Origin: Phascolarctobacterium sp.
GTDB lineage: Bacteria; Bacillota; Negativicutes; Acidaminococcales; Acidaminococcaceae
Direction of reading: 5' to 3'
Assembly (NCBI RefSeq): GCF_030531065.1
Contig: NZ_JAUNOQ010000008.1
Location: 1-64,000, forward strand
DNA: 64,000 nucleotides
Shown here piece after piece: positions 1 to 64,000 of this stretch (position 1 is its first letter; each line of letters starts with the position of its first letter). The notes under the pieces are model-generated. The model worked only from the letters and a program-made list of their open reading frames with translations, did not search any database and was not told the DNA's origin. Position numbers and translations under genes: made by a program.

Positions 1-22
1 GTCCAGATTAAAGTTTTTTATG

Positions 23-1705
23 TTAGGAGTGTCCATTTTCTTGGGTACAGTTTAAATAATATCTAAATTCAGCAAAAACAGGAGTCCCTAACAGCAAAGA
101 AAAGAAAATGCTACACAACAATAAATAACAAAGCGCAACGCTCCAGTTACGGCGCGCAACGGCAAAGGAAAGCATAACCAGCAATACCCACGTATATGCT
201 GCGACATTATAGAACGCGCCCAACCCCCAAATTTTTTCTAATGATATTTTTTCTATAACTTTATTCACAGCTATTGGGCTCCGTTCAAGCCCGATATCGT
301 TTTTCTTTACTCCTTTTCCGTAAACCCAATATTTTATATTAGGATACCAATATCCCCTGGTTTGATGAAGCCACGCTATAAGATAATCCTTAGGGTATTT
401 TATTCCCAAGTCAAACCACATTTGAAAATATTCCCATTTATTAGCAGCGAAAAACTCTCCGTTGCGGCAATTTCCTTTAATCGGGTCGGAAATGTAAGGC
501 TTATACAGCCTGGGTATCCTTCGTACATCAATAATTTGCTCTAAAAGATATTTTTGCTTCTCTGTCAGCGGTCTATTATTCTTCACCACATAAGCTATCT
601 GCTGCAAAGGAATAGACAGTTTTTCAGAAAATTTCGCATCGCGAACTCCCAAAGACTCATAAAAAGGCCCTTTTACATAACTACTGAATATTATAGCCAA
701 AAATACTACCGCCACTAAATAATATTTTTTGAATTTGTACGAAAATAATATCAGAAAAGGCAGCCACAGAAGCAAGGCATAGTAACCGTTACTACGGAAC
801 AAACAAAACGCGCAGCATAATAAAAATAAACTTACATACAGAACAGCACTCTTCGAATTCATATGTCCAGAAAACGATAACGCTTTAACCAAAGCTAGTA
901 ACAACAGAACAGTAATCGCTCCATGAGTAATATCCTTCCAGATGGTCACGCTATAATAGCCATGAAAAGATACCAAGCCATAATACAACAATATTAAACA
1001 CACCAACAACCTATTGCCCGTTTTCACATAAATAAACCGGACCACAAGCGTAAAGCACACTGCTAAAAACAAAAGCTGGATAAAGCTAATAAACCCTATA
1101 ATCGCATTGATATCCTGAACGCCACAAGAACTGATAAATTCATACATTAACTTTAGCGTCATAGTATGAGCAATCGGGTGATGATTGACCAACGGCGCAA
1201 GCCCCAACACCTGTTTTATTTGGCTGATACTATCAGGCGTTAAGACAGCAGGGTAACACGCCAGCCAATAAGGTATCCAGCAGACCAGCAACCAACCGAA
1301 AGCAGTTAAAGAAACTACTGCAATTTTATTATAAGCCTGCTCCAGGGGAGTACTGTCACTAAGATACTTGTCGTATAAATCATAAAAAATTTGCAGCAAA
1401 CAGCTTAGGAAAAAGCCTGACCCCATCAGCAAAGCAAATATCTTTACCATATTTCTCTTTATATTTAATAATAAATCCGGCTCTCCTAAAGTCAAGAAAA
1501 GCGCAAGCAGCGCTCCGCACCATTTCGCTTCGTTCTGAATTTTGCAATCCGCATTAATTTTATAAAAATAATACGCCAACACTGCTATAAATAATGGAAA
1601 AATACTGACCGTTGATAACTTAAACAGATACGTCAAGGCAATAGACGTAACTATAGTTTTAAAATAAATATTACTAATAAAAGAGTAACGCCTCTCACCA
1701 ATCAT
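23..1705 (-). CDS. Polytopic membrane protein, DUF6020-like
   Basis: A 560-residue protein made almost entirely of hydrophobic segments (a dozen or so), with a conserved-looking loop around residues 152-180 (LTPDS followed by an NHHP stretch). This resembles the DUF6020 / GT-C-like membrane glycosyltransferase families. The gene is last in a three-gene operon behind a GtrA-like protein and a GT2 glycosyltransferase. A role in transferring a lipid-linked sugar to a surface glycan is therefore inferred by analogy with gtr loci. It starts 1 bp before the stop of the GtrA-like gene ends, so translation is probably coupled. The DNA is AT-rich compared with the housekeeping genes to the right, suggesting accessory origin. 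The family assignment is by pattern only, and the acceptor is unknown. Confidence 0.6.
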   Translation of the reverse strand: MIGERRYSFISNIYFKTIVTSIALTYLFKLSTVSIFPLFIAVLAYYFYKINADCKIQNEAKWCGALLALFLTLGEPDLLLNIKRNMVKIFALLMGSGFFLSCLLQIFYDLYDKYLSDSTPLEQAYNKIAVVSLTAFGWLLVCWIPYWLACYPAVLTPDSISQIKQVLGLAPLVNHHPIAHTMTLKLMYEFISSCGVQDINAIIGFISFIQLLFLAVCFTLVVRFIYVKTGNRLLVCLILLYYGLVSFHGYYSVTIWKDITHGAITVLLLLALVKALSFSGHMNSKSAVLYVSLFLLCCAFCLFRSNGYYALLLWLPFLILFSYKFKKYYLVAVVFLAIIFSSYVKGPFYESLGVRDAKFSEKLSIPLQQIAYVVKNNRPLTEKQKYLLEQIIDVRRIPRLYKPYISDPIKGNCRNGEFFAANKWEYFQMWFDLGIKYPKDYLIAWLHQTRGYWYPNIKYWVYGKGVKKNDIGLERSPIAVNKVIEKISLEKIWGLGAFYNVAAYTWVLLVMLSFAVARRNWSVALCYLLLCSIFFSLLLGTPVFAEFRYYLNCTQENGHS

Positions 1706-2086
1706 TTATCCCTTAACCGCCTTTCGCTTCATAATATAATTCCAAAACATAACGACTACAGTCGATATTATTTTAGCTTTCATGTAATAGAGTAAACAAA
1801 TCTCTACCAGTACATACATACAGAACTGATTAAGGCCCAAACCTGCTATGCTGCTAACGATAAACAGCAGTTGTCTCTTAGCGGTTGATTCAACTGCCTT
1901 CTGAAAAACATATCTTACGCATAACCAATAGTTTAACAGCAAAGATATAGAAAAAGATATGGCGGCAGAATACAAATACCTGACTCCCAAAAATTCTGTA
2001 TAAAAATAGAGCAGTCCATAATCCACCACAAACGATAAACAGCCAACTAAGCCAAAACGTATTACTTCAAAAAATAATTTCTGCAT
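1706..2086 (-). CDS. GtrA-like flippase family protein
   Basis: A 126-residue protein with four hydrophobic segments. The start (FEVIRFGLVGCLSFVVDYGL) has the typical GtrA opening (F..VG......D...). Members of this family are thought to flip undecaprenyl-phosphate-linked sugars across the cytoplasmic membrane. Its ATG overlaps the TAA of the upstream glycosyltransferase by one base (TAATG), indicating translational coupling. The pairing GT2 + GtrA + polytopic protein is the standard arrangement of bactoprenol-linked glycosylation loci. Family membership is well supported; the sugar is not known. Confidence 0.85.
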   Translation of the reverse strand: MQKLFFEVIRFGLVGCLSFVVDYGLLYFYTEFLGVRYLYSAAISFSISLLLNYWLCVRYVFQKAVESTAKRQLLFIVSSIAGLGLNQFCMYVLVEICLLYYMKAKIISTVVVMFWNYIMKRKAVKG

Positions 2087-3021
2087 TACTTTTTCAATAA
2101 TAAAAGCATAGCGTTCATCTGTATTTCAAAATTTTTGCGGCAGTTCTTAGCATTAGTGTCTAAAATCAATCCGCACACTATGGAAAGAACGGCAGCTAAC
2201 ATACAAAAGCCGCTCACGATTAGTGTAGGAACCCTTGGCACCAAACCATTCTGCACATACTCTATAAATACAGGAATAAAAAGTCCTATAGAAAGAAAAG
2301 TAAGCAATAAAGCAACTATGCCAAAAAATTTTAATGGCTTATAATCTCTGTACAAATTAAAAATAGTCATAATCACTTTGGCGCCATCACTATAAGTGTT
2401 CAGCTTGCTAACGCTGCCTGACGGTCTGTCCCTATATGTGACAGGAATACTTGTTATCACTAAATTATTATCAAGAGCATGAATAGTCATTTCTGTTTCT
2501 ATTTCAAAGCCTTTAGAAAGAACGGGAAAACTTTTAACAAATATGGGACTAAAAGCACGATACCCAGTCATAACGTCTAAAATTTTTTCTTTAGGCCGCC
2601 ATAGCATATTGATGCTGTTTCTTACGATAACATTCCCAATATTATGAAAAGGGCGTTTATTTTCATTAAAATACGTTGAAGATAACCTGTCGCCAATAAC
2701 CATATCTGCACCCTTATCTAATACCGCATTACACATTTCCCGCGCATTTTCAGAGGGATAAGTATCATCTCCATCTATCATTAAGAAGCAATCAGCCTCT
2801 ATATCTCTGAACATAGAACGAATAACATTTCCCTTGCCCTGCCTATATTCATAGCGCACAATAGCTCCTGCCTGCTCAGCAATTTTATCTGTCTGGTCCG
2901 ATGAATTATTATCGTAAACATAAATATCTGCTTCCGGTAATGCTTTTTTAAAATCAGAAACGACCTTCGCTATAGTTAAACTTTCATTATAACAAGGAAT
3001 TAAAACTGCTATTTTACTCAC
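2086..3021 (-). CDS. Family 2 glycosyltransferase, DPM1/GtrB-like
   Basis: An N-terminal GT-A domain opens with IAVLIPCYNES, followed by a nucleotide-sugar site with IDGDDTY around residue 90. The C-terminus has two hydrophobic segments (about residues 225-290). This is the architecture of dolichyl/bactoprenyl-phosphate sugar synthases, which load a sugar onto the lipid carrier at the inner face of the membrane. I choose the GTG at 3021, since AAGAGGTG lies 6 nt upstream. The longer frame reaching 3039 would place that ribosome site inside the gene. It is the first gene of the operon and has a consensus promoter (3098-3126). Confidence 0.85.
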   Translation of the reverse strand: MSKIAVLIPCYNESLTIAKVVSDFKKALPEADIYVYDNNSSDQTDKIAEQAGAIVRYEYRQGKGNVIRSMFRDIEADCFLMIDGDDTYPSENAREMCNAVLDKGADMVIGDRLSSTYFNENKRPFHNIGNVIVRNSINMLWRPKEKILDVMTGYRAFSPIFVKSFPVLSKGFEIETEMTIHALDNNLVITSIPVTYRDRPSGSVSKLNTYSDGAKVIMTIFNLYRDYKPLKFFGIVALLLTFLSIGLFIPVFIEYVQNGLVPRVPTLIVSGFCMLAAVLSIVCGLILDTNAKNCRKNFEIQMNAMLLLLKK

Positions 3022-3097
3022 GATACACCTCTTAGTCACAACAGCAACACCGTAATGTCGAAAATTTCACGAAAATTTTTCTCTAATATTTAATGAT

Positions 3098-3126
3098 AGT
3101 ATAGCAGTTGTCGACATCATTGTCAA
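3098..3126 (-). promoter_or_regulatory. Sigma-70 promoter of the glycosylation operon
   Basis: On the minus strand TTGACA (3121-3126) and TATACT (3098-3103) are separated by exactly 17 bp. It drives the GT2-gtrA-polytopic operon; the leader to the GTG at 3021 is roughly 70 nt. Confidence 0.8.
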
Positions 3127-3212
3127 ATCATAGTGATAGCACCTTGAAAGTATACAGAAACTATTTCGAAAGCTAATATAATAACATAATCTAAAGAAAG
3201 CAGGTTATGCTT

Positions 3213-3377
3213 ATGCCATCATTACTACCTATTTTTTCTCTACGTATTCCTGAGGAACTACTAGAAGAAATAAAGCTTATAGCAAACGAAAATTGCCGTT
3301 CTACCAACAAAGAAATAGAATATGCACTAACACAGTATGTAAAAAAATATCATCAGGAGAAAAGCAAAAGAGACTAG
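3213..3377 (+). CDS. Small Arc-type ribbon-helix-helix protein
   Basis: A 54-residue protein (56 if the ATG at 3207 is used). It has a short beta strand (FSLRIP) followed by two helices with the RSTNKEIE turn typical of Arc/MetJ-like DNA-binding proteins. Position 3213 is preferred because GCAGG lies 8 nt upstream; for 3207 the spacing would be only 2 nt. The stop codon is inside the left arm of a strong terminator. The protein resembles the ribbon-helix-helix protein at 30760-31008 (shared LRI, IA.N..RS.NKEIE pattern). It stands alone, divergent to the glycosylation operon, which it could regulate; the target is unknown. Confidence 0.75.
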   Translation: MPSLLPIFSLRIPEELLEEIKLIANENCRSTNKEIEYALTQYVKKYHQEKSKRD

Positions 3378-3422
3378 CTTAAAGCTGATACGTTAGTTAT
3401 TATCAGTTTTAACTAGTCTCTT
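3368..3422 (+). terminator. Rho-independent terminator after the RHH gene
   Basis: Arms AAGAGACTAG (3368-3377) and CTAGTCTCTT (3413-3422) form a 10-bp stem. A second inner stem (GCTGATA/TATCAG-type) and a T-rich tail follow. The left arm includes the TAG stop of the small gene. Confidence 0.8.
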
Positions 3423-3443
3423 ACTTTATCTGTAAAAAATGAA

Positions 3444-3475
3444 ATAACCGTGCTAACTTTCGTCAACACGGTTAT
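3444..3475 (-). terminator. Terminator of the rpsU-yqeY operon
   Basis: ATAACCGTG (3444-3452) pairs with CACGGTTAT (3467-3475), followed on the minus strand by a run of T. It lies just 6 nt beyond the yqeY stop codon. Confidence 0.8.
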
Positions 3476-3480
3476 CATAA

Positions 3481-3930
3481 TCATTTGAGCAATTCACGAA
3501 CTATAGCGTTAATGCGTTTGCCATCTGCGCGGCCTTTAGTTCTGGCCATGACAGCCGGCATCACCTTACCCATATCCTTGGGGCTGGCAGCGCCGACAGC
3601 GGCAATTACTTCAGCTACGATAGCTTTCAGTTCGTCATCACCGAGAGCCTCGGGAAGATATTTCTTTAAGATAGCAATTTCTTCCTTAGCTTGGGCAACC
3701 AATTCTTCGCGTCCGGCTTTCTGGAATTCCTCCAGAGAATCCTGACGCATCTTGACCTCTTTCATCAGGACTGCAAGAACCTCATCGTCAGTGAGTTCCT
3801 TTTTGTCGTTGATTTCAACGTTCTTAATATTAGCGCGTACCATGCGGATAACGGATAAGCGCAGCTTGCCCGCTTCTCTTTCCTTCATGGCCTGCTTCAT
3901 ATCGTTAGTCAATTGGTCTTTTATAGACAT
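3481..3930 (-). CDS. yqeY: GatB/YqeY domain protein
   Basis: A 149-residue protein of the YqeY family, a stand-alone relative of the tRNA-binding tail domain of the amidotransferase subunit GatB. The helical N-terminal part (residues 1-90) and the C-terminal segment with SPKDMGKVMPAVMAR are characteristic. Its biochemical role is not settled; it is usually found beside rpsU, as here. I place the start at ATG 3930, 8 nt after GGAGG. The frame extends to an upstream TTG that is part of the ribosome site itself. It lies directly downstream of rpsU, in the same transcript. Confidence 0.9.
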   Translation of the reverse strand: MSIKDQLTNDMKQAMKEREAGKLRLSVIRMVRANIKNVEINDKKELTDDEVLAVLMKEVKMRQDSLEEFQKAGREELVAQAKEEIAILKKYLPEALGDDELKAIVAEVIAAVGAASPKDMGKVMPAVMARTKGRADGKRINAIVRELLK

Positions 3931-3945
3931 ACAGCCCGCCTCCAA

Positions 3946-4122
3946 TTATCTGGTTTTACGTTTTCTGGCTGCTTCGGATTTTTTCTTACGGGCAACGCTG
4001 GGCTTTTCATAATGCTCGCGTTTTCTTACCTCAGAAAGAATGCCTGCCTTTTGGGTTGCTCTTTTAAATCTGCGCAGTGCGCTGTCTAAAGTTTCATTCT
4101 TGCCAACTTTAATTTCTGCCAT
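3946..4122 (-). CDS. rpsU: 30S ribosomal protein S21
   Basis: A 58-residue, very basic protein matching bS21 over its full length ([16 protein letters not shown] core, lysine/arginine-rich tail ending in KRKTR). It binds the 3' domain of 16S rRNA and aids initiation. The start at 4122 is set by GGAGGGAG 5-6 nt upstream. The gene is first in the rpsU-yqeY operon and has a near-consensus promoter about 85 bp upstream. Confidence 0.97.
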
Positions 4123-4207
4123 CTGATCTCCCTCCCTCCACACACTTAGGGAAGTGTATATGCAAATTAAGTTTCAGGCGTTGCCACCTAAAAACACTTA
4201 CTGACCT

Positions 4208-4236
4208 ATTATACAGGAAAAGACAACTGTTGTCAA
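4208..4236 (-). promoter_or_regulatory. Promoter of rpsU-yqeY
   Basis: TTGACA (4231-4236) and TATAAT (4208-4213) on the minus strand, both perfect consensus, with a 17-bp spacer. It overlaps the tail of the upstream HIT gene region. Confidence 0.88.
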
Positions 4237-4241
4237 TATTT

Positions 4242-4580
4242 TCAGCAGGGAGGCCAGCCTAATACTTTGCCGCCGATCACATGGATGTGCAGATGCTTAA
4301 CGGTTTGGCCGCCGTCGTCGCCGGTGTTGATAACAACGCGAAAGCCCTTTTCGGCAATGCCTGTTTTTTCAGCAATCAGCTTAACCTTGCTCAGCATATA
4401 AGCAACCAGCTCAGGGTCGGCTTCGACAATATTAGCGGTATGATCCTTGGGCAGCAGCAGCACATGTACGGGAGCGGCCGGAGCCACGTCGTTAATCGCG
4501 ATCATTCTATCGTCTTCATATACTTTGGCGGAAGGGATATCGCCCTTGATTATTTTACAAAAAATACAATTCTCAGCCAT
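4242..4580 (-). CDS. HIT family protein (HinT-like)
   Basis: A 112-residue histidine-triad nucleotide hydrolase. The catalytic HLHIH motif is at residues 96-100 and the N-terminal CIFCKIIKG segment is typical of bacterial HinT. Family members cleave purine nucleoside phosphoramidates such as aminoacyl-AMP. The length is normal for the family. GGAGG lies about 10 nt before the ATG. It sits between mtaB and rpsU on the same strand, a common Firmicute arrangement. Confidence 0.95.
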   Translation of the reverse strand: MAENCIFCKIIKGDIPSAKVYEDDRMIAINDVAPAAPVHVLLLPKDHTANIVEADPELVAYMLSKVKLIAEKTGIAEKGFRVVINTGDDGGQTVKHLHIHVIGGKVLGWPPC

Positions 4581-4664
4581 GGTTCATTTTCCTCCTCTCA
4601 TTCTTATCTATCTTGTTTATATTCTAGCTTTAATTTTAAATTCCTGCTAAAAAGAAAGATTATT

Positions 4665-5978
4665 TTATGCCAGCTCGCCCGTCAGCCAATCGTCCTGCAC
4701 GCCGGTGAGCTTAACGCGGCGAATTTCTCCCGCCAGCTCCGGCGTACCGCGAACTACTACGCGCAGGTACGGTCCGCACAAGCCCTCCATATGCTCCGCG
4801 TCCACAGGCTGCTCGAACAGCACCTCTTCCGTGCGCCCCACCATGGACGCCAGCGTTTCCTGATGCATGGCCGCGTCCAGCTCCGCCAGCTCGGCGGCGC
4901 GCTGCGCCTTTACCGCCTCGTCCACCTGCTCAGGCATCGCCGCAGCAGGAGTACCCTTGCGCTTGGAATAAGGGAAAATATGCATCTTGGCAAAGCCGCA
5001 CTGACGCGCAAAGTCCAGCGTCGTCAGGAAATCCTCCTCCGTTTCTCCGGGGAAGCCCACAATAACGTCCGTAGTAATCGCCACATCAGGCACCTGTTGG
5101 CGAATCTCCTGCAATAATTTGGCAAAGCGCGCCGTATCATAAGGCCGGTGCATAGCCCGCAGCACCTTATCGCAGCCGCTTTGCAGCGGCAGATGCAGAT
5201 GCCTGCACAAACGCGGCTCCCGCGCCATCAGTTCCAGCAAGCGCGGCTCCACCTCTACCGATTCTAAACTGCCTAGGCGCAGGCGGCGCACGCCCTCCAC
5301 GCTTAAAGCGGCCTGTACCGCATCATACAGGGTAACGTGCCGCCCTTCCTTGAGCAGCTCCTTGCCATAGCAGCCCAAATGAATGCCGATGAGCACGACC
5401 TCCTTGTAGCCAGCCGCCACAAGTTTGGCAACCTCTTCCCGGATGCCTGGCAGACTGCGGCTGCGCAGCGGTCCGCGGGCAAAGGGGATAATACAGTAGG
5501 TGCAGTATTGGTTGCAGCCCTCCTGGATTTTTAAGAAGGCCCGCGTTTTATCAGTTTCCGTACCGACGCCCAGCTCCTCAAATTTAGTATCCACCGTCAT
5601 CTGCTGCACATTATCCAAAACCGTTGTTTCCTTGCGCTCCAAGGCCTGCTCCACCAGCTCCACAATGCGGCCGCGCTCCTGATTGCCGATGATTACGTCC
5701 ACGCCCTCAATAGCGCGCACTTCCTCCGGCGCTGTCTGCGGATAACACCCCGTAACCACTACCAGCGACAGCGGACTGCGGCGCACGGCGCGGTTAATGA
5801 TCTGCCGCGACTTGCGCTGCCCCGTATTCGTCACCACGCAGGTATTGATCAAATAAACATCGGCCGACTCGGCAAAGCCCACCACCTCGTAACCGGCGGC
5901 GCGGAAAATGCTCTCCATGCTCGCCGTATCCGCCTGATTAACCTTACAGCCCAAGGTATAAAAAGCAATTTTTTTCAT
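4665..5978 (-). CDS. mtaB: tRNA t6A37 methylthiotransferase MtaB
   Basis: A radical-SAM methylthiotransferase of 437 residues. The N-terminal UPF0004 domain has Cys11, Cys47 and Cys78 for the auxiliary Fe-S cluster. The radical-SAM triad is C155-x3-C159-x2-C162, and a C-terminal TRAM-like region follows. The opening KKIAFYTLGCKVNQ is characteristic of MtaB (YqeV), which converts t6A37 to ms2t6A37 in tRNAs reading ANN codons. It follows rsmE by 6 bp, in the normal prmA-rsmE-mtaB order. Confidence 0.95.
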   Translation of the reverse strand: MKKIAFYTLGCKVNQADTASMESIFRAAGYEVVGFAESADVYLINTCVVTNTGQRKSRQIINRAVRRSPLSLVVVTGCYPQTAPEEVRAIEGVDVIIGNQERGRIVELVEQALERKETTVLDNVQQMTVDTKFEELGVGTETDKTRAFLKIQEGCNQYCTYCIIPFARGPLRSRSLPGIREEVAKLVAAGYKEVVLIGIHLGCYGKELLKEGRHVTLYDAVQAALSVEGVRRLRLGSLESVEVEPRLLELMAREPRLCRHLHLPLQSGCDKVLRAMHRPYDTARFAKLLQEIRQQVPDVAITTDVIVGFPGETEEDFLTTLDFARQCGFAKMHIFPYSKRKGTPAAAMPEQVDEAVKAQRAAELAELDAAMHQETLASMVGRTEEVLFEQPVDAEHMEGLCGPYLRVVVRGTPELAGEIRRVKLTGVQDDWLTGELA

Positions 5979-5984
5979 CTATGG

Positions 5985-6725
5985 TTAATCTCCTAAATCT
6001 CCTTTTTCATAAAAAATAGCGCTGATCGCTACCAGGCCTGCCGTCTCCGCCCGCAGTATCCGCCTGCCCAGCGTAACCGGCGTCGCCCCGGCCGCCCGCG
6101 CCTGCTCCAGCTCGTTCTCGCTGATGCCGCCCTCCGGCCCGATAATCAGCAACAGCTCGCTGATATTGGCGGCGTCCGCCTCCCGCAGCGCTGCCTTCAG
6201 GCTCAAGCGGTCCTCGCACTCGTAAGCGATAATCTTCGTCTGGCAGGGATTATTCGCCAGCATCTGCGCCATAGTCTGCACCGGCTGCACCCGGGGAATA
6301 ATATCGCGCTTGCTCTGCTTGGCGGCGCTTTCGGCAATTTTTTGCCAGCGCTCCACCTTTTTAACGGCTTTAACGCCCTCCAGGCGCACCACGGAATGCT
6401 CCATAGCCACCGGCACAATGCTGTAGGCTCCCATCTCCACGGCCTTCTGAATGATGAAATCCATTTTTTCGCCCTTGGCCAGACCCTGCGCCAGCACCAG
6501 CTGCACGCGGGGCTCGTGGCTTTCGGCCAGCTTTTCCAGGCAGCGCACATAAACGCGCTCCCCGTCGATAGACGTAATCTGCGCCACCGCGCTGACCCCG
6601 TCGTCGCTGACGATTTGCAGCTTATCGCCGGGCTGCATGCGCAGCACCTTGCCAATATGCCGCGCGTCCACGCCCTCCAAATACATTTCTTCATTATATA
6701 ATTGAGGTATAAAAAAACGATGCAT
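5985..6725 (-). CDS. rsmE: 16S rRNA (uracil1498-N3)-methyltransferase
   Basis: A 246-residue SPOUT-class methylase. It has an N-terminal PUA-like domain (RFFIPQLYN... HIGKVLRMQPGD) and the C-terminal trefoil knot with GPEGGISENELE and the LGRRILRAETA loop that binds S-adenosylmethionine. It methylates U1498 of 16S rRNA in the assembled small subunit. AGGAGA precedes the ATG by 5 nt. It is separated from prmA by a 100-bp palindromic repeat. Confidence 0.96.
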   Translation of the reverse strand: MHRFFIPQLYNEEMYLEGVDARHIGKVLRMQPGDKLQIVSDDGVSAVAQITSIDGERVYVRCLEKLAESHEPRVQLVLAQGLAKGEKMDFIIQKAVEMGAYSIVPVAMEHSVVRLEGVKAVKKVERWQKIAESAAKQSKRDIIPRVQPVQTMAQMLANNPCQTKIIAYECEDRLSLKAALREADAANISELLLIIGPEGGISENELEQARAAGATPVTLGRRILRAETAGLVAISAIFYEKGDLGD

Positions 6726-6752
6726 ATATTTCTCCTGCTTGTTTAAAACTAA

Positions 6753-6852
6753 GACTGCTCAGAAGGCGTCAGATGCTAGGCGCGGCGACGACGGCGTACA
6801 TAGTAGTACTCCTAGGAGCCGCAACAACGCAGATGACGCCTTATGGGCAGTC
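6753..6852. repeat. 100-bp imperfect palindromic intergenic repeat
   Basis: It fills the prmA-rsmE gap. The outer arms GACTGC (6753-6758) and GCAGTC (6847-6852), and the inner arms AAGGCGTC (6763-6770) and GACGCCTT (6835-6842), pair perfectly. The GC-rich centre carries further short dyads (GCTAGG/CCTAGG, GTAC/GTAC). It looks like a dispersed, MITE- or REP-like element rather than a simple terminator, because there is no T-run. The second copy needed to prove dispersal is not in this window. Confidence 0.6.
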
Positions 6853-6858
6853 GCATAA

Positions 6859-7794
6859 TTATTTTTTCCTCATCTGCATCACAACCCAGCCGCCGCGCCT
6901 ATCCACAGCGTCCACATGCATGCCCTGCAGCTCAGCTTCTGCCGCCACGTCGGCCATACGCTCCTCGATAATGCCGCTGGCCAAAAACAGGCCGCCGTCC
7001 TTCAGCTTGCCGGGAACGTCCTTCAGCAGCAGAATAATAATATCAGCGATAATATTAGCGATAATCACATCCGCTTTACCCTCGGTGCCGTGCAGCAAAT
7101 CGCCCTCGCGCACCTCAATCTTAGCGCTCAAATGATTATTCGCCACATTCTCGCGGGCTACGCGCACAGCCACGCCGTCGATATCCACCGCCTTAACCTC
7201 TTGAGCGCCGCACAGCGCCGCCGCAATAGCCAGAATACCGCTGCCCGTGCCCACGTCAAAAACCACGGCATTCTTGGGCAGCACTCGCTCCAGGCGCTCC
7301 ATCATCATATTCGTAGTATGGTGCGTACCCGTGCCAAAGGCCATGCCGGGGTCAATTTCGATAACGTGTTCCCCTGCCTTGGGCTCGTATTCCTCCCAGC
7401 TGGGCTTAATCACCAGCGATTTACCCACATGCGTCACATGAAAATACTGCTTCCATTCATTGGCCCAATCCTGCTCGGACACCCGGCGGAAGCGCGTATT
7501 GCCAAAGCGGTACTTGCCGATGCGCTCCTCTACCTCCTGTAAAGCGGCTTCAATCTGCGCCAAACGCGGCTGCAGCCGATCATCGTCAGCATAATAGCCG
7601 CTGACCGTTACCACCTCGGTATTCTGCTGCTCCGGAATATCGCACAGCTCCCAGGTGCCGCTGCTGCGCAGCTCGTTAATCAGCCGCGGGTCCTCGATAG
7701 CCACGCCCTTCGACCCAGCCTCCGTCAAAATATCCGAAACAGCCTCCACCGCCTCGTGCGTCACAGCCACATTAACCTCTATCCAATCGTTCAT
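6859..7794 (-). CDS. prmA: Ribosomal protein L11 methyltransferase
   Basis: A 311-residue class I methylase. An N-terminal substrate-recognition domain (DWIEVNVAVTHEAVEAVSD) precedes the Rossmann domain with the SAM motif DVGTGSGILAIAAA (about residue 180) and the catalytic-site motif NIIADI. It trimethylates ribosomal protein L11. The length is normal. It is the first gene in the prmA-rsmE-mtaB series; a TATAAT-like -10 is visible at 7846-7851 but the -35 is poor. Confidence 0.96.
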   Translation of the reverse strand: MNDWIEVNVAVTHEAVEAVSDILTEAGSKGVAIEDPRLINELRSSGTWELCDIPEQQNTEVVTVSGYYADDDRLQPRLAQIEAALQEVEERIGKYRFGNTRFRRVSEQDWANEWKQYFHVTHVGKSLVIKPSWEEYEPKAGEHVIEIDPGMAFGTGTHHTTNMMMERLERVLPKNAVVFDVGTGSGILAIAAALCGAQEVKAVDIDGVAVRVARENVANNHLSAKIEVREGDLLHGTEGKADVIIANIIADIIILLLKDVPGKLKDGGLFLASGIIEERMADVAAEAELQGMHVDAVDRRGGWVVMQMRKK

Positions 7795-7906
7795 CTATCT
7801 TCAAACTCCCTTCGCAAAATTTATCGCTTGCTTATTTATCATTCTATTATACACTATCGCGCTATGAATTGCACAGCTATCCAACAAAATTCATGTGCAT
7901 TTTCTC

Positions 7907-7935
7907 TTGACGATGCTAAATTTTAATTTTATACT
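7907..7935 (+). promoter_or_regulatory. Plus-strand promoter with a long leader before ilvA
   Basis: TTGACG (7907-7912), a 17-bp spacer and TATACT (7930-7935). The next plus-strand gene is ilvA at 8263. The transcript would thus carry a leader of about 320 nt containing the composite repeat at 8038-8163, unless it ends as a small RNA. Confidence 0.55.
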
Positions 7936-8037
7936 TTATTTATGCGAAGGGTTAGCGTTACGTCAACAGCTTGTACACTGTGATAAGCTATTGTACTTTT
8001 AGGCAAAGCAATATCCTTAGTCATTTTTCAAAGCCAA

Positions 8038-8163
8038 ATTATCTCCCCCTGTCTCGCTCACGCTCGACCTCCCCCTCTAAGAGGGGGAACAAACAAAAGA
8101 TAATTGAAAAGCCATTGTGCTCCCTCTTTGAGGGAGCTGTCACCGCAGGTGACTGAGGGAGTT
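8038..8163. repeat. Composite inverted-repeat element upstream of ilvA
   Basis: This is the main content of the 468-bp prmA-ilvA gap. The left half has a C-rich/G-rich hairpin (CCCCCTCT/AGAGGGGG, about 8072-8089) preceded by CTCGCTCACGCTCGAC. The right half has CTCCCTCTTTGAGGGAG followed by the dyad TCACC/GGTGA and a further GAGGGAG. The modules look like pieces of dispersed palindromic elements common in gut Firmicutes. No coding potential was seen. Confidence 0.6.
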
Positions 8164-8262
8164 ATATTTGCATAAAATTATGATGCCTTACAAGCGCGAC
8201 GTTCAACAATTCGCATCATTTTATATTGTTATTGTAAAATAAGGGAAAAAGGAAGTGCCGCA

Positions 8263-9468
8263 ATGCTCACATTAGACAAAATCTACCACGCCTCCTTTGT
8301 GCTCAAAAGCGTGGCGCGCAAAACAGACCTCATTGCCGCACCCCACCTTTGCGAAGGCCAAAACCTGTATTTAAAGACAGAAAACCTGCAGGTCACCGGC
8401 AGCTTTAAGGTGCGCGGCGCATACTACAAAATCAGCCAATTAAACGGAGAAGAACGCGCTAAAGGCGTTATCGCCTGCAGCGCCGGCAATCACGCCCAGG
8501 GCGTAGCCCTGGCAGCCACCCACATGGGCATCAAAAGCGTCATCTGCATGCCCGACGGCGCGCCCATTATGAAAGTAGAAAACACTAAACGCCTGGGCGC
8601 TCATGTCGAGCTGGTGCCCGGAGCTTACGACGATGCCCACGACCGTGCCGTGCAAATGCAGGAGGAAACGGGCATGACCTTCATTCATCCCTATGACGAC
8701 GAGCTGGTAATCGCCGGTCAGGGCAGCATCGGTCTGGAAATTCTCGACCAGCTGCCGGACGTAGAGGCAGTCATCGTCCCCATCGGCGGCGGCGGCCTGA
8801 TTTCCGGCGTAGCCTTCGCCATTAAAAGCCTGCGTCCCGAAGTAAAGGTTTACGGCGTGCAGGCGGCAGGCGCAGCCAGCATGTACAACGCTTACCACGA
8901 CCATAAATACGAAACGCTGGAGCAGGTCAACACCTTTGCCGACGGCATCGCCGTGAAAACTCCCGGCGAAAACACCTACGAGCTTATCAGTAAATATGTG
9001 GACGATATCGTAACCGTCAGCGAGGACGAAATCGCTACGGCCATCCTCACCCTCATGGAAAAGCAAAAGCTTATCGCCGAGGGCGCAGGCGCTACTCCCG
9101 TAGCCGCAGCTCTTTTCAACAAGCTGCCCATCGAGGGTAAAAAGACCGTCTGCCTGGTATCCGGCGGCAATATCGACGTCAACATTCTTTCCCGCGTCAT
9201 TACCCGCGGCCAGGTAACCAGCGGTCGCAAAACCAATCTGATGATTGCGCTGGAGGATAAGCCCGGCCAGCTCAATCTGGTCAGCGATATCGTCAGCCGC
9301 TGCGGCGCTAACGTCATCAGCGTCCACCACGACCGCAGCGACGCCAACATGGCCATCACCAGCTGCTTCTTAAAATTAGGTTTGGAAACCCGCGACAAGG
9401 AGCAAATTGCCGAAATCAAGGCCAAGCTTGCCGCCGCAGGCTTTAAGCTGGTCAACGAACGCGTCTAA
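8263..9468 (+). CDS. ilvA: Threonine ammonia-lyase (threonine dehydratase)
   Basis: A fold-type II PLP enzyme of 401 residues, converting threonine to 2-oxobutyrate and ammonia. Lys49 in the GSFKVRGA motif is the Schiff-base lysine. The glycine-rich phosphate loop IGGGGL is at about residues 172-177. The C-terminal ~75 residues form an ACT domain (LEDKPGQLNLVSDIV), suggesting amino-acid feedback. The single-ACT, ~400-residue form is the short class, used in isoleucine synthesis or in threonine fermentation. Monocistronic, closed by a terminator. No T-box was found in its leader. Confidence 0.93.
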   Translation: MLTLDKIYHASFVLKSVARKTDLIAAPHLCEGQNLYLKTENLQVTGSFKVRGAYYKISQLNGEERAKGVIACSAGNHAQGVALAATHMGIKSVICMPDGAPIMKVENTKRLGAHVELVPGAYDDAHDRAVQMQEETGMTFIHPYDDELVIAGQGSIGLEILDQLPDVEAVIVPIGGGGLISGVAFAIKSLRPEVKVYGVQAAGAASMYNAYHDHKYETLEQVNTFADGIAVKTPGENTYELISKYVDDIVTVSEDEIATAILTLMEKQKLIAEGAGATPVAAALFNKLPIEGKKTVCLVSGGNIDVNILSRVITRGQVTSGRKTNLMIALEDKPGQLNLVSDIVSRCGANVISVHHDRSDANMAITSCFLKLGLETRDKEQIAEIKAKLAAAGFKLVNERV

Positions 9469-9480
9469 CGGCATAAAGCT

Positions 9481-9518
9481 ATTCCCCGTTTATCACAGGA
9501 TAAGCGGGGAATTTTTTC
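9481..9518. terminator. Terminator between ilvA and the ABC transporter
   Basis: A 13-bp stem, ATTCCCCG..TTAT (9481-9493) against ATAA.CGGGGAAT (9500-9512), with a T-run on the plus strand. The A-rich left flank may allow use from the opposing operon as well. Confidence 0.85.
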
Positions 9519-9536
9519 GTTCCATATTAACTTAAT

Positions 9537-10325
9537 TTACCTGCACAAATCCACAGGCAGCAAAGCGCGCAAACCGTTGCTGCAGGCAAATTCGTCGGCC
9601 TGCACCCTGAACACCTGCGCGAGCAGCTGCGCCGTCACAATCTGTTGAGGTTCGCCGCAGGTCACCAAACGCCCCTGCTTGATTACCGCCACATAATCGG
9701 CGTACTGAATAGCGTGGTTCAGGTCGTGAATAACCATTACTACCGTCAGCCCCAGCTCCCGGTTCAGCTTGAGCAAAAGCTGCATCACCTCCAGCTGGTG
9801 GCAAATATCCAGATAGGTTGTCGGCTCGTCCAACAGCAAAACCTGGGGCCGCTGCGCCAGCGCCATGGCAATCCAGGCCCGCTGACGCTCGCCGCCGCTT
9901 AAAGTATGCAGCAGGCGATGGCGCATCTCCGTCATATTGGTCTGCGCCAAGGCCCATTCCACATGCCGGCCGTCGTCCTTAGCGCCGCGGCCCAAAAAGC
10001 CTCGGTGCGGAAAACGCCCCATCTCCGCCAAATCCTGTACGGTCAAATCGGCAGGAGCCTGCGGCCCCTGGGTCAAAATTGCCAGACATTGAGCCAGCTC
10101 GCGATGAGTAAAGCTTTTAATATCCCGTCCCTTAAAGACAACGCTGCCCTGCTGGCAGGGCCAGATGCGGGACAAAGCCTTCAGCGTCGTACTCTTGCCG
10201 CAGCCGTTAGGCCCGATAATAGCCGTAATTTTACCCTCCGGAATTTGCAGGGACAAATCGTGCACGATGGTTTTATTGTTGACGCCAATATCGATATGCC
10301 TGGCTTCTAAAATCGGCTGCATCAT
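9537..10325 (-). CDS. Iron-chelate/cobalamin-type ABC transporter ATPase
   Basis: A 262-residue ATPase of the FepC/BtuD type. It has Walker A GPNGCGKST (about residues 37-45), the signature LSGGERQRAWIAMAL, Walker B VLLLDEPTTYLD and an H-loop histidine. It energises uptake of a metal chelate (siderophore, heme or corrinoid). Its ATG overlaps the permease stop (ATGA), so the two are translated together. The substrate cannot be decided from the sequence. Confidence 0.93.
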   Translation of the reverse strand: MMQPILEARHIDIGVNNKTIVHDLSLQIPEGKITAIIGPNGCGKSTTLKALSRIWPCQQGSVVFKGRDIKSFTHRELAQCLAILTQGPQAPADLTVQDLAEMGRFPHRGFLGRGAKDDGRHVEWALAQTNMTEMRHRLLHTLSGGERQRAWIAMALAQRPQVLLLDEPTTYLDICHQLEVMQLLLKLNRELGLTVVMVIHDLNHAIQYADYVAVIKQGRLVTCGEPQQIVTAQLLAQVFRVQADEFACSNGLRALLPVDLCR

Positions 10326-11350
10326 ATTTCCCTCCTCAGCAAAAACAAAAAGAAGGGCGCGCCCAAAAAGGCCATAATAATGCCCACCGGCAGCTCGATA
10401 GGCGCAAAGACAACGCGGGCGAAGGTGTCGCTCAGCGTTACAATGGCAATGCCCAGCAATGCGGAAGCAGGCAAAAGATAGCGGTAATCGCTGCCAATCA
10501 GCAGTCTTGCCGCATGGGGCACTACCAGGCCAACGAAGCCCAACAGCCCTACGACGCTGACGGCGCTGGCCGCCAGTAAAGCCGCCACGGCAGTCAGCAG
10601 CACCCGCGTTACCTCCACGTTAATGCCCAAGCCACGCGCCATTTCGTCGCCCAGCTGCAAAATATTCAGATAGGCCGCGCTGGCCAGGGCCAAGAGCATG
10701 CCAATCGCCGCATACGGCAGAATAATCTGCACATGGGGCCAGCTGCGGGCCGCCAAGCCGCCCACCATCCACATCAACGCGCCGTGTACCCGGTCGCTGT
10801 AAAAAATCATCAGGCCGCTGATACCGGCGCTCAAAAAAGCGGAAACCGCCACGCCGGCCAGAATAATACGCACCGGCTTAATGCCGTTTTTCCACGCCAA
10901 AATATAGATGCACACCGCCGCCAGCATAGCGCCGATAAACGCCGCAGGCGTAATCAAATATTCCAACGCCGGAAACAAAATCATAATCGCCACACCTGCC
11001 AGACCAGCGCCGGAGGAAATACCGATAATATGCGGATCTGCCAGAGGATTGCGCATAATCGCCTGCAAAATCGCGCCGGACAAGGATAAATTAACTCCTA
11101 CCAACGCTCCTACAATGGTGCGCGGCATACGGATATTCCAAATAATCTGGCTTTGCGGGTCCGTGCCTGGATGGAGCAGGATATCGGCTATCTGCCGCAT
11201 AGTAATCACGCTGGAGCCCTTCGTCAGGCTTAAAAAGGAGCCTGCCAGCGCCAAAGCCAAAAACAGCAGCAAAACGCCTGCACGCCACGCACCGCGGCCT
11301 ACGCCCAAGCGTTCTGCGCTCTGCAAATCCTCCGCTTGCTTATTTTCCAT
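10322..11350 (-). CDS. FecCD-family metal-chelate ABC permease
   Basis: A 342-residue permease with about ten membrane segments. It has the FecCD hallmarks RLPRT-like IRMPRTIVGALVGVNLSLSGAILQ and GFVGLVVPHAARL, and ends in LPVGIIMAFLGAPFFLFLL. It forms a homodimeric channel for chelates handed over by the lipoprotein encoded immediately upstream. The gene overlaps the binding-protein gene by 11 bp and the ATPase gene by 4 bp. Confidence 0.95.
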   Translation of the reverse strand: MENKQAEDLQSAERLGVGRGAWRAGVLLLFLALALAGSFLSLTKGSSVITMRQIADILLHPGTDPQSQIIWNIRMPRTIVGALVGVNLSLSGAILQAIMRNPLADPHIIGISSGAGLAGVAIMILFPALEYLITPAAFIGAMLAAVCIYILAWKNGIKPVRIILAGVAVSAFLSAGISGLMIFYSDRVHGALMWMVGGLAARSWPHVQIILPYAAIGMLLALASAAYLNILQLGDEMARGLGINVEVTRVLLTAVAALLAASAVSVVGLLGFVGLVVPHAARLLIGSDYRYLLPASALLGIAIVTLSDTFARVVFAPIELPVGIIMAFLGAPFFLFLLRREI

Positions 11351-12290
11351 TTCTAAAGACCTCTGGATAAACCTGCTGCGCCATATATTTTACCGCTTCG
11401 GGGTAACGCAGTCCGGGATTGATTAAAAACAACTTTTCCGGCAGCACATAAACATGTCCCTGCTGCACGGCCCGCAGGCTGTTCCACGCCGGATTCTGCT
11501 TGAAATCGCTGCGCAGGCGGTTTTCTATTTCCTCCGGCTTGCCCATAGAGGTAATGAATAAAATATCGGGATCCTGCCCTACCAGGCTTTCCATGCTGTA
11601 GGGAGTTTTGTCGGACTTGCCCTGCAAAGCGGCGGCGGCCACATTCTCAAAGCCCAAAAGGTCGCTGACGCAGCCCGCGATGCTATGCGAGCCTTCCACC
11701 GTCACGCTGCTGGCCGTAGCGTGCATAATAACAACCCGTTTCTTATTCTTAGGCAGCCTTGCAGTTACGGCGGCAATTTCCTTATCCAGCAAAGCGTTCT
11801 CTGCCGCTGCCTTGTCCTGAGCGCCATAAATGTCGCCTAAGGTGGTCACTGTCTGCTTTACCTCGTCATAAGTTTTAGCGTCGAACTCAATAACACTGAT
11901 ATTATTGGAAGTCAGCAGCGGCACAAATTTTTCGTGCTGATTTTTTCCCGCCAGCACTAAATCCGGCTTCAGCGCCACTAAGCTTTCCATATTTATATTA
12001 TATACCAGGCCTATCTCCGGCACGTCCTTCATAGACGCAGGCACAGTACCCACCTTCGAAGTCGCGCGCCCCGCCAGCTTACCGCCCACCGCGTCGATCA
12101 TACCCAGATAGGACGGACTCAGGCTTACTATCCGTTCCGGTTTCTTAGTCAAAGTCACCTGCCGCCCCGCAGCGTCCGTCAGCTGCAAATAGGCCTTGCC
12201 GCCGCCGGCCTCCTTTTGCTCGCCGCCGCAGCCTGCGACGCCCAGTGCCAAAACGCAAAGCAAAACTCCGGCTAATTTTTTTAAATTCAT
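11340..12290 (-). CDS. Metal-chelate ABC substrate-binding lipoprotein
   Basis: A 316-residue protein with a lipoprotein signal peptide (lipobox LGVAGC, Cys21). A class III (helical backbone) binding domain follows, with PERIVSLSPSYLGMIDAVGG, the pattern of BtuF/FepB-like proteins. It captures an iron-chelate or corrinoid outside the inner membrane and delivers it to the FecCD permease. First gene of the operon, with a promoter at 12376-12404. Confidence 0.92.
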   Translation of the reverse strand: MNLKKLAGVLLCVLALGVAGCGGEQKEAGGGKAYLQLTDAAGRQVTLTKKPERIVSLSPSYLGMIDAVGGKLAGRATSKVGTVPASMKDVPEIGLVYNINMESLVALKPDLVLAGKNQHEKFVPLLTSNNISVIEFDAKTYDEVKQTVTTLGDIYGAQDKAAAENALLDKEIAAVTARLPKNKKRVVIMHATASSVTVEGSHSIAGCVSDLLGFENVAAAALQGKSDKTPYSMESLVGQDPDILFITSMGKPEEIENRLRSDFKQNPAWNSLRAVQQGHVYVLPEKLFLINPGLRYPEAVKYMAQQVYPEVFRNGK

Positions 12291-12375
12291 TTTCTGTCAC
12301 CTCGTTAGACAAGCAAAGCGCACGCTAAAAAACGCGCGCCCATCTCTAGGAGATATTCTCAATTACATTGTCATC

Positions 12376-12404
12376 ATAATAGCACAATTACCGCTTGCAG
12401 TCAA
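12376..12404 (-). promoter_or_regulatory. Promoter of the metal-chelate ABC operon
   Basis: TTGACT (12399-12404), a 17-bp spacer and TATTAT (12376-12381) on the minus strand. The AT-rich stretch over and just after the -10 (GATGACAATGTAATTGAGAAT) is weakly Fur-box-like but far from consensus. The leader also contains a GCGC-rich hairpin near 12320-12342. Confidence 0.65.
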
Positions 12405-12543
12405 TAAATTGCTGCGCCGCTTGCCCCTGAGCCTGCGCTTTGCTATAATTACAGACGGGCGAATTTTTAAATCCGACGCAGAGCTCGCCGCAAGCAAAAT
12501 GCGCCGCGTCCCGCGTTTAGAAAATTATAACGGAAGTGAAAGC

Positions 12544-12735
12544 ATGAATATCAAAGATATGATTGAACGCATCAACGAACTGGCTCATAAAAAAAAGACA
12601 CAAGGGCTTACTCGCGAAGAACAGGCGGAGCAAAAAGAGCTTTACAAGCGTTATCTCGCTAATATCCGCAGCCAGCTCAAGGCGCAGCTGGACAATATCG
12701 AAATCGTGGACGAAGCGCCTGAAAAGCTGAACTGA
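12544..12735 (+). CDS. DUF896 (YnzC-like) small protein
   Basis: A 63-residue, charged, helical protein matching DUF896. It has the KDMIERINELAHKKK start, the LT.EEQAEQKELYKRYL core and the IEIVDE segment. The B. subtilis relatives (YnzC, YneR-like) are poorly characterised and linked to the SOS operon or stress. The longer open frame starting at 12196 overlaps the ABC operon and is not credible. GGAAG lies upstream of the ATG at 12544. The downstream pseudouridine synthase begins 1 nt after the stop, so the two are coupled. Confidence 0.85.
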   Translation: MNIKDMIERINELAHKKKTQGLTREEQAEQKELYKRYLANIRSQLKAQLDNIEIVDEAPEKLN

Positions 12736-12736
12736 A

Positions 12737-13396
12737 ATGAACGGCGCTCCCCGTCTTACCCCCGGCATGATCGCCTTTGAAGACGATTATCTGCTGATTA
12801 TCGATAAGCCTGCCGGGATGCTGGTTCACCCCACGGTCAGCGAAAGCGGCTCCACCCTTTACGATTATGTACAGGAATATTACAACTATCGCCGCACCAA
12901 CTGCGGTATCCATCCCGTATCCCGCCTGGACCGCAACACCTCCGGCCTGGTGCTGTTCGCCAAGGAGCCCGTAGTACAGTTCTGGCTCAGCCAGCGGCAG
13001 CCGGTTAAAGAATATCTGGCTATCGCCGCAGGCCGCGTCCAACAGCTGCACGGCGTCATCGAAGCGCCTATCGCCCGCAAGGAGGGGAGCATCATCGAGC
13101 GCTGCGTGGACTATGAGCGCGGCAAGTACGCCAAAACGGCTTACACCGTCCTAGGCTATTACGGTGCCAGCACCCTGCTGCAAATACGTTTATTCACAGG
13201 CCGAACGCACCAAATCCGCGTGCATCTGGCCCACATCGGCCATCCTTTGGTCAACGATAATCTTTACGGAACGCCCGGCCCCCAGGCCCGCCACGCGCTA
13301 CACGCTTACCGTCTGGCCCTGCTGCATCCGGTCGGCGATACGCCGCTGGAAATTACCCGCGCTCTGCCGCAGGATTTACGAAAAATACTATACTAA
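12737..13396 (+). CDS. RluA-family pseudouridine synthase
   Basis: A 219-residue enzyme that isomerises uridine to pseudouridine in rRNA or tRNA. The catalytic aspartate lies in VSRLDRNTSGLVLF (about residue 57). IDKPAGMLVHP and LFTGRTHQIRVHLA are family signatures. It lacks the N-terminal S4 domain of RluC/RluD and is shorter than those, so it resembles the catalytic-domain-only members. The target nucleotide cannot be inferred. Confidence 0.9.
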   Translation: MNGAPRLTPGMIAFEDDYLLIIDKPAGMLVHPTVSESGSTLYDYVQEYYNYRRTNCGIHPVSRLDRNTSGLVLFAKEPVVQFWLSQRQPVKEYLAIAAGRVQQLHGVIEAPIARKEGSIIERCVDYERGKYAKTAYTVLGYYGASTLLQIRLFTGRTHQIRVHLAHIGHPLVNDNLYGTPGPQARHALHAYRLALLHPVGDTPLEITRALPQDLRKILY

Positions 13397-13495
13397 AATG
13401 CAATTAGTGTGCTATAATTAAGATACGTAATATAAAGAAGTCAGACAACAGCCGTCATAAGAACTGCTGCCTGATTATCGTAAGGAGGAATTTTA

Positions 13496-14425
13496 ATGCC
13501 TTTAGTAACTTCTACCGAAATGTTTAAAAAAGCTTATGAAGGCCACTATGCAGTAGGCGCTTTCAACGTAAATAATATGGAAATTATCCAGGGCATCGTA
13601 GCCGCAGCCCAGCAGGAAAAATCCCCGCTGATTTTACAGGTTTCCGCAGGTGCGCGCAAATACGCCAACCATATCTACCTCATGAAGCTGGTAGAGGCCG
13701 CCATAGAAGACACCGGCCTGCCCATCTGCCTGCATCTGGACCACGGCGAAGATTTTGAAATCTGCAAAGCCTGCGTAGACGGCGGCTTTACTTCCGTTAT
13801 GATTGACGGCAGCAAGCATCCCTTTGAAGAAAACATCGAGCTGACCCGCCGCGTCGTTGAATACGCTCACAGCAAGGGCGTTGTAGTAGAGGCCGAATTA
13901 GGCAAGCTGGCAGGCGTAGAAGACGCCGTTAAGGTTGCCGCCAAAGACGCCACCTACACCGACCCCGACCAAGCTGTGGAATTTGTAGAACGCACGGGCT
14001 GCGACTCTTTGGCTATCGCTATCGGCACCAGCCATGGCGCTTATAAATTCAAAGGCAAACCGGAGCTGGACTTTGCTCGTCTGGAAAAAATCACCAACCT
14101 GCTGCCCGGCTATCCGCTGGTACTGCACGGCGCTTCCACCGTTATCCCCTCTTTCGTTGAAGAATGCAATAAATACGGCGGCAAGCTGGACGGCGCTCAG
14201 GGCGTGCCCGAAGATATGCTGCTGAAGGCAGGCAAATTCGGCGTCTGCAAAATCAACATCGACACCGACCTGCGTTTGGCCATGACCGCTTCCATCCGCA
14301 AGCACTTTGTCGAGCATCCCGCCGACTTCGACCCGCGCCAATATCTGAAACCCGCCCGTCAGGCCATTCAGGACATGGTAGCTCACAAAATGCGCGACGT
14401 ACTCAACAGCAGCAACAGGCTGTAA
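13496..14425 (+). CDS. fba: Class II fructose-bisphosphate aldolase
   Basis: A 309-residue zinc aldolase of glycolysis/gluconeogenesis, cleaving fructose 1,6-bisphosphate. Metal-site residues are visible in CLHLDHGED (His80, Asp82, His83), in EAELGKLAGVED, and in the TSHG and VLHGAST segments. AAGGAGGAA precedes the ATG. A TATAAT -10 is present at 13413-13418 but its -35 is weak. The leader contains a small dyad (TCAG.CA.CAG / CTG.TG.CTGA). Confidence 0.95.
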   Translation: MPLVTSTEMFKKAYEGHYAVGAFNVNNMEIIQGIVAAAQQEKSPLILQVSAGARKYANHIYLMKLVEAAIEDTGLPICLHLDHGEDFEICKACVDGGFTSVMIDGSKHPFEENIELTRRVVEYAHSKGVVVEAELGKLAGVEDAVKVAAKDATYTDPDQAVEFVERTGCDSLAIAIGTSHGAYKFKGKPELDFARLEKITNLLPGYPLVLHGASTVIPSFVEECNKYGGKLDGAQGVPEDMLLKAGKFGVCKINIDTDLRLAMTASIRKHFVEHPADFDPRQYLKPARQAIQDMVAHKMRDVLNSSNRL

Positions 14426-14446
14426 GAACGCAAGACCAAAGTCATT

Positions 14447-15382
14447 ATGCTGCATCCTATTCAAGATATTATCGCCAGCGCGCAGCGCGCTTATGCCGCA
14501 GAGCAAAGCGCCCGCAATCTGACCGCGCTGCTGCAGGCCGTCAGCAATATTATGCAGGAGGGCGCTGAAATCTTGATTCCCGTCGCGTCCAATGCTGCGG
14601 GCGGTCAAATCAGTATTTTAACCCATACGGCGGAAGACGATTTGGTTTACGCAGCCGCTTATTCCAGTGCGGCAACCGCCGGCGGCTGCGATACAGCGAA
14701 CGCTATAGCCCGGCCTTTAATAAATTATTGCGAAGCCATTCTGCAAATGGAGGGAATTGCCGGCATCGTCTTTAACCCCTGCTCCCCTGCTCCCGTGACG
14801 CTGCAAAAGAAAATGCTGCGGGAGCTGCTGCAGAACGCGCAGCAGCAGCCTTTAAAAAGCGGCGTCGCTCTTTGGCGCGGCGACATCACCACGCTGGACT
14901 GCGACGTAATCGTCAACGCCGCCAACGGCTCGCTTTTGGGAGGAGGCGGCGTGGACGGCGCTATCCACCGCGCTGCCGGGCCGCAGCTGCTGGCCGAATG
15001 CCAAACTTTGCACGGCTGCCGGGCAGGCGAAGCAAAAATTACCTTCGGCTACAATTTGCCTGCCCGCTACGTTATCCACACTGTGGGCCCCGTTTACGCA
15101 GGCAAGGTCAGCCAACGACTGGAGCTCGCCGACTGCTACCGCAATAGTCTGAACTTAGCCAAGGAGTACCATTTGCACAGCATCGCCTTCCCCGCCATTT
15201 CCACCGGCGCTTACGGCTATCCCGTGGAAGAAGCGGCGCGCGTTGCGTTGCTGACCGTGACCCAATGGCTCAACGATAATCCTGACTATGCCATGAAAAT
15301 TATCCTGACCTGCTATAACAGCGCCGTTTACAAAGCTTACCAAGAGCTTATCGACGCTGCCAAGCGCGGCGAACTTACCTAA
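14447..15382 (+). CDS. SseB-like domain fused to macro domain
   Basis: A 311-residue two-domain protein. The N-terminal part (about 1-130) resembles the SseB N-terminal domain, with AEDDLVYAAAYSS and GIAGIVFNPCS. The C-terminal part (about 137-305) is a macro domain with VIVNAANGSLLGGGGVDGAIH and PAISTGAYGYP, close to O-acetyl-ADP-ribose deacetylases such as YmdB. It probably hydrolyses ADP-ribose esters or binds ADP-ribose. It lies 21 bp after fba, possibly co-transcribed, and ends at a strong terminator. The macro domain is certain; the SseB assignment is a weaker match by eye. Confidence 0.8.
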   Translation: MLHPIQDIIASAQRAYAAEQSARNLTALLQAVSNIMQEGAEILIPVASNAAGGQISILTHTAEDDLVYAAAYSSAATAGGCDTANAIARPLINYCEAILQMEGIAGIVFNPCSPAPVTLQKKMLRELLQNAQQQPLKSGVALWRGDITTLDCDVIVNAANGSLLGGGGVDGAIHRAAGPQLLAECQTLHGCRAGEAKITFGYNLPARYVIHTVGPVYAGKVSQRLELADCYRNSLNLAKEYHLHSIAFPAISTGAYGYPVEEAARVALLTVTQWLNDNPDYAMKIILTCYNSAVYKAYQELIDAAKRGELT

Positions 15383-15388
15383 AAAATC

Positions 15389-15437
15389 AGCGTACCCTAC
15401 TCTGCTTATCCATGCAGAACTCAGGGTACGCTTTTTA
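15389..15437 (+). terminator. Terminator after the macro-domain gene
   Basis: AGCGTACCCT (15389-15398) pairs with AGGGTACGCT (15423-15432), followed by TTTTTATTTTT. Confidence 0.9.
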
Positions 15438-15469
15438 TTTTTATTTATTCCTATAGGTGGAAACAGCTT

Positions 15470-15499
15470 TTGTTTCCTATCGTGAAACGCGAGGGGAAA
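15470..15499 (+). repeat. 30-bp palindromic repeat, copy A
   Basis: TTTCCTATCG, a short loop (TGAAACG) and CGAGGGGAAA. The reverse complement recurs with one or two changes at 44847-44876. A degenerate copy lies at 46228-46255. Here it sits directly downstream of the PreP-like gene and could act as its terminator. Confidence 0.6.
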
Positions 15500-15515
15500 C
15501 AAGCGTTTTGCTTAT

Positions 15516-18437
15516 TCAGCTGTTAATGATAGCCGTAAATTTATCCTTATTGGCTTCGATAGGCTGCTTGCCGCCCACAACGCACAGCAAACCGTCGCTG
15601 AGCATATCCTCGACAACCTTGCCCAAGGCCTGCAAATCGGCGTTGCTCACGTCCAGCACCTCGTCGCGGATGCGCTGGCGCAGTTCCTCGGGAATCTGCT
15701 TCAAATATTGCAGCGCCGCCTGATCCAAGCGCATACTGTTGGTCAACGGCGTATCCATGCCGCTGATTGTGCCGATAACGTATTTATCCAGCTCGCGGTC
15801 GGGAAATTCCACCGTTTGCAGCCAGGCAGGTAGCGCCTTGTAGGCCTCCAGAGATTTTGCCAGCTGCGGGTCTCGATAAGATGCGAAAACGCCCAGGCCG
15901 TTCAGCTCAAAGCGCGCCGTCGCGCCATAAGCGCCGCCCTGAATACGAATCTTCGTCCACAAATATTCGTAACGCAGAATAGTTTCCAGCACCCGCATAG
16001 CGCCGGTATATTTATGGCCGAACTTCGCGAAGCTGCCGCCTGCGGCAACGTACTGTACCTTGCCCGCCGTCGTGATGCCCTCGTTATGCCCCGGCGCAGG
16101 CAAAATTTCCGGCGCGACGGCCACGGTAGCCTCCGGCAGTTTAGCCGCAAAGTCCAGGCATTGCGCCTTCACCTGCTCCTTATCCTCCGCGTCGCAGGAA
16201 TAGAACAGCGTAAAGCGGCTCTTTTGGAAAAACAGCGCCAGCAAATCTTGCAGCTGTTGCAAAACGGCAGCGCCCTGCTCGGCAAAATTATCGCTGAGCT
16301 TTTTCAAAAATTGGTAATAGCTGAACTGATCCTGCTCGTTGGCGCGAGCCCCCGCCGCGCAGTAGGAATACAGACGGGAAATAGCGATAGTCTGGCCGCG
16401 ATTGAAAAATTCGTCGTCCCAATCGGTTTTGATTTCCGCCAGCAGCTCCTGGAAACGCTGCACATCGTTCAGCAAGCTTTCTGTGCCGATGGCCTGCAGC
16501 AAATCGAAAACATGGGGCAGATTTTGCAGCAAAGCCTTAGCCTTCACGCTGAAATACAGGCGGTAAGCGTCGGCGTTTTCCGCCTCAGAAACGGCGCGCA
16601 CGTTAAAAGTAATACCGCCGGTGTACATAATGCCGTAAGTAGACAGCTCCTGATAGCTGTAACGCCTGGTATTGAACTTACCCAAAACGTCGGACAGCAG
16701 AAAGCACAAGGGCAGCTGCTCCGCCGGTACGCCGCTGATATCAAAATACCAATTCGTATAGGCAATTTTATTCGTCACTGCGGGAACGAAAACTAAACGC
16801 CGATTAGCTTCGCCCTCCTCCACTTTTGCAATGCGCTCCGTCCGGCGGCGGATATCGCTGCGCTGCAGAATGGGAATGGAAGCGCGGGATTCCTCGCTGT
16901 CGGGCTCGGCCTGCAAGCGGTGCAGCTCGGCGCATTCAAAAGCGTACTGCGCCAATTCTTCCTGCGTCATGCCGTCCTTCAGCCGCTGCATTTTTTCCGC
17001 GGCGGCAGCCTGGTCGGCCTCCTCCTTGCCAGGCTGTGGCAGCAGCGTCACGATAACCTTGTGGGTATTATCCAGCAGATAATTTTCAATCAGGCTTTCA
17101 TAATAATTGCTTGCCAAGCCCTTGCGCATAGCGGCCAAAGCCTGCTCGTAGCGCAGGCCCTCGATGGGGTCGCCGCCGTACAGCCAGGTATCCAGCACGC
17201 CCAAGCCGTAAATCAAGCCTTTGGGATAAGGCCCGAAGTCGGCCTCGCGCAGCTTAAATTCCGTAGAATTCAGCGACGCCTCCAGCAGCTGTTTATCTAT
17301 GCCGTTGATGGTTAAATCCTGCAAGGTTTTGTAAATCACGCTGATAAATTTATCGCGCAAATCCTTTTCGCTGCCTGCGGCGCGAATGGCAAACACAGGC
17401 TGCTGCAAGCTGCCCGTATAGCTGCCGCTGATGTTCTGCCCTACGCCAGCCGCCAGCAAAGCGCGGCGCAAGGGCGAGGATTCGCTTTCCAATAATACCG
17501 CTTCCAGCAAGCGCAGGGACATACTGGTCTGCAAATCCACAGCTTTGCCGGTAACGATGGACAATTCGTGGTAGGTTTTGCCCTTGCAGTCTTCCTCCGC
17601 ATCCACGGGATAGAAGGCCTCCACCTCCGCCGTCCGCGCCAAAGGCGCTTGCAGAGGAATTTCGGACTGCACCTGCCCCGTTTTGCTAAACTGCGACAAA
17701 TATTCCGCGTCCAAATAAGCCAGCGTAGCCGCGATATCCATATCGCCGTACAAATAGATAAAGGAATTTTCCGGGCTGTAATAAGTCTTATGGAAATTTT
17801 CAAACTGCTCCTGCGTCAGCTGCGGAATTGCGTCCGGATAGCCGCCGGATTCAAAGCGATAGCAAGTATCGGGGAACAGCGCCTTCATCGCTTCGTTTTC
17901 CAAAAAAGCGTCGGGCGAAGAATAAACGCCCTTCATCTCGTTATAAACAACGCCGTTATAGCTCAGCTCGTCCTCCGGGCTTTCCAGATTATAATGCCAG
18001 CCCTCCTGGCGCAGCGTATATTTATTTTCGTAAAGCAAAGGATAAAACACCGCGTCCAGATAAACGTCCATCAGATTATGAAAATCCTTGGCGTTGCGGC
18101 TGGCCACGGGATAAACCGTTTTATCGGGATAGGTCATGGCGTTCAGGAAAGTGTTCAGCGAGCCCTTGACCAAATCCACAAAAGGCTCCTTCAAATGATA
18201 TTTGCGCGAACCGCATAAAGAGGAATGCTCCAGAATATGCGCCACGCCGGTATCGTCGGCGGGCGGCGTGCGGAAGGCAATAGAAAACACCTTATTGTCG
18301 TCGTCGTTGGCTAAATACAACAAACGCGCGCCGCTCTGCACATGCTCCATCAGGTACGCACGGGAATGTACCTCGCTGACAAAACCTTCTTGCAGCGCCT
18401 TGAAACCGTGGTAAATTTTATTTATCTCCAAATTCAT
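15516..18437 (-). CDS. M16C zinc metallopeptidase, presequence-protease-like
   Basis: A 973-residue pitrilysin-fold peptidase. The inverted zinc motif HILEH is at residues 67-71, with EN..AMKALF and a third zinc ligand region further on. Two M16 halves are separated by a long helical linker, as in PreP/Cym1-type oligopeptidases that degrade unfolded peptides up to about 65 residues. There is no signal peptide, so it is cytoplasmic. CAGGAGG precedes the ATG. Its upstream edge coincides with the left border of the autotransporter duplication. Confidence 0.92.
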   Translation of the reverse strand: MNLEINKIYHGFKALQEGFVSEVHSRAYLMEHVQSGARLLYLANDDDNKVFSIAFRTPPADDTGVAHILEHSSLCGSRKYHLKEPFVDLVKGSLNTFLNAMTYPDKTVYPVASRNAKDFHNLMDVYLDAVFYPLLYENKYTLRQEGWHYNLESPEDELSYNGVVYNEMKGVYSSPDAFLENEAMKALFPDTCYRFESGGYPDAIPQLTQEQFENFHKTYYSPENSFIYLYGDMDIAATLAYLDAEYLSQFSKTGQVQSEIPLQAPLARTAEVEAFYPVDAEEDCKGKTYHELSIVTGKAVDLQTSMSLRLLEAVLLESESSPLRRALLAAGVGQNISGSYTGSLQQPVFAIRAAGSEKDLRDKFISVIYKTLQDLTINGIDKQLLEASLNSTEFKLREADFGPYPKGLIYGLGVLDTWLYGGDPIEGLRYEQALAAMRKGLASNYYESLIENYLLDNTHKVIVTLLPQPGKEEADQAAAAEKMQRLKDGMTQEELAQYAFECAELHRLQAEPDSEESRASIPILQRSDIRRRTERIAKVEEGEANRRLVFVPAVTNKIAYTNWYFDISGVPAEQLPLCFLLSDVLGKFNTRRYSYQELSTYGIMYTGGITFNVRAVSEAENADAYRLYFSVKAKALLQNLPHVFDLLQAIGTESLLNDVQRFQELLAEIKTDWDDEFFNRGQTIAISRLYSYCAAGARANEQDQFSYYQFLKKLSDNFAEQGAAVLQQLQDLLALFFQKSRFTLFYSCDAEDKEQVKAQCLDFAAKLPEATVAVAPEILPAPGHNEGITTAGKVQYVAAGGSFAKFGHKYTGAMRVLETILRYEYLWTKIRIQGGAYGATARFELNGLGVFASYRDPQLAKSLEAYKALPAWLQTVEFPDRELDKYVIGTISGMDTPLTNSMRLDQAALQYLKQIPEELRQRIRDEVLDVSNADLQALGKVVEDMLSDGLLCVVGGKQPIEANKDKFTAIINS

Positions 18438-18539
18438 TGTGACCTCCTGTAGTATATGCTATAAAATCTATTATATTATACCACAAATCCCTTTGCCGCA
18501 CAGCAGTCCCAGCGTAACAAATCTGCAAAACAAAATGTT

Positions 18540-18590
18540 AAAGCCAGCCGACAATTTCTTTTTCCCTTGAAAATCGCCGACCGGCTTTCT
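18540..18590 (-). terminator. Terminator of autotransporter unit 1
   Basis: AAAGCC.GC.GAC-type left arm (from 18540) and GTCGGCCGGTTT-type right arm form a stem of about 13 bp with some G-U pairs. It lies about 35 nt beyond the exported-protein gene. An identical copy is at 24229-24279. Confidence 0.6.
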
Positions 18591-18624
18591 AATTTTAATT
18601 TTATTTTTACGTTATAATTTTATC

Positions 18625-19314
18625 TTACAATCCTAAGCGCCACATTCCCGAATAGCCTACGCGCGTCACCTTTAAGCCCTTAATGCCAAGCAAAAGCTTG
18701 GTTATCTTCGGCCGCTCTGCCTTCGGCGTCCCTTTTTCGTAAGGCTCCTGGCAGAAGTAAATGAACCAGCGGTCCACCTCCTCGCAATCGTCCTTACACA
18801 AGCGGTTCCAATGAATAAACTGCGGCTCGCCGTACAGCTCCATAATTTTTTGGAAATCGTCGCCGACTTTCAAGCCCTTAAAGGTTTCCACATCAAGCCG
18901 CTTGGTTGTCAGCCGTTCCACCGGCGCTTCCTCGTCCGCTTCTACTCTGCCCCGCATCCACAGCTCGCCGTTCTCGTAAAAAGCGTGCGTCAATAGAACC
19001 GCCCGCTCTTCTTCATTTTCATCGTTCTGGTCGTCGTTGCCATCCTCATAAAAATAGCGAATCTCTAAAAGCTGTCCCAAATCCTCCGCCGCTTTGTTTA
19101 TCGTCGTCACCGTGCCGTTGGGCAGTACGCTATTGGTAATAACAATTTCCTCCTGCGAAAATAATTGGATATCTTTTTGATAAGCCGCTTCCTGAATTTG
19201 TTTTTGCTGAATCACTCTGTCCCGCACCGCGTTGCCCTGCTGCATTTCTCTGGCCAGGGCCGTGCCCGTCAGCAGCAGAGCCATAGCGACGCCCATGCTA
19301 ATAATTTTTTTCAT
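18625..19314 (-). CDS. Exported protein of unknown function, copy 1
   Basis: A 229-residue protein with a clear Sec signal peptide (MKKIISMGVAMALLLTG, cleavage after ALA near residue 21). It has an acidic middle (EDGNDDQNDENEEER) and a C-terminal half with LKVGDDFQKIMELYGEP and two cysteines near RLCKDDCEE. The GDxxxxIxxLYGxP pattern resembles proteins placed after Negativicutes autotransporters, but I recognise no named family. It begins 15 nt after the autotransporter stop, so it is co-transcribed and may help its secretion or stability (inference). Identical in sequence to the product of 24314-25003. Confidence 0.8.
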   Translation of the reverse strand: MKKIISMGVAMALLLTGTALAREMQQGNAVRDRVIQQKQIQEAAYQKDIQLFSQEEIVITNSVLPNGTVTTINKAAEDLGQLLEIRYFYEDGNDDQNDENEEERAVLLTHAFYENGELWMRGRVEADEEAPVERLTTKRLDVETFKGLKVGDDFQKIMELYGEPQFIHWNRLCKDDCEEVDRWFIYFCQEPYEKGTPKAERPKITKLLLGIKGLKVTRVGYSGMWRLGL

Positions 19315-19329
19315 AATCTGCACCTCTCT

Positions 19330-22300
19330 TTAGAATTCCCAGCGGAAGCCCGCTTCTATGCGATACGGCATCTTGGCGTGCGCCTTAAAGTTTCTTTCGG
19401 CGTCGAAGTAGAACGTGCAGCTGTTGCCCATGTCCACGTTCGCACCCACGCCTGCAACGTACCAGGTGTCCTTGAAATCGCTGCCGCCATACAGCCTGTC
19501 GCTGTCAAAATAAATATTATTGTCGCCGCCGTCCAGGAATTCGTGCATAATGAACGCCTTGGCGTAATAGCGGTGCGGATATTTGCGCTCGCTTTCTATT
19601 TCCTTGCTGATGATAAAGCCCGCGCGTCCTACCAGGCTGTCGGCGTCGCTCTGCACCACGCGCGCGCCGTTGCGCGTCGTGTAGCTGTCGCCCCACATAT
19701 AGCTGTAGGTCAGCTGCGCCTGCGGCTCGATGAACCAGTTGTCCTCGTTAAGTTTTTTCTTGCGCCCATATTCCGCGCTCAGGCTGCCAGCCCAGTTGTC
19801 GAACTCGCCGCGGTCGCCGTAAGCGGTGTCGTATTCGGAATCTATATAGCCGATGCGCGCTACCAAATCCCAGTAATGGTCGTGCTTGCGGATATTCGTA
19901 GCGTACAGCGTTAAATCGGTATAATTATTTTCGCCCCTGCCGCCGCGGAAGCCGGTGTCCGCCCAGGTGTGCCCCAAAGCGACGCCCTTGCGCCAGGTGC
20001 CGCTGCCGTCCTCCTGCACATCCTTGCGGTCGTAGCCCACCTGCACGGTTTTGGCGTGCGTGTTGAAGCCCAGGCTCCTGTTATCCTCCAGCTTTTTGCC
20101 GATGACCCGCGCCCAGGCGCCGCCCTCGTCGTTGGTAAAACGCAGCTCGCCCAAGCGTTTCAGCAGCGTATCGTCGTCGCGCCACAGCGCAAAGCCCGCG
20201 TTATAGGAATGGATGGGGCCGTCGCCGTTGGGGTTGCTCTTCTTAGTTTTGCCGGTGATGAACCAGTCGTTGTAATCCGTCTGTTCCGCGTTTTGCTCGG
20301 AATCGATATAAAATTCCAAATCATAAATGCCCTTTTCATTGATCGCGGTCACGGTGCTATACTCGCCAACATTGTCGCCGCCGTCGCCAAAGGTAGCGGC
20401 GTCCTGCTTAATCTGCGCAAAGTACAGCTTATCGTCGCTGGCCATTGCTCCCAAATTGCTGTTATTGTCTTTAAAAACAAGACGCTGCTCGCTGTTATCG
20501 CCGCCATGAATGTAGACGAAGTCGCTATCCGTCGCGTTCTCGTAAGATTTGACATCGTTATCGTGATAGGTCAAATCCATAATGAAAGTGCCGCTGCCGT
20601 TCAACGCCTTATCTATGGAGAGCTTGTGCGCGTTACCGCTGACAGTGCCGATTGATTTTTGCGTATAGCTTTCATTAGCTACATCGTAATAATACTCTAT
20701 TTCATCGTCAGCAATTTTTTCGATTTCCACCTCGTAATCCGTATAAGAAAAATCTTTTTCATTGGCAACCATGCTGACAACGCCGCCATCCAAATTCAAA
20801 TTAGTAACATTGCTGTCGCCCGTCATATACCAAGTCGTGTTTTTAAAAGTCAAATCGGTAGTAGAGCCGCCGTTTCTAACTCCATTGTCAGTTGTAACCG
20901 TGCCAATCAAATACGAGGACGAATCGTTGGCTTCCATATTGATAACGCCCTGATCATCAGCTATTAAAGACCCGGCTATCACCGCATCTTTTACGTTCAC
21001 CTCGCCCGAATCGTAAGTAACAATCGCTTTAAACTCTTGATTATCCGCGCTCTTGCCTGCGATAGAACCGCCCTGCATCTTTACTTTACTTTCTGCAGTT
21101 GCTTCAATGCCAGCCGTATATGAAAATGTATCTGTAGAGTTGTTAATTACAGTAATATCTGTGTCCGTTAAATTAACTTCGGCTTTAGTTGTGAAATCTT
21201 TATCTAAAGCGGCATCATATTTTTTGCTTTCCGTATAAACGCCAATAGTGTCATGATGTTCGCCTTCTGCCGTTACAATAATTTGCGAATTACTTTCTAC
21301 ATTAACTATATTACGCGCGCAAATACCTGTTGCGTCGCCGTTTCTAGCAATGTTGCTCGCTTTGAGAATTGCGTTTTCTTTTAATGTTACCTCAGCCGGA
21401 ATCATCTCGACATCCACGTGTTGCGGATCGTCTCTTAAAGGATTATCTACGGAATTGATATAAATTCCGCGCACAGTAATCTCGCCGTCGCCGGACCCCG
21501 CAGAATAGATTACGGAATTTTTGTCCGCAGTAACTTTACCATAATTTATATACATGGCATAAGAGGTACTGTTAGTATGCGGTTTGTCGATATTATCAAT
21601 ATAATCTTGGTCGTCTAATTTATCATAAGTATAGTGTTTTTCTGCTGTAGCTTCATTTATTGCAATGACTTTTAGGTTTTCTCCTATATTCACGACTGGA
21701 GCTGGGTATTCGTTCACATACTCAATATAATCTCTATGCGGATGAACCTCCGAATTAATACCGCGTACCCAAATACTGCCGTCGCCTTCGCCCTTAGCAA
21801 TAATTTTCAAATTATCGCCTACATCAAAAGTACCAGCATCTACATAAATTCCCGTTGCTTCGCCGCTGGCGGCGCTGCACGTTGCGTTGATTATAGTATC
21901 GCTTCCCAATGTTACGCTTGTCGGAAAATATTCTGCGCTGACGGCCCACGCCTTATCGTAACGGTCACCCCATGTCGAAGCTCTTATTATTGATTTATCT
22001 TCTAAAGTACCTATAGCCTCACTACGTATGCTAACGCCCCTAGCCCAACCAACTGTGTACGCACTCATATCTGTCGTATAATTATTTTCAGCTAATATCT
22101 TCGTGGTTCCTAATTCTATAGTGCTCCAATTTCTTGCATATATGCCATTGCTATCAGAAGTTTGCGATCTTGCTATTACTGTTCCATCTCCCATTTTAAC
22201 TGTAAGACCATCGCCGCGAGAATAAACCCCATAAACAGAATAGTCAGCAAGGACAGGATAAGTATCCAGATCAGGTTCTATTTCTATATACAACAGCTTG

Positions 22301-22602
22301 CTTAAATCATATGTGGTTTTTATATGATGATTATATAAATTTGCAGCGGTATTGCTTCCTCCTTTATATATAAGCCGATCATCTTCATCAAACGAATATG
22401 TATATGTATAGACCCCCATAATATTTGGATCATCTTGTATCTGTTTTTTTATAAACTGACCTTCACTATTTTTTTCCCAATTATAGCCATCATTCATACC
22501 AATTTGAACATTATAAACTTCAGCTTGCACGCCCAACGGCATTGCCAATAGCAATCCCAAGATTATCGCCTGCGCCAAAAATTTCTTTTTCTTTCCGCCC
22601 AT
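19330..22602 (-). CDS. Autotransporter (type Va), copy 1
   Basis: A 1090-residue type V secreted protein. Residues 1-~28 are a Sec signal peptide (basic GGKKKK then a hydrophobic core ending GVQA). A long repetitive passenger follows, built of short beta strands with recurring GIYA, ADKNSV and LG..T.I patterns expected of a beta-helix. The last ~264 residues (from GGAWARVIG) form an outer-membrane barrel ending in the beta-signal GFRWEF. The start at 22602 follows GAGAGG by 9 nt; the upstream frame is not supported. The passenger differs strongly from copy 2 while the barrel is identical. The function of the passenger (adhesion or other) is unknown. Confidence 0.9.
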   Translation of the reverse strand: MGGKKKKFLAQAIILGLLLAMPLGVQAEVYNVQIGMNDGYNWEKNSEGQFIKKQIQDDPNIMGVYTYTYSFDEDDRLIYKGGSNTAANLYNHHIKTTYDLSKLLYIEIEPDLDTYPVLADYSVYGVYSRGDGLTVKMGDGTVIARSQTSDSNGIYARNWSTIELGTTKILAENNYTTDMSAYTVGWARGVSIRSEAIGTLEDKSIIRASTWGDRYDKAWAVSAEYFPTSVTLGSDTIINATCSAASGEATGIYVDAGTFDVGDNLKIIAKGEGDGSIWVRGINSEVHPHRDYIEYVNEYPAPVVNIGENLKVIAINEATAEKHYTYDKLDDQDYIDNIDKPHTNSTSYAMYINYGKVTADKNSVIYSAGSGDGEITVRGIYINSVDNPLRDDPQHVDVEMIPAEVTLKENAILKASNIARNGDATGICARNIVNVESNSQIIVTAEGEHHDTIGVYTESKKYDAALDKDFTTKAEVNLTDTDITVINNSTDTFSYTAGIEATAESKVKMQGGSIAGKSADNQEFKAIVTYDSGEVNVKDAVIAGSLIADDQGVINMEANDSSSYLIGTVTTDNGVRNGGSTTDLTFKNTTWYMTGDSNVTNLNLDGGVVSMVANEKDFSYTDYEVEIEKIADDEIEYYYDVANESYTQKSIGTVSGNAHKLSIDKALNGSGTFIMDLTYHDNDVKSYENATDSDFVYIHGGDNSEQRLVFKDNNSNLGAMASDDKLYFAQIKQDAATFGDGGDNVGEYSTVTAINEKGIYDLEFYIDSEQNAEQTDYNDWFITGKTKKSNPNGDGPIHSYNAGFALWRDDDTLLKRLGELRFTNDEGGAWARVIGKKLEDNRSLGFNTHAKTVQVGYDRKDVQEDGSGTWRKGVALGHTWADTGFRGGRGENNYTDLTLYATNIRKHDHYWDLVARIGYIDSEYDTAYGDRGEFDNWAGSLSAEYGRKKKLNEDNWFIEPQAQLTYSYMWGDSYTTRNGARVVQSDADSLVGRAGFIISKEIESERKYPHRYYAKAFIMHEFLDGGDNNIYFDSDRLYGGSDFKDTWYVAGVGANVDMGNSCTFYFDAERNFKAHAKMPYRIEAGFRWEF

Positions 22603-22739
22603 CAAAATCATCCTCTCGAAAAAATTTTGCTCGCCCGCGTCGCGCAGGCTCGCCCAAAAATAAAATGCAGTTGCGCTTTGCAAAATTGCTATCGTCCTCG
22701 CAGCATAAATTGCTTACTGATATACGTTGCGCTAGTTTA

Positions 22740-22767
22740 ATTGTAGCATAGAAGTCCCCCCCGGCAA
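22740..22767 (-). promoter_or_regulatory. Promoter with 7-G spacer tract, autotransporter 1
   Basis: On the minus strand TTGCCG (22762-22767), a 16-bp spacer and an extended -10, TGC-TACAAT (-10 at 22740-22745). Seven consecutive G (22756-22762) run from the last base of the -35 into the spacer. Gain of one G would give the optimal 17-bp spacing. The -35 also lies inside the GGCAAGCT dyad. Confidence 0.6.
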
Positions 22768-22948
22768 GCTTCTTGTGTGTATAAATATTTACTTTTTCTA
22801 GCTTGCCTCTGTTTTACTTTTGGGGTAGTGGGACGATGAAAAGAAAAGCAGAATTTTTCCAACCGCTTGTATCTCAAAAATAAAAGCTGCGTAAAAATTT
22901 TTTGACAAGGATGGGTATAGTTATGATAAAAATTTCCCGCACAAAAAA

Positions 22949-22990
22949 GCAGAACGCGGAAAACTATTGTTAGCTTTCTGCGTTCTGCGT
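22949..22990 (-). terminator. Terminator of the nucleotidyltransferase gene
   Basis: GCAGAACGC at both ends (inverted) with an inner AAA/TTT extension, followed on the minus strand by a T-run. It is shared with 28507-28548 and so belongs to the duplicated unit. Confidence 0.8.
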
Positions 22991-23062
22991 CAGGGTATTT
23001 TTATTAAAATTCAACTCTCGTTATTATAACACTATTTTAAACGATGATTCATTCTCGTTTCT

Positions 23063-23848
23063 CTACTCTTTTAAAAGTTTTTGAATTTCTGCACTGGCAC
23101 TTACTATATACTTAATATATGCTTTTCTCTCCACACTGTCGCTACCCTTTACCTGATCGTCTGTCGCCAAACGGCTGACTATTTTATCTAAGGGAACATC
23201 GTATTCCAATGCGTCAATTATTTTTTGCTCAATAATCTTATCGCTATAAAATCGATTTCGTAAATACGGAGATTTCCCCTCTTTATAACATTCAACATCT
23301 GAAATAGCTTTCTCCAGCACATCGCCAACAAGTTCATATTCTGCTTGTGAGCGCAAATATTCAAAATCAATATCATCGTAATGCGATAATATCATCATTT
23401 CAGGCAATTCATTATTATCCTGCCAAAACTCTCTGCCTTTCAATCTATCTAAAATTATATCTTCAATGCCAATAATTTTCGCAGTTCCATACTCCGTTTC
23501 AACTTCTGTTAAACGATTTATATCTCCCGCCAGCGGTGGTTTAGGAAATTCAACCACAACAGACGTATCAGGATGAAACCATGTGTATCCGTCGTCAATA
23601 GTAAAACCCAAAGAAGTCATAATCTTAGAAATTTGAAAATCATCCTTAGCGATAAAATCTATATCCTTAGTCATGTAGCTGGCCGCAGTATAAAATTCTA
23701 CCGCAGAACCGCCAACAACAACTAGCTCGTTAGAAAAATCCTTAGCCAAAGAACAAATAAGGCCGGCTATCAATAAACGTTCATTAACCGGATCAGATAT
23801 ATTTTGATTATGAATTTTCTTTATGGTGTTCCCATCTATACCTTGCAT
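23063..23848 (-). CDS. MNT-fold nucleotidyltransferase (AbiEii/DUF6036-like)
   Basis: A 261-residue protein with the minimal nucleotidyltransferase signature, GGSAV (residues 46-50) and D62-x-D64, seen in AbiEii-type toxins and related nucleotidyltransferases. The segment IIGIEDIILDRLKG near residue 130 fits the same group. A ribosome site (AAGGA) lies 8 nt before the ATG. It overlaps the preceding small gene by 13 bp, like a toxin-antitoxin or defence pair. DNA is AT-rich. Assigning it as a toxin is inference; the catalytic fold is well supported. Confidence 0.75.
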   Translation of the reverse strand: MQGIDGNTIKKIHNQNISDPVNERLLIAGLICSLAKDFSNELVVVGGSAVEFYTAASYMTKDIDFIAKDDFQISKIMTSLGFTIDDGYTWFHPDTSVVVEFPKPPLAGDINRLTEVETEYGTAKIIGIEDIILDRLKGREFWQDNNELPEMMILSHYDDIDFEYLRSQAEYELVGDVLEKAISDVECYKEGKSPYLRNRFYSDKIIEQKIIDALEYDVPLDKIVSRLATDDQVKGSDSVERKAYIKYIVSASAEIQKLLKE

Positions 23849-24063
23849 AATCTGTATCCTTTTTCTGTTTTAACAAGCCTGCCTGAACTAATCCATTCAT
23901 TCCAAGCATTGGCGCAAGCCAAGACCAAGGCTTTTTTTTCCTCAGGAGTACGCGCTCTGCCGCGAATACGTTTATAAGTTCTGGCTTCAGGAGTCAAATT
24001 TTTTAATCGCTCTCTCCGTTCCTTCATCCAAAGAGAGGCATCGTTTATTTTTGCTATACTCAA
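23836..24063 (-). CDS. Small basic protein paired with nucleotidyltransferase
   Basis: A 75-residue, strongly basic protein (KERRERLKNL, YKRIRGRARTPEEKKALVLACANAW). I do not recognise a family. The frame opens with TTG at 24063, 8 nt after AGGAGG, which I accept as the start. It overlaps the nucleotidyltransferase gene by 13 bp, so the two are co-translated. A role as antitoxin, RNA-binding partner or tail of a degraded gene is possible. Nothing in the sequence decides between them. Confidence 0.6.
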   Translation of the reverse strand: MSIAKINDASLWMKERRERLKNLTPEARTYKRIRGRARTPEEKKALVLACANAWNEWISSGRLVKTEKGYRLCKV

Positions 24064-24109
24064 AACCTTATCCTCCTTTAGTTATCATAGTTTTTTATTT
24101 CGCCACAAG

Positions 24110-24163
24110 TGTTGTACATCAGCTCTCGCTTCACCTTACGGCTCGCGAATCCCTGTGTACAAC
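24110..24163. repeat. Palindromic element at the duplication junction
   Basis: GTTGTACA (from 24110) and TGTACAAC (to 24163) frame a structured core (CTCTCGCTTCACC, GGCTCGCGAAT). It abuts the left border of the second repeat copy (24164). It may mark the insertion or recombination point that separated the two units. Confidence 0.6.
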
Positions 24164-24228
24164 ATTATACCACAAATCCCTTTGCCGCACAGCAGTCCCA
24201 GCGTAACAAATCTGCAAAACAAAATGTT

Positions 24229-24279
24229 AAAGCCAGCCGACAATTTCTTTTTCCCTTGAAAATCGCCGACCGGCTTTCT
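24229..24279 (-). terminator. Terminator of autotransporter unit 2
   Basis: Same hairpin as at 18540-18590, inside the perfect repeat. Confidence 0.6.
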
Positions 24280-24313
24280 AATTTTAATTTTATTTTTACG
24301 TTATAATTTTATC

Positions 24314-25003
24314 TTACAATCCTAAGCGCCACATTCCCGAATAGCCTACGCGCGTCACCTTTAAGCCCTTAATGCCAAGCAAAAGCTTGGTTATCTTCGG
24401 CCGCTCTGCCTTCGGCGTCCCTTTTTCGTAAGGCTCCTGGCAGAAGTAAATGAACCAGCGGTCCACCTCCTCGCAATCGTCCTTACACAAGCGGTTCCAA
24501 TGAATAAACTGCGGCTCGCCGTACAGCTCCATAATTTTTTGGAAATCGTCGCCGACTTTCAAGCCCTTAAAGGTTTCCACATCAAGCCGCTTGGTTGTCA
24601 GCCGTTCCACCGGCGCTTCCTCGTCCGCTTCTACTCTGCCCCGCATCCACAGCTCGCCGTTCTCGTAAAAAGCGTGCGTCAATAGAACCGCCCGCTCTTC
24701 TTCATTTTCATCGTTCTGGTCGTCGTTGCCATCCTCATAAAAATAGCGAATCTCTAAAAGCTGTCCCAAATCCTCCGCCGCTTTGTTTATCGTCGTCACC
24801 GTGCCGTTGGGCAGTACGCTATTGGTAATAACAATTTCCTCCTGCGAAAATAATTGGATATCTTTTTGATAAGCCGCTTCCTGAATTTGTTTTTGCTGAA
24901 TCACTCTGTCCCGCACCGCGTTGCCCTGCTGCATTTCTCTGGCCAGGGCCGTGCCCGTCAGCAGCAGAGCCATAGCGACGCCCATGCTAATAATTTTTTT
25001 CAT
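24314..25003 (-). CDS. Exported protein of unknown function, copy 2
   Basis: Encodes exactly the same 229-residue product as 18625-19314: signal peptide, acidic middle, GDDFQKIMELYGEP segment. The start at 25003 follows GAGAGG by 8 nt. It lies 15 nt after the second autotransporter. Perfect identity including silent sites points to very recent duplication or ongoing gene conversion rather than selection on the protein alone. Confidence 0.8.
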   Translation of the reverse strand: MKKIISMGVAMALLLTGTALAREMQQGNAVRDRVIQQKQIQEAAYQKDIQLFSQEEIVITNSVLPNGTVTTINKAAEDLGQLLEIRYFYEDGNDDQNDENEEERAVLLTHAFYENGELWMRGRVEADEEAPVERLTTKRLDVETFKGLKVGDDFQKIMELYGEPQFIHWNRLCKDDCEEVDRWFIYFCQEPYEKGTPKAERPKITKLLLGIKGLKVTRVGYSGMWRLGL

Positions 25004-25018
25004 AATCTGCACCTCTCT

Positions 25019-28000
25019 TTAGAATTCCCAGCGGAAGCCCGCTTCTATGCGATACGGCATCTTGGCGTGCGCCTTAAAGTTTCTTTCGGCGTCGAAGTAG
25101 AACGTGCAGCTGTTGCCCATGTCCACGTTCGCACCCACGCCTGCAACGTACCAGGTGTCCTTGAAATCGCTGCCGCCATACAGCCTGTCGCTGTCAAAAT
25201 AAATATTATTGTCGCCGCCGTCCAGGAATTCGTGCATAATGAACGCCTTGGCGTAATAGCGGTGCGGATATTTGCGCTCGCTTTCTATTTCCTTGCTGAT
25301 GATAAAGCCCGCGCGTCCTACCAGGCTGTCGGCGTCGCTCTGCACCACGCGCGCGCCGTTGCGCGTCGTGTAGCTGTCGCCCCACATATAGCTGTAGGTC
25401 AGCTGCGCCTGCGGCTCGATGAACCAGTTGTCCTCGTTAAGTTTTTTCTTGCGCCCATATTCCGCGCTCAGGCTGCCAGCCCAGTTGTCGAACTCGCCGC
25501 GGTCGCCGTAAGCGGTGTCGTATTCGGAATCTATATAGCCGATGCGCGCTACCAAATCCCAGTAATGGTCGTGCTTGCGGATATTCGTAGCGTACAGCGT
25601 TAAATCGGTATAATTATTTTCGCCCCTGCCGCCGCGGAAGCCGGTGTCCGCCCAGGTGTGCCCCAAAGCGACGCCCTTGCGCCAGGTGCCGCTGCCGTCC
25701 TCCTGCACATCCTTGCGGTCGTAGCCCACCTGCACGGTTTTGGCGTGCGTGTTGAAGCCCAGGCTCCTGTTATCCTCCAGCTTTTTGCCGATGACCCGCG
25801 CCCACGCGCCGCCCTCGTCGTTGGTAAAACGCAGCTCGCCCAGGCGTTTGAGCAGCGTGTCGTCGTCGCGCCACAGCGCAAAGCCCGCGTTATAAGAATG
25901 AATGGGGCCGTCGCCGTTGGGATTGCTCTTGTTCGTTTTGCCGGTGATGAACCAGTCGTTGTAATCCGCCTGCTCCGCGTTTTGTTCGGAATCGATATAA
26001 AATTCCAAATCGTAAATGCCTTTTTCGTTAATCGCCGTAACGGTATCATATTTTTCTCCGCCGTCCGTAACGCTATCGCCGCCGTCGCCGAAAGTCGCGG
26101 CGTTATTTTTTATCTGCGCAAAGTACAGCTTAGCGTCGCTGGCCATCGCTCCCAAATTGCTGTTGTTGTCTTTAAAAACAAGACGCTGCTCGCTGTTATC
26201 GCCGCCATGAATGTAAATGAAGTCGCTATCCGTCGCGTTCTCGTAAGATTTGACGTCGTTATCGTAATACTTCAAATCCATAATGAAAGTGCCGCTGCCG
26301 TTCAACGCCTTATCTATGGAGAGCTTCTGCGCGTTACCGCTGACAGTGCGCGCTAAATTTGCATTTTCCACCATGCTGACAATACCGTTATCCAAAGTTA
26401 GATTCGTAACATTACTGTCGCCGGTCAGATACCAGGTTGTATTTTTAAAAGTCAAATCAGTTTTGGTTTTGGAATCATCATCTACATTTTCTTCATAAGC
26501 GGTAGTAACCGCGCCAATAAGATACGATTGCGCATCGTTAGCTCGCATTTTAATTTGGCTTTGCGAATCCGCTTCCAAATCTCCTTCTACTATTATATTC
26601 TGTGCGCCGTCCGCATTAACATTGACCTGCGCCGCATCCGACGTTACGATAGCTTTAAAATTTTCGCCGTCCGCACTCTTACCGCTAATCGAACCGCCGC
26701 GCATAGTAACCTTGCTGCTATCTACAGCTTTGATGCCTGCGGTGTAAGCCGTGCTAGCGTTTGAATTATTGATTACCGAAATCACAGACGCAGTTCCTAA
26801 ATCGACGTCGCCCTTCTCGCTTGTGGCGTAAACGCCATAGCTGTCGTGCTTGCCCTCGCTGCCTGCTTCCGCCACGATTTGCGACGCGCCTTTAAAGACA
26901 ACGCTGTCGTGCGCATACACGCCGGTCGTTTCGCCGCCCTTAGAATTATTGATAGCTTGAATTGTTGCGCCGTCGCCAAATTCTACAATAGCATTTGTAT
27001 TCTTTATTACATCTTCCGACCAAATATTATTATTGGATGTATCTATGTAAATTCCGCGAACCTTAATACCATTTTCATTTGTATTTTTCATATTATTATC
27101 AATTTGCGCCTGTGAAATAATTTTAGCATTATCGCCAAACGAAACAGAACCGGCATTGATGAACATGCCGTAAGCCGTACCCGTAATAGCTTTATTCATT
27201 ATATTGATAGTTGCATTATTTTTTATATCTACATCTGGAATTAAACCAGAATTATCTGGAGACATTTGTGCGTTAATGCCACGAACCCAAACGCTTCCTG
27301 TACCGTAACCTGTGGAATTGATTGTCAATCCACCTTCAACTGAAACTAATCCACTATCCGCATAAATACCTACGGACTCACCATTACTCTTTACAGGATC
27401 ACTATCCTTATCGCCTACGCCTTCATAATCCGGAGCGGTTATTACACCATCACCTGTATATTCAAGATTTGTATTTATCGTCGTATTATTTCCTAGACTT
27501 ATACCTTTAGATGCATATTTTACACAGACACCCCACGCTTTAAGAAATCCGCCACTACAGCCAGAAGTATTTATGGTTGAACTCTCTCCTAAAGTAGCTG
27601 TAGATTTATAACTCAAAACTATGCCATAAACAATGCCTCTATTGCTTCCGTTATAAGAACTTACAGCGTTTATATCCACTTTACCAAAATCTATATCAAT
27701 ACTGCCTTTATTAGAATACGATATTGCATCAACACCTGCTATATACCTAAAATTTCCTTCTGCCTTAATATTACAATCTCTCAATATAAGTTTTTTATTT
27801 TCACCTGCCACAAGAATAGCCCTTAAAGTATCTCCCGAATCATTTCTAGTATATTCAATATATCCAAGATTACCTAAATCAAAAATCTTATTATCGGTAG
27901 TAGATTCATATAAATATACCGCATTTGCTCCATACATTGGATCATTGCAGATAAGTCTATCATCTGCTGAGAAATTATATGTATATTTATTATTTATGTT

Positions 28001-28162
28001 ATCAATAGTTAAGATATTGTCCATCCCAGGTGTAGTAGGATAATTAGATCTATTACCGGTAACTCGCTGTGTATAATCCTTCGCCTGCACGCCCAACGGC
28101 ACAGCCAGCAGCAAGCCCAAGGTTATCGCCTGCACTAAAAATTTCTTTTTCTTTCCGCCCAT
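25019..28162 (-). CDS. Autotransporter (type Va), copy 2
   Basis: A 1047-residue protein with the same plan as copy 1: signal peptide (residues 1-~28), a beta-helical passenger, and a 264-residue barrel ending GFRWEF that is identical to copy 1. The passenger's first ~600 residues are only distantly related to copy 1. Similarity returns from about the TWYLTGDSNVTNL segment onward and becomes perfect at the barrel. The start at 28162 (9 nt after GAGAGG) gives MGGKKKKF. The divergent surface part on a constant anchor suggests diversifying selection or cassette replacement of the passenger. Confidence 0.9.
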   Translation of the reverse strand: MGGKKKKFLVQAITLGLLLAVPLGVQAKDYTQRVTGNRSNYPTTPGMDNILTIDNINNKYTYNFSADDRLICNDPMYGANAVYLYESTTDNKIFDLGNLGYIEYTRNDSGDTLRAILVAGENKKLILRDCNIKAEGNFRYIAGVDAISYSNKGSIDIDFGKVDINAVSSYNGSNRGIVYGIVLSYKSTATLGESSTINTSGCSGGFLKAWGVCVKYASKGISLGNNTTINTNLEYTGDGVITAPDYEGVGDKDSDPVKSNGESVGIYADSGLVSVEGGLTINSTGYGTGSVWVRGINAQMSPDNSGLIPDVDIKNNATINIMNKAITGTAYGMFINAGSVSFGDNAKIISQAQIDNNMKNTNENGIKVRGIYIDTSNNNIWSEDVIKNTNAIVEFGDGATIQAINNSKGGETTGVYAHDSVVFKGASQIVAEAGSEGKHDSYGVYATSEKGDVDLGTASVISVINNSNASTAYTAGIKAVDSSKVTMRGGSISGKSADGENFKAIVTSDAAQVNVNADGAQNIIVEGDLEADSQSQIKMRANDAQSYLIGAVTTAYEENVDDDSKTKTDLTFKNTTWYLTGDSNVTNLTLDNGIVSMVENANLARTVSGNAQKLSIDKALNGSGTFIMDLKYYDNDVKSYENATDSDFIYIHGGDNSEQRLVFKDNNSNLGAMASDAKLYFAQIKNNAATFGDGGDSVTDGGEKYDTVTAINEKGIYDLEFYIDSEQNAEQADYNDWFITGKTNKSNPNGDGPIHSYNAGFALWRDDDTLLKRLGELRFTNDEGGAWARVIGKKLEDNRSLGFNTHAKTVQVGYDRKDVQEDGSGTWRKGVALGHTWADTGFRGGRGENNYTDLTLYATNIRKHDHYWDLVARIGYIDSEYDTAYGDRGEFDNWAGSLSAEYGRKKKLNEDNWFIEPQAQLTYSYMWGDSYTTRNGARVVQSDADSLVGRAGFIISKEIESERKYPHRYYAKAFIMHEFLDGGDNNIYFDSDRLYGGSDFKDTWYVAGVGANVDMGNSCTFYFDAERNFKAHAKMPYRIEAGFRWEF

Positions 28163-28298
28163 CAAAATCATCCTCTCCAAAAAATTCACACGCCCGCGTC
28201 GAGCAGGTCCGCCCAAAAATAAAATGCAGTTGCGCTTTGCAAAATTGCTATCGTCCTCGCAGCATAAATTGCTTACTGATATACGTTGCGCTAGTTTA

Positions 28299-28326
28299 AT
28301 TGTAGCATAGAAGTCCCCCCCGGCAA
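28299..28326 (-). promoter_or_regulatory. Promoter with 7-G spacer tract, autotransporter 2
   Basis: TTGCCG (28321-28326), a 16-bp spacer and TGC-TACAAT (-10 at 28299-28304). The G tract is 28315-28321, also seven bases. Same layout as copy 1. Confidence 0.6.
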
Positions 28327-28506
28327 GCTTCTTGTATGTATAAATATTTACTTTTTCTAGCTTGCCTCTGTTTTACTTTGGGGTAGTGAGCCGACGAAAA
28401 GAAAAACAAAATTTTTCCAACCGCTTGCGTTGCTAAATCGAGCACCGCGTAAAATTTTTTATGGGATAAGAGCAGAAATATTTATGAAGAAAATTCCGCG
28501 CAAAAA

Positions 28507-28548
28507 AGCAGAACGCGGAAAAGTATTGATAGCTTTCTGCGTTCTGCA
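28507..28548 (-). terminator. Terminator of the ptuAB operon
   Basis: GCAGAACGC inverted arms with AAA/TTT extension and a minus-strand T-run, homologous to 22949-22990. Confidence 0.8.
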
Positions 28549-28587
28549 TATTACGATATGTATAGCTTTTTTGAACTTACTTATCGA

Positions 28588-29232
28588 TTAACGACCGTTT
28601 ATCCTCTTATTGATGTACCACTCTATAATACCTAAATACTCAGGCTTATCGCCATTGGCGTTTACTCTGGAATATGTGTCTAAAAAGCTTCTTAACTTAC
28701 CAATCGCCCAATCTTTGGTACCGTAGCGTTTTTTCAGCAAAAGAATTACTTCCTCAAGCTTCGCCTTTCTATTCATTGGTAAACGATGCTGCCGGCTATT
28801 TAAATTAAGAGTATCATTCAAATCACTATTTACTGTTTCATCTGAAGAATGAATTTCGCCGTTAGCGCTGCAATAATAAATGCCCCTTAAGGTACTCTCA
28901 TTTAATGGACTTACTGTAATCGGCGTATCTTTTTTATGAGCGTCGCAGGTATCGTCCCTACCTTGCTGACCTTCCAGATGACCGGAACAAACGCCAAGCA
29001 GATTTCTATAATCCATTTTTTCATATTCCGTCAGCAAGCATTCCGGTATCCAGTGTTCTATACGCGCAGAATCCTTATCAATCCTGCGCATACAATAAGC
29101 GCAAAGATTACCTTGCTCAGCCGTTAAGCTTTCCCTTATTGCCGATTTCGGACAGCCGTCATAATACGCATGCTCTTGCAGCTTATATTCTGTTAAAGCT
29201 CTTGGTTCGCGCCCTTTATCAATAAATATCAT
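28588..29232 (-). CDS. ptuB: Septu-type HNH endonuclease PtuB
   Basis: A 214-residue protein of the TIGR02646-like HNH family. Cys44-x2-Cys47 (CAYC), His60 in RIEHWIPE and Asn77 in YRNLLGVCSGH form the HNH/zinc core. In Septu systems this nuclease is held by the PtuA ATPase and cuts nucleic acid on phage infection. Its ATG overlaps the ptuA stop (ATGA), so the two are translated together. No reverse transcriptase or retron RNA lies nearby, so this is a stand-alone pair rather than a retron effector. Confidence 0.85.
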   Translation of the reverse strand: MIFIDKGREPRALTEYKLQEHAYYDGCPKSAIRESLTAEQGNLCAYCMRRIDKDSARIEHWIPECLLTEYEKMDYRNLLGVCSGHLEGQQGRDDTCDAHKKDTPITVSPLNESTLRGIYYCSANGEIHSSDETVNSDLNDTLNLNSRQHRLPMNRKAKLEEVILLLKKRYGTKDWAIGKLRSFLDTYSRVNANGDKPEYLGIIEWYINKRINGR

Positions 29233-30500
29233 AAGCCGTCACCTAAATCCATAGTATCAAACTCAAAACGTGCACGCATTTTAACTACATTAGTGGACTC
29301 AGGTTTAGTTTCTTCTTCAACTCTGGCTAAAATTTCTTTCGCTTCATTAAATTTTCCCTTATCCATAGCATTATAAAAGCTATCAATCTCTTTTTGAATA
29401 CTGATAGGAATATCGTTTGTTTTCTGAAAATCCTTTATGGAAGCATTAACATCGAGGCCGTAATGAGATTCTGAATAAGTAATCTCCGGCCTCTCAACAT
29501 CTATTAGCCAAACATTTTTCGCAGAAGCAAAAAGAATCGGAGCATGAGTAGTCGCTATAAATTGCACATTGGGAAATACATTTCTTAAAGCTTCAATAAT
29601 ATTCCACTGCCATCTCGGATGTATATGCATATCTATTTCGTCTATCAACACTATGCCTTTAGTTTTAGCTATATCCATTTTTTTTGCAGGATTCAATACC
29701 GCCATTCTATAAGCAATATCAAAAACCATCCATATCAAAGATTGGTAGCCCGCGCTTAAACTATTAATAGTCGCTACATTATGGTCTACAGAATAAACTA
29801 ATTCTTCCATTTGTTTATCATAAAAAATTTTATACTCGCCTTCGCCGTTAATTTGCTTCATAAAATTAGCTACGGCTTGCTTCGCAGCTTCGTATTCAGC
29901 AATTTTGCTTTCTTTTTGCCAAGACACCTGCTCCATTTTAACGCACCAATTTAATAATAATTTAATATTGGAAGCATCTGCAAGCGCGTCGATATATCCT
30001 GCAGTTCGAGAATATTTTGTCTTAAAAACATTTTCTGATTTTTCTCGTTTCTGGCTCCACACTCTTCCGGCGCCCTGCAAACAGATAACCGGTAGTTCGG
30101 CATATTCATCGCATTGCAATTGTTCCGCATATTTTACAATATCTTTGGGGCTGGTAGTAGTACGAGAAGATTTTACGCTGGCTCTGCTTCTAATCAATTC
30201 ATATTGCCGCTCATCAATTTCAATATTTAATGATACTTCAGTAGGCGTCTTATAAAATTCACTGCAAGAACCGTCGCCCATTAATTTCCATTCTTTTCTA
30301 ATTTCTTCTTTGGAAAAATGTCTGGTAGAAACGTCAGAAAATCCGCCTATAAACCCGCCTAAGCCTACGGCTATAGCTTCAACAATAGAAGTTTTTCCTT
30401 TACCGTTTTCACCTTTAATCAGATTAAATCCTGGTTTAAATTCAATGGTACTATCTTCTATTCCTCGAAAATTTCTTATTCTTATATTGTTAATATACAT
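29229..30500 (-). CDS. ptuA: Septu-type AAA ATPase PtuA
   Basis: A 423-residue SMC/ABC-like ATPase. It has an N-terminal RNFRGIE segment and Walker A GENGKGKTS (30-38). An ABC-type signature LSAGYQS (248-254), Walker B IVLIDEID (283-290) and the H-loop TTHAP (317-321) follow. A coiled middle (about 180-230) lies between. With the neighbouring HNH protein this matches the Septu anti-phage pair. I use ATG 30500 (GCAGGAGG upstream); the frame to 30518 starts in that ribosome site. AT-rich, in an accessory island. Confidence 0.87.
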   Translation of the reverse strand: MYINNIRIRNFRGIEDSTIEFKPGFNLIKGENGKGKTSIVEAIAVGLGGFIGGFSDVSTRHFSKEEIRKEWKLMGDGSCSEFYKTPTEVSLNIEIDERQYELIRSRASVKSSRTTTSPKDIVKYAEQLQCDEYAELPVICLQGAGRVWSQKREKSENVFKTKYSRTAGYIDALADASNIKLLLNWCVKMEQVSWQKESKIAEYEAAKQAVANFMKQINGEGEYKIFYDKQMEELVYSVDHNVATINSLSAGYQSLIWMVFDIAYRMAVLNPAKKMDIAKTKGIVLIDEIDMHIHPRWQWNIIEALRNVFPNVQFIATTHAPILFASAKNVWLIDVERPEITYSESHYGLDVNASIKDFQKTNDIPISIQKEIDSFYNAMDKGKFNEAKEILARVEEETKPESTNVVKMRARFEFDTMDLGDGL

Positions 30501-30759
30501 TGTGGCAGCCTCCTGCAATTCGTATATTTACATTATAACTGATTTCTGCTAAATATTAAAGAATTAACCTTAATAAAGCGTGGAAATCCATTTTCCAACT
30601 ACGGGAGCACGATATAGACAAAGCAATAAAAGTTCAGAAGCCGCATTTCATTGTAGAAATCATTTCTTAAAATCAATTTGCCCCCGCAGGTTAATGCTTG
30701 CGCAAATCGCGCCGATTGCCTATAATAAGAAGTAAGCTGAAATTTTGGAGGGATTATCA

Positions 30760-31008
30760 ATGGAAGAGGCGCGCTTTACTCTGCGTATTCACCCCATCAT
30801 TATGAATAAGATGAAGCATATAGCTAAAAATAACGGCCGTTCCGTTAATAAAGAAATCGAACAAATTTTAAAATGGGTCGTCGACGATTACGAGCGCAAA
30901 TGCGGACGCATCGTCTTAAACGCAGACGAAATGCCCGCGGCGGATAGCAAGCCCATTGAACCAGTTCCCGACCGCCCCATGGAGATGCTTTTCAAAATCG
31001 AAAAATAA
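30760..31008 (+). CDS. Arc-type ribbon-helix-helix protein
   Basis: An 82-residue protein with the Arc fold: strand FTLRIHP, then helices with IAKNNGRSVNKEIEQIL. An extended acidic/proline tail follows. The start at 30760 is 7 nt after GGAGGG; the TTG at 30745 overlaps that site. It is a likely DNA-binding regulator, divergent from ptuAB and paralogous to the protein at 3213-3377. Whether it controls ptuAB is not known. Confidence 0.85.
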   Translation: MEEARFTLRIHPIIMNKMKHIAKNNGRSVNKEIEQILKWVVDDYERKCGRIVLNADEMPAADSKPIEPVPDRPMEMLFKIEK

Positions 31009-31011
31009 AGT

Positions 31012-31066
31012 AAAGCTCCTTATGCCGAAGGTAACGCAAACCTTGGCGTAAGGAGCTTGAGTTTTT
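31012..31066 (+). terminator. Terminator after the RHH gene
   Basis: AAGCTCCTTA (31013-31022) pairs with TAAGGAGCTT (31049-31058), then GAGTTTTTAATT. Inner arms GCCGAAGGT/ACCTTGGC extend the stem. Confidence 0.88.
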
Positions 31067-31078
31067 AATTAAAAACAT

Positions 31079-31137
31079 AAAGCGAAGCTCCTTAGCCAAA
31101 GGTTGAATGACCCCCGGCATAAGGAGCTTCGCTTTTT
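31079..31137. terminator. Terminator of the symporter operon
   Basis: AAAGCGAAGCTCCTTA and TAAGGAGCTTCGCTTT form a 16-bp stem with T-runs on both strands. The core arms equal those of the neighbouring hairpin 31012-31066, so one probably arose from the other. Confidence 0.9.
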
Positions 31138-31153
31138 AATTCTGAAAATAAAC

Positions 31154-32377
31154 TCAGGCAGCCTGTTCTCTTTTCTCTTCCATTTTAGAAACGAAAATCG
31201 TACCGGCCAAATCGCCCAGACAGTTGTTGGTCGTCGTGCCCATATCAAAAATATGATAGAAAGCGGCGATGATGCCAACGATTTCCGTCGGCAGACCGAA
31301 GGCCTCAACCATAACGAACAGCTTGACAATGCCGCTGCCGGGGATACCGCCGCCGCCCGTGGACAAAATTGCGGACAGCACCACAACCTTCAACAGCGTG
31401 GGAATATCCAGCGGCGCGCCGATAACCTGACTGATAAAAGTGATTACGCAGCCGTACAAAATTACGCTGCCGTCGTAGTTCATCTGCGAACCCAAAGGCA
31501 CGGTGAAGCTGGAAATGCGCTCCGGCACGTTAAATTTTTCTTTCGCTACCTTAATATTAACAGGAATGGAAGCTACGCTGCTGCAGGTGGTGATAGTGTA
31601 CATCCACAGCTCGGCGCTGTCCTTAATAAAGCGCCAGGGAGTAATGCCGCAGCTCAGCCACAAAACGCCGCCGTAAACGAACAGCACGTGCAACAGGCAG
31701 GCCAAATAATACACGCCCGCCAGACTGGCCATGCTGGTGAAAATGCTGACGCCGTATTTCGCGAAGGAATCGGCCATCAGGAAAAATACGCCGATGGGCG
31801 AAGCCTTCATAACCATGCCGATTAAAGAAAATACCATAGCGTTGATGGCGTTGAACATCTTTTTCAGCGTTTCCTTATGCTCCTCGTTAGCCACCTTCAT
31901 AATCGCGATGCCGGTCATTACGGCAACAATCAAGGTCTGCACGATATTGCCCTTGGCGAAGGTCTGGAACATATTGGTGGTGAACATCGAGGTGAAGAAC
32001 TGCGCTACCGTAATATCGGCGGAGCCCACAACTTTTTTCGAGGCCAGCCCGGTAAAATTAGCGAACTCGCCGGGCCGCAGCACGCCGGTAACGGCCAGGC
32101 CCACAACGGTCGCCACCAAAGTCGTCAAAATATAATAGAGAATGATGCGCACGGCAATGCGTCCCAGAGAGCTTAAATCCTTTTGGGAAATAATGCCGGT
32201 GATGATGGTTACTAAAACCATCGGCACGACAATCATCTTCACGCAGTTCAGCCAAATAGTGCCAATAAAGCCCACGGCTTTCATAGTGGGGCCAAAGGCG
32301 AGGCCCATAACTGCGCCCAGAATCATAGCTATAAAAATCTGCGTCGTCAAGCTAATCTTTTTTCCAAAAATGACCAT
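31154..32377 (-). CDS. Dicarboxylate/amino acid:cation symporter
   Basis: A 407-residue DAACS (GltP/SstT-like) transporter with eight membrane helices and two re-entrant loops. The family motif NYDGSVILYG and the GSGIVKLFVMVEAFGLP region around the substrate site are present. It imports glutamate, aspartate, serine/threonine or C4-dicarboxylates with Na+ or H+. Following a threonine aldolase gene on the same strand with only 31 bp between them, it may carry threonine or serine (inference). Confidence 0.92.
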   Translation of the reverse strand: MVIFGKKISLTTQIFIAMILGAVMGLAFGPTMKAVGFIGTIWLNCVKMIVVPMVLVTIITGIISQKDLSSLGRIAVRIILYYILTTLVATVVGLAVTGVLRPGEFANFTGLASKKVVGSADITVAQFFTSMFTTNMFQTFAKGNIVQTLIVAVMTGIAIMKVANEEHKETLKKMFNAINAMVFSLIGMVMKASPIGVFFLMADSFAKYGVSIFTSMASLAGVYYLACLLHVLFVYGGVLWLSCGITPWRFIKDSAELWMYTITTCSSVASIPVNIKVAKEKFNVPERISSFTVPLGSQMNYDGSVILYGCVITFISQVIGAPLDIPTLLKVVVLSAILSTGGGGIPGSGIVKLFVMVEAFGLPTEIVGIIAAFYHIFDMGTTTNNCLGDLAGTIFVSKMEEKREQAA

Positions 32378-32408
32378 ACTGATACCCTCCTTAATTTGCG
32401 ATTTTCAA

Positions 32409-33449
32409 TTAAATTGCGGCGTCCAGCTCTAAAATAATTTCCGCCGCCCTGCGCGCGTCCTCGCTGCCGATCCCCTTATAATAAACCAGCCTTACGCAGG
32501 TTTGCAGCACGGTTTTAATCAGCAGGCCCCTGGCTTCCGCCATAGCGCAGAATTCTGCGGGGCTGACGCCGGCCTTGCTGACGTCCAGCACCAGAATATT
32601 GGACTGCACCTCGTCCTGCATAGTCAGCTTGCGCAGCCTGCCGCGCAACAACGAAGCCGTCAGCCGGGCGTTGGCGATATCCTCCCGCATCCGCTGCAAA
32701 TTATGCTGCAGCGCGTAAATGCCGGGAGCGGCGATGACGCCGGCCTGACGCATACCGCCGCCCAGCACCTTGCGGATTTCGCGGGCCTTGGCAATCTGCG
32801 CTTTAGTGCTGCACAGCACGGAACCCACCGGCGCGCCGATGCCCTTGGAAATGCACACCATAACGGAATCCACATATCGGGTAATCTCCCTGGCCTCCAC
32901 GCCTAAGGCAGCGGCGGCATGGAACAGCCGCGCGCCGTCCATATGAATATGCGCGCCGTGCTTGTCGGCCACCGCCCGCAGCCTGGCCATTTCCTCCACC
33001 GGTATCACATAACCGCCGGAAAAATTATGCGTATTTTCCAAACACAGCAGCTTCGCGCCCGACTCTGCCAACAGTTTGTCTATCTGCTCCACGTCCGGGG
33101 TATTTTTTTCGTTCATCGCATATTTTACGGGAATCATACGGCAATACTGCTCGTCGAAAAGAAATTTTTCCGTCAGCAATAAATGCTGCTGCTCGTGTAC
33201 CAGTACCTTATCCCCCGCTTTGCACCAGCTCAGCACGCCGCAGGTGTTGCCCATCGTGCCGGTAGGGCACAGCAGTCCGGCCTCCATGCCGGTCAGCTCC
33301 GCCGTCAAATCTTCCAGCGCGTTAATCGTCAAATCCTCGCCGCGGCCGTCGGCGCCGACTCTGCCGTCGTCGCCTAAGCGAGCCGTCATAATGGTTTGCA
33401 GCATAGACTCGTCTGGCATAGTCAAAGTATCGCTGCGTAAATCAATCAT
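32409..33449 (-). CDS. ltaE: Low-specificity L-threonine aldolase
   Basis: A 346-residue fold-type I PLP enzyme splitting L-threonine/allo-threonine to glycine and acetaldehyde. The PLP lysine lies in CISKGIGAPVGS (about residue 202). The IDLRSDT start, the HMDGARLF segment and ENTHNFSGGYV are family hallmarks. I choose ATG 33449, 7 nt after GGAGG; ATG 33452 is also possible. It is first in an operon with the symporter and is divergent to a LysR gene. Confidence 0.92.
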   Translation of the reverse strand: MIDLRSDTLTMPDESMLQTIMTARLGDDGRVGADGRGEDLTINALEDLTAELTGMEAGLLCPTGTMGNTCGVLSWCKAGDKVLVHEQQHLLLTEKFLFDEQYCRMIPVKYAMNEKNTPDVEQIDKLLAESGAKLLCLENTHNFSGGYVIPVEEMARLRAVADKHGAHIHMDGARLFHAAAALGVEAREITRYVDSVMVCISKGIGAPVGSVLCSTKAQIAKAREIRKVLGGGMRQAGVIAAPGIYALQHNLQRMREDIANARLTASLLRGRLRKLTMQDEVQSNILVLDVSKAGVSPAEFCAMAEARGLLIKTVLQTCVRLVYYKGIGSEDARRAAEIILELDAAI

Positions 33450-33696
33450 CATACCGCCTCCCTGAAAATTCACTAAATTGTAACTATAATTTTATTATAC
33501 TAAACGGCCCGCCTGCTTGCCTAATACAAAATACTATGCTTAAATATATAAAAAAACTTATACTTTAGCGCCGTTTTCCCTTGTTTTACGGGCTTTTCCG
33601 TTTTATAATCATAATAACAAATCCCGAAATACTAATTTGTTATGCAAAATACTTCAGCGCGAAAAATAATTTTGTTACAGGAGGTGTGCCGGTACA

Positions 33697-34638
33697 GTGG
33701 AAAAAGCTATGGAATATATTTTACAAGTGGACAGCCAGCGCAGCTTTTCCAAAGCGGCAGAGTGTTTGTTCATCAGCCAGCCGGCTTTAAGCGCCATCAT
33801 CCACAAAGAAGAATTACGACTCGGCGTACAGCTTTTCGACCGCAGCGTCAAACCCGTCAAACTAACGTCGGCCGGCACGAAATATATTGCGGCCGCCAAA
33901 AAAATACAAAAAATTGAAGCCAGACTATTCCAGGAATTGCAAAATCACCAAGACGATAAAAAAGAGCTGGTCATCGGCAGCTCCGCTTTTTTCTTCGTCA
34001 ATTTTATCAATAAATTAAAGGAGGATTTTTCCCGGCAGCGCCCGCAGATTACTTATAAATGTATCGAAGCCTCTACGGAAGCGGCGCTGCATAAATTGCA
34101 AAAGAAAGAGCTGGACATGGTCATCACGGCGCACAACAACCATCTCAAGGACTGCTGCTTCGTTCCCATCAGAAGCGAAAGCATTGTGCTGGCCGTCCCC
34201 GCCGCTTTCGACATCAATAAGCGTTTGACCGGCTACGCGCTTACCCTGCAGCAAATCAACAGCGGCGAATGGCGGCAGCAACGCTATCCCTGCGTACCGC
34301 TGGCTTATTTTGACAATTATCCTTTCATTCTGCATAAAAAAAGTAAGGATATGTATAAACGCGCCATGCGCATCTTTCACCGCCAGAATATGCGCCCGCG
34401 CGTTTTAGCCCATATCGAGGACTTCTACACTTTATATTTTCTGGCGCGGTCGGGGCAGGGCATTGTTTTCCTGCGGGATTCCCTGCTGAAATATATGGAG
34501 CCCACCGCCCATCTGATTTATTATAAAATCAACGACCCGCTGGCTACCCGCAATATCAATATCTACTACCGCAAGGACAATACCGACGCCTTAGTGCGGC
34601 AGTTCATTGATTTTTGCGTGCAGAGCGGCAAAAGCTAA
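33697..34638 (+). CDS. LysR-family transcriptional regulator
   Basis: A 313-residue regulator. It has the N-terminal winged HTH (DSQRSFSKAAECLFISQPALSAIIHKEE split over residues 12-40) and a C-terminal effector domain with two Rossmann-like halves. The GTG start at 33697 has GGAGG 12 nt upstream; ATG 33709 is an alternative. It is divergent from ltaE-symporter, the usual position of a LysR regulator relative to its target. Its effector may therefore be an amino acid (inference). Confidence 0.9.
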   Translation: MEKAMEYILQVDSQRSFSKAAECLFISQPALSAIIHKEELRLGVQLFDRSVKPVKLTSAGTKYIAAAKKIQKIEARLFQELQNHQDDKKELVIGSSAFFFVNFINKLKEDFSRQRPQITYKCIEASTEAALHKLQKKELDMVITAHNNHLKDCCFVPIRSESIVLAVPAAFDINKRLTGYALTLQQINSGEWRQQRYPCVPLAYFDNYPFILHKKSKDMYKRAMRIFHRQNMRPRVLAHIEDFYTLYFLARSGQGIVFLRDSLLKYMEPTAHLIYYKINDPLATRNINIYYRKDNTDALVRQFIDFCVQSGKS

Positions 34639-34640
34639 AA

Positions 34641-34710
34641 AAGACTGACAGACAAGCCTGCGCCCGCCGCTAATTTACGGCAAGGCGCGCTTGTTCCGTC
34701 AGTCTTAATT
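34641..34710. terminator. Bidirectional terminator, LysR / comM
   Basis: AAGACTGAC (34641-34649) and GTCAGTCTT (34698-34706), with inner ACAAGC.../GC..GCTTGT arms. A-run on the left and T-run on the right serve both converging genes. Confidence 0.85.
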
Positions 34711-34711
34711 T

Positions 34712-36232
34712 TTAATTGCTCACGCTGGTGCGCAGCTGAATGGCTTCGGCAATGTGCCTAGCTGTAATCTGTTCGCTGCCGGCCAGGTCGGCGATGGTGC
34801 GCGCCACTTTTAAAATGCGGTCGTGGCTGCGGGCGCTCAAGTGCAGCATATTAAAATATTTTTCCAGCACGGCTTGGGCGTTGTCGTCCAGTTTGCAGTA
34901 TTTTACCACCTCGCTGCGCCCCATCTGCGCGTTGCAGTACAGCCCCCACTGTCCCAGCCGCCGCTGCTGAATCAGCCTGGCCTTAACAACTCGTTCCCGA
35001 ATCGCGGCTGAGCTTTCTCCCGCCGCTTTTTCTTTCAGCTCGGCAAATTCCACCCGCGCCAGATTTATCTGCATATCCATTCTGTCCATCAGCGGGCCGG
35101 AAATTTTGCGCCGGTAAGCGTCGATATCCTTCTGCTTGCAGGTGCAGCGGTGCAGCTTGTCGCCAAGATAACCGCAGGGACATGGATTTTGAGCGGCTAC
35201 CAGAATAAAACGGCTGGGAAAGGTCAGAGCCGCGCGCACGCGGGAAATGTTAACCTCGCCGTCCTCCAAGGGCTGCCGCAGCATCTCCAAAGTATAGCGT
35301 TCAAACTCCGGCAGCTCGTCCAAAAAGAGCACGCCGTTATGGCTCAGCGTCACCTCGCCCGGACGCGGCGTGGAGCCGCCGCCCAAAAGCGCGCTGCCGG
35401 AAATGCTGTGGTGCGGGCTGCGGAAGGGGCGTTCCAGCATGACGCTGTCTGCCTGGGGCAGCAGGCCCACGATGCTGTAAATTTTCGTAACCTCTAAAGC
35501 CTCGGCCTCCGTCATCGGCGGCAGAATCGTCACCATGCGCCGCGCCAGCATCGTCTTGCCGCAGCCCGGCGAGCCCACCAGCAAAATACTGTGGCCTCCG
35601 GCGGCGGCGATTTCCAAACCGCGCCGCGCTACCAGCTGTCCCTTAACGTCGGCAAAATCCACATGATAAACCCGCTGCTGGTTCTGCAAAATATTTTCCT
35701 TCGGCAGGGGCGTCAGCGGCGCTTTGCCCTGCAAATGCTCGACGATTTCACTAAGCGTCGCCGCCGTATAAACCGTAATGCCGTGAACGAGCTTGCCCTC
35801 GGCGGCGTTATCCTTTGGGATAAAAATTTCCTTGGCCCCGCTGCGCTTAGCGTCCATAATCATGGATAAAACGCCGGACACTTTACGGATACGTCCGTCC
35901 AGCGACAGTTCGCCTACAAAAACTTTTTCCCTAACCTTTTCCGCGTCCAGCAGACGGCAGCAGCACAATACGCCCACGGCGATGGGCAAATCCAGGCCGC
36001 TGCCCTCCTTACGCAAATCCGCGGGCGCTAAATTCACCGTGATTTTCGTCATGGGAAAGGGATAATGGGAATTGCGCAGCGCCGCCTTGACCCGTTCCTT
36101 GGATTCGCGCACCGCCAGCGCAGGCAGGCCCACTAAATCAAAATTGGGCAGGCCGTTGCTCACGTCCACCTCTACTAAAATTTGTACTCCGTCGATACCG
36201 CAGGTAGTTTCTCCTAAAATTTGCGCAAACAT
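34712..36232 (-). CDS. comM: YifB/ComM-family Mg-chelatase-like AAA ATPase
   Basis: A 506-residue protein with an N-terminal Lon-like (ChlI) domain (GVQILVEVDVSNGLPNFDLVGLP). A central AAA module follows with Walker A VGSPGCGKTMLARR (about residue 213) and the Walker B-like VLFLDELPEF. A Mg-chelatase C-terminal domain contains a zinc-like PCPCGYLG...CTC cluster. ComM acts as a hexameric helicase promoting branch migration in natural transformation. It is last in the ylxM-to-comM gene block. Confidence 0.95.
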   Translation of the reverse strand: MFAQILGETTCGIDGVQILVEVDVSNGLPNFDLVGLPALAVRESKERVKAALRNSHYPFPMTKITVNLAPADLRKEGSGLDLPIAVGVLCCCRLLDAEKVREKVFVGELSLDGRIRKVSGVLSMIMDAKRSGAKEIFIPKDNAAEGKLVHGITVYTAATLSEIVEHLQGKAPLTPLPKENILQNQQRVYHVDFADVKGQLVARRGLEIAAAGGHSILLVGSPGCGKTMLARRMVTILPPMTEAEALEVTKIYSIVGLLPQADSVMLERPFRSPHHSISGSALLGGGSTPRPGEVTLSHNGVLFLDELPEFERYTLEMLRQPLEDGEVNISRVRAALTFPSRFILVAAQNPCPCGYLGDKLHRCTCKQKDIDAYRRKISGPLMDRMDMQINLARVEFAELKEKAAGESSAAIRERVVKARLIQQRRLGQWGLYCNAQMGRSEVVKYCKLDDNAQAVLEKYFNMLHLSARSHDRILKVARTIADLAGSEQITARHIAEAIQLRTSVSN

Positions 36233-36253
36233 TTTTACACTCCTATCTTCGTT

Positions 36254-36625
36254 TCAGAAGCAATGCGGGTAATGCCTGAGCTGCACGGCCGCAGTGCCTT
36301 CTATGATAATTTCAACTACATCAAAGGAAAGCACCGGTATGCAGTCCATCAACCCCGCGCATTGGAGGTAATATTCGGCACAACGATAGATTTTTCTTTG
36401 CTTCGTCAAGGTTACGGCTTCCGCAGGCGCGCCGTAGCGCTGCGAATGCCTCGTCTTGACCTCAATAAAGCTCAATACCCCGGCTTTACTGGCAACAATA
36501 TCAATTTCACCGTAACGGCGGTAGCGAAAATTCCGCGCCAAAATCCTATATCCCTGCCGCTGTAAATAAGCGCAGGCCGCGTTTTCGCCGTACTCCCCCA
36601 GTTTAATCCTCGACCGGGTATTCAT
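36254..36625 (-). CDS. YraN family protein (UPF0102)
   Basis: A 123-residue predicted nuclease-fold protein. It has LGEYGENAACAYLQRQGY, the RYRRYGEIDIVA motif and FIEVKTR, the PD-(D/E)XK-like core of UPF0102. Its biochemical function is not established. The start at 36625 overlaps the rnhB end by 23 bp and has no clear ribosome site, so coupling is likely. The longer frame upstream is antisense-like noise over rnhB. Confidence 0.9.
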   Translation of the reverse strand: MNTRSRIKLGEYGENAACAYLQRQGYRILARNFRYRRYGEIDIVASKAGVLSFIEVKTRHSQRYGAPAEAVTLTKQRKIYRCAEYYLQCAGLMDCIPVLSFDVVEIIIEGTAAVQLRHYPHCF

Positions 36626-37433
36626 AAGAGTCGAGCTGGGGCGCATATAAAATATCTTCCGCAGCGGCTGCGGGCGGCAGGCCCATGCTTTTAACCGGCT
36701 CGTAGCTGCGGCGGTGCCATTTGGTAGCGCCGTGCGCTGCAATGGCCTGCATATGCGCACTGCTGCCGTAGCCCTTGTTCTGCGCAAAGCCGTAGGCGGG
36801 ATAAAGCTTATCCAGCCGCTCCATAATGCGGTCACGCGTTACCTTGGCAATGATGGAGGCGGCGGCGATGGAAGCGCTCAAGGCGTCGCCGTGAATAACG
36901 GAAACGGTTTCGATTGCCGCAGCCTGCACCGGCATCGCGTCGATTAAAGCAACCTGGGGACGCAGCGGCAGATGCTCCAGCACCGCCGCCATACCCCGCT
37001 GGGTGGCGCTGTAAATATTATAAGCGTCGATATTGCTTACGCTGACGATATTTACCTCTATCGCCAAAGCCTTTTCCATAATTTCGTCGTACAATGCATC
37101 GCGCCTAGCGGCGCTGAGCTGCTTGGAATCGTTCAGCCCGCTGATAAAAATTTCCTGCGGCAAAATAACGGCGGCGATAACCAAAGGCCCGGCCAGCGGC
37201 CCGCGTCCGGCCTCGTCCACGCCCGCCACATACTGCGCTCCCTTTCCGTAATAAATATGCTCGTAGCGCAGCATTTTCTCAAAGCGCCGCCGCTCGGCCT
37301 CAGCCTTAGCCAGGCGTTTGTCGTAGGCCGCCAGCAACTTCTGCACGCCGCTGCGTTCGTCCTGGCGCAAAGCTTCCAGCTGCTCGGCCGCAGGCTGGCC
37401 TGCCAGCAGCTCCTTAACCTCGTTGATTTTCAT
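36603..37433 (-). CDS. rnhB: Ribonuclease HII
   Basis: A 276-residue RNase HII that removes ribonucleotides and RNA primers from RNA-DNA hybrids. The catalytic GVDEAGRGPLAGP motif is at about residue 72. The ~65-residue helical extension before it (KINEVKELL...) is typical of Firmicute RnhB. The SIIAKVTRDR and later acidic residues complete the site. Located between ylqF and yraN, as usual. Confidence 0.96.
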   Translation of the reverse strand: MKINEVKELLAGQPAAEQLEALRQDERSGVQKLLAAYDKRLAKAEAERRRFEKMLRYEHIYYGKGAQYVAGVDEAGRGPLAGPLVIAAVILPQEIFISGLNDSKQLSAARRDALYDEIMEKALAIEVNIVSVSNIDAYNIYSATQRGMAAVLEHLPLRPQVALIDAMPVQAAAIETVSVIHGDALSASIAAASIIAKVTRDRIMERLDKLYPAYGFAQNKGYGSSAHMQAIAAHGATKWHRRSYEPVKSMGLPPAAAAEDILYAPQLDSYEYPVED

Positions 37434-37487
37434 TACTTCACACTCCCTTTGTAAAATAATTTGCTAAAAGCCTGAAAAATTGCATAA

Positions 37488-37528
37488 AAACCGCTTTATA
37501 GCGCGAATGGTACTACAAAGCGGTTCTC
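37488..37528 (-). terminator. Hairpin between ylqF and rnhB
   Basis: AACCGCTTT at about 37488-37497 and AAAGCGGTT at about 37515-37524 pair. On the minus strand the stem is followed by TTTTTATG. It would partly separate rnhB-yraN-comM from the upstream genes. Confidence 0.75.
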
Positions 37529-37547
37529 AAAATTAAAACCTCATAAC

Positions 37548-38408
37548 TTAGGGCTCGTCGATGGTAAAGCTGCCCAAACGGCCGGAGCGGAAATCCCGCA
37601 GCACCAGCTGGTCCACCTTATCCAAGTCCAGCAACCCGCCGGCCTTTAAACAGCCGCGGGCTTCGGCGATTTTCGCCGTCACGGCGTTAACGTCGTCGCC
37701 AGCCTCTAAGCTCACTGCATATTTAGTTTGCAAGGCCTCGGGATACCTGCGGATTAAAAAATCCAGCAGCAGCTCCACGGCCATTTCCCTATCGAAAACG
37801 TCCTCCTTAATTGCGCCGGTCGCCGCTAGAGCGAAGCCCACGCCGGGGTCTTCAAATTTCGGCCACAGCACGCCGGGCGTATCCAAAAGCTCCAGGCCCT
37901 TGGCGATAGTCACCCACTGCTGCCCGCGGGTCACGCCGGGCTTATCGGCCGCCATAACTTTATTTTTCCCGACTAACCGGTTAATCAGCGTGGACTTGCC
38001 CACGTTAGGAATGCCCACAATCATCACGCGCACGGGACGGTTGCGCACGCCCTTTTTCAGCCATTTGTCGATTACCGGTTTAGCCGCCAGCTGAATAGCG
38101 CCGATGAGCTGCTTCACGCCCTTGCCCGTAGCGCAGTCCACCTTGCACACCGGCAGGCCGCTGCCCTTCAGCTTTTCCAGCCAGCGCTCGGTCTGCGCTT
38201 TGTCCGCCATATCCACCTTGTTCAAAGCGATAACCTTGGGCTTCGCGCCTAAAATATTTTGCAGCATGGGATTGGTGCTGGAACGGGGAATGCGCGCGTC
38301 CAGCATTTCCACCACCACGTCCACCAGCTTAATCTGGCTTTCCATCATGCGCTTGGCTTTGGTCATATGGCCGGGAAACCATTGAATTTTAAAATCTTCC
38401 AGCATCAT
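37548..38408 (-). CDS. ylqF: Ribosome biogenesis GTPase YlqF (RbgA)
   Basis: A 286-residue circularly permuted GTPase. It has WFPGHMTKA at the N-terminus, G4 NKVD (about 62-65), then G1 GIPNVGKST (about 127-136) and G3 DTPG. It assists late assembly of the 50S subunit. Its ATG overlaps the lepB stop (ATGA). Confidence 0.96.
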   Translation of the reverse strand: MMLEDFKIQWFPGHMTKAKRMMESQIKLVDVVVEMLDARIPRSSTNPMLQNILGAKPKVIALNKVDMADKAQTERWLEKLKGSGLPVCKVDCATGKGVKQLIGAIQLAAKPVIDKWLKKGVRNRPVRVMIVGIPNVGKSTLINRLVGKNKVMAADKPGVTRGQQWVTIAKGLELLDTPGVLWPKFEDPGVGFALAATGAIKEDVFDREMAVELLLDFLIRRYPEALQTKYAVSLEAGDDVNAVTAKIAEARGCLKAGGLLDLDKVDQLVLRDFRSGRLGSFTIDEP

Positions 38409-38977
38409 TGGCCCATACCTGCGTCAGCCTTGATAACCCGCGCCTGACTCAGGGGCCAGAAGGCCGCCAGCGCTCTGCCCTTCACCAGCTTATGGGGAAC
38501 AAAGCCCACGTCGGCAAAGCGGCTGTCCTCAGAATTATTGCGGTTGTCGCCCAGCACAAAAATGGTGCCCTCGGGCACTACCGTCTTGCGGAAGTTGGAA
38601 ATATTGCGACCCTTGGGGTCGTCCTTATAAATATAATTTTCCTTCAAGGCCGTGCCGTTGACCAGCACCTGGCCGTTGCGCATCTCTATCGTATCGCCGC
38701 CCACCGCGATAACGCGCTTGATAAAGTCCCGGCTTTCATCCTTAGGGAAGCGGAACACTACAATTTCGCCGCGCTTGGGGTCGGTCACAAAATAGCTCAG
38801 CTTATCTACAATCAGCCGCTCATGGTTGACCAGCGTGGGATACATGGACGAGCCTTCAACCATATAGGGCTCCACTAAAAAGGTACGGATACAAAAGGCC
38901 AAAGCAACGGCGACAATTATGGACACCAGCCAGTCGCTGGCGCTGTCCTGCCAGGAAGTTTCTTTTTTGCTGCTCAA
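38405..38977 (-). CDS. lepB: Signal peptidase I
   Basis: A 190-residue membrane peptidase of the short Gram-positive type with one N-terminal membrane helix (about 17-36). Catalytic Ser44 lies in EGSSMYPTL and Lys87 in KRVIAVGGD; the GDNRNNSEDSR box completes the active site. It removes Sec signal peptides, including presumably those of the autotransporters here. Coupled to ylqF. Confidence 0.96.
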   Translation of the reverse strand: MSSKKETSWQDSASDWLVSIIVAVALAFCIRTFLVEPYMVEGSSMYPTLVNHERLIVDKLSYFVTDPKRGEIVVFRFPKDESRDFIKRVIAVGGDTIEMRNGQVLVNGTALKENYIYKDDPKGRNISNFRKTVVPEGTIFVLGDNRNNSEDSRFADVGFVPHKLVKGRALAAFWPLSQARVIKADAGMGQ

Positions 38978-39107
38978 TTATACAGACCCCTCTCTAAAAC
39001 AATTTACGCTCTTATTTTAACATAAAAATTCCGCGCCGTCATGGGCAAGTTATGGCAGTTATGTAAAAAATACCCGCAAGCCGCAGGGTAATTACGCCAT
39101 AATAAAA

Positions 39108-39137
39108 GGGACTGCACTACTAATGTTACAGTCCCTC
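39108..39137 (-). terminator. Terminator downstream of rplS
   Basis: AGGGACTG and CAGTCCCT pair, followed on the minus strand by TTTTATTATG. It separates rplS from lepB. Confidence 0.78.
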
Positions 39138-39164
39138 TCATTATTCATGAACATCTTCGCTGAA

Positions 39165-39506
39165 TTAGCGTTTTTCTCTGATACGAGCTGCTTTACCGGT
39201 CAGGTTGCGCAGATAGTACAGTTTAGCGCGGCGAACGATACCGCGGCGGGCAACCTCAATCTTTTCGATACGCGGGCTGTGAACCGGGAAGGTTCTTTCT
39301 ACGCCTACGCCGTAGGAAATACGACGAACGGTAAAGTTTTCACGCACGCCGGAGCCGCTGCGGGCGATAACAACGCCTTCAAACAGCTGGATACGCTCTC
39401 TGCTGCCTTCAACGATTTTGCAATAAACTTTTACGGTGTCGCCTGCTTTAAAGTCAGGGATGTCGGAACGCAGTTGTTCTTGTTCCAATACTTCAATAAT
39501 GTTCAT
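39165..39506 (-). CDS. rplS: 50S ribosomal protein L19
   Basis: A 113-residue bL19: [21 protein letters not shown], the [18 protein letters not shown]-like segment and basic C-terminus. It sits at the 30S-50S interface. AGGAGG precedes the ATG. It has its own promoter and a structured leader. Confidence 0.97.
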
Positions 39507-39565
39507 AATGTCCTCCTAAATCATAGACGTTCATGTGTGAACCCCACAGCGGACCGTCCGTATTA
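39507..39565 (-). ncRNA. Candidate rplS 5' leader
   Basis: The roughly 60-nt leader between the promoter and rplS can fold a small hairpin GTTCA/TGAAC and a GACG/CGTC closing stem just before the ribosome site. Firmicute L19 genes often carry an autoregulatory leader, so that role is inferred. The match to the known motif was not checked. Confidence 0.35.
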
Positions 39566-39575
39566 CACAACGAAA

Positions 39576-39604
39576 ATTTTACCATAAACCAGAAATTAAA
39601 TCAA
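39576..39604 (-). promoter_or_regulatory. Promoter of rplS
   Basis: TTGATT (39599-39604), a 17-bp spacer and TAAAAT (39576-39581) on the minus strand. Confidence 0.65.
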
Positions 39605-39654
39605 GAAAAAACGCAATATTTTTTACAAAAAAACAGCGCTTAAGCCAGTTCCTG

Positions 39655-40230
39655 TCAAGGCTTTTCCCACCAGGCCTCCCCGGCCAGGCGGTCTAAAATA
39701 ATAGCCGCCGCGCCGCGCACGCACAGGTGGTTATAATCGCAGGGGCCGTACACAGGCTCTAAAATAAAATCAAAGCTTTTCATCGTTTCCGCTTCGATGC
39801 CGAAGCCCGTGCCGAACAAAAGCAGTACGGGACGGTCGCCCTCGTGCAGCATTTTGCGCATAAAGCTGTAGGTCACGGTGTTGGGATAAACGCGGGCGTC
39901 GGTAGTGACAATATAGGGACGCTTGCCCGTGCGCTCCTCGATATCCGCAGCGGCGGCGGCAATATTCTCCAGCCAGCAGACCCGCGCCAAGGCGTCGGCC
40001 CTGTCCGGATTATACACCTTGCCGTAGCCCTGCTGCCAGTAGTCGATAATCTTACCGATGATGCGCTTCTGCGGCTCCAGGGGATGAATAATATAATAGC
40101 GCTGCACATTATAGGTACGGCAAGTGCGGGAAATATCGTGAATGTCAAAATTAGTTACGGCGCTGGCAATGACCTGCATCCGCTTATTATAAATGGGATA
40201 GTGGACCAGGCCCACATATAATTCAGCCAT
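39655..40230 (-). CDS. SPOUT-like RNA methyltransferase (Methyltrn_RNA_4)
   Basis: A 191-residue protein of the PF09936-type SAM-dependent RNA methylases, a family typically found between trmD and rplS. The segments LVHYPIYNK, the central TTDAR region, LLLFGTGFGIEAE and GPCDYNHLCVRGAAAIILDR match a trefoil-knot fold. The RNA substrate is not known. It overlaps trmD by 8 bp. Confidence 0.85.
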   Translation of the reverse strand: MAELYVGLVHYPIYNKRMQVIASAVTNFDIHDISRTCRTYNVQRYYIIHPLEPQKRIIGKIIDYWQQGYGKVYNPDRADALARVCWLENIAAAAADIEERTGKRPYIVTTDARVYPNTVTYSFMRKMLHEGDRPVLLLFGTGFGIEAETMKSFDFILEPVYGPCDYNHLCVRGAAAIILDRLAGEAWWEKP

Positions 40231-41056
40231 TTTCTCCCTCCTCTGCGCTCGCTGCCGCCGCGTTTCTGGCGGCGCGCAGCTCCTTGGCCGCCGCGATTTT
40301 ACCGCGCAGCTCCTCCCAGAACCTGCGCTCGGATTTTTTCATTTTCAGCGGCAGCCTGCCGTCGATAAGCTGCTTCTGCTCCGCCGTCAGCAAATCGGGG
40401 CGGATAAAATAGGTGGCCTGCAGCGCTTCCTGCAAGCGCCAGCTGTTGATTAAAGCGTGGTTGCCGCTGCGCAGCACCTCCGGCACCGTCAGCCCTTCAA
40501 AATCCACCGGCCGCGTGTACTGAGGATATTCCAAAAGCCCCGTACTGAAAGAATCCTCCTCGGCGCTGGCCAGCTTGCCCAAAACTCCCGGAAGAAAACG
40601 AGCGACGGCGTCCATAACCACCAGCGCCGGCAGCTCGCCCCCCGTCAGCACATAATCGCCGATGGAAAGCTTTTCGTCCACCCAATGAAAAATGCGCTCG
40701 TCGAAGCCCTCGTAATGCCCGCAGACGAAAATCAAATCCTGACCGCAGGCCGCGTATTCTTCGACCACGCTTTGTTTGAGCGTGCGCCCACCGGGGCACA
40801 TAGCGATTACCCGCGCGTTGGGCAGCTGTTCCTTGGCCTTGCGGATGGCCGCCACCATCGGCTCCGGCTTCAGCACCATGCCCGCGCCGCCGCCGAAGGG
40901 CGTGTCGTCCACCGTGCGGTGTACGTCGTGCGTAAAGTCGCGGGGGTTGATACAGCTTATATCGATCAATCCCCTAGCCTGCGCCCGCTGCAGAATGCTG
41001 TGGCCCGCCGCCTGCTCTATCTGCTCCGGAAACAAGGTTACAAATAAAAATTTCAT
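40223..41056 (-). CDS. trmD: tRNA (guanine37-N1)-methyltransferase
   Basis: A 277-residue SPOUT methylase. It has the DDTPFGGGAGMVLKPEP loop, CPGGRTLKQ, ICGHYEG-like FVCGHYEGFDERI and GDYVLTGGELPA. It makes m1G37, which prevents +1 frameshifting. It is about 30 residues longer than typical because of a basic, alanine-rich C-terminal tail. It overlaps rimM by 4 bp. Confidence 0.97.
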   Translation of the reverse strand: MKFLFVTLFPEQIEQAAGHSILQRAQARGLIDISCINPRDFTHDVHRTVDDTPFGGGAGMVLKPEPMVAAIRKAKEQLPNARVIAMCPGGRTLKQSVVEEYAACGQDLIFVCGHYEGFDERIFHWVDEKLSIGDYVLTGGELPALVVMDAVARFLPGVLGKLASAEEDSFSTGLLEYPQYTRPVDFEGLTVPEVLRSGNHALINSWRLQEALQATYFIRPDLLTAEQKQLIDGRLPLKMKKSERRFWEELRGKIAAAKELRAARNAAAASAEEGENG

Positions 41057-41556
41057 GCTTCGTCAACCCATTCCGGCAGCGTTACCACTATGCGTTTTTC
41101 CGCCAGATTGATTTCTTTAACGTAAATTTTCAGCGCCGGCAGTAGAATATCCTTCGCGCCGGGCACGGCGATAACGTACACGTCGTTGCTGCCAGTAGTC
41201 AAAGCGTCCTTAAAGGTGCCGATCTGTGCGCCCTGTTCGTCGTAAACCGGCAGGCCGATAAGGTCGGCCACATAAAATTGCCCTTCTTCCAGCTCCGGCA
41301 AATCGCCGGCGTTAATCAAAACCTCCTGGCCGCGCAGCAGCTCCGCTTCGTTCATCGAATTTATTTCCGCAACCGTAGCCAGCACCATGCGTTTGTGAAA
41401 GCGGGCGTGCTTCAGCGTCAGCCTGCGCCCGTCCGCCAGCAATAAATAATCCAGCTCTAAAAATTGTTCCGGCTTTTCAGTCAATGGCAGAATACGAATA
41501 TCGCCCCGCACACCGTGCGGAGCGACGATTTTGCCAATTACTATTTGGTTATTCAT
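41053..41556 (-). CDS. rimM: 16S rRNA processing protein RimM
   Basis: A 167-residue two-domain assembly factor: N-terminal beta-barrel (VIGKIVAPHGVRGDIRILPLT) and C-terminal PRC-barrel (FYVADLIGLPVYDEQG... LLPALKIYVKEI). It binds S19 during maturation of the 30S head. Directly upstream of trmD with a 4-bp overlap. Confidence 0.96.
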   Translation of the reverse strand: MNNQIVIGKIVAPHGVRGDIRILPLTEKPEQFLELDYLLLADGRRLTLKHARFHKRMVLATVAEINSMNEAELLRGQEVLINAGDLPELEEGQFYVADLIGLPVYDEQGAQIGTFKDALTTGSNDVYVIAVPGAKDILLPALKIYVKEINLAEKRIVVTLPEWVDEA

Positions 41557-41559
41557 GGA

Positions 41560-41964
41560 TCATTCGCGGAAGGCGATAATCTTGCCGTCTTCCGTAAGAA
41601 TTTCCGCGCCCATCAAAGCGTCGATATTGGTGCCGACGGTAATTTCCACAGTACGCTCTAAAGTACCGTGACCGATTTCGGCGCCCATTTCCAAAGCTTC
41701 GGCTCTTTTCAGCTTAGCTTCGGCTTCCGCTTTAGCGGCGGTGCGTTTTTGTCTTTCGATGTCGATTTGCTCACGCAAAGCCGGCAGCATGCTCAAATCG
41801 TTGGCAGCCTGATGTAAAGCCTTTTTGGCCTGGAACTCAAATTGTTCCAAATCAAGCTCCATATTCTTTATAGTGTTTTGGAGATCTCCAATAATTTTCA
41901 ACTTCAAATCTTCAGTCACTTTCGCTTTGACAGCAACAGGAACCCTTACAGTCATTTTATCCAT
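41560..41964 (-). CDS. ylqD: YlqD family protein
   Basis: A 134-residue protein with a central coiled coil (about 25-90) and a small C-terminal beta domain, matching YlqD found between khpA and rimM in Firmicutes. Function unknown. Same strand and tight spacing indicate one transcript. Confidence 0.8.
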   Translation of the reverse strand: MDKMTVRVPVAVKAKVTEDLKLKIIGDLQNTIKNMELDLEQFEFQAKKALHQAANDLSMLPALREQIDIERQKRTAAKAEAEAKLKRAEALEMGAEIGHGTLERTVEITVGTNIDALMGAEILTEDGKIIAFRE

Positions 41965-41981
41965 AGTTATACCATCCTCAA

Positions 41982-42209
41982 TTATATAATCTCGACAATA
42001 ACCTTTACGTTTTCGCGGGTTGCCACTGCTTTCATCACAGTTCTGATAGCTTTGGCGATGCGGCCCTGTTTTCCGATAACCTTACCCATATCTTCAGAAG
42101 CGACATGGAGGCGGAGTACCGTAGTTGTTCCGGTAATTTCCTCCTCCACTGCAACTGCAGAGGGATCACTTACAAGAGACTTGGCCATTATTTCTACCAA
42201 TTCCTTCAT
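41982..42209 (-). CDS. khpA: KH-domain RNA-binding protein KhpA
   Basis: A 75-residue single KH domain with GKQG (in VIGKQGRIAKAIR). In Firmicutes KhpA works with KhpB in RNA binding and cell-division control. I use ATG 42209, about 10 nt after GAGGGG; the GTG at 42218 is too close to that site. Located between rpsP and ylqD. Confidence 0.93.
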   Translation of the reverse strand: MKELVEIMAKSLVSDPSAVAVEEEITGTTTVLRLHVASEDMGKVIGKQGRIAKAIRTVMKAVATRENVKVIVEII

Positions 42210-42229
42210 GTAGCTCACGCCCCTCTAAA

Positions 42230-42502
42230 TTATTTTGCTGCTTTAGCTTCAGCAAATTGCTTCATAATGCCGTTTTTGCTGAACAGGTTCTTAACGGTAT
42301 CGGTCGGCTGCGCGCCTTTGGACATCCAGTCCACAGCTTTTTCTGCGTCGATTTTTACGTTAGCCGGATTAACGGTGGAATCGTAATAACCGATGGATTC
42401 GATGAATCTGCCGTCACGAGGAGAACGAGCGTCTGCTACAACGATACGATAAAAAGGAGCTTTTTTAGCGCCCATACGTTTTAAACGAATTTTAACTGCC
42501 AT
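42230..42502 (-). CDS. rpsP: 30S ribosomal protein S16
   Basis: A 90-residue bS16: [33 protein letters not shown] and the [14 protein letters not shown] tail. Assembly protein of the 30S body. ATG 42502 follows AAGGAGG; the upstream GTG overlaps the ribosome site. Confidence 0.97.
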
Positions 42503-42552
42503 GTTGATTTTCACCTCCTTAAACTAATCTTACACAACATGGAACTTTTTTA

Positions 42553-43899
42553 TTAGTGTCCAAAGGGAAGCTTAAAGCCGCCCTTGGAAGCAAACTTAGC
42601 CATACCCTGCATCCGCTTCATCATCTTTTTGCTTTCTTCAAAATTTTTCAGAAGCTTATTAACGTCCTGCACGCGCATACCGCAGCCCTGAGCGATGCGT
42701 TTGCGGCGGCTGCCGTTAATGATGTCGGGATTACGTCTTTCTTTCAGCGTCATGGAACGAATGATGGCCTCGATGCGGTCAAATTCCTTTTCGTCCACCT
42801 TGGCTTCCTTCAGCTTTTGGCTGATGCCGCCCATACCGGGAATCAAGCCCAGAATAGTTTCCAACGAGCCCAGCTTCTTCACCTGCTGCATCTGCTCCAA
42901 AAACTGCTCCAGGGTAAATTCATCCTTGCGCAGCTTCTTTTCCATCTCCAGCGCTTTGGCCAAATCGGTAGTGGACTGAATTTTTTCCACCAAAGTCAGG
43001 ATATCGCCCATGCCCAGAATACGGGAAGCCATACGGTCGGGATGGAAAGGCTCCAAAGCGTCCAGCTTTTCGCCCAAGCCAATCAATTTTACCGGCTTGC
43101 CGGTTACCGCCTTCACAGACAGCACAGCACCGCCGCGGGCGTCGCCGTCCAGCTTGGTTACGATTAAGCCGTCGATGCCCAGCTCGCTGTTAAAGCTTTC
43201 GGCAACGGTTACGGCGTCCTGACCGGTCATCGCGTCGACAACCAGAAGAATTTCCTGCGGATTAACCGCGCCTTTAATATTGCGCAGCTCGTCCATCAGC
43301 TCTTCGTTAATATGTAAACGGCCTGCGGTATCGATAATAATCGTATCGCACGCCAGGCTATGCGCCTTTTCCAAGGATTTCTGCGCAATTTCTACGGGAG
43401 AAACCTGGTCGCCCATAGTGAAAACGGGCACGTTGAGCTGTTCGCCCAAAACCTGCAGCTGGGTAATTGCGGCGGGACGGTAAACGTCGCCTGCAACCAG
43501 CAAGGGTCTTTTCTTTTTGCGCTTTAAATAATTGGCCAGCTTGCCGGCGGTCGTAGTCTTGCCCGCGCCCTGCAGGCCCACCAGCATGATAATAGTCGGC
43601 GGCTTGGGAGCCACGGCCAGCTTGCTTTGCGTACCGCCCAAAAGCTCGATCAATTCCTCGTTGACGATTTTAATAATCTGCTGGTGCGGGTTCAGCCCCT
43701 CGCTGACTTCCGAGCCCAAAGCGCGCTCCTTCACGCGGGAAACGAAATCCTTAACCACTTTGAAGTTTACGTCGGCCTCCAGCAAAGCCATGCGCACCTC
43801 GCGCAGAGGAGCCTTTAAATCCTCCTCCGTTAGCTTACCGCTGCCACGAAACATCTTTAACGCATTTTGTAATCTTTCGGATAAACTTTCAAACGCCAT
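42553..43899 (-). CDS. ffh: Signal recognition particle protein Ffh
   Basis: A 448-residue SRP GTPase. It has an N domain (1-~90), then a G domain with GLQGAGKTTTAGKLA (about 107-121), DTAGR and TKLDGDARGG. A methionine-rich M domain (from about 300) has the RRKRIAQGCGMRVQDVN RNA-binding motif. It targets nascent membrane and secreted proteins. Six bp after ylxM. Confidence 0.97.
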   Translation of the reverse strand: MAFESLSERLQNALKMFRGSGKLTEEDLKAPLREVRMALLEADVNFKVVKDFVSRVKERALGSEVSEGLNPHQQIIKIVNEELIELLGGTQSKLAVAPKPPTIIMLVGLQGAGKTTTAGKLANYLKRKKKRPLLVAGDVYRPAAITQLQVLGEQLNVPVFTMGDQVSPVEIAQKSLEKAHSLACDTIIIDTAGRLHINEELMDELRNIKGAVNPQEILLVVDAMTGQDAVTVAESFNSELGIDGLIVTKLDGDARGGAVLSVKAVTGKPVKLIGLGEKLDALEPFHPDRMASRILGMGDILTLVEKIQSTTDLAKALEMEKKLRKDEFTLEQFLEQMQQVKKLGSLETILGLIPGMGGISQKLKEAKVDEKEFDRIEAIIRSMTLKERRNPDIINGSRRKRIAQGCGMRVQDVNKLLKNFEESKKMMKRMQGMAKFASKGGFKLPFGH

Positions 43900-43904
43900 C
43901 TTTT

Positions 43905-44258
43905 TTACCTACCTTCGCCGCAGATTTCTTGCAGAATCCTGACGGCTTCGTCTTTTTTCTCTCTATCGTCACAGCCCAAAAGGCTCACAACCTCGTGCAG
44001 CCTTTGGTGCAGCTTCTCCTCTTGCGCCAGCACGCCCAAAGCCAGCTCGTAGCGCTCCAGAATCTGCTCTACTCTTTTCAGCAGGTCATGCACAGCCTGA
44101 CGGGAAACGCCCAGCTCCTCGGAAATTTCACTCAAGGATAAATCGTCGTAAAAATATAAGCTCAGGCAGGCGCGCTGCTTGTCCGTAAGCAAGCTGCCGT
44201 AAATGTCAAACAGCCTGCCCAAACGCATACGCTGTTCAAAAATTTCTTCCGCTGACAT
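43905..44258 (-). CDS. ylxM: YlxM family HTH protein (UPF0122)
   Basis: A 117-residue sigma-region-4-like HTH protein (YGSLLTDKQRACLSLYFYDDLSLSEISEELG, split over residues 20-50). In Firmicutes it precedes ffh and is thought to modulate SRP function. ATG 44258 is chosen because the longer frame begins upstream of the promoter's start region and lacks a ribosome site. First gene of the ffh-rpsP block. Confidence 0.92.
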   Translation of the reverse strand: MSAEEIFEQRMRLGRLFDIYGSLLTDKQRACLSLYFYDDLSLSEISEELGVSRQAVHDLLKRVEQILERYELALGVLAQEEKLHQRLHEVVSLLGCDDREKKDEAVRILQEICGEGR

Positions 44259-44292
44259 AATCCTACCTCGACACAATTTACTCGACTTTGAT

Positions 44293-44321
44293 AGTATACT
44301 CGAAGCCGCCAGCTTTGTCAA
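44293..44321 (-). promoter_or_regulatory. Promoter of the ylxM-ffh operon
   Basis: TTGACA (44316-44321), a 17-bp spacer and TATACT (44293-44298) on the minus strand. The transcript would start close to the ylxM ribosome site. Confidence 0.82.
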
Positions 44322-44745
44322 GTATTTTTACTTGTCAAAAGCGAAATAAACGGCAAGAATAAAATTCACAAAAAGTTTGCAATTTGCATGGTATGATTTT
44401 GGGCAAAATTTGGCTTTTATATATAGAGCTTCTTTTTTTCTCCTCTTTCTTTTAAAAATGTCCTTGACAAAGGGTACAGTTTAATTCTACTAGAATTTAC
44501 GTTAGTAAACTCTTCCTTCAGTAAAGTAAATATTTATACTAACCTACGGTAGAACTAATATAAGCTGCGCCCTTATACTGTATATACTGTACCCATAGTC
44601 GTGGACAGTGTAAGAACGTAACGCTCACGCCGACCAAATCCGCCATATGGTAAAGCATGAATATCATCGAAAAAATATTAACGAACATTCTTTCCACTAA
44701 CGTTTCGTTACCCCAAGGACTGCTTCCGCCCTTCTTTATAACGAA
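44322..44745. other. Structured intergenic region, no credible gene
   Basis: AT-rich, without a convincing gene. It contains a TTGACA at 44464-44469, a perfect 15-bp palindrome AATTCTA-C-TAGAATT (44483-44497), a dyad GTTAGTA/TACTAAC and an enclosing dyad GGGTACAG (about 44472) / CTGTACCC (about 44586). The open frame at 44539-44763 (74 residues) has no ribosome site or family. Confidence 0.5.
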
Positions 44746-44876
44746 TCTATTTACCAAAATCAAATTTTTTTCAAAATTGGTAAACAGAAGCTGAATTTTT
44801 AGAGTACCCTTGCGTTACAAGAAAATCACCTTTGATTCAAATATTTGTTTCCCATCGCGTTTCACGATAGGAAAGA
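44746..44876. repeat. 130-bp direct repeat, downstream copy
   Basis: Begins TCTATTTACCAAAATC and ends with the palindrome TTTCCCATCG..CGATAGGAAA (44847-44876). It matches 46124-46257 with scattered changes. The TTTACCAA/TTGGTAAA dyad lies at 44750-44783. Confidence 0.75.
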
Positions 44877-44900
44877 AAAACGCCTTGAAATATTTTATAT

Positions 44901-46094
44901 TTATGCCAGGAGCCATTCTGCAATATCAATTATTCTTACGCCTTCATACTGATATTCATTATGCCGTGTCCGCGCAACCAGCATTTTAGGATAAGCGTCT
45001 TTAATATGCAATAAGGGAGCCAGTTCGCGTACAAAAGTTTTTTCATTCTCAATATTATCGGAAACCTGAATATATATTTTTTCATTACGCTTGATGGCAA
45101 CAAAATCAATTTCTTTTTTGTAAAGAACGCCTGCATAAACTTCATAACCTCTGCGCAGCAGCTCTATCGCGACAATATTTTCCAACATCCGTCCATAATC
45201 CATATTCTTTGTTCCCAGCTTTGCATAGCGAAAGGTGTGGTCGCTCAAATAATATTTATCGTTGCTAGCAAGATACTTTTTGCCCTTAATATCGTATCTG
45301 CGAATTTTATAAAAAGCGAAAGCATTGCACAAATACTGCATATAAGCGCTGACGGTTACATGATTAACCTTTTCCTTTAAGCCGCTTAACGCGCTAGTAA
45401 TACTTCGCGCTGAAGAAAGATTGGCTATGTTATCCAGCAAAAAATCAATTATCTTTTCCATAAGCTGCATATTGCGAAGCTTATATTTTTTACGAATATC
45501 CCTGACGATAAGCGTATCGAAAACGTCTGCAATATAATCCAGCTTTGCTTCCTGGTCTTTATACAAATATGAACCCGCCATGCCGCCCTCGAGCAGATAC
45601 CTATCAAAAGCGCCGTACTTGTCGCCGTAATTAAAATACTGCATATATTCGCTGAACGAAAACGGGAACACCTTAATTTCAAATGTTCTCCCGGTAAACA
45701 GCGTAGCCAAGTCGGAACTTAACAAAAATGCATTGGAGCCAGTAATATAAATATCATATTTTTCCGCAGAATGCAGACTGTTTATCGCTTTTTCAAAGCC
45801 CCTGCACATCTGCACTTCATCGATAAAAACAAAATTCTGCTTTTTTTGAACATATTTTGCTTTTATATAATCATATAAGGCTTTATACTCCAGTAAGCCG
45901 TCAAACTCCAGTAAATTAAAATTTATATGAATTATGTTGCAGTCAGGGCAATGGGCTTCTATATATTCTTTAAAAGCTTCCAGTAATTTAGATTTACCGC
46001 TGCGGCGAACCCCGGTAATAACTTTTATATCCGGCGTTCCAATTACGTTAATCATTTTTTCCAAATATTGGATACGTTCAATCAGCTTCATCAT
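44901..46094 (-). CDS. AAA ATPase with DUF4143 domain
   Basis: A 397-residue protein with Walker A GVRRSGKSK (28-36), Walker B FVFIDEVQM (about 92-100) and the ITGSNAFLLSSDLATLFTGR sensor segment. A C-terminal DUF4143 nuclease-like domain includes NMDYGRMLENIVAIELLRRGYEVY and KKEIDFVA. These AAA_14/DUF4143 ATPases are widespread and often multi-copy, with roles suggested in defence or mobile elements but not settled. The gene stands alone between two direct repeats, with a promoter over an inverted repeat. Confidence 0.85.
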   Translation of the reverse strand: MMKLIERIQYLEKMINVIGTPDIKVITGVRRSGKSKLLEAFKEYIEAHCPDCNIIHINFNLLEFDGLLEYKALYDYIKAKYVQKKQNFVFIDEVQMCRGFEKAINSLHSAEKYDIYITGSNAFLLSSDLATLFTGRTFEIKVFPFSFSEYMQYFNYGDKYGAFDRYLLEGGMAGSYLYKDQEAKLDYIADVFDTLIVRDIRKKYKLRNMQLMEKIIDFLLDNIANLSSARSITSALSGLKEKVNHVTVSAYMQYLCNAFAFYKIRRYDIKGKKYLASNDKYYLSDHTFRYAKLGTKNMDYGRMLENIVAIELLRRGYEVYAGVLYKKEIDFVAIKRNEKIYIQVSDNIENEKTFVRELAPLLHIKDAYPKMLVARTRHNEYQYEGVRIIDIAEWLLA

Positions 46095-46112
46095 TCACCA
46101 CCTCGCAAGTAT

Positions 46113-46162
46113 AGTATACTAATTCTATTTACCAAAATCAATTTTTTTTCAAAACTGGTAAA
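46113..46162 (-). promoter_or_regulatory. Promoter and operator-like dyad of the DUF4143 ATPase
   Basis: TTGATT (46136-46141), a 17-bp spacer and TATACT (46113-46118) on the minus strand. The -35 lies inside the dyad TTTACCA (46128-46134) / TGGTAAA (46156-46162), a plausible repressor site. Confidence 0.65.
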
Positions 46163-46257
46163 CAGAAGCAGCTATTTTTTTGGAGTAACCTTGCGTTAAG
46201 GGAAAAGCATTTTTGATTTAAACATTCGTTTCCTATCGCGTTTCAATATAGGAAGCA
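46124..46257. repeat. 130-bp direct repeat, upstream copy
   Basis: The same order of blocks as 44746-44876: TTTACC dyad, AAACAGAAGC, GAGTA.CCTTGCGTTA, GATT.AAA.ATT.GTTTCC and a terminal palindrome (46228-46255). The orientation is the same, so the ATPase gene is bracketed by direct repeats. Confidence 0.75.
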
Positions 46258-46436
46258 AGCTCTGTATTATTTTTTGCTAACATCTTTTTCGAGTATCGTT
46301 TCGTTCCAGAAAGTGCGCAGCCGCCGACTACGGCTGCCCCATGCTGGTGAGCTGCTACCCACTTATGAATGAGAAAAATATTAGCGTCTAAAAGATTTTG
46401 CCACCGCACCTACTTATGCAGCTATAGAAATACAAA
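46258..46436. other. Intergenic stretch with a GC hairpin
   Basis: No gene seen. GCAGCCG (46317-46323) and CGGCTGC (46331-46337) form a 7-bp hairpin without a T-run. Confidence 0.4.
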
Positions 46437-46470
46437 ACCGGAAGCGCAGATTATGGTTTTCGCTCCCGGT
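46437..46470 (-). terminator. Terminator of the five-gene operon
   Basis: ACCGGAAGCG (46437-46446) and CGCTCCCGGT (46461-46470) pair with one mismatch, with a TTTTG run on the minus strand, about 20 bp beyond the last gene. Confidence 0.7.
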
Positions 46471-46490
46471 GATTAAACTATGATATTATC

Positions 46491-46928
46491 TTACAACTTC
46501 TTCACATTATGTCCGCCAAAGATATTAGCATGGCTTTCTCCTACCTTTACTCCATTTTCAAAAAGGTCTTGCCCGCCAAAAATATTAGCATGCGTTTCAG
46601 CCACTTTTGTTCCATTTTGGTAAATATCCTGCCCACCGAAGATATTTTGATGTGTTTCTTGCACCAAATTTCCCATGGTATCATGCAAATTTTGCCCGCC
46701 AAAGATATTTGCCTGCGTATGTCCTAGCATACCTCCATCGTTATCGATAATATCCTGACCACCTAAAATATTTGCCTGCGTGTGACCCAGCATACTACCG
46801 TTATGATCTATAATATCCATCCCTCCGAACACATTACTGTGAGTAGAAAAATCGTCATGAGCAGTAAAGCCTTTATCAATATCGTCCATACCGTCGTCAA
46901 AGCCGTAGTCCATATCGTCAAAATCCAT
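46491..46928 (-). CDS. Tandem-repeat protein with NIFGGQ motif
   Basis: A 145-residue protein. The acidic, Asp/Met-rich start (MDFDDMDYGFDDGMDD) is followed by six tandem units of about 20-21 residues, each containing (A/Q/S)N(I/V)(F/L)GGxD/N and a G..(L/V)..T/SH segment (about residues 30-145). Such repeats probably fold as stacked beta hairpins. The function is unknown. I use ATG 46928, 8 nt after AAGGAG. It is last in an operon of unrecognised zinc-ribbon and membrane proteins. No signal peptide. Confidence 0.75.
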   Translation of the reverse strand: MDFDDMDYGFDDGMDDIDKGFTAHDDFSTHSNVFGGMDIIDHNGSMLGHTQANILGGQDIIDNDGGMLGHTQANIFGGQNLHDTMGNLVQETHQNIFGGQDIYQNGTKVAETHANIFGGQDLFENGVKVGESHANIFGGHNVKKL

Positions 46929-46963
46929 TTTCATTGCTCCTTCCTGCAATTACGCACAAAAAA

Positions 46964-48286
46964 TTATTTCTTAAAATACTCGCCTAACGGATGCAATTCC
47001 ATATTATTCTTTTTAATAACGTCTACAATGCTATTGATTGCAGGACACAAATAATTGACTGCCAATTCATCCTGCATGATAGTATTGATCTCGCCGCAGG
47101 CACCTACAAAATCTTCAGTCAAAGATGTCCATTCATCTAATAACGAACCATAGGTATCCCATAATTTATTCCTTAATTCTTGTAATTTCGAATCGGCTTC
47201 AAAAAAATTATAGCCTTCTCTTATGCCATTTAATATTCCCAATGGCCCCGACACTATAGCTAAACCTAAAGAAAGTGCGCCTTTTTTTAATACTTCCTCG
47301 CCACTAGTCTTTTTATTTAATTCCATAACATTATTAGCCAAGCGAGTACATTCGTCTGCTTTTCTAATAAGCAAGCCTATTTTGCTGTAGAGAAGTCTAG
47401 TTTTGTCTAAGATTTTATTCTCTACTATTTTTCTAAACTTATTTTTTTGCTCTACAGTAGGATACATATTATGCAAAGCACCGATATTATGCATTCGTAT
47501 AGCGTTATCTAAAAATCTAGTATATGTTTCATCTATCCACCCGGAATATCTAGCCGCAATAGCGCCAATATCCGCCTGAATTTTATCAGCTTCCATCAAG
47601 CTTATATATTTAAGCACCATATACTCCATGCCGATATTTCCACCGTACTTATCCTCTATCATTTTTATTTTTCGTTCTAAAGTTTTTCTTGTGCCATCAT
47701 CAGCATTACTAAGTTCATCATTTAATTCATTATATTGATCAAAATCCTTACTCCATTCATAGAAAAACTTTTGGCTCTTATACCTTCTTTGTCCCATAGT
47801 ATTGTAAAAATACATATCTGTTGCTAAAAATCCAGCTAAATTAGCATATTCAGAAATTGGATTAGTTTCTTTATCTTCTTCATCTACTAGAGAAAGTATG
47901 GTATTTTCAACCCCTTCTTCTTCAGCAGTCTTAGCAATCCCCAACCATAACGTGTTGATTCCTAAATAATAGTTTAAAGAATATGTTTTATCAGGATAGT
48001 TTTCTCCTACATACTCATCTAATAATATTCCCTTCTCGAAATCAGCTTCATCATAAACATATTTATAGTAAAGTCGTTCGTATTCTTCTTGGCTACCGTC
48101 AAAAATTTTTATTTCAGACGGTAACTCGTTAGAAGATTGAGCTTTTGATTTATTTTTTTCATTATTGTTTAAAGGTTGCTTTGCTGTTGACTGCGTTGAA
48201 TTCTGCAAAACAGACAAATCAAAGCCGCAATTAAAACAAAATTTAAAATCGTCGCTAACATTAGTGCCACATTTCGGACAAAACAT
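46964..48286 (-). CDS. Zinc-ribbon protein with long helical domain
   Basis: A 440-residue protein. The N-terminus is a zinc ribbon (CPKCG at 3-7 and CFNCG at 17-21), then a Ser/Asn/Lys linker (about 30-55) and a large acidic helical domain. Near residues 340-360 is a glycine-rich hydrophobic helix (LSLGLAIVSGPLGILNGI) long enough to touch or insert in a membrane. I recognise no named family. It is preceded by a tail-anchored protein on the same strand 34 bp away. Confidence 0.75.
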   Translation of the reverse strand: MFCPKCGTNVSDDFKFCFNCGFDLSVLQNSTQSTAKQPLNNNEKNKSKAQSSNELPSEIKIFDGSQEEYERLYYKYVYDEADFEKGILLDEYVGENYPDKTYSLNYYLGINTLWLGIAKTAEEEGVENTILSLVDEEDKETNPISEYANLAGFLATDMYFYNTMGQRRYKSQKFFYEWSKDFDQYNELNDELSNADDGTRKTLERKIKMIEDKYGGNIGMEYMVLKYISLMEADKIQADIGAIAARYSGWIDETYTRFLDNAIRMHNIGALHNMYPTVEQKNKFRKIVENKILDKTRLLYSKIGLLIRKADECTRLANNVMELNKKTSGEEVLKKGALSLGLAIVSGPLGILNGIREGYNFFEADSKLQELRNKLWDTYGSLLDEWTSLTEDFVGACGEINTIMQDELAVNYLCPAINSIVDVIKKNNMELHPLGEYFKK

Positions 48287-48320
48287 GATTATTGCTCCCT
48301 TCTCAAAAAGTCAATTTCTA

Positions 48321-48878
48321 TTATTTATTAAAATACTTGCCGTACAATACATACCCCGCATACCCAGCCGCAGTCAATACCAATAACGCTGTCACAACTT
48401 TCGGCGTAAATATCTTATCTACCAGCAAACGTTTCTCTTCGTCTACGACGATATACCTCACATCGTCTTCTTTGTTCAGATAACGAAAAGTCAAAGCTTT
48501 TCCTTCAGCGCAATACTTACCAAAAATATTTAGCCTTACAGAATAAGCATCCTGCGCTAAAATATCCTGCACGAGTAGCAAAAGTTTTTCGTTAAATTCT
48601 TCAAGAAACTCTTTGCTGTTTAGCCTTTTTTTATTAGCAAAAAATTTAATTTCTATATCCGTCAGGCCGTAAACCAAATCAACCTCTAAAAATTCATATC
48701 CTTGCCGAATACGCTTCACCGCTTCTTTTATCGGCTTAATCTTGCTATTGTCCAAAGCGGCGGCAGCATTATGCAGCGGCGCGGTGATTAAGATATTGCC
48801 GGATAGCGTTAATACATTATCGCCAAAATTATTTTGTAATTTGCGTATAAATCCGTCAAGCTTCATATTTTTCACCAT
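48321..48878 (-). CDS. Tail-anchored protein of unknown function
   Basis: A 185-residue protein, mostly soluble alpha/beta (VDLVYGLTDIEIKFF, EFNEKLLLLVQDIL). A single C-terminal hydrophobic segment follows (VVTALLVLTAAGYAGYVLYG, about 161-180), so the bulk should face the cytoplasm. It overlaps the upstream gene by 23 bp. ATG 48878 or ATG 48866 could be the start; the latter has GGTGA close by. No family recognised. Confidence 0.7.
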   Translation of the reverse strand: MVKNMKLDGFIRKLQNNFGDNVLTLSGNILITAPLHNAAAALDNSKIKPIKEAVKRIRQGYEFLEVDLVYGLTDIEIKFFANKKRLNSKEFLEEFNEKLLLLVQDILAQDAYSVRLNIFGKYCAEGKALTFRYLNKEDDVRYIVVDEEKRLLVDKIFTPKVVTALLVLTAAGYAGYVLYGKYFNK

Positions 48879-49419
48879 CGCTAATATTTTCCTTTGTTTC
48901 CGTAGCCTTTGGCAAATCGCTTCTACAATACTTGCATTTCACAGCGTCAGAACGAATAAGCTCCTTACAAAATGGACACTCCACCATTTTTACTTCTTCT
49001 AACTCCGCGCCGCAATAACGGCATTTAATCGCGCTTCGCTTAATCGTTTCACCGCAGGCAGGGCATTGCTTAGTGCCGCCGTCGCTCAAAAGATTAGAAT
49101 TAGTGTTCGTCGAAGCGTTGAGCTGTTTTTCCGGCTCCACAACATTTTCCAACACCTGTACTCTTTCTTCCACGCGATTGATTTTTTCCTTAAACTCCCT
49201 TTCGTTGACTGCAACGCGCTCTTTGACCTGCTGCGCTTCCATTTGCGTTTTTACTACGCTGTCTTCCTGCTTTTTATCCTTCATCATAGCCAAAGCAAGC
49301 CCGGCCAGCAGCGGGCTTATAACGAAAGAAAGCAGACCCCATAAAAGCGGGCTGCGCCCTCTTTGCTCCGCCCAATAGCCCACAGCGCCGCAAAACATTA
49401 ACCAAATAATAACTTCCAA
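48856..49419 (-). CDS. Membrane protein with coiled coil and two zinc ribbons
   Basis: A 187-residue protein. Two short N-terminal hydrophobic segments (about 3-20 and 25-47) are followed by a coiled coil (about 55-95) and two C-terminal zinc ribbons (CPACGETI...CRYCG at about 118-135 and CPFCKELI...CKYC at about 146-163). The pattern resembles short YqaE/PLDc_N-like membrane starts joined to zinc ribbons. The function is unknown. Belongs to the same operon as the other zinc-ribbon protein. Confidence 0.75.
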   Translation of the reverse strand: MEVIIWLMFCGAVGYWAEQRGRSPLLWGLLSFVISPLLAGLALAMMKDKKQEDSVVKTQMEAQQVKERVAVNEREFKEKINRVEERVQVLENVVEPEKQLNASTNTNSNLLSDGGTKQCPACGETIKRSAIKCRYCGAELEEVKMVECPFCKELIRSDAVKCKYCRSDLPKATETKENISDGEKYEA

Positions 49420-49512
49420 TTACGTCAACCTCCTTAAATGCTTTTCTAATACCGACATTGGTTTGAAGAAAGAGTTTCTATAATATACCTCCCCAAGTTC
49501 TAATCATAATAA

Positions 49513-51588
49513 TCAAGAACGAGGCCAGATAACATCGCTAATATATTTGCCAAGGTTTTCATCATATGTACCAGCACCCACAATGACGAATGATACATTG
49601 CGCCAACCTTGACCCAACTCAAAATTATAATATTGCAACGCCAATATACCATTACCTAACAAAAGATAATCTTTGCTGACCTTTTCAACATCTTTATCAA
49701 ATTGGAACTGAGACCCACCATTATCTACTAAAAACGCTTCGCCTAATTGTATATCCGTATTCAATCGCTCAACGGTGATATTAATGAAATTAGACAGAGG
49801 AACTAGATTGCCGGTCCGTTTATCGTACACCAAAGCATGGTGTTCATCAATTCCCTCAAACCACCTAACCAAGCGTATCGATAAATACTTATCATCTTCA
49901 TAAGTAACTTTATACCACATTCCCGCTCCCCTTCCAGAAGCATCCTTAGCCGGATCATAGTCGGGAAACTCTTTCAGGTGGTCTAAGAATCTTTTTACCC
50001 TAGCATAAATATCATCGTTGATTTTGTCTTGCGCGTTAACATTGCTTAAATTAACAATTGGATATTTAATAGAAAAGCCTTTCCATTGATATTCACCTGT
50101 TTTAATATCAGCTTTATTATTAATATTTTTATTCTCTGTAGAGTAAATATGCTTTGCTTTACCATACTCATCTCTTCTGGAAGTATTTGCCGCTCCTTGC
50201 TCGCTAGCGCTTTCTCTAATTTTTTCAATATCCTTGCTGCCTCTAGCTCGAATCGCTAAGCAAATTCTACGTTTCGAATTCTTCAATTCTTTGAGTTTTT
50301 GAGGTAAGTTAGCTTGTTCTGCTCTTAATTGATTATTTTCCCTATCAATCTCGTAATAGCGATCTATTTTTTCCGTATACGTTTTAGTAATATTTGATTG
50401 ATACTCTAACGCCGCATTTATTCCCTTCTGCAGATAAATTTGCCGCATTTGGTTTCTATAATAATCGTCGCTAGTCCTAAAGAAATTTTCAATTTGTATC
50501 TTTTCATTAAGATTATCATCAATAATTCTATCAATCTCGCCATCCCTGTTTCCGAGCTTTTCTACCTCTTTCGCTTTATCAAAATATAAATTAACCAAGG
50601 CTTTATAAGGCGAAGTATCATCTTTTGTAGAGTACTCAAACAATTTCCTTACATATTCAAGCCGTGTTTTTGCATCTTCCTCATCAGGAATCTCGTTAGT
50701 TACTTTAATTTCGCGTACCGTATTAGCGGCAATAGCGTTTTTTACTTCAAGTTCATAATCCAAATCTTTAAAAGTTTCTTGCAAGTTATAATATGCATCA
50801 CATTCACCGTTATATGTTTTCTGCTCGCCTGCATAATCAATGTACGCCGCCAATTTTTTATTTACATAGAGCGAATCTTTCTTAATAGCTTCGAGCATAT
50901 CGTCTTTGCGTATCTGCTTTATCTCTTCCAACAACGCCATATCTTTTTTGTCATCGTTTGCAAAACCACCCTTAGCATACTTATAATCGCTTATAATTCT
51001 ATTTAAAACAATATCGCTTTCACAAGTATTTACTTCTACAAGAGCTTTTATAGCCGACATGCGGACATCATCATACAGCCAAGTATCTTTTAACTCCCGC
51101 ACCACTTTATTAAGACCCTGCAAATCTCCAGCGGCTTTCATTTCCTGAACTTTTTCTACAGTGGGGCGCATCAAAAACATTGTTAAAGCGAATATACAAA
51201 CTGCCACGCCGCCTAAAGCACCCCAAAATTTATACGCCGTTCCATTAGCGCATTTTATATGCAACTTAGTAGTCAAAAAAGCATTAGTTTTTTGTTCCGC
51301 TATGCGCAGATATCGTTTTACAGATTCAATCAATTTGCTTCTCAAAGCTATAAAATTTTCTTTGGTGAATGTACTTTTCAAAGGAAATAGGAAAAGCGAC
51401 GGCAAAACAAGCTCAGGCATCTTTACTGCGCTAATTTTATTTTTTATGCCGTCTATCAATTCTTTAAATTCTTTAGTGGCTATTTGAAGCTTATTAGAGT
51501 TTACTAATTTATGAACTGCGTCCTTTGCTTGTTGAAATAATTCCTTAGCCTCTTTTTGAGCCTCTTCAAAACGTTGCCTAAAATCCAT
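49513..51588 (-). CDS. Single-span protein with C-terminal DUF3298-like domain
   Basis: A 691-residue protein. The N-terminal ~120 residues are helical and charged, and one membrane helix lies at about 124-145 (FWGALGGVAVCIFALTMFLM). A long helical, partly coiled-coil stalk follows. The last ~160 residues (YQWKGFSIKYPIV..., DEHHALVYDKRTGNLVPLSNF) resemble the DUF3298/PdaC-RsiV-like domain. Orientation suggests a cytoplasmic N-terminus and an extracytoplasmic C-terminus. ATG 51588 is preferred; the TTG at 51600 overlaps GGGAG. First gene of the operon. Confidence 0.75.
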   Translation of the reverse strand: MDFRQRFEEAQKEAKELFQQAKDAVHKLVNSNKLQIATKEFKELIDGIKNKISAVKMPELVLPSLFLFPLKSTFTKENFIALRSKLIESVKRYLRIAEQKTNAFLTTKLHIKCANGTAYKFWGALGGVAVCIFALTMFLMRPTVEKVQEMKAAGDLQGLNKVVRELKDTWLYDDVRMSAIKALVEVNTCESDIVLNRIISDYKYAKGGFANDDKKDMALLEEIKQIRKDDMLEAIKKDSLYVNKKLAAYIDYAGEQKTYNGECDAYYNLQETFKDLDYELEVKNAIAANTVREIKVTNEIPDEEDAKTRLEYVRKLFEYSTKDDTSPYKALVNLYFDKAKEVEKLGNRDGEIDRIIDDNLNEKIQIENFFRTSDDYYRNQMRQIYLQKGINAALEYQSNITKTYTEKIDRYYEIDRENNQLRAEQANLPQKLKELKNSKRRICLAIRARGSKDIEKIRESASEQGAANTSRRDEYGKAKHIYSTENKNINNKADIKTGEYQWKGFSIKYPIVNLSNVNAQDKINDDIYARVKRFLDHLKEFPDYDPAKDASGRGAGMWYKVTYEDDKYLSIRLVRWFEGIDEHHALVYDKRTGNLVPLSNFINITVERLNTDIQLGEAFLVDNGGSQFQFDKDVEKVSKDYLLLGNGILALQYYNFELGQGWRNVSFVIVGAGTYDENLGKYISDVIWPRS

Positions 51589-51624
51589 TATACTGGTCAA
51601 CTCCCTACATCATCGCTCACGATA

Positions 51625-51843
51625 TCAATCCCTATACAAATCCTCAAGCGTCACTCCCAAAGCGACCGCCAGTCTTAAATATATCGTCAACGGCACGCCT
51701 TGCACCGAAGCCCCTCGTTCTATCCGCGATATATAGCTGGCGCTCATCTCCGCTTTTTCCGCCAGTTCTACTTGCGTCATGCCACGGATTTTTCTATAAT
51801 ACGCTATTTTACTGCCTATCCGCTTCATATCCATAGCAAACAA
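51625..51843 (-). CDS. XRE-family HTH regulator
   Basis: A 72-residue Cro/cI-type protein: the HTH TQVELAEKAEMSASYISRIERG occupies about residues 23-44, with nothing else beyond the DNA-binding domain. The frame begins with TTG at 51843 (GGGGTGA 6 nt upstream). ATG 51834 is an alternative. It lies just upstream of the five-gene operon on the same strand (36 bp) and so is its likely regulator or first gene. Confidence 0.88.
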   Translation of the reverse strand: MFAMDMKRIGSKIAYYRKIRGMTQVELAEKAEMSASYISRIERGASVQGVPLTIYLRLAVALGVTLEDLYRD

Positions 51844-51934
51844 TTTGCTTCACCCCGAACCGTTTCATAATTTATCCATATTTATTTTACTCTTTTCCAG
51901 AACGAGTCGCTGATACCTATAAAGCGATTTTTCA

Positions 51935-51951
51935 TACTAATAGTATTAGTA
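51935..51951. promoter_or_regulatory. Perfect 17-bp palindrome upstream of XRE gene
   Basis: TACTAATA-G-TATTAGTA, about 90 bp upstream of the minus-strand XRE gene. It is a plausible operator for that regulator. Confidence 0.55.
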
Positions 51952-52219
51952 ATGTTACTCAACGAATAGGTCGGCAAAATATTTTCACTGCAAACTAAGT
52001 ATAGCGTAAACTTATTTTATTGCATTTTTGCAAGCAAAAAGCGACACTCCTCCCTATAAAATTAGGAGTCGAATGCAATTTTAATTGAAAGAGCTGAAAG
52101 CGTCACGCTATCATTAGTATTTCGCCTTACATTCCGAGCGTCAACGCATTGCGAAGCCACATTCTCTTTCGTTTTTGCAAGAAAATAATATCACGTTCCG
52201 TCACCGCTGTCAATACATT

Positions 52220-52261
52220 TTTGCAAGGCATCTTGCAAATCAGTAAAATTGGCTATATACT
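52220..52261 (+). promoter_or_regulatory. Promoter with overlapping operator, XRE gene 2
   Basis: TTGCAA (52233-52238), a 17-bp spacer and TATACT (52256-52261). A perfect dyad TTTGCAAG-GCAT-CTTGCAAA (52220-52239) covers the -35. Further TTTGCAAG half-sites occur at about 52174-52181 and 52026-52033. The rest of the 445-bp gap between the two XRE genes shows no gene. Confidence 0.7.
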
Positions 52262-52288
52262 ATAAAAGCAGACGGAAAGGAAATCGCT

Positions 52289-52630
52289 ATGGAAGTTAAA
52301 GATATTATCAAAGAAAAGCGCTTGGAGCGCGGTTATACCATGAAGGAACTGGCCGATATCGTAGGCGTCAGCGAAGCAACGGTATCTCGCTGGGAAGCCG
52401 GCCTGCTCCCGACGTTAAAAAGCACAAAAATCAACGCGCTATCCTGCGCTCTCGGCATCGCTCCCATGTCGTTAATCGCGTCGCTGACTAATTACAGCGC
52501 AGCGCCTGCTCTTTCTGCCAAAGAGGAAGAACTCATAAAAAAATACCGGCAGCTAAACGCAGACGGCAAAAACTTGGTTGATGAAACAGTGGAGTTTCAA
52601 TTATACAAACTAAGGCAAAATAAGAAATAA
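52289..52630 (+). CDS. XRE-family HTH regulator (cI-like)
   Basis: A 113-residue repressor-type protein. The HTH (YTMKELADIVGVSEATVSRWEAG, split over residues 16-38) is followed by a helical C-terminal part (AKEEELIKKYRQLNADGKNLVDE) typical of short phage-like repressors. There is no peptidase domain. GGAAAGGAAA precedes the ATG. It probably represses itself through the TTTGCAAG dyad. Divergent to the other XRE gene. Confidence 0.88.
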   Translation: MEVKDIIKEKRLERGYTMKELADIVGVSEATVSRWEAGLLPTLKSTKINALSCALGIAPMSLIASLTNYSAAPALSAKEEELIKKYRQLNADGKNLVDETVEFQLYKLRQNKK

Positions 52631-52697
52631 TATATTCGTCCCCATATTTGCAAAAACGGCCTCATCCGCACTTTTAGCAGATGAAGCCGTTTTTATT

Positions 52698-53867
52698 TTA
52701 CGCTTCAAAACGTCCTTTAAGAATTATCTCTTTATGCAAAATTGCTAATTGCCCTTTAGCAAAAAGGCTGTCAATATCCAAGCTATCGTCCAAAATCAGC
52801 AGGTCGGCGTCCGCGCCTACTGCTACGCAACCCTTGACGCCGGCCTTGCCCAGCAGCTCGGCAGGAGTAGAGGTCAGCAGCTTGATGGCCTGCTCCAGCG
52901 GCAGCCCGCGGCGCACCAAGCTCTTAATCGTCAGGTGCAAATACTTAGGCGAACAGTAGGTCAGGCCAATACATTCGCCCTGCTCGTTAAACTTGGGCTG
53001 GGAGCCGAAAGCGTCGCTGCTCATAGTCAGATGGTCGGTACTCATGCCCTCCCAGCTGAGAATTTCCATTATTTGCTCAGCGCCGGTTTCCATATTCTCG
53101 TCCGTACTGCCTGCTGTCATATCAAAATAACCGCCACGGCGCACTAATTTCGCGCCTTCCTCCATCAGTTCCGGCGTGCGCAGCATATGCGTCGGCAAGA
53201 AGTTCTTCGCCGGGATATCGGAATGATCCAGCGCGTAAAACAGCGGATCCAGCTTGCCTTTGCCAGAACCCATATGCATAGTAACTAAGCCCGCTGTGTT
53301 GGACAGCATGCCACCGCGTCTGGTAGCGCTGCCTACTTCTATCAGCTCCGGCCCTTGAGGATTAGAGCTGCGGTGGTCGGAAACGGCAATCTTGGTGCCG
53401 ATAATCGGCGGAATCATCATAATATCCTTTTCCACAGAACCGGTAATCGTCACCGACGGCAAACCGTAAGAGCCTGTCAGGCAGTACGCCGTAATGCCTT
53501 CTTCCGTTAGTGCCCGCGCCTTAGCCACCAGATTTTCCATACTGCGGGTAACGCCGTCGGTTCCCAAGAGCCCCAGCACGGTGGTAATGCCGCAGCTGGT
53601 AATCTGGCTCAGCATAGCCTCCGGTACGCGGGAAGCCGGCCCCTGCTCGCCGCCGCCGCCGGTAATGTGCATGTGCATATCGATATAACCGGGCAGCAGC
53701 TTATTGCCGCTTAAGTCAAAAACTTCAACCTCCGGCAAGCCGTCGTACCCTTCTATTTTATCCTCAATACGCGCTATTTTACCGGCGATAACTAAAACGT
53801 CTTTTTTACCCAAAGGCGCAGGCGCGTAAACCTCTGCGTTCTTTATCAGCTTAATCAATGCATTCAC
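52698..53867 (-). CDS. iadA: Beta-aspartyl dipeptidase, copy 1
   Basis: A 389-residue M38 amidohydrolase cleaving isoaspartyl dipeptides. Metal ligands HMH in GYIDMHMHITGGGGE (about residue 64-66), SDHRSS, the TMHMGSG and LPTHMLR histidines and the final aspartate in MSSDAFGS are in place. The GTG start overlaps the TAG of the paralogue upstream. It is the last gene of an nhaC-iadA-iadA operon. About half identical to its neighbour, by inspection. Confidence 0.9.
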   Translation of the reverse strand: MNALIKLIKNAEVYAPAPLGKKDVLVIAGKIARIEDKIEGYDGLPEVEVFDLSGNKLLPGYIDMHMHITGGGGEQGPASRVPEAMLSQITSCGITTVLGLLGTDGVTRSMENLVAKARALTEEGITAYCLTGSYGLPSVTITGSVEKDIMMIPPIIGTKIAVSDHRSSNPQGPELIEVGSATRRGGMLSNTAGLVTMHMGSGKGKLDPLFYALDHSDIPAKNFLPTHMLRTPELMEEGAKLVRRGGYFDMTAGSTDENMETGAEQIMEILSWEGMSTDHLTMSSDAFGSQPKFNEQGECIGLTYCSPKYLHLTIKSLVRRGLPLEQAIKLLTSTPAELLGKAGVKGCVAVGADADLLILDDSLDIDSLFAKGQLAILHKEIILKGRFEA

Positions 53868-55036
53868 TACCTTTCAAAAGTCCCCTTAACCAAAGCTGTC
53901 CCTGCCTCAACCAATAAATTTCCTTTAGCGATAACCGTATCAACGCCGTAATCGCCGTCATAAATAATGATATCGGCATCGCTGCCAACACGCACAGCGC
54001 CTTTTTGCGGATACAAGCCGTTAGCCTTGGCAGGATTAGTGCACACTACCTGCAATACTACTGGCAAAGGCACGCCTGCCAGCACAGCGTCGCGAACCTC
54101 TTCCTGGAAGGAAGCAGGCGAAACGGCCAGCTGCTTCTGCATTCCATCCGGCAAAGTTATACTCATACATCCGTTAGCGTCCGAACTCATGGTAACTCTA
54201 TCCATGGGCACGCCTTCTTCGTACAATATTTTTATCGCTTCGCTCGGCTTAACGCATACGGGAAAGCCGTCCTGCTCGCGAATACCCGAAGTTATATCGA
54301 CGTAGCCGCCGAGACGAGCAAATTCTTTAGCCTGCTCAAAAAGTTTTGCAGAACGGTTGATATGCGTGGGAATAAAATGTTTGGCAGGTATTTCCGTTTC
54401 ACGCGCTATGTCCATCAACACGGAAATACCGCGTTCCCCTACGCCCATATGGAACTGCACAACGCCCGCTTTACCAGAAAGCATACCGCCCAGTCTGGCC
54501 TGTGTCAATAGCTTTTCCAGCTCCGCTCTCGTCGGCTGCGAGCTACGGTGGTCGGAAAGCGCAACCTCGCCAATACCCAGGCACTCGTTAATCAGAATAA
54601 TATCCCGCCGCGCATCGTCGGTAATAGTATGCAAAGGCAATTCATAAGAACCTGTCAGCATATAAGCGGTGATACCCTCATGGGTCAACGCCCGCGCCTT
54701 AGCTAAAAGGCTTTCGCTATGGCGCGTCGTCCCGTCAGTTCCTAAAACGCCAATCACAGTAGTAATGCCCACCCGCGTCAGCTCGCTTAAAAATATTTCC
54801 GGCGTTCTGCTGTACGGCCCCGATTCACCGCCGCCGCCAATAATATGCACATGCTGGTCAACATAACCGGGAACGACCTTGCGCCCTCCGACATCTAAAA
54901 CCTTACAAGCCAATTCTGCTGGTGCTTGAATCTGCGGAGCTATTTTTACTATTTTATCATTTACGATTAAAACGTCAACTAGGCCTAACGGCTCAGGAGC
55001 ATAAACGTCTGCGTTTTTCAGCAGCAAACAACTCAT
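53867..55036 (-). CDS. iadA: Beta-aspartyl dipeptidase, copy 2
   Basis: Also 389 residues with the same M38 signature: PGYVDQHVHIIGGGGE, LSDHRSS, QFHMGVGE, FIPTHINRS and MSSDANG. Position 2 of the first metal pair (QHVH rather than MHMH) still keeps both histidines. Its ATG overlaps the stop of the antiporter gene (ATGA). Having two paralogues in one operon suggests divergence in dipeptide preference. Confidence 0.9.
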   Translation of the reverse strand: MSCLLLKNADVYAPEPLGLVDVLIVNDKIVKIAPQIQAPAELACKVLDVGGRKVVPGYVDQHVHIIGGGGESGPYSRTPEIFLSELTRVGITTVIGVLGTDGTTRHSESLLAKARALTHEGITAYMLTGSYELPLHTITDDARRDIILINECLGIGEVALSDHRSSQPTRAELEKLLTQARLGGMLSGKAGVVQFHMGVGERGISVLMDIARETEIPAKHFIPTHINRSAKLFEQAKEFARLGGYVDITSGIREQDGFPVCVKPSEAIKILYEEGVPMDRVTMSSDANGCMSITLPDGMQKQLAVSPASFQEEVRDAVLAGVPLPVVLQVVCTNPAKANGLYPQKGAVRVGSDADIIIYDGDYGVDTVIAKGNLLVEAGTALVKGTFER

Positions 55037-56472
55037 TTCTTCTCATCCTCTAACTTAGCGATACCAATACCGGTGAAGCCGTAGAAAATAGCGATAATAA
55101 AGCCTGTGTAGCACAAAATAGCCCACGGAGCGTAATCCAGAGTTTCTACGCCGGTGCAAGCCGTCATATAAGCGCCTGCGGCAGACCACGGTACCAAGGG
55201 TACGAACACCGTACCCGAATCTTCCAGAGTACGGGACAGGTTCTTGGCGGCCAACCCTCTGGCTTTATAAGCGTCGCGGAACATTTCGCCCGGAATCAGG
55301 ATGGACAGATAAGAATTACCAGTACACAACCCCATGGTAATGCAGGAAGCGACGGTGGAAGCAATCAAAGCGCCGGTGGACTTAGCGAAGCCCAAAATCT
55401 TTTGCAGCACTACCTCTAGGCAGCCTGCCTTGCTCATGATACCGGCGAAGCAGAAGGCGCAGAATACGAGCAGCGTCGTACCCATGATTTCCACCATGCC
55501 GCCGCGGTTCAACAATTTCAGGACAGCGGGAGCAGCCGCAGCAGGGTCGAAGCCGGGACGCACGATCATCGCTACGTTAAAGCCTTTAACAGTCGCAGCC
55601 AAAACGCTCTTTAAGGTTACGCTTTGGAAAATCAACGCTTCGATACCCGCTAAAACAGTGGAAGCCATCATAACAGGCAGCGTCGGCTTTTGCATAATAG
55701 AACCGGCTAAAACCAAAACTACGGGCAACAACAGTAATAAATTAAAATCGTACATAGAATCTAACTGTGCGAGCAGCGTAGTCACCGCTTCCGAAGACAC
55801 GTCGGTGCTGCCGCTGTTGCGCAAACCTACGATGGCGTAAACTACTAAAGAAATAATCGTCGCCGGGATAGTAGTCCAGAACATATGCGCAATATGTTCG
55901 TACAGCTTGGAGCCTGCGGCTACAGGAGCCAAGTTAGTCGTATCGGACAGCGGCGAAATCTTGTCGCCGAAATAAGAACCGGCAATAACCGCACCGGCAG
56001 TGGCGGCCAGATTTACGCCCAGCGTGCTGGCAATACCCATCAGCGCCACGCCCATCGTAGCAACGGAGCCCCAGGACGTGCCGGTTACAACGGATACGAC
56101 GGCAGTAATCAGAAACGCCGTTACCAGCATGAAGGACGGATTGACGATCTGCACACCGTAATAAATCATCATCGGAATGGTGCCTGCCGCCATCCAGGTG
56201 CCTACCAAAGCGCCCACACAAGTCAAAATCAAAATTGCCGGCATGCCTTTGGCGATCTTCTGGCAAATCTCATCCATCATTTCATCCCACGTTACGCCCA
56301 CGCGGAAAGCGATAATACCCGCTACTGCGGCCACCATCAGCAATAACGGCTCGGTGTTATAGCCTAAATAGCCTTTGCCGATTGTCAAGATAACCATCAT
56401 CGCAATAATGGGAATGATGGATTCCGTAAAGGTCGGCATCCGTTTAGTTTTCTTCGTTTCATCTTTAGACAT
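55033..56472 (-). CDS. NhaC-family Na+/H+ antiporter-like transporter
   Basis: A 479-residue membrane protein with about 11-12 helices. It has the NhaC features TGTSWGSVATMGVALMGIA and SYFGDKISPLSDTTNLA in the first half and GNSYLSILIPGEMF near the C-terminus. NhaC-type proteins exchange Na+ for H+, but relatives beside peptidase genes may carry organic acids or peptides. Here it may import isoaspartyl peptides for the IadA enzymes or export a product (inference). CGAGGGG precedes the ATG. Confidence 0.88.
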   Translation of the reverse strand: MSKDETKKTKRMPTFTESIIPIIAMMVILTIGKGYLGYNTEPLLLMVAAVAGIIAFRVGVTWDEMMDEICQKIAKGMPAILILTCVGALVGTWMAAGTIPMMIYYGVQIVNPSFMLVTAFLITAVVSVVTGTSWGSVATMGVALMGIASTLGVNLAATAGAVIAGSYFGDKISPLSDTTNLAPVAAGSKLYEHIAHMFWTTIPATIISLVVYAIVGLRNSGSTDVSSEAVTTLLAQLDSMYDFNLLLLLPVVLVLAGSIMQKPTLPVMMASTVLAGIEALIFQSVTLKSVLAATVKGFNVAMIVRPGFDPAAAAPAVLKLLNRGGMVEIMGTTLLVFCAFCFAGIMSKAGCLEVVLQKILGFAKSTGALIASTVASCITMGLCTGNSYLSILIPGEMFRDAYKARGLAAKNLSRTLEDSGTVFVPLVPWSAAGAYMTACTGVETLDYAPWAILCYTGFIIAIFYGFTGIGIAKLEDEKK

Positions 56473-56511
56473 GATACCCCTCGATTCTGCTGCGTCAAAC
56501 CCAGCCTTAAA

Positions 56512-56548
56512 TTTTTAGATAGCGCCAATGACCTCGTCTATCTAAAAA
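56512..56548 (-). promoter_or_regulatory. Hairpin in the nhaC leader
   Basis: TTTTTAGATAG (56512-56522) and CTATCTAAAAA (56538-56548) form an 11-bp perfect stem with a 15-nt loop. It lies 40 bp before nhaC. It resembles a terminator with a short T-run and might attenuate the operon. Confidence 0.5.
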
Positions 56549-56568
56549 TATTTTATCATCAAGCCTGC

Positions 56569-56658
56569 TTGTATACAATAAATCAGCATAACGGCGCTTA
56601 TTGAAAAAATTCTTGTATACATAAAGCTATAACACGCTATGCTGCATTTTGTATACAG
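56569..56658. promoter_or_regulatory. Three TTGTATACA operator-like palindromes
   Basis: TTGTATACA occurs at 56569-56577, 56613-56621 and 56649-56657, each centred on TGTATACA. They lie in the 351-bp gap before the nhaC-iadA operon, between a TATAAT-like sequence (minus strand, 56661-56666) and the hairpin. They look like binding sites for a dimeric repressor, with spacing of 44 and 36 bp. Confidence 0.55.
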
Positions 56659-56726
56659 GGATTATAGTAAAATTTTACTACTTATTTCCACATTTACGTC
56701 AATTTTATACTAAAAATAAAGACTTA

Positions 56727-56752
56727 CCAGCGCGAGTAAGCCGGTAAGCCAC
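56727..56752 (-). terminator. Terminator of the molybdenum/LysR transcript
   Basis: CTTACC and GGTAAG arms with an inner extension, followed on the minus strand by TCTTTATTTTTAG. It is positioned about 70 bp after the LysR stop. Confidence 0.6.
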
Positions 56753-56823
56753 ATAAGAATCGAATAAGCTTTATTTTGTCAACAAGCGATAACGATAATT
56801 TTTTATTATAGTACGATAAGCAT

Positions 56824-57705
56824 CTAATCGCGTATTTTCTCCTGCGACTCTTTCAATAGCGTCAGAAAATGTTTGCAAGGTAAAGTAAAATCCAACTCGT
56901 AATCGTACAATACAGAAATCGGCATATTACCGGAATAGCAATCGGGAAATTCCACCAGGCTTCCGTTAGCTAATTCTTTTTCCACCTTAACGCGCGGCGT
57001 AAGCGCAATGCCCAAATTTTGCTGCACCGCCATTAAAACCGACTCTGAATCGCTAAATGTAAGAAAATGCTTTAAACGCGAAAAGTCTATCTTAGATTGC
57101 AAATGCTTATAATAAACCTCGCTTGCCGGATAACCGACAAAAGGATAATTATAGATATCGTTATCGCATCCCCTGCTTTCGTACAGCTCGCGCGCAGCCA
57201 CCCACACCATGGGCTGGTTCCACAGCTGCACGCGCCTTGTGTACAACGGCTGCACGTCTATGTGTACGAAAGCGAAATCATACAGCTTTTTGCAAAATGC
57301 GTCGTCGAGGGTCGATTCCACGGTCATGCAGCGATTAACTTCTATCTCCAGCTCTGGGAACTTCTGCTTCAAGCGCAGCAGCACCGGCAGCAAATAAAAA
57401 TTTATGCCCTGCGTCGACACGCCTATTTTCAAGCTATAATTCTTCTTTTGGAACTGGCGCATATTATCGCGGCTCTTTTGGTAATCTTCCAATATTTGCT
57501 GAGCCATGGGCACGAAGCTCTTACCGGCTTGCGTCAGGTAAACATTTTTGCCGTCGCGCGCAAACAGCGTTACGCCGTATTCCTCCTCCAGCGCCGTGAT
57601 ATGATTGCTGATAGTCGGCTGCGTAAAGTTTAAAAAGCGCGCCGCCTGGGTAAAGCTGCGGCACTGCACCACGGTCAAAAAGGATTGATAGACTTGTATA
57701 TTCAT
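56824..57705 (-). CDS. LysR-family transcriptional regulator
   Basis: A 293-residue regulator with the N-terminal winged HTH (SFTQAARFLNFTQPTISNHITALEEE split over about 14-40) and an effector-binding domain. ATG 57705 is chosen (GGTGA upstream); an in-frame GTG at 57717 overlaps the moeA-like stop. It follows the moeA-like gene by 5 bp, so it is probably the last gene of the molybdenum operon. It lies just upstream of nhaC-iadA on the same strand. It could regulate either. Confidence 0.88.
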   Translation of the reverse strand: MNIQVYQSFLTVVQCRSFTQAARFLNFTQPTISNHITALEEEYGVTLFARDGKNVYLTQAGKSFVPMAQQILEDYQKSRDNMRQFQKKNYSLKIGVSTQGINFYLLPVLLRLKQKFPELEIEVNRCMTVESTLDDAFCKKLYDFAFVHIDVQPLYTRRVQLWNQPMVWVAARELYESRGCDNDIYNYPFVGYPASEVYYKHLQSKIDFSRLKHFLTFSDSESVLMAVQQNLGIALTPRVKVEKELANGSLVEFPDCYSGNMPISVLYDYELDFTLPCKHFLTLLKESQEKIRD

Positions 57706-57710
57706 TATTT

Positions 57711-58742
57711 TCACCAACCCTTGCCAAAGCCGCAGGCAGGATAGGTGCAGACGGGGCAGTTAAGGCACAGCCCGCCCTCGCCCAGGGACGCCAGCTCGTC
57801 GGCGGTAATCGGGTCGCAGGCCAGCACGCGCGGCAGCGCCAGGTCAAAAATTGTTCTTTTGGCGTACATGACGCAGCCGGGCAAGCCCATCACAGGCGTT
57901 TGCCGCTCGCCGTAATAGGCCAGCAGGAACATTGCTCCTGGCAAAACAGGCGAACCGTATGATACGATGCGGGCGCCCGTATTTTTGATAGCCAGGGGCG
58001 TACGGTCGTCCGGGTCGACGCTCATGCCGCCGGTACAACACACCAGCTCCGCTCCCTTTTCCTCAATAGCGCGCTTGACGGCCGTCGTAACGGCGTCGGG
58101 ATCGTCGCCCAGCACCTCGCGGTAAATCACCTCTACGCCGTATTCCGCCAGCTTATCGACAATAACCGGCGTAAAGGTATCCTTAATGCGTCCGGTAAAA
58201 ACCTCGCTACCAGTCGCGATAACGGCAGCTGTTTTTAATTTGTAGGGCAGCAGCTGCAAAAGCGGCTTTGCGCCGCACAAACTTTGCGCCTGCGCCATTT
58301 TCTCTTTTTCAATAATCAGCGGAATGATGCGCATACCTGCCAGCTTGTCGCCCTTTTTCACAGGCGTATTGCCGTGCCGCGTCGCGATCATCATCTGACC
58401 AAAGCCGTTGACCAGCCTGAGCCGCGCGCCGTCCAGCTTGAATAAGCCGTCGTGCGCTGCGGACAGCTCTATCTTACCTTCTTTAATGTCAGATTCGGTC
58501 ATGCCGTCGTTTTTGCACATAGCGCACAAAATGCGCGCCGCATCGTTCTCGTGCAGCATGTTTTCGTCGGCCTCCCAAACGTAAAGATGCTCCTTGCCGA
58601 TGGAAAGCAGCACGGGAATATCCTCCTCCCGCACCACATGCCCCTTGTGGAACACGGCGTCCTTAGTTACGCCCCTGATGATTTGGGTTAAATCATGGCA
58701 AAGAACGCTGCCCACCGCGTCCTCTGTTTTTATCAGCTTCAT
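57711..58742 (-). CDS. MoeA-like molybdopterin-binding protein
   Basis: A 343-residue protein with the MoCF/MoeA-type domain at residues 170-310 (IATGSEVFTGRI, TGGMSVDPDD, GSPVLPGAMFLL and GLPGCVMY). The N-terminal part is shorter and unlike canonical MoeA. The C-terminus ends in a cysteine cluster (CLNCPVCTYPAC) of unknown use, possibly metal binding. It probably acts late in cofactor synthesis or delivery for the hydroxylase encoded upstream. Twelve bp follow modA. Confidence 0.82.
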   Translation of the reverse strand: MKLIKTEDAVGSVLCHDLTQIIRGVTKDAVFHKGHVVREEDIPVLLSIGKEHLYVWEADENMLHENDAARILCAMCKNDGMTESDIKEGKIELSAAHDGLFKLDGARLRLVNGFGQMMIATRHGNTPVKKGDKLAGMRIIPLIIEKEKMAQAQSLCGAKPLLQLLPYKLKTAAVIATGSEVFTGRIKDTFTPVIVDKLAEYGVEVIYREVLGDDPDAVTTAVKRAIEEKGAELVCCTGGMSVDPDDRTPLAIKNTGARIVSYGSPVLPGAMFLLAYYGERQTPVMGLPGCVMYAKRTIFDLALPRVLACDPITADELASLGEGGLCLNCPVCTYPACGFGKGW

Positions 58743-58754
58743 ACAAGCAGCCTC

Positions 58755-59546
58755 CTATTTCTTTACGCGGGCAAAGCCGTACTTTTCAAAAACCTGCATC
58801 GCCTCGTCAGTCTGCAAAAAGGCAGCCAGCTCCTTAGCGGCTTCAGGCTGCGGCGCTTTCTTCAATATGCCGATAGGATAAATCACCGGCTTTTTCAAAG
58901 TTCCCTGCGGAGTTTCGGCAACAACCGTTACTTTATCCTTAATCAAGGCGGCGTCGGTAGCGTAAACCAAACCGGCGTCGGCGCTGCCCTCGCCAACCCA
59001 GTTAAGCACCTGCGTTACATTGGTGCCCAGGCTGGCCTTACCCTCGACCTGCTGCCACAGACCCAGGCTGCTCAGCGCTTCGTGCGCATATTGACCTGCG
59101 GGCACGCTGGCCGGGTCGCCGATGGCGGGATGCTTGGCTTTGGCTATATCCTTAAATTCCTTGATGAAGCCGTCGTTCTTCACGGGCACGATCAGCACCA
59201 GCTTATTTTCCAGCAGCGGCTTCACGCTGGCGCTTTCCATATAGCCCTTCTTATCGAGAGCCTGCATCTGCTTGTTGGCGGCGGAAATAAACAGGTCGGC
59301 GGCCAGGCCGTTTTCAATCTGAGCTTGCAGCTTGCCGCTGGCGTCGTACACGCCCTGAATTTTAATTTCCGGATGCTTTTTCGTGAACATAGGAAGCAGC
59401 TGCTGCTCAAAAACCTTTTCTAAGCTGGCGGCCACAGCCACATGCACCGTTGTTTGCTCTTGAGCAGCTTCCTTCTCAGGCGCGTCGCCGCAGCCTGCGG
59501 CAAGCAGCAAGACTAAAGCGCAGAATAAGCAAATTATTTTTTTCAT
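58755..59546 (-). CDS. modA: Molybdate ABC transporter substrate-binding protein
   Basis: A 263-residue lipoprotein: signal peptide with lipobox LLAAGC (Cys19). The ModA fold follows, with VAVAASLEKVFEQQLLP, YDASGKLQAQIENGLAADLFISA and GDPASVPAGQYA, the oxyanion-site segments. It binds molybdate or tungstate outside the inner membrane. ATG 59546 is chosen (GGAGA 7 nt upstream); the frame extends far upstream inside modB. Coupled to modB. Confidence 0.93.
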   Translation of the reverse strand: MKKIICLFCALVLLLAAGCGDAPEKEAAQEQTTVHVAVAASLEKVFEQQLLPMFTKKHPEIKIQGVYDASGKLQAQIENGLAADLFISAANKQMQALDKKGYMESASVKPLLENKLVLIVPVKNDGFIKEFKDIAKAKHPAIGDPASVPAGQYAHEALSSLGLWQQVEGKASLGTNVTQVLNWVGEGSADAGLVYATDAALIKDKVTVVAETPQGTLKKPVIYPIGILKKAPQPEAAKELAAFLQTDEAMQVFEKYGFARVKK

Positions 59547-59548
59547 AC

Positions 59549-60235
59549 TCATCTCTCCTGTCTTTTTTTGCAATAATAGAGATAGCAGTTTAAGCCGATA
59601 ACTACGAGCAAACAAATAACTACGATAACCGCTACGTACACGCTCGCCGCGTCCCAATCGCCCGCCGCCACCGCCGAATAAACCGCCAGGGGCAGCGTCC
59701 GCGTTTTGCCCGCAATATTGCCCGCCAGCATGGCCGTCGCGCCAAATTCGCCTAAGCCGCGGGCGAAGGCCAGAAGCCCGCCGGAGATGATGCCCGGCAA
59801 AGCGTTGGGCAGATGAATGCGCCAAAAGATGCGCCATTCAGGAATGCCCAGCGAACGTGCCGCCTCCAGCATCCCCTTATCCACCTGGGCCAACGCGCCG
59901 CGCGCCGAACGGTACATCAGCGGAAAGGAGATGACCGCCGCCGCCAGCACCGTCGCCGGCCAGGTAAAGGCTATCTGCACGCCGAAGGTATCAATAAAAA
60001 AGTGCCCCACAAGGCGATTATTGCCAAAGAAAAACAATAAAAAAAAGCCTGCTACCGTAGGCGGCAGCACCATGGGCAGGGTAAAAACCCCGTCCACCAG
60101 TATCTTCAAGGCTTCGCTGCGCAGCCCTTCTACCCACCAGGCAGCGACCACGCCTAAGAAAAACACAATGCCAATAGTAGCGCAGGCCGTGTGCAGGCTG
60201 ATCCACAGGGGAGAAAAGTCTATAGCTCCGCTCAT
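59549..60235 (-). CDS. modB: Molybdate ABC transporter permease
   Basis: A 228-residue permease with five or six helices. The ModB EAA loop reads MEAARSLGIPEWRIFWRIHLPNALPGI split over about residues 135-162, followed by GEFGATAML. It forms the channel for molybdate. The ATG at 60235 overlaps the TGA of the MOSC-MogA gene (ATGA). No modC ATPase gene follows, so the ATPase must be encoded elsewhere or shared. Confidence 0.93.
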   Translation of the reverse strand: MSGAIDFSPLWISLHTACATIGIVFFLGVVAAWWVEGLRSEALKILVDGVFTLPMVLPPTVAGFFLLFFFGNNRLVGHFFIDTFGVQIAFTWPATVLAAAVISFPLMYRSARGALAQVDKGMLEAARSLGIPEWRIFWRIHLPNALPGIISGGLLAFARGLGEFGATAMLAGNIAGKTRTLPLAVYSAVAAGDWDAASVYVAVIVVICLLVVIGLNCYLYYCKKRQER

Positions 60236-61188
60236 GCCCTGCCGCACTCCCTCGCCGTTCCCCGTAAAATGCGCAACCCGTGTTCCAGCTCCGGCAAAAT
60301 TATAGCCAATGCTTCCTCCACAGCCTTTTTGCTGCCCGGCAGGTTCACAATCAGCGTAGAATTACGCAATACGGAAACGCCGCGGCTGAGCATGGCCCGG
60401 CGCGTAATTTTTAGCGATTCCACGCGAATGGCCTCGGCAATGCCCGGAGCCAGACGCGTGGCCACAGCCAGCGTCGCCTCCGGCGTTACGTCGCGCAGGG
60501 AAAAGCCCGTACCGCCGGTAGTAATAATTAAATCAACCTGACGGCTGTCGGCCAAACGCTTCAATTCCTGCTCTATTTGCCGCTGCGCGTCCGGCAGCAG
60601 CACCTGCTCCACTATTTCGTAACCGGCAGCCGCTAAAAGCTCCGCCGCTCTGGGACCGCTGGTATCCTGCCGCTGTCCGGCCGCCCCTTTATCCGAAAGA
60701 GTCATTACCGCCGCCCGCAAGAGAGCGTCCGCAGCAGGCAGCTGCGCCGTCATTACCATACCCGGCCGCAGCTCGCCGCCATGCTCCACGGTGGCGAACA
60801 CGCCCTCGCGCGGCATAATGCAGTCGCCCACGCGCCGGAAGATCTGACAATGGCGATGGCATTCCTTGCCGATTTGCGTAAGCTTCAGCACCACCTCGCC
60901 TGCCATGAGCAATGTATCCACGGGCAAGGCGCTGAAATCGATGCCGCAGGCCAAAATATTTTCGCCGAAATCGCCCGGCTGTGCTGCGCCTCCCGCGGCG
61001 TTAAAGGCCTGCACCTGTTCGTCGGACAGCAGGCTGACCTGACGGTGCCAGTTCCCGGCGTGAGCGTCGCCCTCCAGCCCATGCCCGGCCAGACAGCGCA
61101 CGGAGGACACCGTATGCTTGGCCGTGCCTCTAGCTTCGCTGATGCACAGCGCCTTAATCACGCCCGTTATTGCTCCTGTTGCTTCCAC
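60232..61188 (-). CDS. MOSC domain fused to MogA/MoaB domain
   Basis: A 318-residue fusion. The N-terminal ~145 residues are a MOSC domain ([23 protein letters not shown] and CRHCQIF-type cysteines). The C-terminal half is a MogA/MoaB-type domain with [15 protein letters not shown] and [18 protein letters not shown]. MogA/MoaB adenylates molybdopterin, and MOSC proteins handle sulphur or the finished cofactor. This fusion is known in anaerobes and links cofactor synthesis with delivery. It overlaps moaC by 22 bp. Confidence 0.9.
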
Positions 61189-61661
61189 GTAAACTCACCG
61201 CTCCTTCCGCCGCTTTTGCGCAGCAAATGTATATCCGTCAGCACCATGGACTTATCGATGGCCTTGCACATATCGTAAATCGTCAGCAGCGCGGCCGACA
61301 CTCCCGTCAGCGCTTCCATTTCCACGCCCGTCCTGCCGCTGGTTTTAACCAGGCAGGTAGCTTCCACGGCGTACCGCCCCGCTTCCTCCAGCAACGCAAA
61401 ATCCACCGTTACCTTATTCAAAGGCAGCGGATGGCACAAGGGTATAATGTCGCTGGTCTTTTTAGCGACCATAATAGCGGCGATACGCGCCACGCCCAGC
61501 ACGTCGCCCTTAGCCACCGTATGGGCGGCCAGCCTGTTGTAAATTTCCAGACTGACGATAATTTTTCCGCTGGCTGCGGCCTCGCGTTCCGTTACCGTCT
61601 TAGCGGACACGTCCACCATTACGGCGTTGCCCTCGCCGTCAAAATGCGTCAGCTCACCCAT
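61167..61661 (-). CDS. moaC: Cyclic pyranopterin monophosphate synthase
   Basis: A 164-residue MoaC with [14 protein letters not shown], the active-site segments IPLCHPLPL and [20 protein letters not shown], and the KSMVL..I.LL.KSGG tail. It works with MoaA in the first step of molybdopterin formation. It begins 3 bp after the moaA gene. Confidence 0.97.
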
Positions 61662-61664
61662 AGC

Positions 61665-62621
61665 TCAGCCTCCTATTTCATTCATGGCGAAACCTGCCGG
61701 ACGGGCGTCAAAGCCGTGTCCCGCAGGCTTATGATATATGGCCTGCCGCAGCGCCTGCTGCAAGGCCGCGTCGTCAGCCCCGTCACTTAGCAGCTTCTTC
61801 ATATCCAAAGCCGCAGGCTGGTACAGGCAGCCCTTCAACAGCCCGCCGCTGGTCAGCCGCACCCGGTTGCAGGCGGCGCAGAATTTATTGTGCAGCGGCT
61901 CGATAAAGCCGATGGGCACGCCGCAGCCCGCAGCGCGATAATAAACCGCCGGGCCGTTGCCGTAGGACGCTCCGTCCCGCCGCCAGGCAACGCCTGCCTG
62001 CGCCAGCAAAGCGCGTACCTGCGCTCCGGCAAACCCTTGCAGGCCCTGGTTGCAGGCCAGCGGCATCAGCTCGATAAAACGCAGCGGCGTACCGCAGCTG
62101 TCGGCAAAGCGCAGCAGGTCCCAAAGCTCCCGCGGCGTCCGCTCAGCCAAAGGCACGCAGTTCAGCTTGCAGGAGAGGTCCGCCCGCACCGCCGCCTTGA
62201 CGCCCTGCAAAGCCAACGCCAGCTCTCCACCCGTCAGCTCTTTATAAAGCGCCGCATCCACCGTATCGAGGCTGAAATTTACGCCGTCCAGTCCCGCCGC
62301 CAGCAGCTGCGGCAAATTAGCGGCAAAATAGCTTCCGTTAGTCGTCAGCGTTACCTGCCGCACTCCCGGCAGCTTTTTCAACGCGCCGATAAAAGCGGCG
62401 GCCCCCGCACGCGCCAGGGGCTCGCCGCCGGTTATCTTAAATCTGTCCACGCCTAAAGCGGCGGCACAGCGGCAAATACGCAGCAGCTCCTCATAGGACA
62501 AGGCTTCGCTGCCCGCCGTTCCGCTGCCCTCAGGCGGCCGACAATAGCGGCAGCGCAAATTGCAGCGGTCGGTTATAGAAACGCGCAGATAGTTTATTCT
62601 GCGCTGAAATTGATCGTACAT
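61665..62621 (-). CDS. moaA: GTP 3',8-cyclase MoaA
   Basis: A 318-residue radical-SAM enzyme. It has the N-terminal CxxxCxxC cluster (Cys20, 24, 27 in CNLRCRYC) and a C-terminal cluster Cys249, Cys252 and Cys266. The C-terminal GG dipeptide needed for activity is present. It converts GTP to 3',8-cyclo-GTP. ATG 62621 is chosen; the preceding TTG adds one residue. It lies 6 bp after the hydroxylase gene. Confidence 0.97.
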   Translation of the reverse strand: MYDQFQRRINYLRVSITDRCNLRCRYCRPPEGSGTAGSEALSYEELLRICRCAAALGVDRFKITGGEPLARAGAAAFIGALKKLPGVRQVTLTTNGSYFAANLPQLLAAGLDGVNFSLDTVDAALYKELTGGELALALQGVKAAVRADLSCKLNCVPLAERTPRELWDLLRFADSCGTPLRFIELMPLACNQGLQGFAGAQVRALLAQAGVAWRRDGASYGNGPAVYYRAAGCGVPIGFIEPLHNKFCAACNRVRLTSGGLLKGCLYQPAALDMKKLLSDGADDAALQQALRQAIYHKPAGHGFDARPAGFAMNEIGG

Positions 62622-62627
62622 CAAAAC

Positions 62628-64000
62628 TTATTCACCCAACGCTATTTTTTCCGGAGTCAGCGGCAGCGTACAAATACGGTGTCCCGTAGCTTGGTAAATG
62701 GCGTCGGCAATAGCGGGAGCAGGCGTATTGATTACCAGTTCGCCTATGGACTTAGCGCCGAAGGGACCGCTGCTTTCATAGCTGCAGGCAAAGTCCACAT
62801 GAATGTGCCCGATATCCTCGCGGCAGGGTATTTTATACTGCATCAAAGAATTTTCGCAGACGCGGCCCTCAGGGCTGTAAGTAACATTTTCCATCAGCGT
62901 CATACCGATGCCCTGCAAAATGCCGCCCTCCGTCTGCACCCGCGCCAGATGCGGATTGATAGGCGTACCGCAGTCCACGGAGGCATAATAATTGACGACT
63001 TCCGTCTCACCGGTCAAAAGGTCTGTTTCCATTTCGGCTACGCCGGCCATAAACGGCGGCGGCGACAGCACGCTGTTCATCTGTACCGTTTCCTCCAGCG
63101 CAATATCGTTATCGCACTGGGAAGCCGTAGCTATATCCACGAGGGAAATAGACTTGCCGTCAGACGCGTTGCGCACCAGCCTGCCGTCGAAAACCACGTC
63201 CTCCGCAGCGCAGCCCAGCTTTTTAGCTCCCAAAGCGCAGATTTTCTCCCGCAGCTTATGGGCGCAGGCATAAACGGCGTTGCCTGTAATGTAAGTCGTA
63301 CTGGAGGCATAAGAGCCGGAATCGTAAGGAGACGCATCCGTATCCGCGCCGAAAACCGCAATATCGTCCATGGAGCAGTCCAATGCCTCTGCGGCCATCT
63401 GCGCCAGAATCGTATCGCAGCCCGTGCCCATATCTGCCGCGCCAATGAGCAGCGTGTAGCTGCCGTCGTCGTTCAGCTTAATCGTAGCGCCGCCCACGTC
63501 GCAATAAGGAATGGACGATCCCTGCATAGCGATAGCCACGCCCATGGAGCGCACCTTGCCGTTGGGCAGCACGCGCTTCGGGAATTTTTCATCCCAGCCG
63601 CTCATCTCGCGTACCTGCGCCAGGCATTTATCCAGGGCGCAGCTGGTATTGGGCGCGCCGTAATACGCGGGCATCATATCGCCCTCGCGAGTAATATTCA
63701 TCTCGCGCAGGGTAATGGGGTCTATGTGCAGCTTATGAGCCAGCTCGTTGACCGCCGTTTCCACAGCAAAGATGCCCTGGGGCGCGCCGTAGCCGCGGTA
63801 CGCTCCGGCAGCCTGCAAATTGGTATAAACCACATCGTAGGCAAAACGGAACGCCTCCGTGCGGTACAGGGGAATGGATTTATGTCCTGACAAGCCTACC
63901 GTGGTGGGGCCATGCTCGCCGTAAGCGCCCGTATTGGAAAGCGTGTAAAGGTCGATAGCACGAATCTTACCTTCTTTAGTCGCGCCCAAACGCACCCTGA
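62628..64000 (-). CDS. Xanthine dehydrogenase-family molybdenum subunit (partial)
   Basis: The C-terminal ~455 residues of a molybdenum-binding subunit; the gene continues beyond the right edge, so the start is not here. Visible are AGAYRGYGAPQG, GAADMGTGCDTILAQ, ASVDCGTPINP and the catalytic GAKSIGEL glutamate motif near the C-terminus, typical of the XdhA/Xdh large-subunit family (purine, aldehyde or nicotinate hydroxylases). The substrate cannot be judged from this part. It opens the Moco-synthesis operon in the window. Confidence 0.9.
   Translation of the reverse strand, partial: RVRLGATKEGKIRAIDLYTLSNTGAYGEHGPTTVGLSGHKSIPLYRTEAFRFAYDVVYTNLQAAGAYRGYGAPQGIFAVETAVNELAHKLHIDPITLREMNITREGDMMPAYYGAPNTSCALDKCLAQVREMSGWDEKFPKRVLPNGKVRSMGVAIAMQGSSIPYCDVGGATIKLNDDGSYTLLIGAADMGTGCDTILAQMAAEALDCSMDDIAVFGADTDASPYDSGSYASSTTYITGNAVYACAHKLREKICALGAKKLGCAAEDVVFDGRLVRNASDGKSISLVDIATASQCDNDIALEETVQMNSVLSPPPFMAGVAEMETDLLTGETEVVNYYASVDCGTPINPHLARVQTEGGILQGIGMTLMENVTYSPEGRVCENSLMQYKIPCREDIGHIHVDFACSYESSGPFGAKSIGELVINTPAPAIADAIYQATGHRICTLPLTPEKIALGE

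Follow-up and report, generated by a model that had tools for sequence, protein, structure and literature searches.

Two autotransporter genes with paired G-tract promoters

The window, i.e. the whole stretch of 64,000 nucleotides analysed here, holds two autotransporter genes, each with its own promoter carrying a run of seven G (G7):

18625..19323, minus strand: secreted-protein ORF of 232 aa, just 3' of autotransporter 1
19330..22602, minus strand: autotransporter 1, PF03797 Autotransporter beta-domain (1.1e-35)
22603..22739, minus strand: 5' leader of autotransporter 1, identical over most of its length to that of autotransporter 2
22740..22767, minus strand: promoter of autotransporter 1, with -35 TTGCCG (22767-22762), 16-bp spacer and extended -10 TGC-TACAAT (22745-22740)
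22756..22762, minus strand: G7 tract of this promoter, exactly seven G, of which the first ends the -35 and the rest run into the spacer
24314..25012, minus strand: second copy of the 232-aa secreted-protein ORF, 3' of autotransporter 2 (0 of 699 nt differ)
25019..28162, minus strand: autotransporter 2, likely start ATG 28162, PF03797 (9.8e-36)
28299..28326, minus strand: twin promoter, that of autotransporter 2, with TTGCCG, 16 bp and TGC-TACAAT
28315..28321, minus strand: G7 tract of the twin promoter, the sole other G7 within the window

Autotransporter 1 likely starts at the ATG at 22602, with the signal peptide MGGKKKKFLAQAIILGLLLAMPLGVQA, while its longest ORF begins at 22683. The C-terminal parts of the two autotransporters are near-identical, and the two copies of the 699-nt ORF (18625-19323 and 24314-25012) suggest gene conversion or a duplication of recent date. 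Next to the autotransporters are a DUF6036 nucleotidyltransferase-like gene and a gene for a 429-aa AAA/SMC-type ATPase with a 214-aa partner ORF (23063-23848, 28588-30518); a toxin-antitoxin or defence function is possible for them.

Read on the minus strand from 22767 down to 22740, the promoter of autotransporter 1 consists of TTGCCG, the 16-nt spacer GGGGGGACTTCTATGC and TACAAT, with TGC preceding the -10, and lies about 140 bp upstream of its gene. This confirms the original observation of seven G extending from the -35 into a 16-bp spacer ahead of an extended -10. From the tract to about 90 bp past the -10, i.e. over the promoters and most of the leaders, the two autotransporter copies are identical. 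G7 runs per se are unremarkable, since the window holds two and shuffled versions of it a mean of 6.5; both of the window runs occupy the equivalent position in two paralogous autotransporter promoters.

A class of G-tract promoters in the genome

The site originally singled out is one member of a genome-wide class: about 36 promoters that share the architecture TTG..G7-8..TATAAT were found in this Phascolarctobacterium-type genome. This number, like the other genome-wide counts based on pattern searches and retrieved stretches, comprises 34 of 35 listed promoters (L128 looks doubtful and is not counted), a further one at G000:C19:192275 and a G6 copy at C19:125972. In the shared architecture TTG (often CTTG) abuts or overlaps the G run, which is usually followed by ACAAG, TACAAG or CAGATG and then by TATAAT or TACAAT.

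Reversed patterns served as controls and gave between zero and two matches. The pattern TTGNCGGGGGGGACNNNTNTGNTANAAT, searched with at most two mismatches, occurs at 13 sites genome-wide (none for the reversed pattern), and GGGGGGN{5,14}TANAAT gave 52 listed matches, overlapping registers being counted separately, against two in the control. The retrieved loci of the genome contain 55 distinct runs of at least seven G, most of them within the TTG-G-tract-TATAAT architecture. When eight genomes were searched with a query that did not demand a G run, nearly all of the motif-shaped matches nevertheless carried G6 to G9 and the remainder stayed at about control level. The existence of a class of G-tract promoters is nearly certain. 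Its members are best read, from their motifs, as sigma-70-type promoters with a length-variable tract.

Genes downstream of the G-tract promoters

The G-tract promoters drive surface structures, as indicated by PF03797 in both window genes and by the surface genes found behind them throughout the genome. Fifteen of the 17 autotransporter beta-domains of the genome lie behind such a promoter, as do six of the seven Bac_transf genes (WbaP-like initiating transferase, capsule or O-antigen); if the genome is taken to hold roughly 2200 genes, chance is very far from explaining either association. Further targets in the same genome are ESPR/YadA trimeric adhesins, a ShlB/POTRA transporter (TpsB), a TonB receptor and an SLH porin, in addition to a type III methyltransferase (Mod), a dynamin-like GTPase and some proteins that could not be assigned. 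Gene content differs among the three polysaccharide loci that were followed over a longer distance, the gene names being taken from sequence reading and not from profiles. Downstream genes in the relatives are again mostly surface-related: CpsB/CapC, TibC-like, Polysacc_synt_2, MBOAT, sulfatase-fold and SLH porin genes.

At one locus (L315, G000:C4:170000-175050) a type III restriction-modification methyltransferase gene followed by a long Res-like ORF lies behind a G7 promoter. Its gene content makes it a candidate phasevarion.

Occurrence in related genomes

The strict motif was detected in 17 of 59 genomes of the family, distributed over seven of 18 genera. Named carriers belong to Phascolarctobacterium and include P. 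faecium DSM 14760 and Phascolarctobacterium sp. ET69; a few matches were present in Selenomonas-type MAGs, and two large sister genera within the family (g13 and g14) had almost none. Spread throughout the class was rejected, as counts beyond the family were mostly near those of the reversed control; exact matches outside the family were seen in named Selenomonas, in Schwartzia and on two Clostridia MAG contigs. An origin in or spread by phages was likewise rejected, because viral contigs do not contain the exact motif and the looser matches there have no G tract. A sequence search of named genomes returned no relatives of the autotransporters.

Many of the MAG promoters are located near contig ends, at a distance of a few hundred bases (L268-L273, L277-L282), which is expected if promoter and leader form repeated cassettes.

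Spacing between the -35 and -10 elements

Tract length and spacing go together in the deduplicated list of the genome: G7 corresponds to 16 bp (29 sites) and G8 to 17 bp (five sites), and outside this list there are one more G7 copy and one G6 site with 15 bp. Ordinary promoters, defined as TTGACA with at most one mismatch and without a G run, were collected from the same DNA and compared with shuffled sequence. They show a sharp peak at 17 bp (37 versus about 12 expected) and no excess at 16 bp (12 versus about 13), so that the G-tract promoters are mostly one base short of the spacing preferred by the genome (Fisher p 4e-8 for G-tract versus ordinary promoters at 16 and 17 bp, to be taken as a guide only since the loci are non-independent). 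It had been proposed that one additional G would bring the window promoter to 17 bp, and this length indeed coincides with the peak of the ordinary promoters. In the relatives, represented by a smaller DNA set, the 17-bp peak was not confirmed. At least one major porin gene that is probably needed by the cell has G7 and 16 bp, which makes it unlikely that a 16-bp promoter is fully silent.

The tract lies 9, 10 or 11 nt from the -10 depending on the flank type, yet the total is 16 bp in each case, indicating that the conserved property is the spacing and not the position of the tract. At least three flank types arrive at 16 bp by such different routes. These routes bear on the reading that we are dealing with ordinary strong promoters of the lineage in which a G run arose by chance, spread through duplicated promoter cassettes and their genes and devoid of regulatory meaning. 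Obvious duplicates do exist (the window pair, L138/L145 and L141/L149), and many sites of the relatives are found at contig ends as repeats would be, but the design is common to unrelated genes and unrelated flanks, and the genome's ordinary promoters have no such run and show their peak at 17 bp. We regard duplication without regulatory meaning as improbable.

Variation of tract length

Among 138 sites in 13 relatives we counted 104 G7, 22 G8, seven G9, four G6 and one G10 tract; these lengths come from one assembly per species, many of them MAGs in which homopolymer lengths can err, and the query required at least six G, so that shorter tracts are under-counted. When all sites were grouped within each genus into clusters of matching promoters, tract length differed in 12 of 33 clusters, and the adjacent sequence (30 bp on the -35 side, 17 bp on the -10 side) was free of indels, the grouping being biased against flank indels because ungapped identity defined the clusters. 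Indels did appear when 100 bp were compared with gaps allowed; almost all lay downstream of the tract, and they were concentrated in one genus. In the remaining 21 clusters tract length was constant, many orthologous promoters having the same length in different species.

Individual pairs illustrate the differences. L162 (G8) and L191 (G7) stem from two species and have 100 identical flank bases, L218 and L244 carry G7 where L224 carries G9, and within one genome (G032) L165 has G7 and L166 G8, with L162 and L167 also one G apart. Our own genome contains such a pair as well (L153, G7; L127, G8). Given that the relatives are mostly metagenome assemblies, the differences could be homopolymer errors of sequencing or assembly; short-read errors are rare at runs of 7-8 bp, and the one-G differences between near-identical promoters inside single assemblies (G032 and our own) with indel-free flanks speak against this explanation, which we consider hardly credible.

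The claim that the tract can change in length is borne out by the flank-matched promoters of the 12 clusters. The only close copy of the window promoter, its twin at autotransporter 2, has the same tract length, G7, and the phase-variation reading of this particular promoter is partly supported by the comparisons.

Slippage or a fixed regulatory element

A slippage-variable tract that tunes the promoter spacing of surface loci is probably the best explanation for these observations, and the class likely functions as a set of phase switches, as judged from sequence. According to this model, replication slippage would add or remove one G and thereby shift the spacing between -35 and -10, with G6 to G9 giving 15, 16, 17 and 18 bp within one flank type. 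G7 with 16 bp would be the usual state, and G8 with 17 bp is predicted to be transcribed more strongly. Each of the approximately 36 surface loci, i.e. autotransporters, trimeric adhesins, polysaccharide operons, porins and one type III restriction-modification system, would be tuned independently, which would generate a combinatorial surface repertoire. Slippage of the spacing would jointly account for the purity of the run, its position between -35 and -10, the indels confined to the tract, the 16/17-bp pattern and the surface genes downstream; slippage as the cause, a difference in expression and switching within populations are what we infer from them.

Several points cast doubt on slippage: the tract is short (7-8 G), MutL is present, the length distribution peaks sharply at seven, 21 clusters show no change in length, and there are porin genes with G7. 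Most known switching tracts are longer than 7-8. MutL_C was found in 55 of 59 genomes of the family, including our own and all high-quality ones. Loss of mismatch repair was rejected as a driver on this basis, as a genome with the MutL gene cannot owe high slippage to loss of repair.

The main rival, which we consider unlikely but clearly more plausible than duplication or error, treats the G tract as a fixed regulatory element common to a surface regulon, with length changes that are rare and confined to evolutionary time, acting either as an operator for an activator or repressor or as a spacer whose stiffness or twist renders the promoter responsive to supercoiling. The uniform G7 with its near-perfect purity in many genes and genera, the coherent set of surface genes, the presence of MutL and the constant length in 21 of 33 clusters fit such an element well. 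It accounts poorly for a tract whose distance from the -10 varies by as much as 2 bp while the -35/-10 spacing holds at 16, and for matching promoters, in some cases from one genome, that differ by no indel other than in tract length. A fixed element and slippage could also coexist.

Relation to known phase-variable systems

In the Neisseria genes porA and fetA/frpB a homopolymeric G or C tract lies between -35 and -10, and its length alters spacing and transcription; three transcriptional phase-variable genes are listed for N. gonorrhoeae NCCP11945 (PMC5320596). In the promoters described here a homopolymeric tract likewise sits in the spacer ahead of a gene for an outer-membrane protein, and tract length varies between related copies with constant flanks (12 of 33 clusters). 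They differ from the Neisseria cases in number and uniformity (about 36 promoters of one architecture), in their shorter tracts (mostly seven) and in their lineage, which is Negativicutes (Acidaminococcaceae) and not Proteobacteria, and their switching is a prediction from sequence. Most of the known tracts in the Campylobacter and Neisseria phasomes work via the reading frame. These phasomes place many surface, polysaccharide and restriction-modification genes under G/C tracts in one genome (PMC6321876, PMC8355987). In contrast, all candidates described here are located in a promoter spacer and belong to a gut commensal. The promoters of Bacteroides capsule loci switch through DNA inversion by recombinases. 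They provide a precedent for many polysaccharide loci with their own switchable promoters in one gut commensal (PMC11868660 and references there). The variable feature in our promoters differs from theirs in being a homopolymer tract. New relative to the known cases are the scale, the lineage and the uniform architecture.

Taken further, the data may describe a promoter-level phasome in the gut commensal Phascolarctobacterium and related Acidaminococcaceae, in which the G-tract promoters of dozens of surface loci, among them six polysaccharide operons and a type III restriction-modification system, are one base short of the optimal spacing and single-G slips raise or lower each of them independently; we see the chances of this wider picture as evenly balanced. 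A literature search, with subscription journals and preprints mostly outside its scope, did not find phase variation described in Phascolarctobacterium. A 2025 review remarked that a large number of phase-variable loci in one genome seems confined to pathogens and raised the question of database bias (PMC11868660). If the proposal is correct, about 36 promoter-level candidates in a common gut commensal lineage would partly answer this question and account for surface diversity that bears on phage and immune recognition, and tract length per site would become a simple sequence read-out of surface state in metagenomes.

Further features of the promoter flanks

Two other interpretations of the promoters were considered and discarded. 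Promoters with a strong TTGAC -35 resembled those of rRNA and tRNA genes, but no rRNA was found, nor any tRNA directly downstream. An inverted-repeat operator TTGT-N8-ACAA around the tract is present in some promoters of our genome and not conserved in other genera.

Another inverted repeat, GGCAAGCT...AGCTTGCC, with arms about 30 bp apart, is common to L009 and the window (22760-22812), and in some promoters the -35 is overlapped by its right arm. At L136 (G000:C16:35124-35130) a G7 run without the usual -10 precedes another autotransporter gene by about 150-200 bp; it could be a switch that has decayed or one of another kind. In one flank type the 30 bp upstream of the -35 form a hairpin, perfect or nearly so, that adjoins the -35 (L027, L153, L155, L011, L190, L218 and L252). 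The sequence of its stem varies across copies and genera with complementarity being kept, and the hairpin is possibly a compact terminator or insulator.
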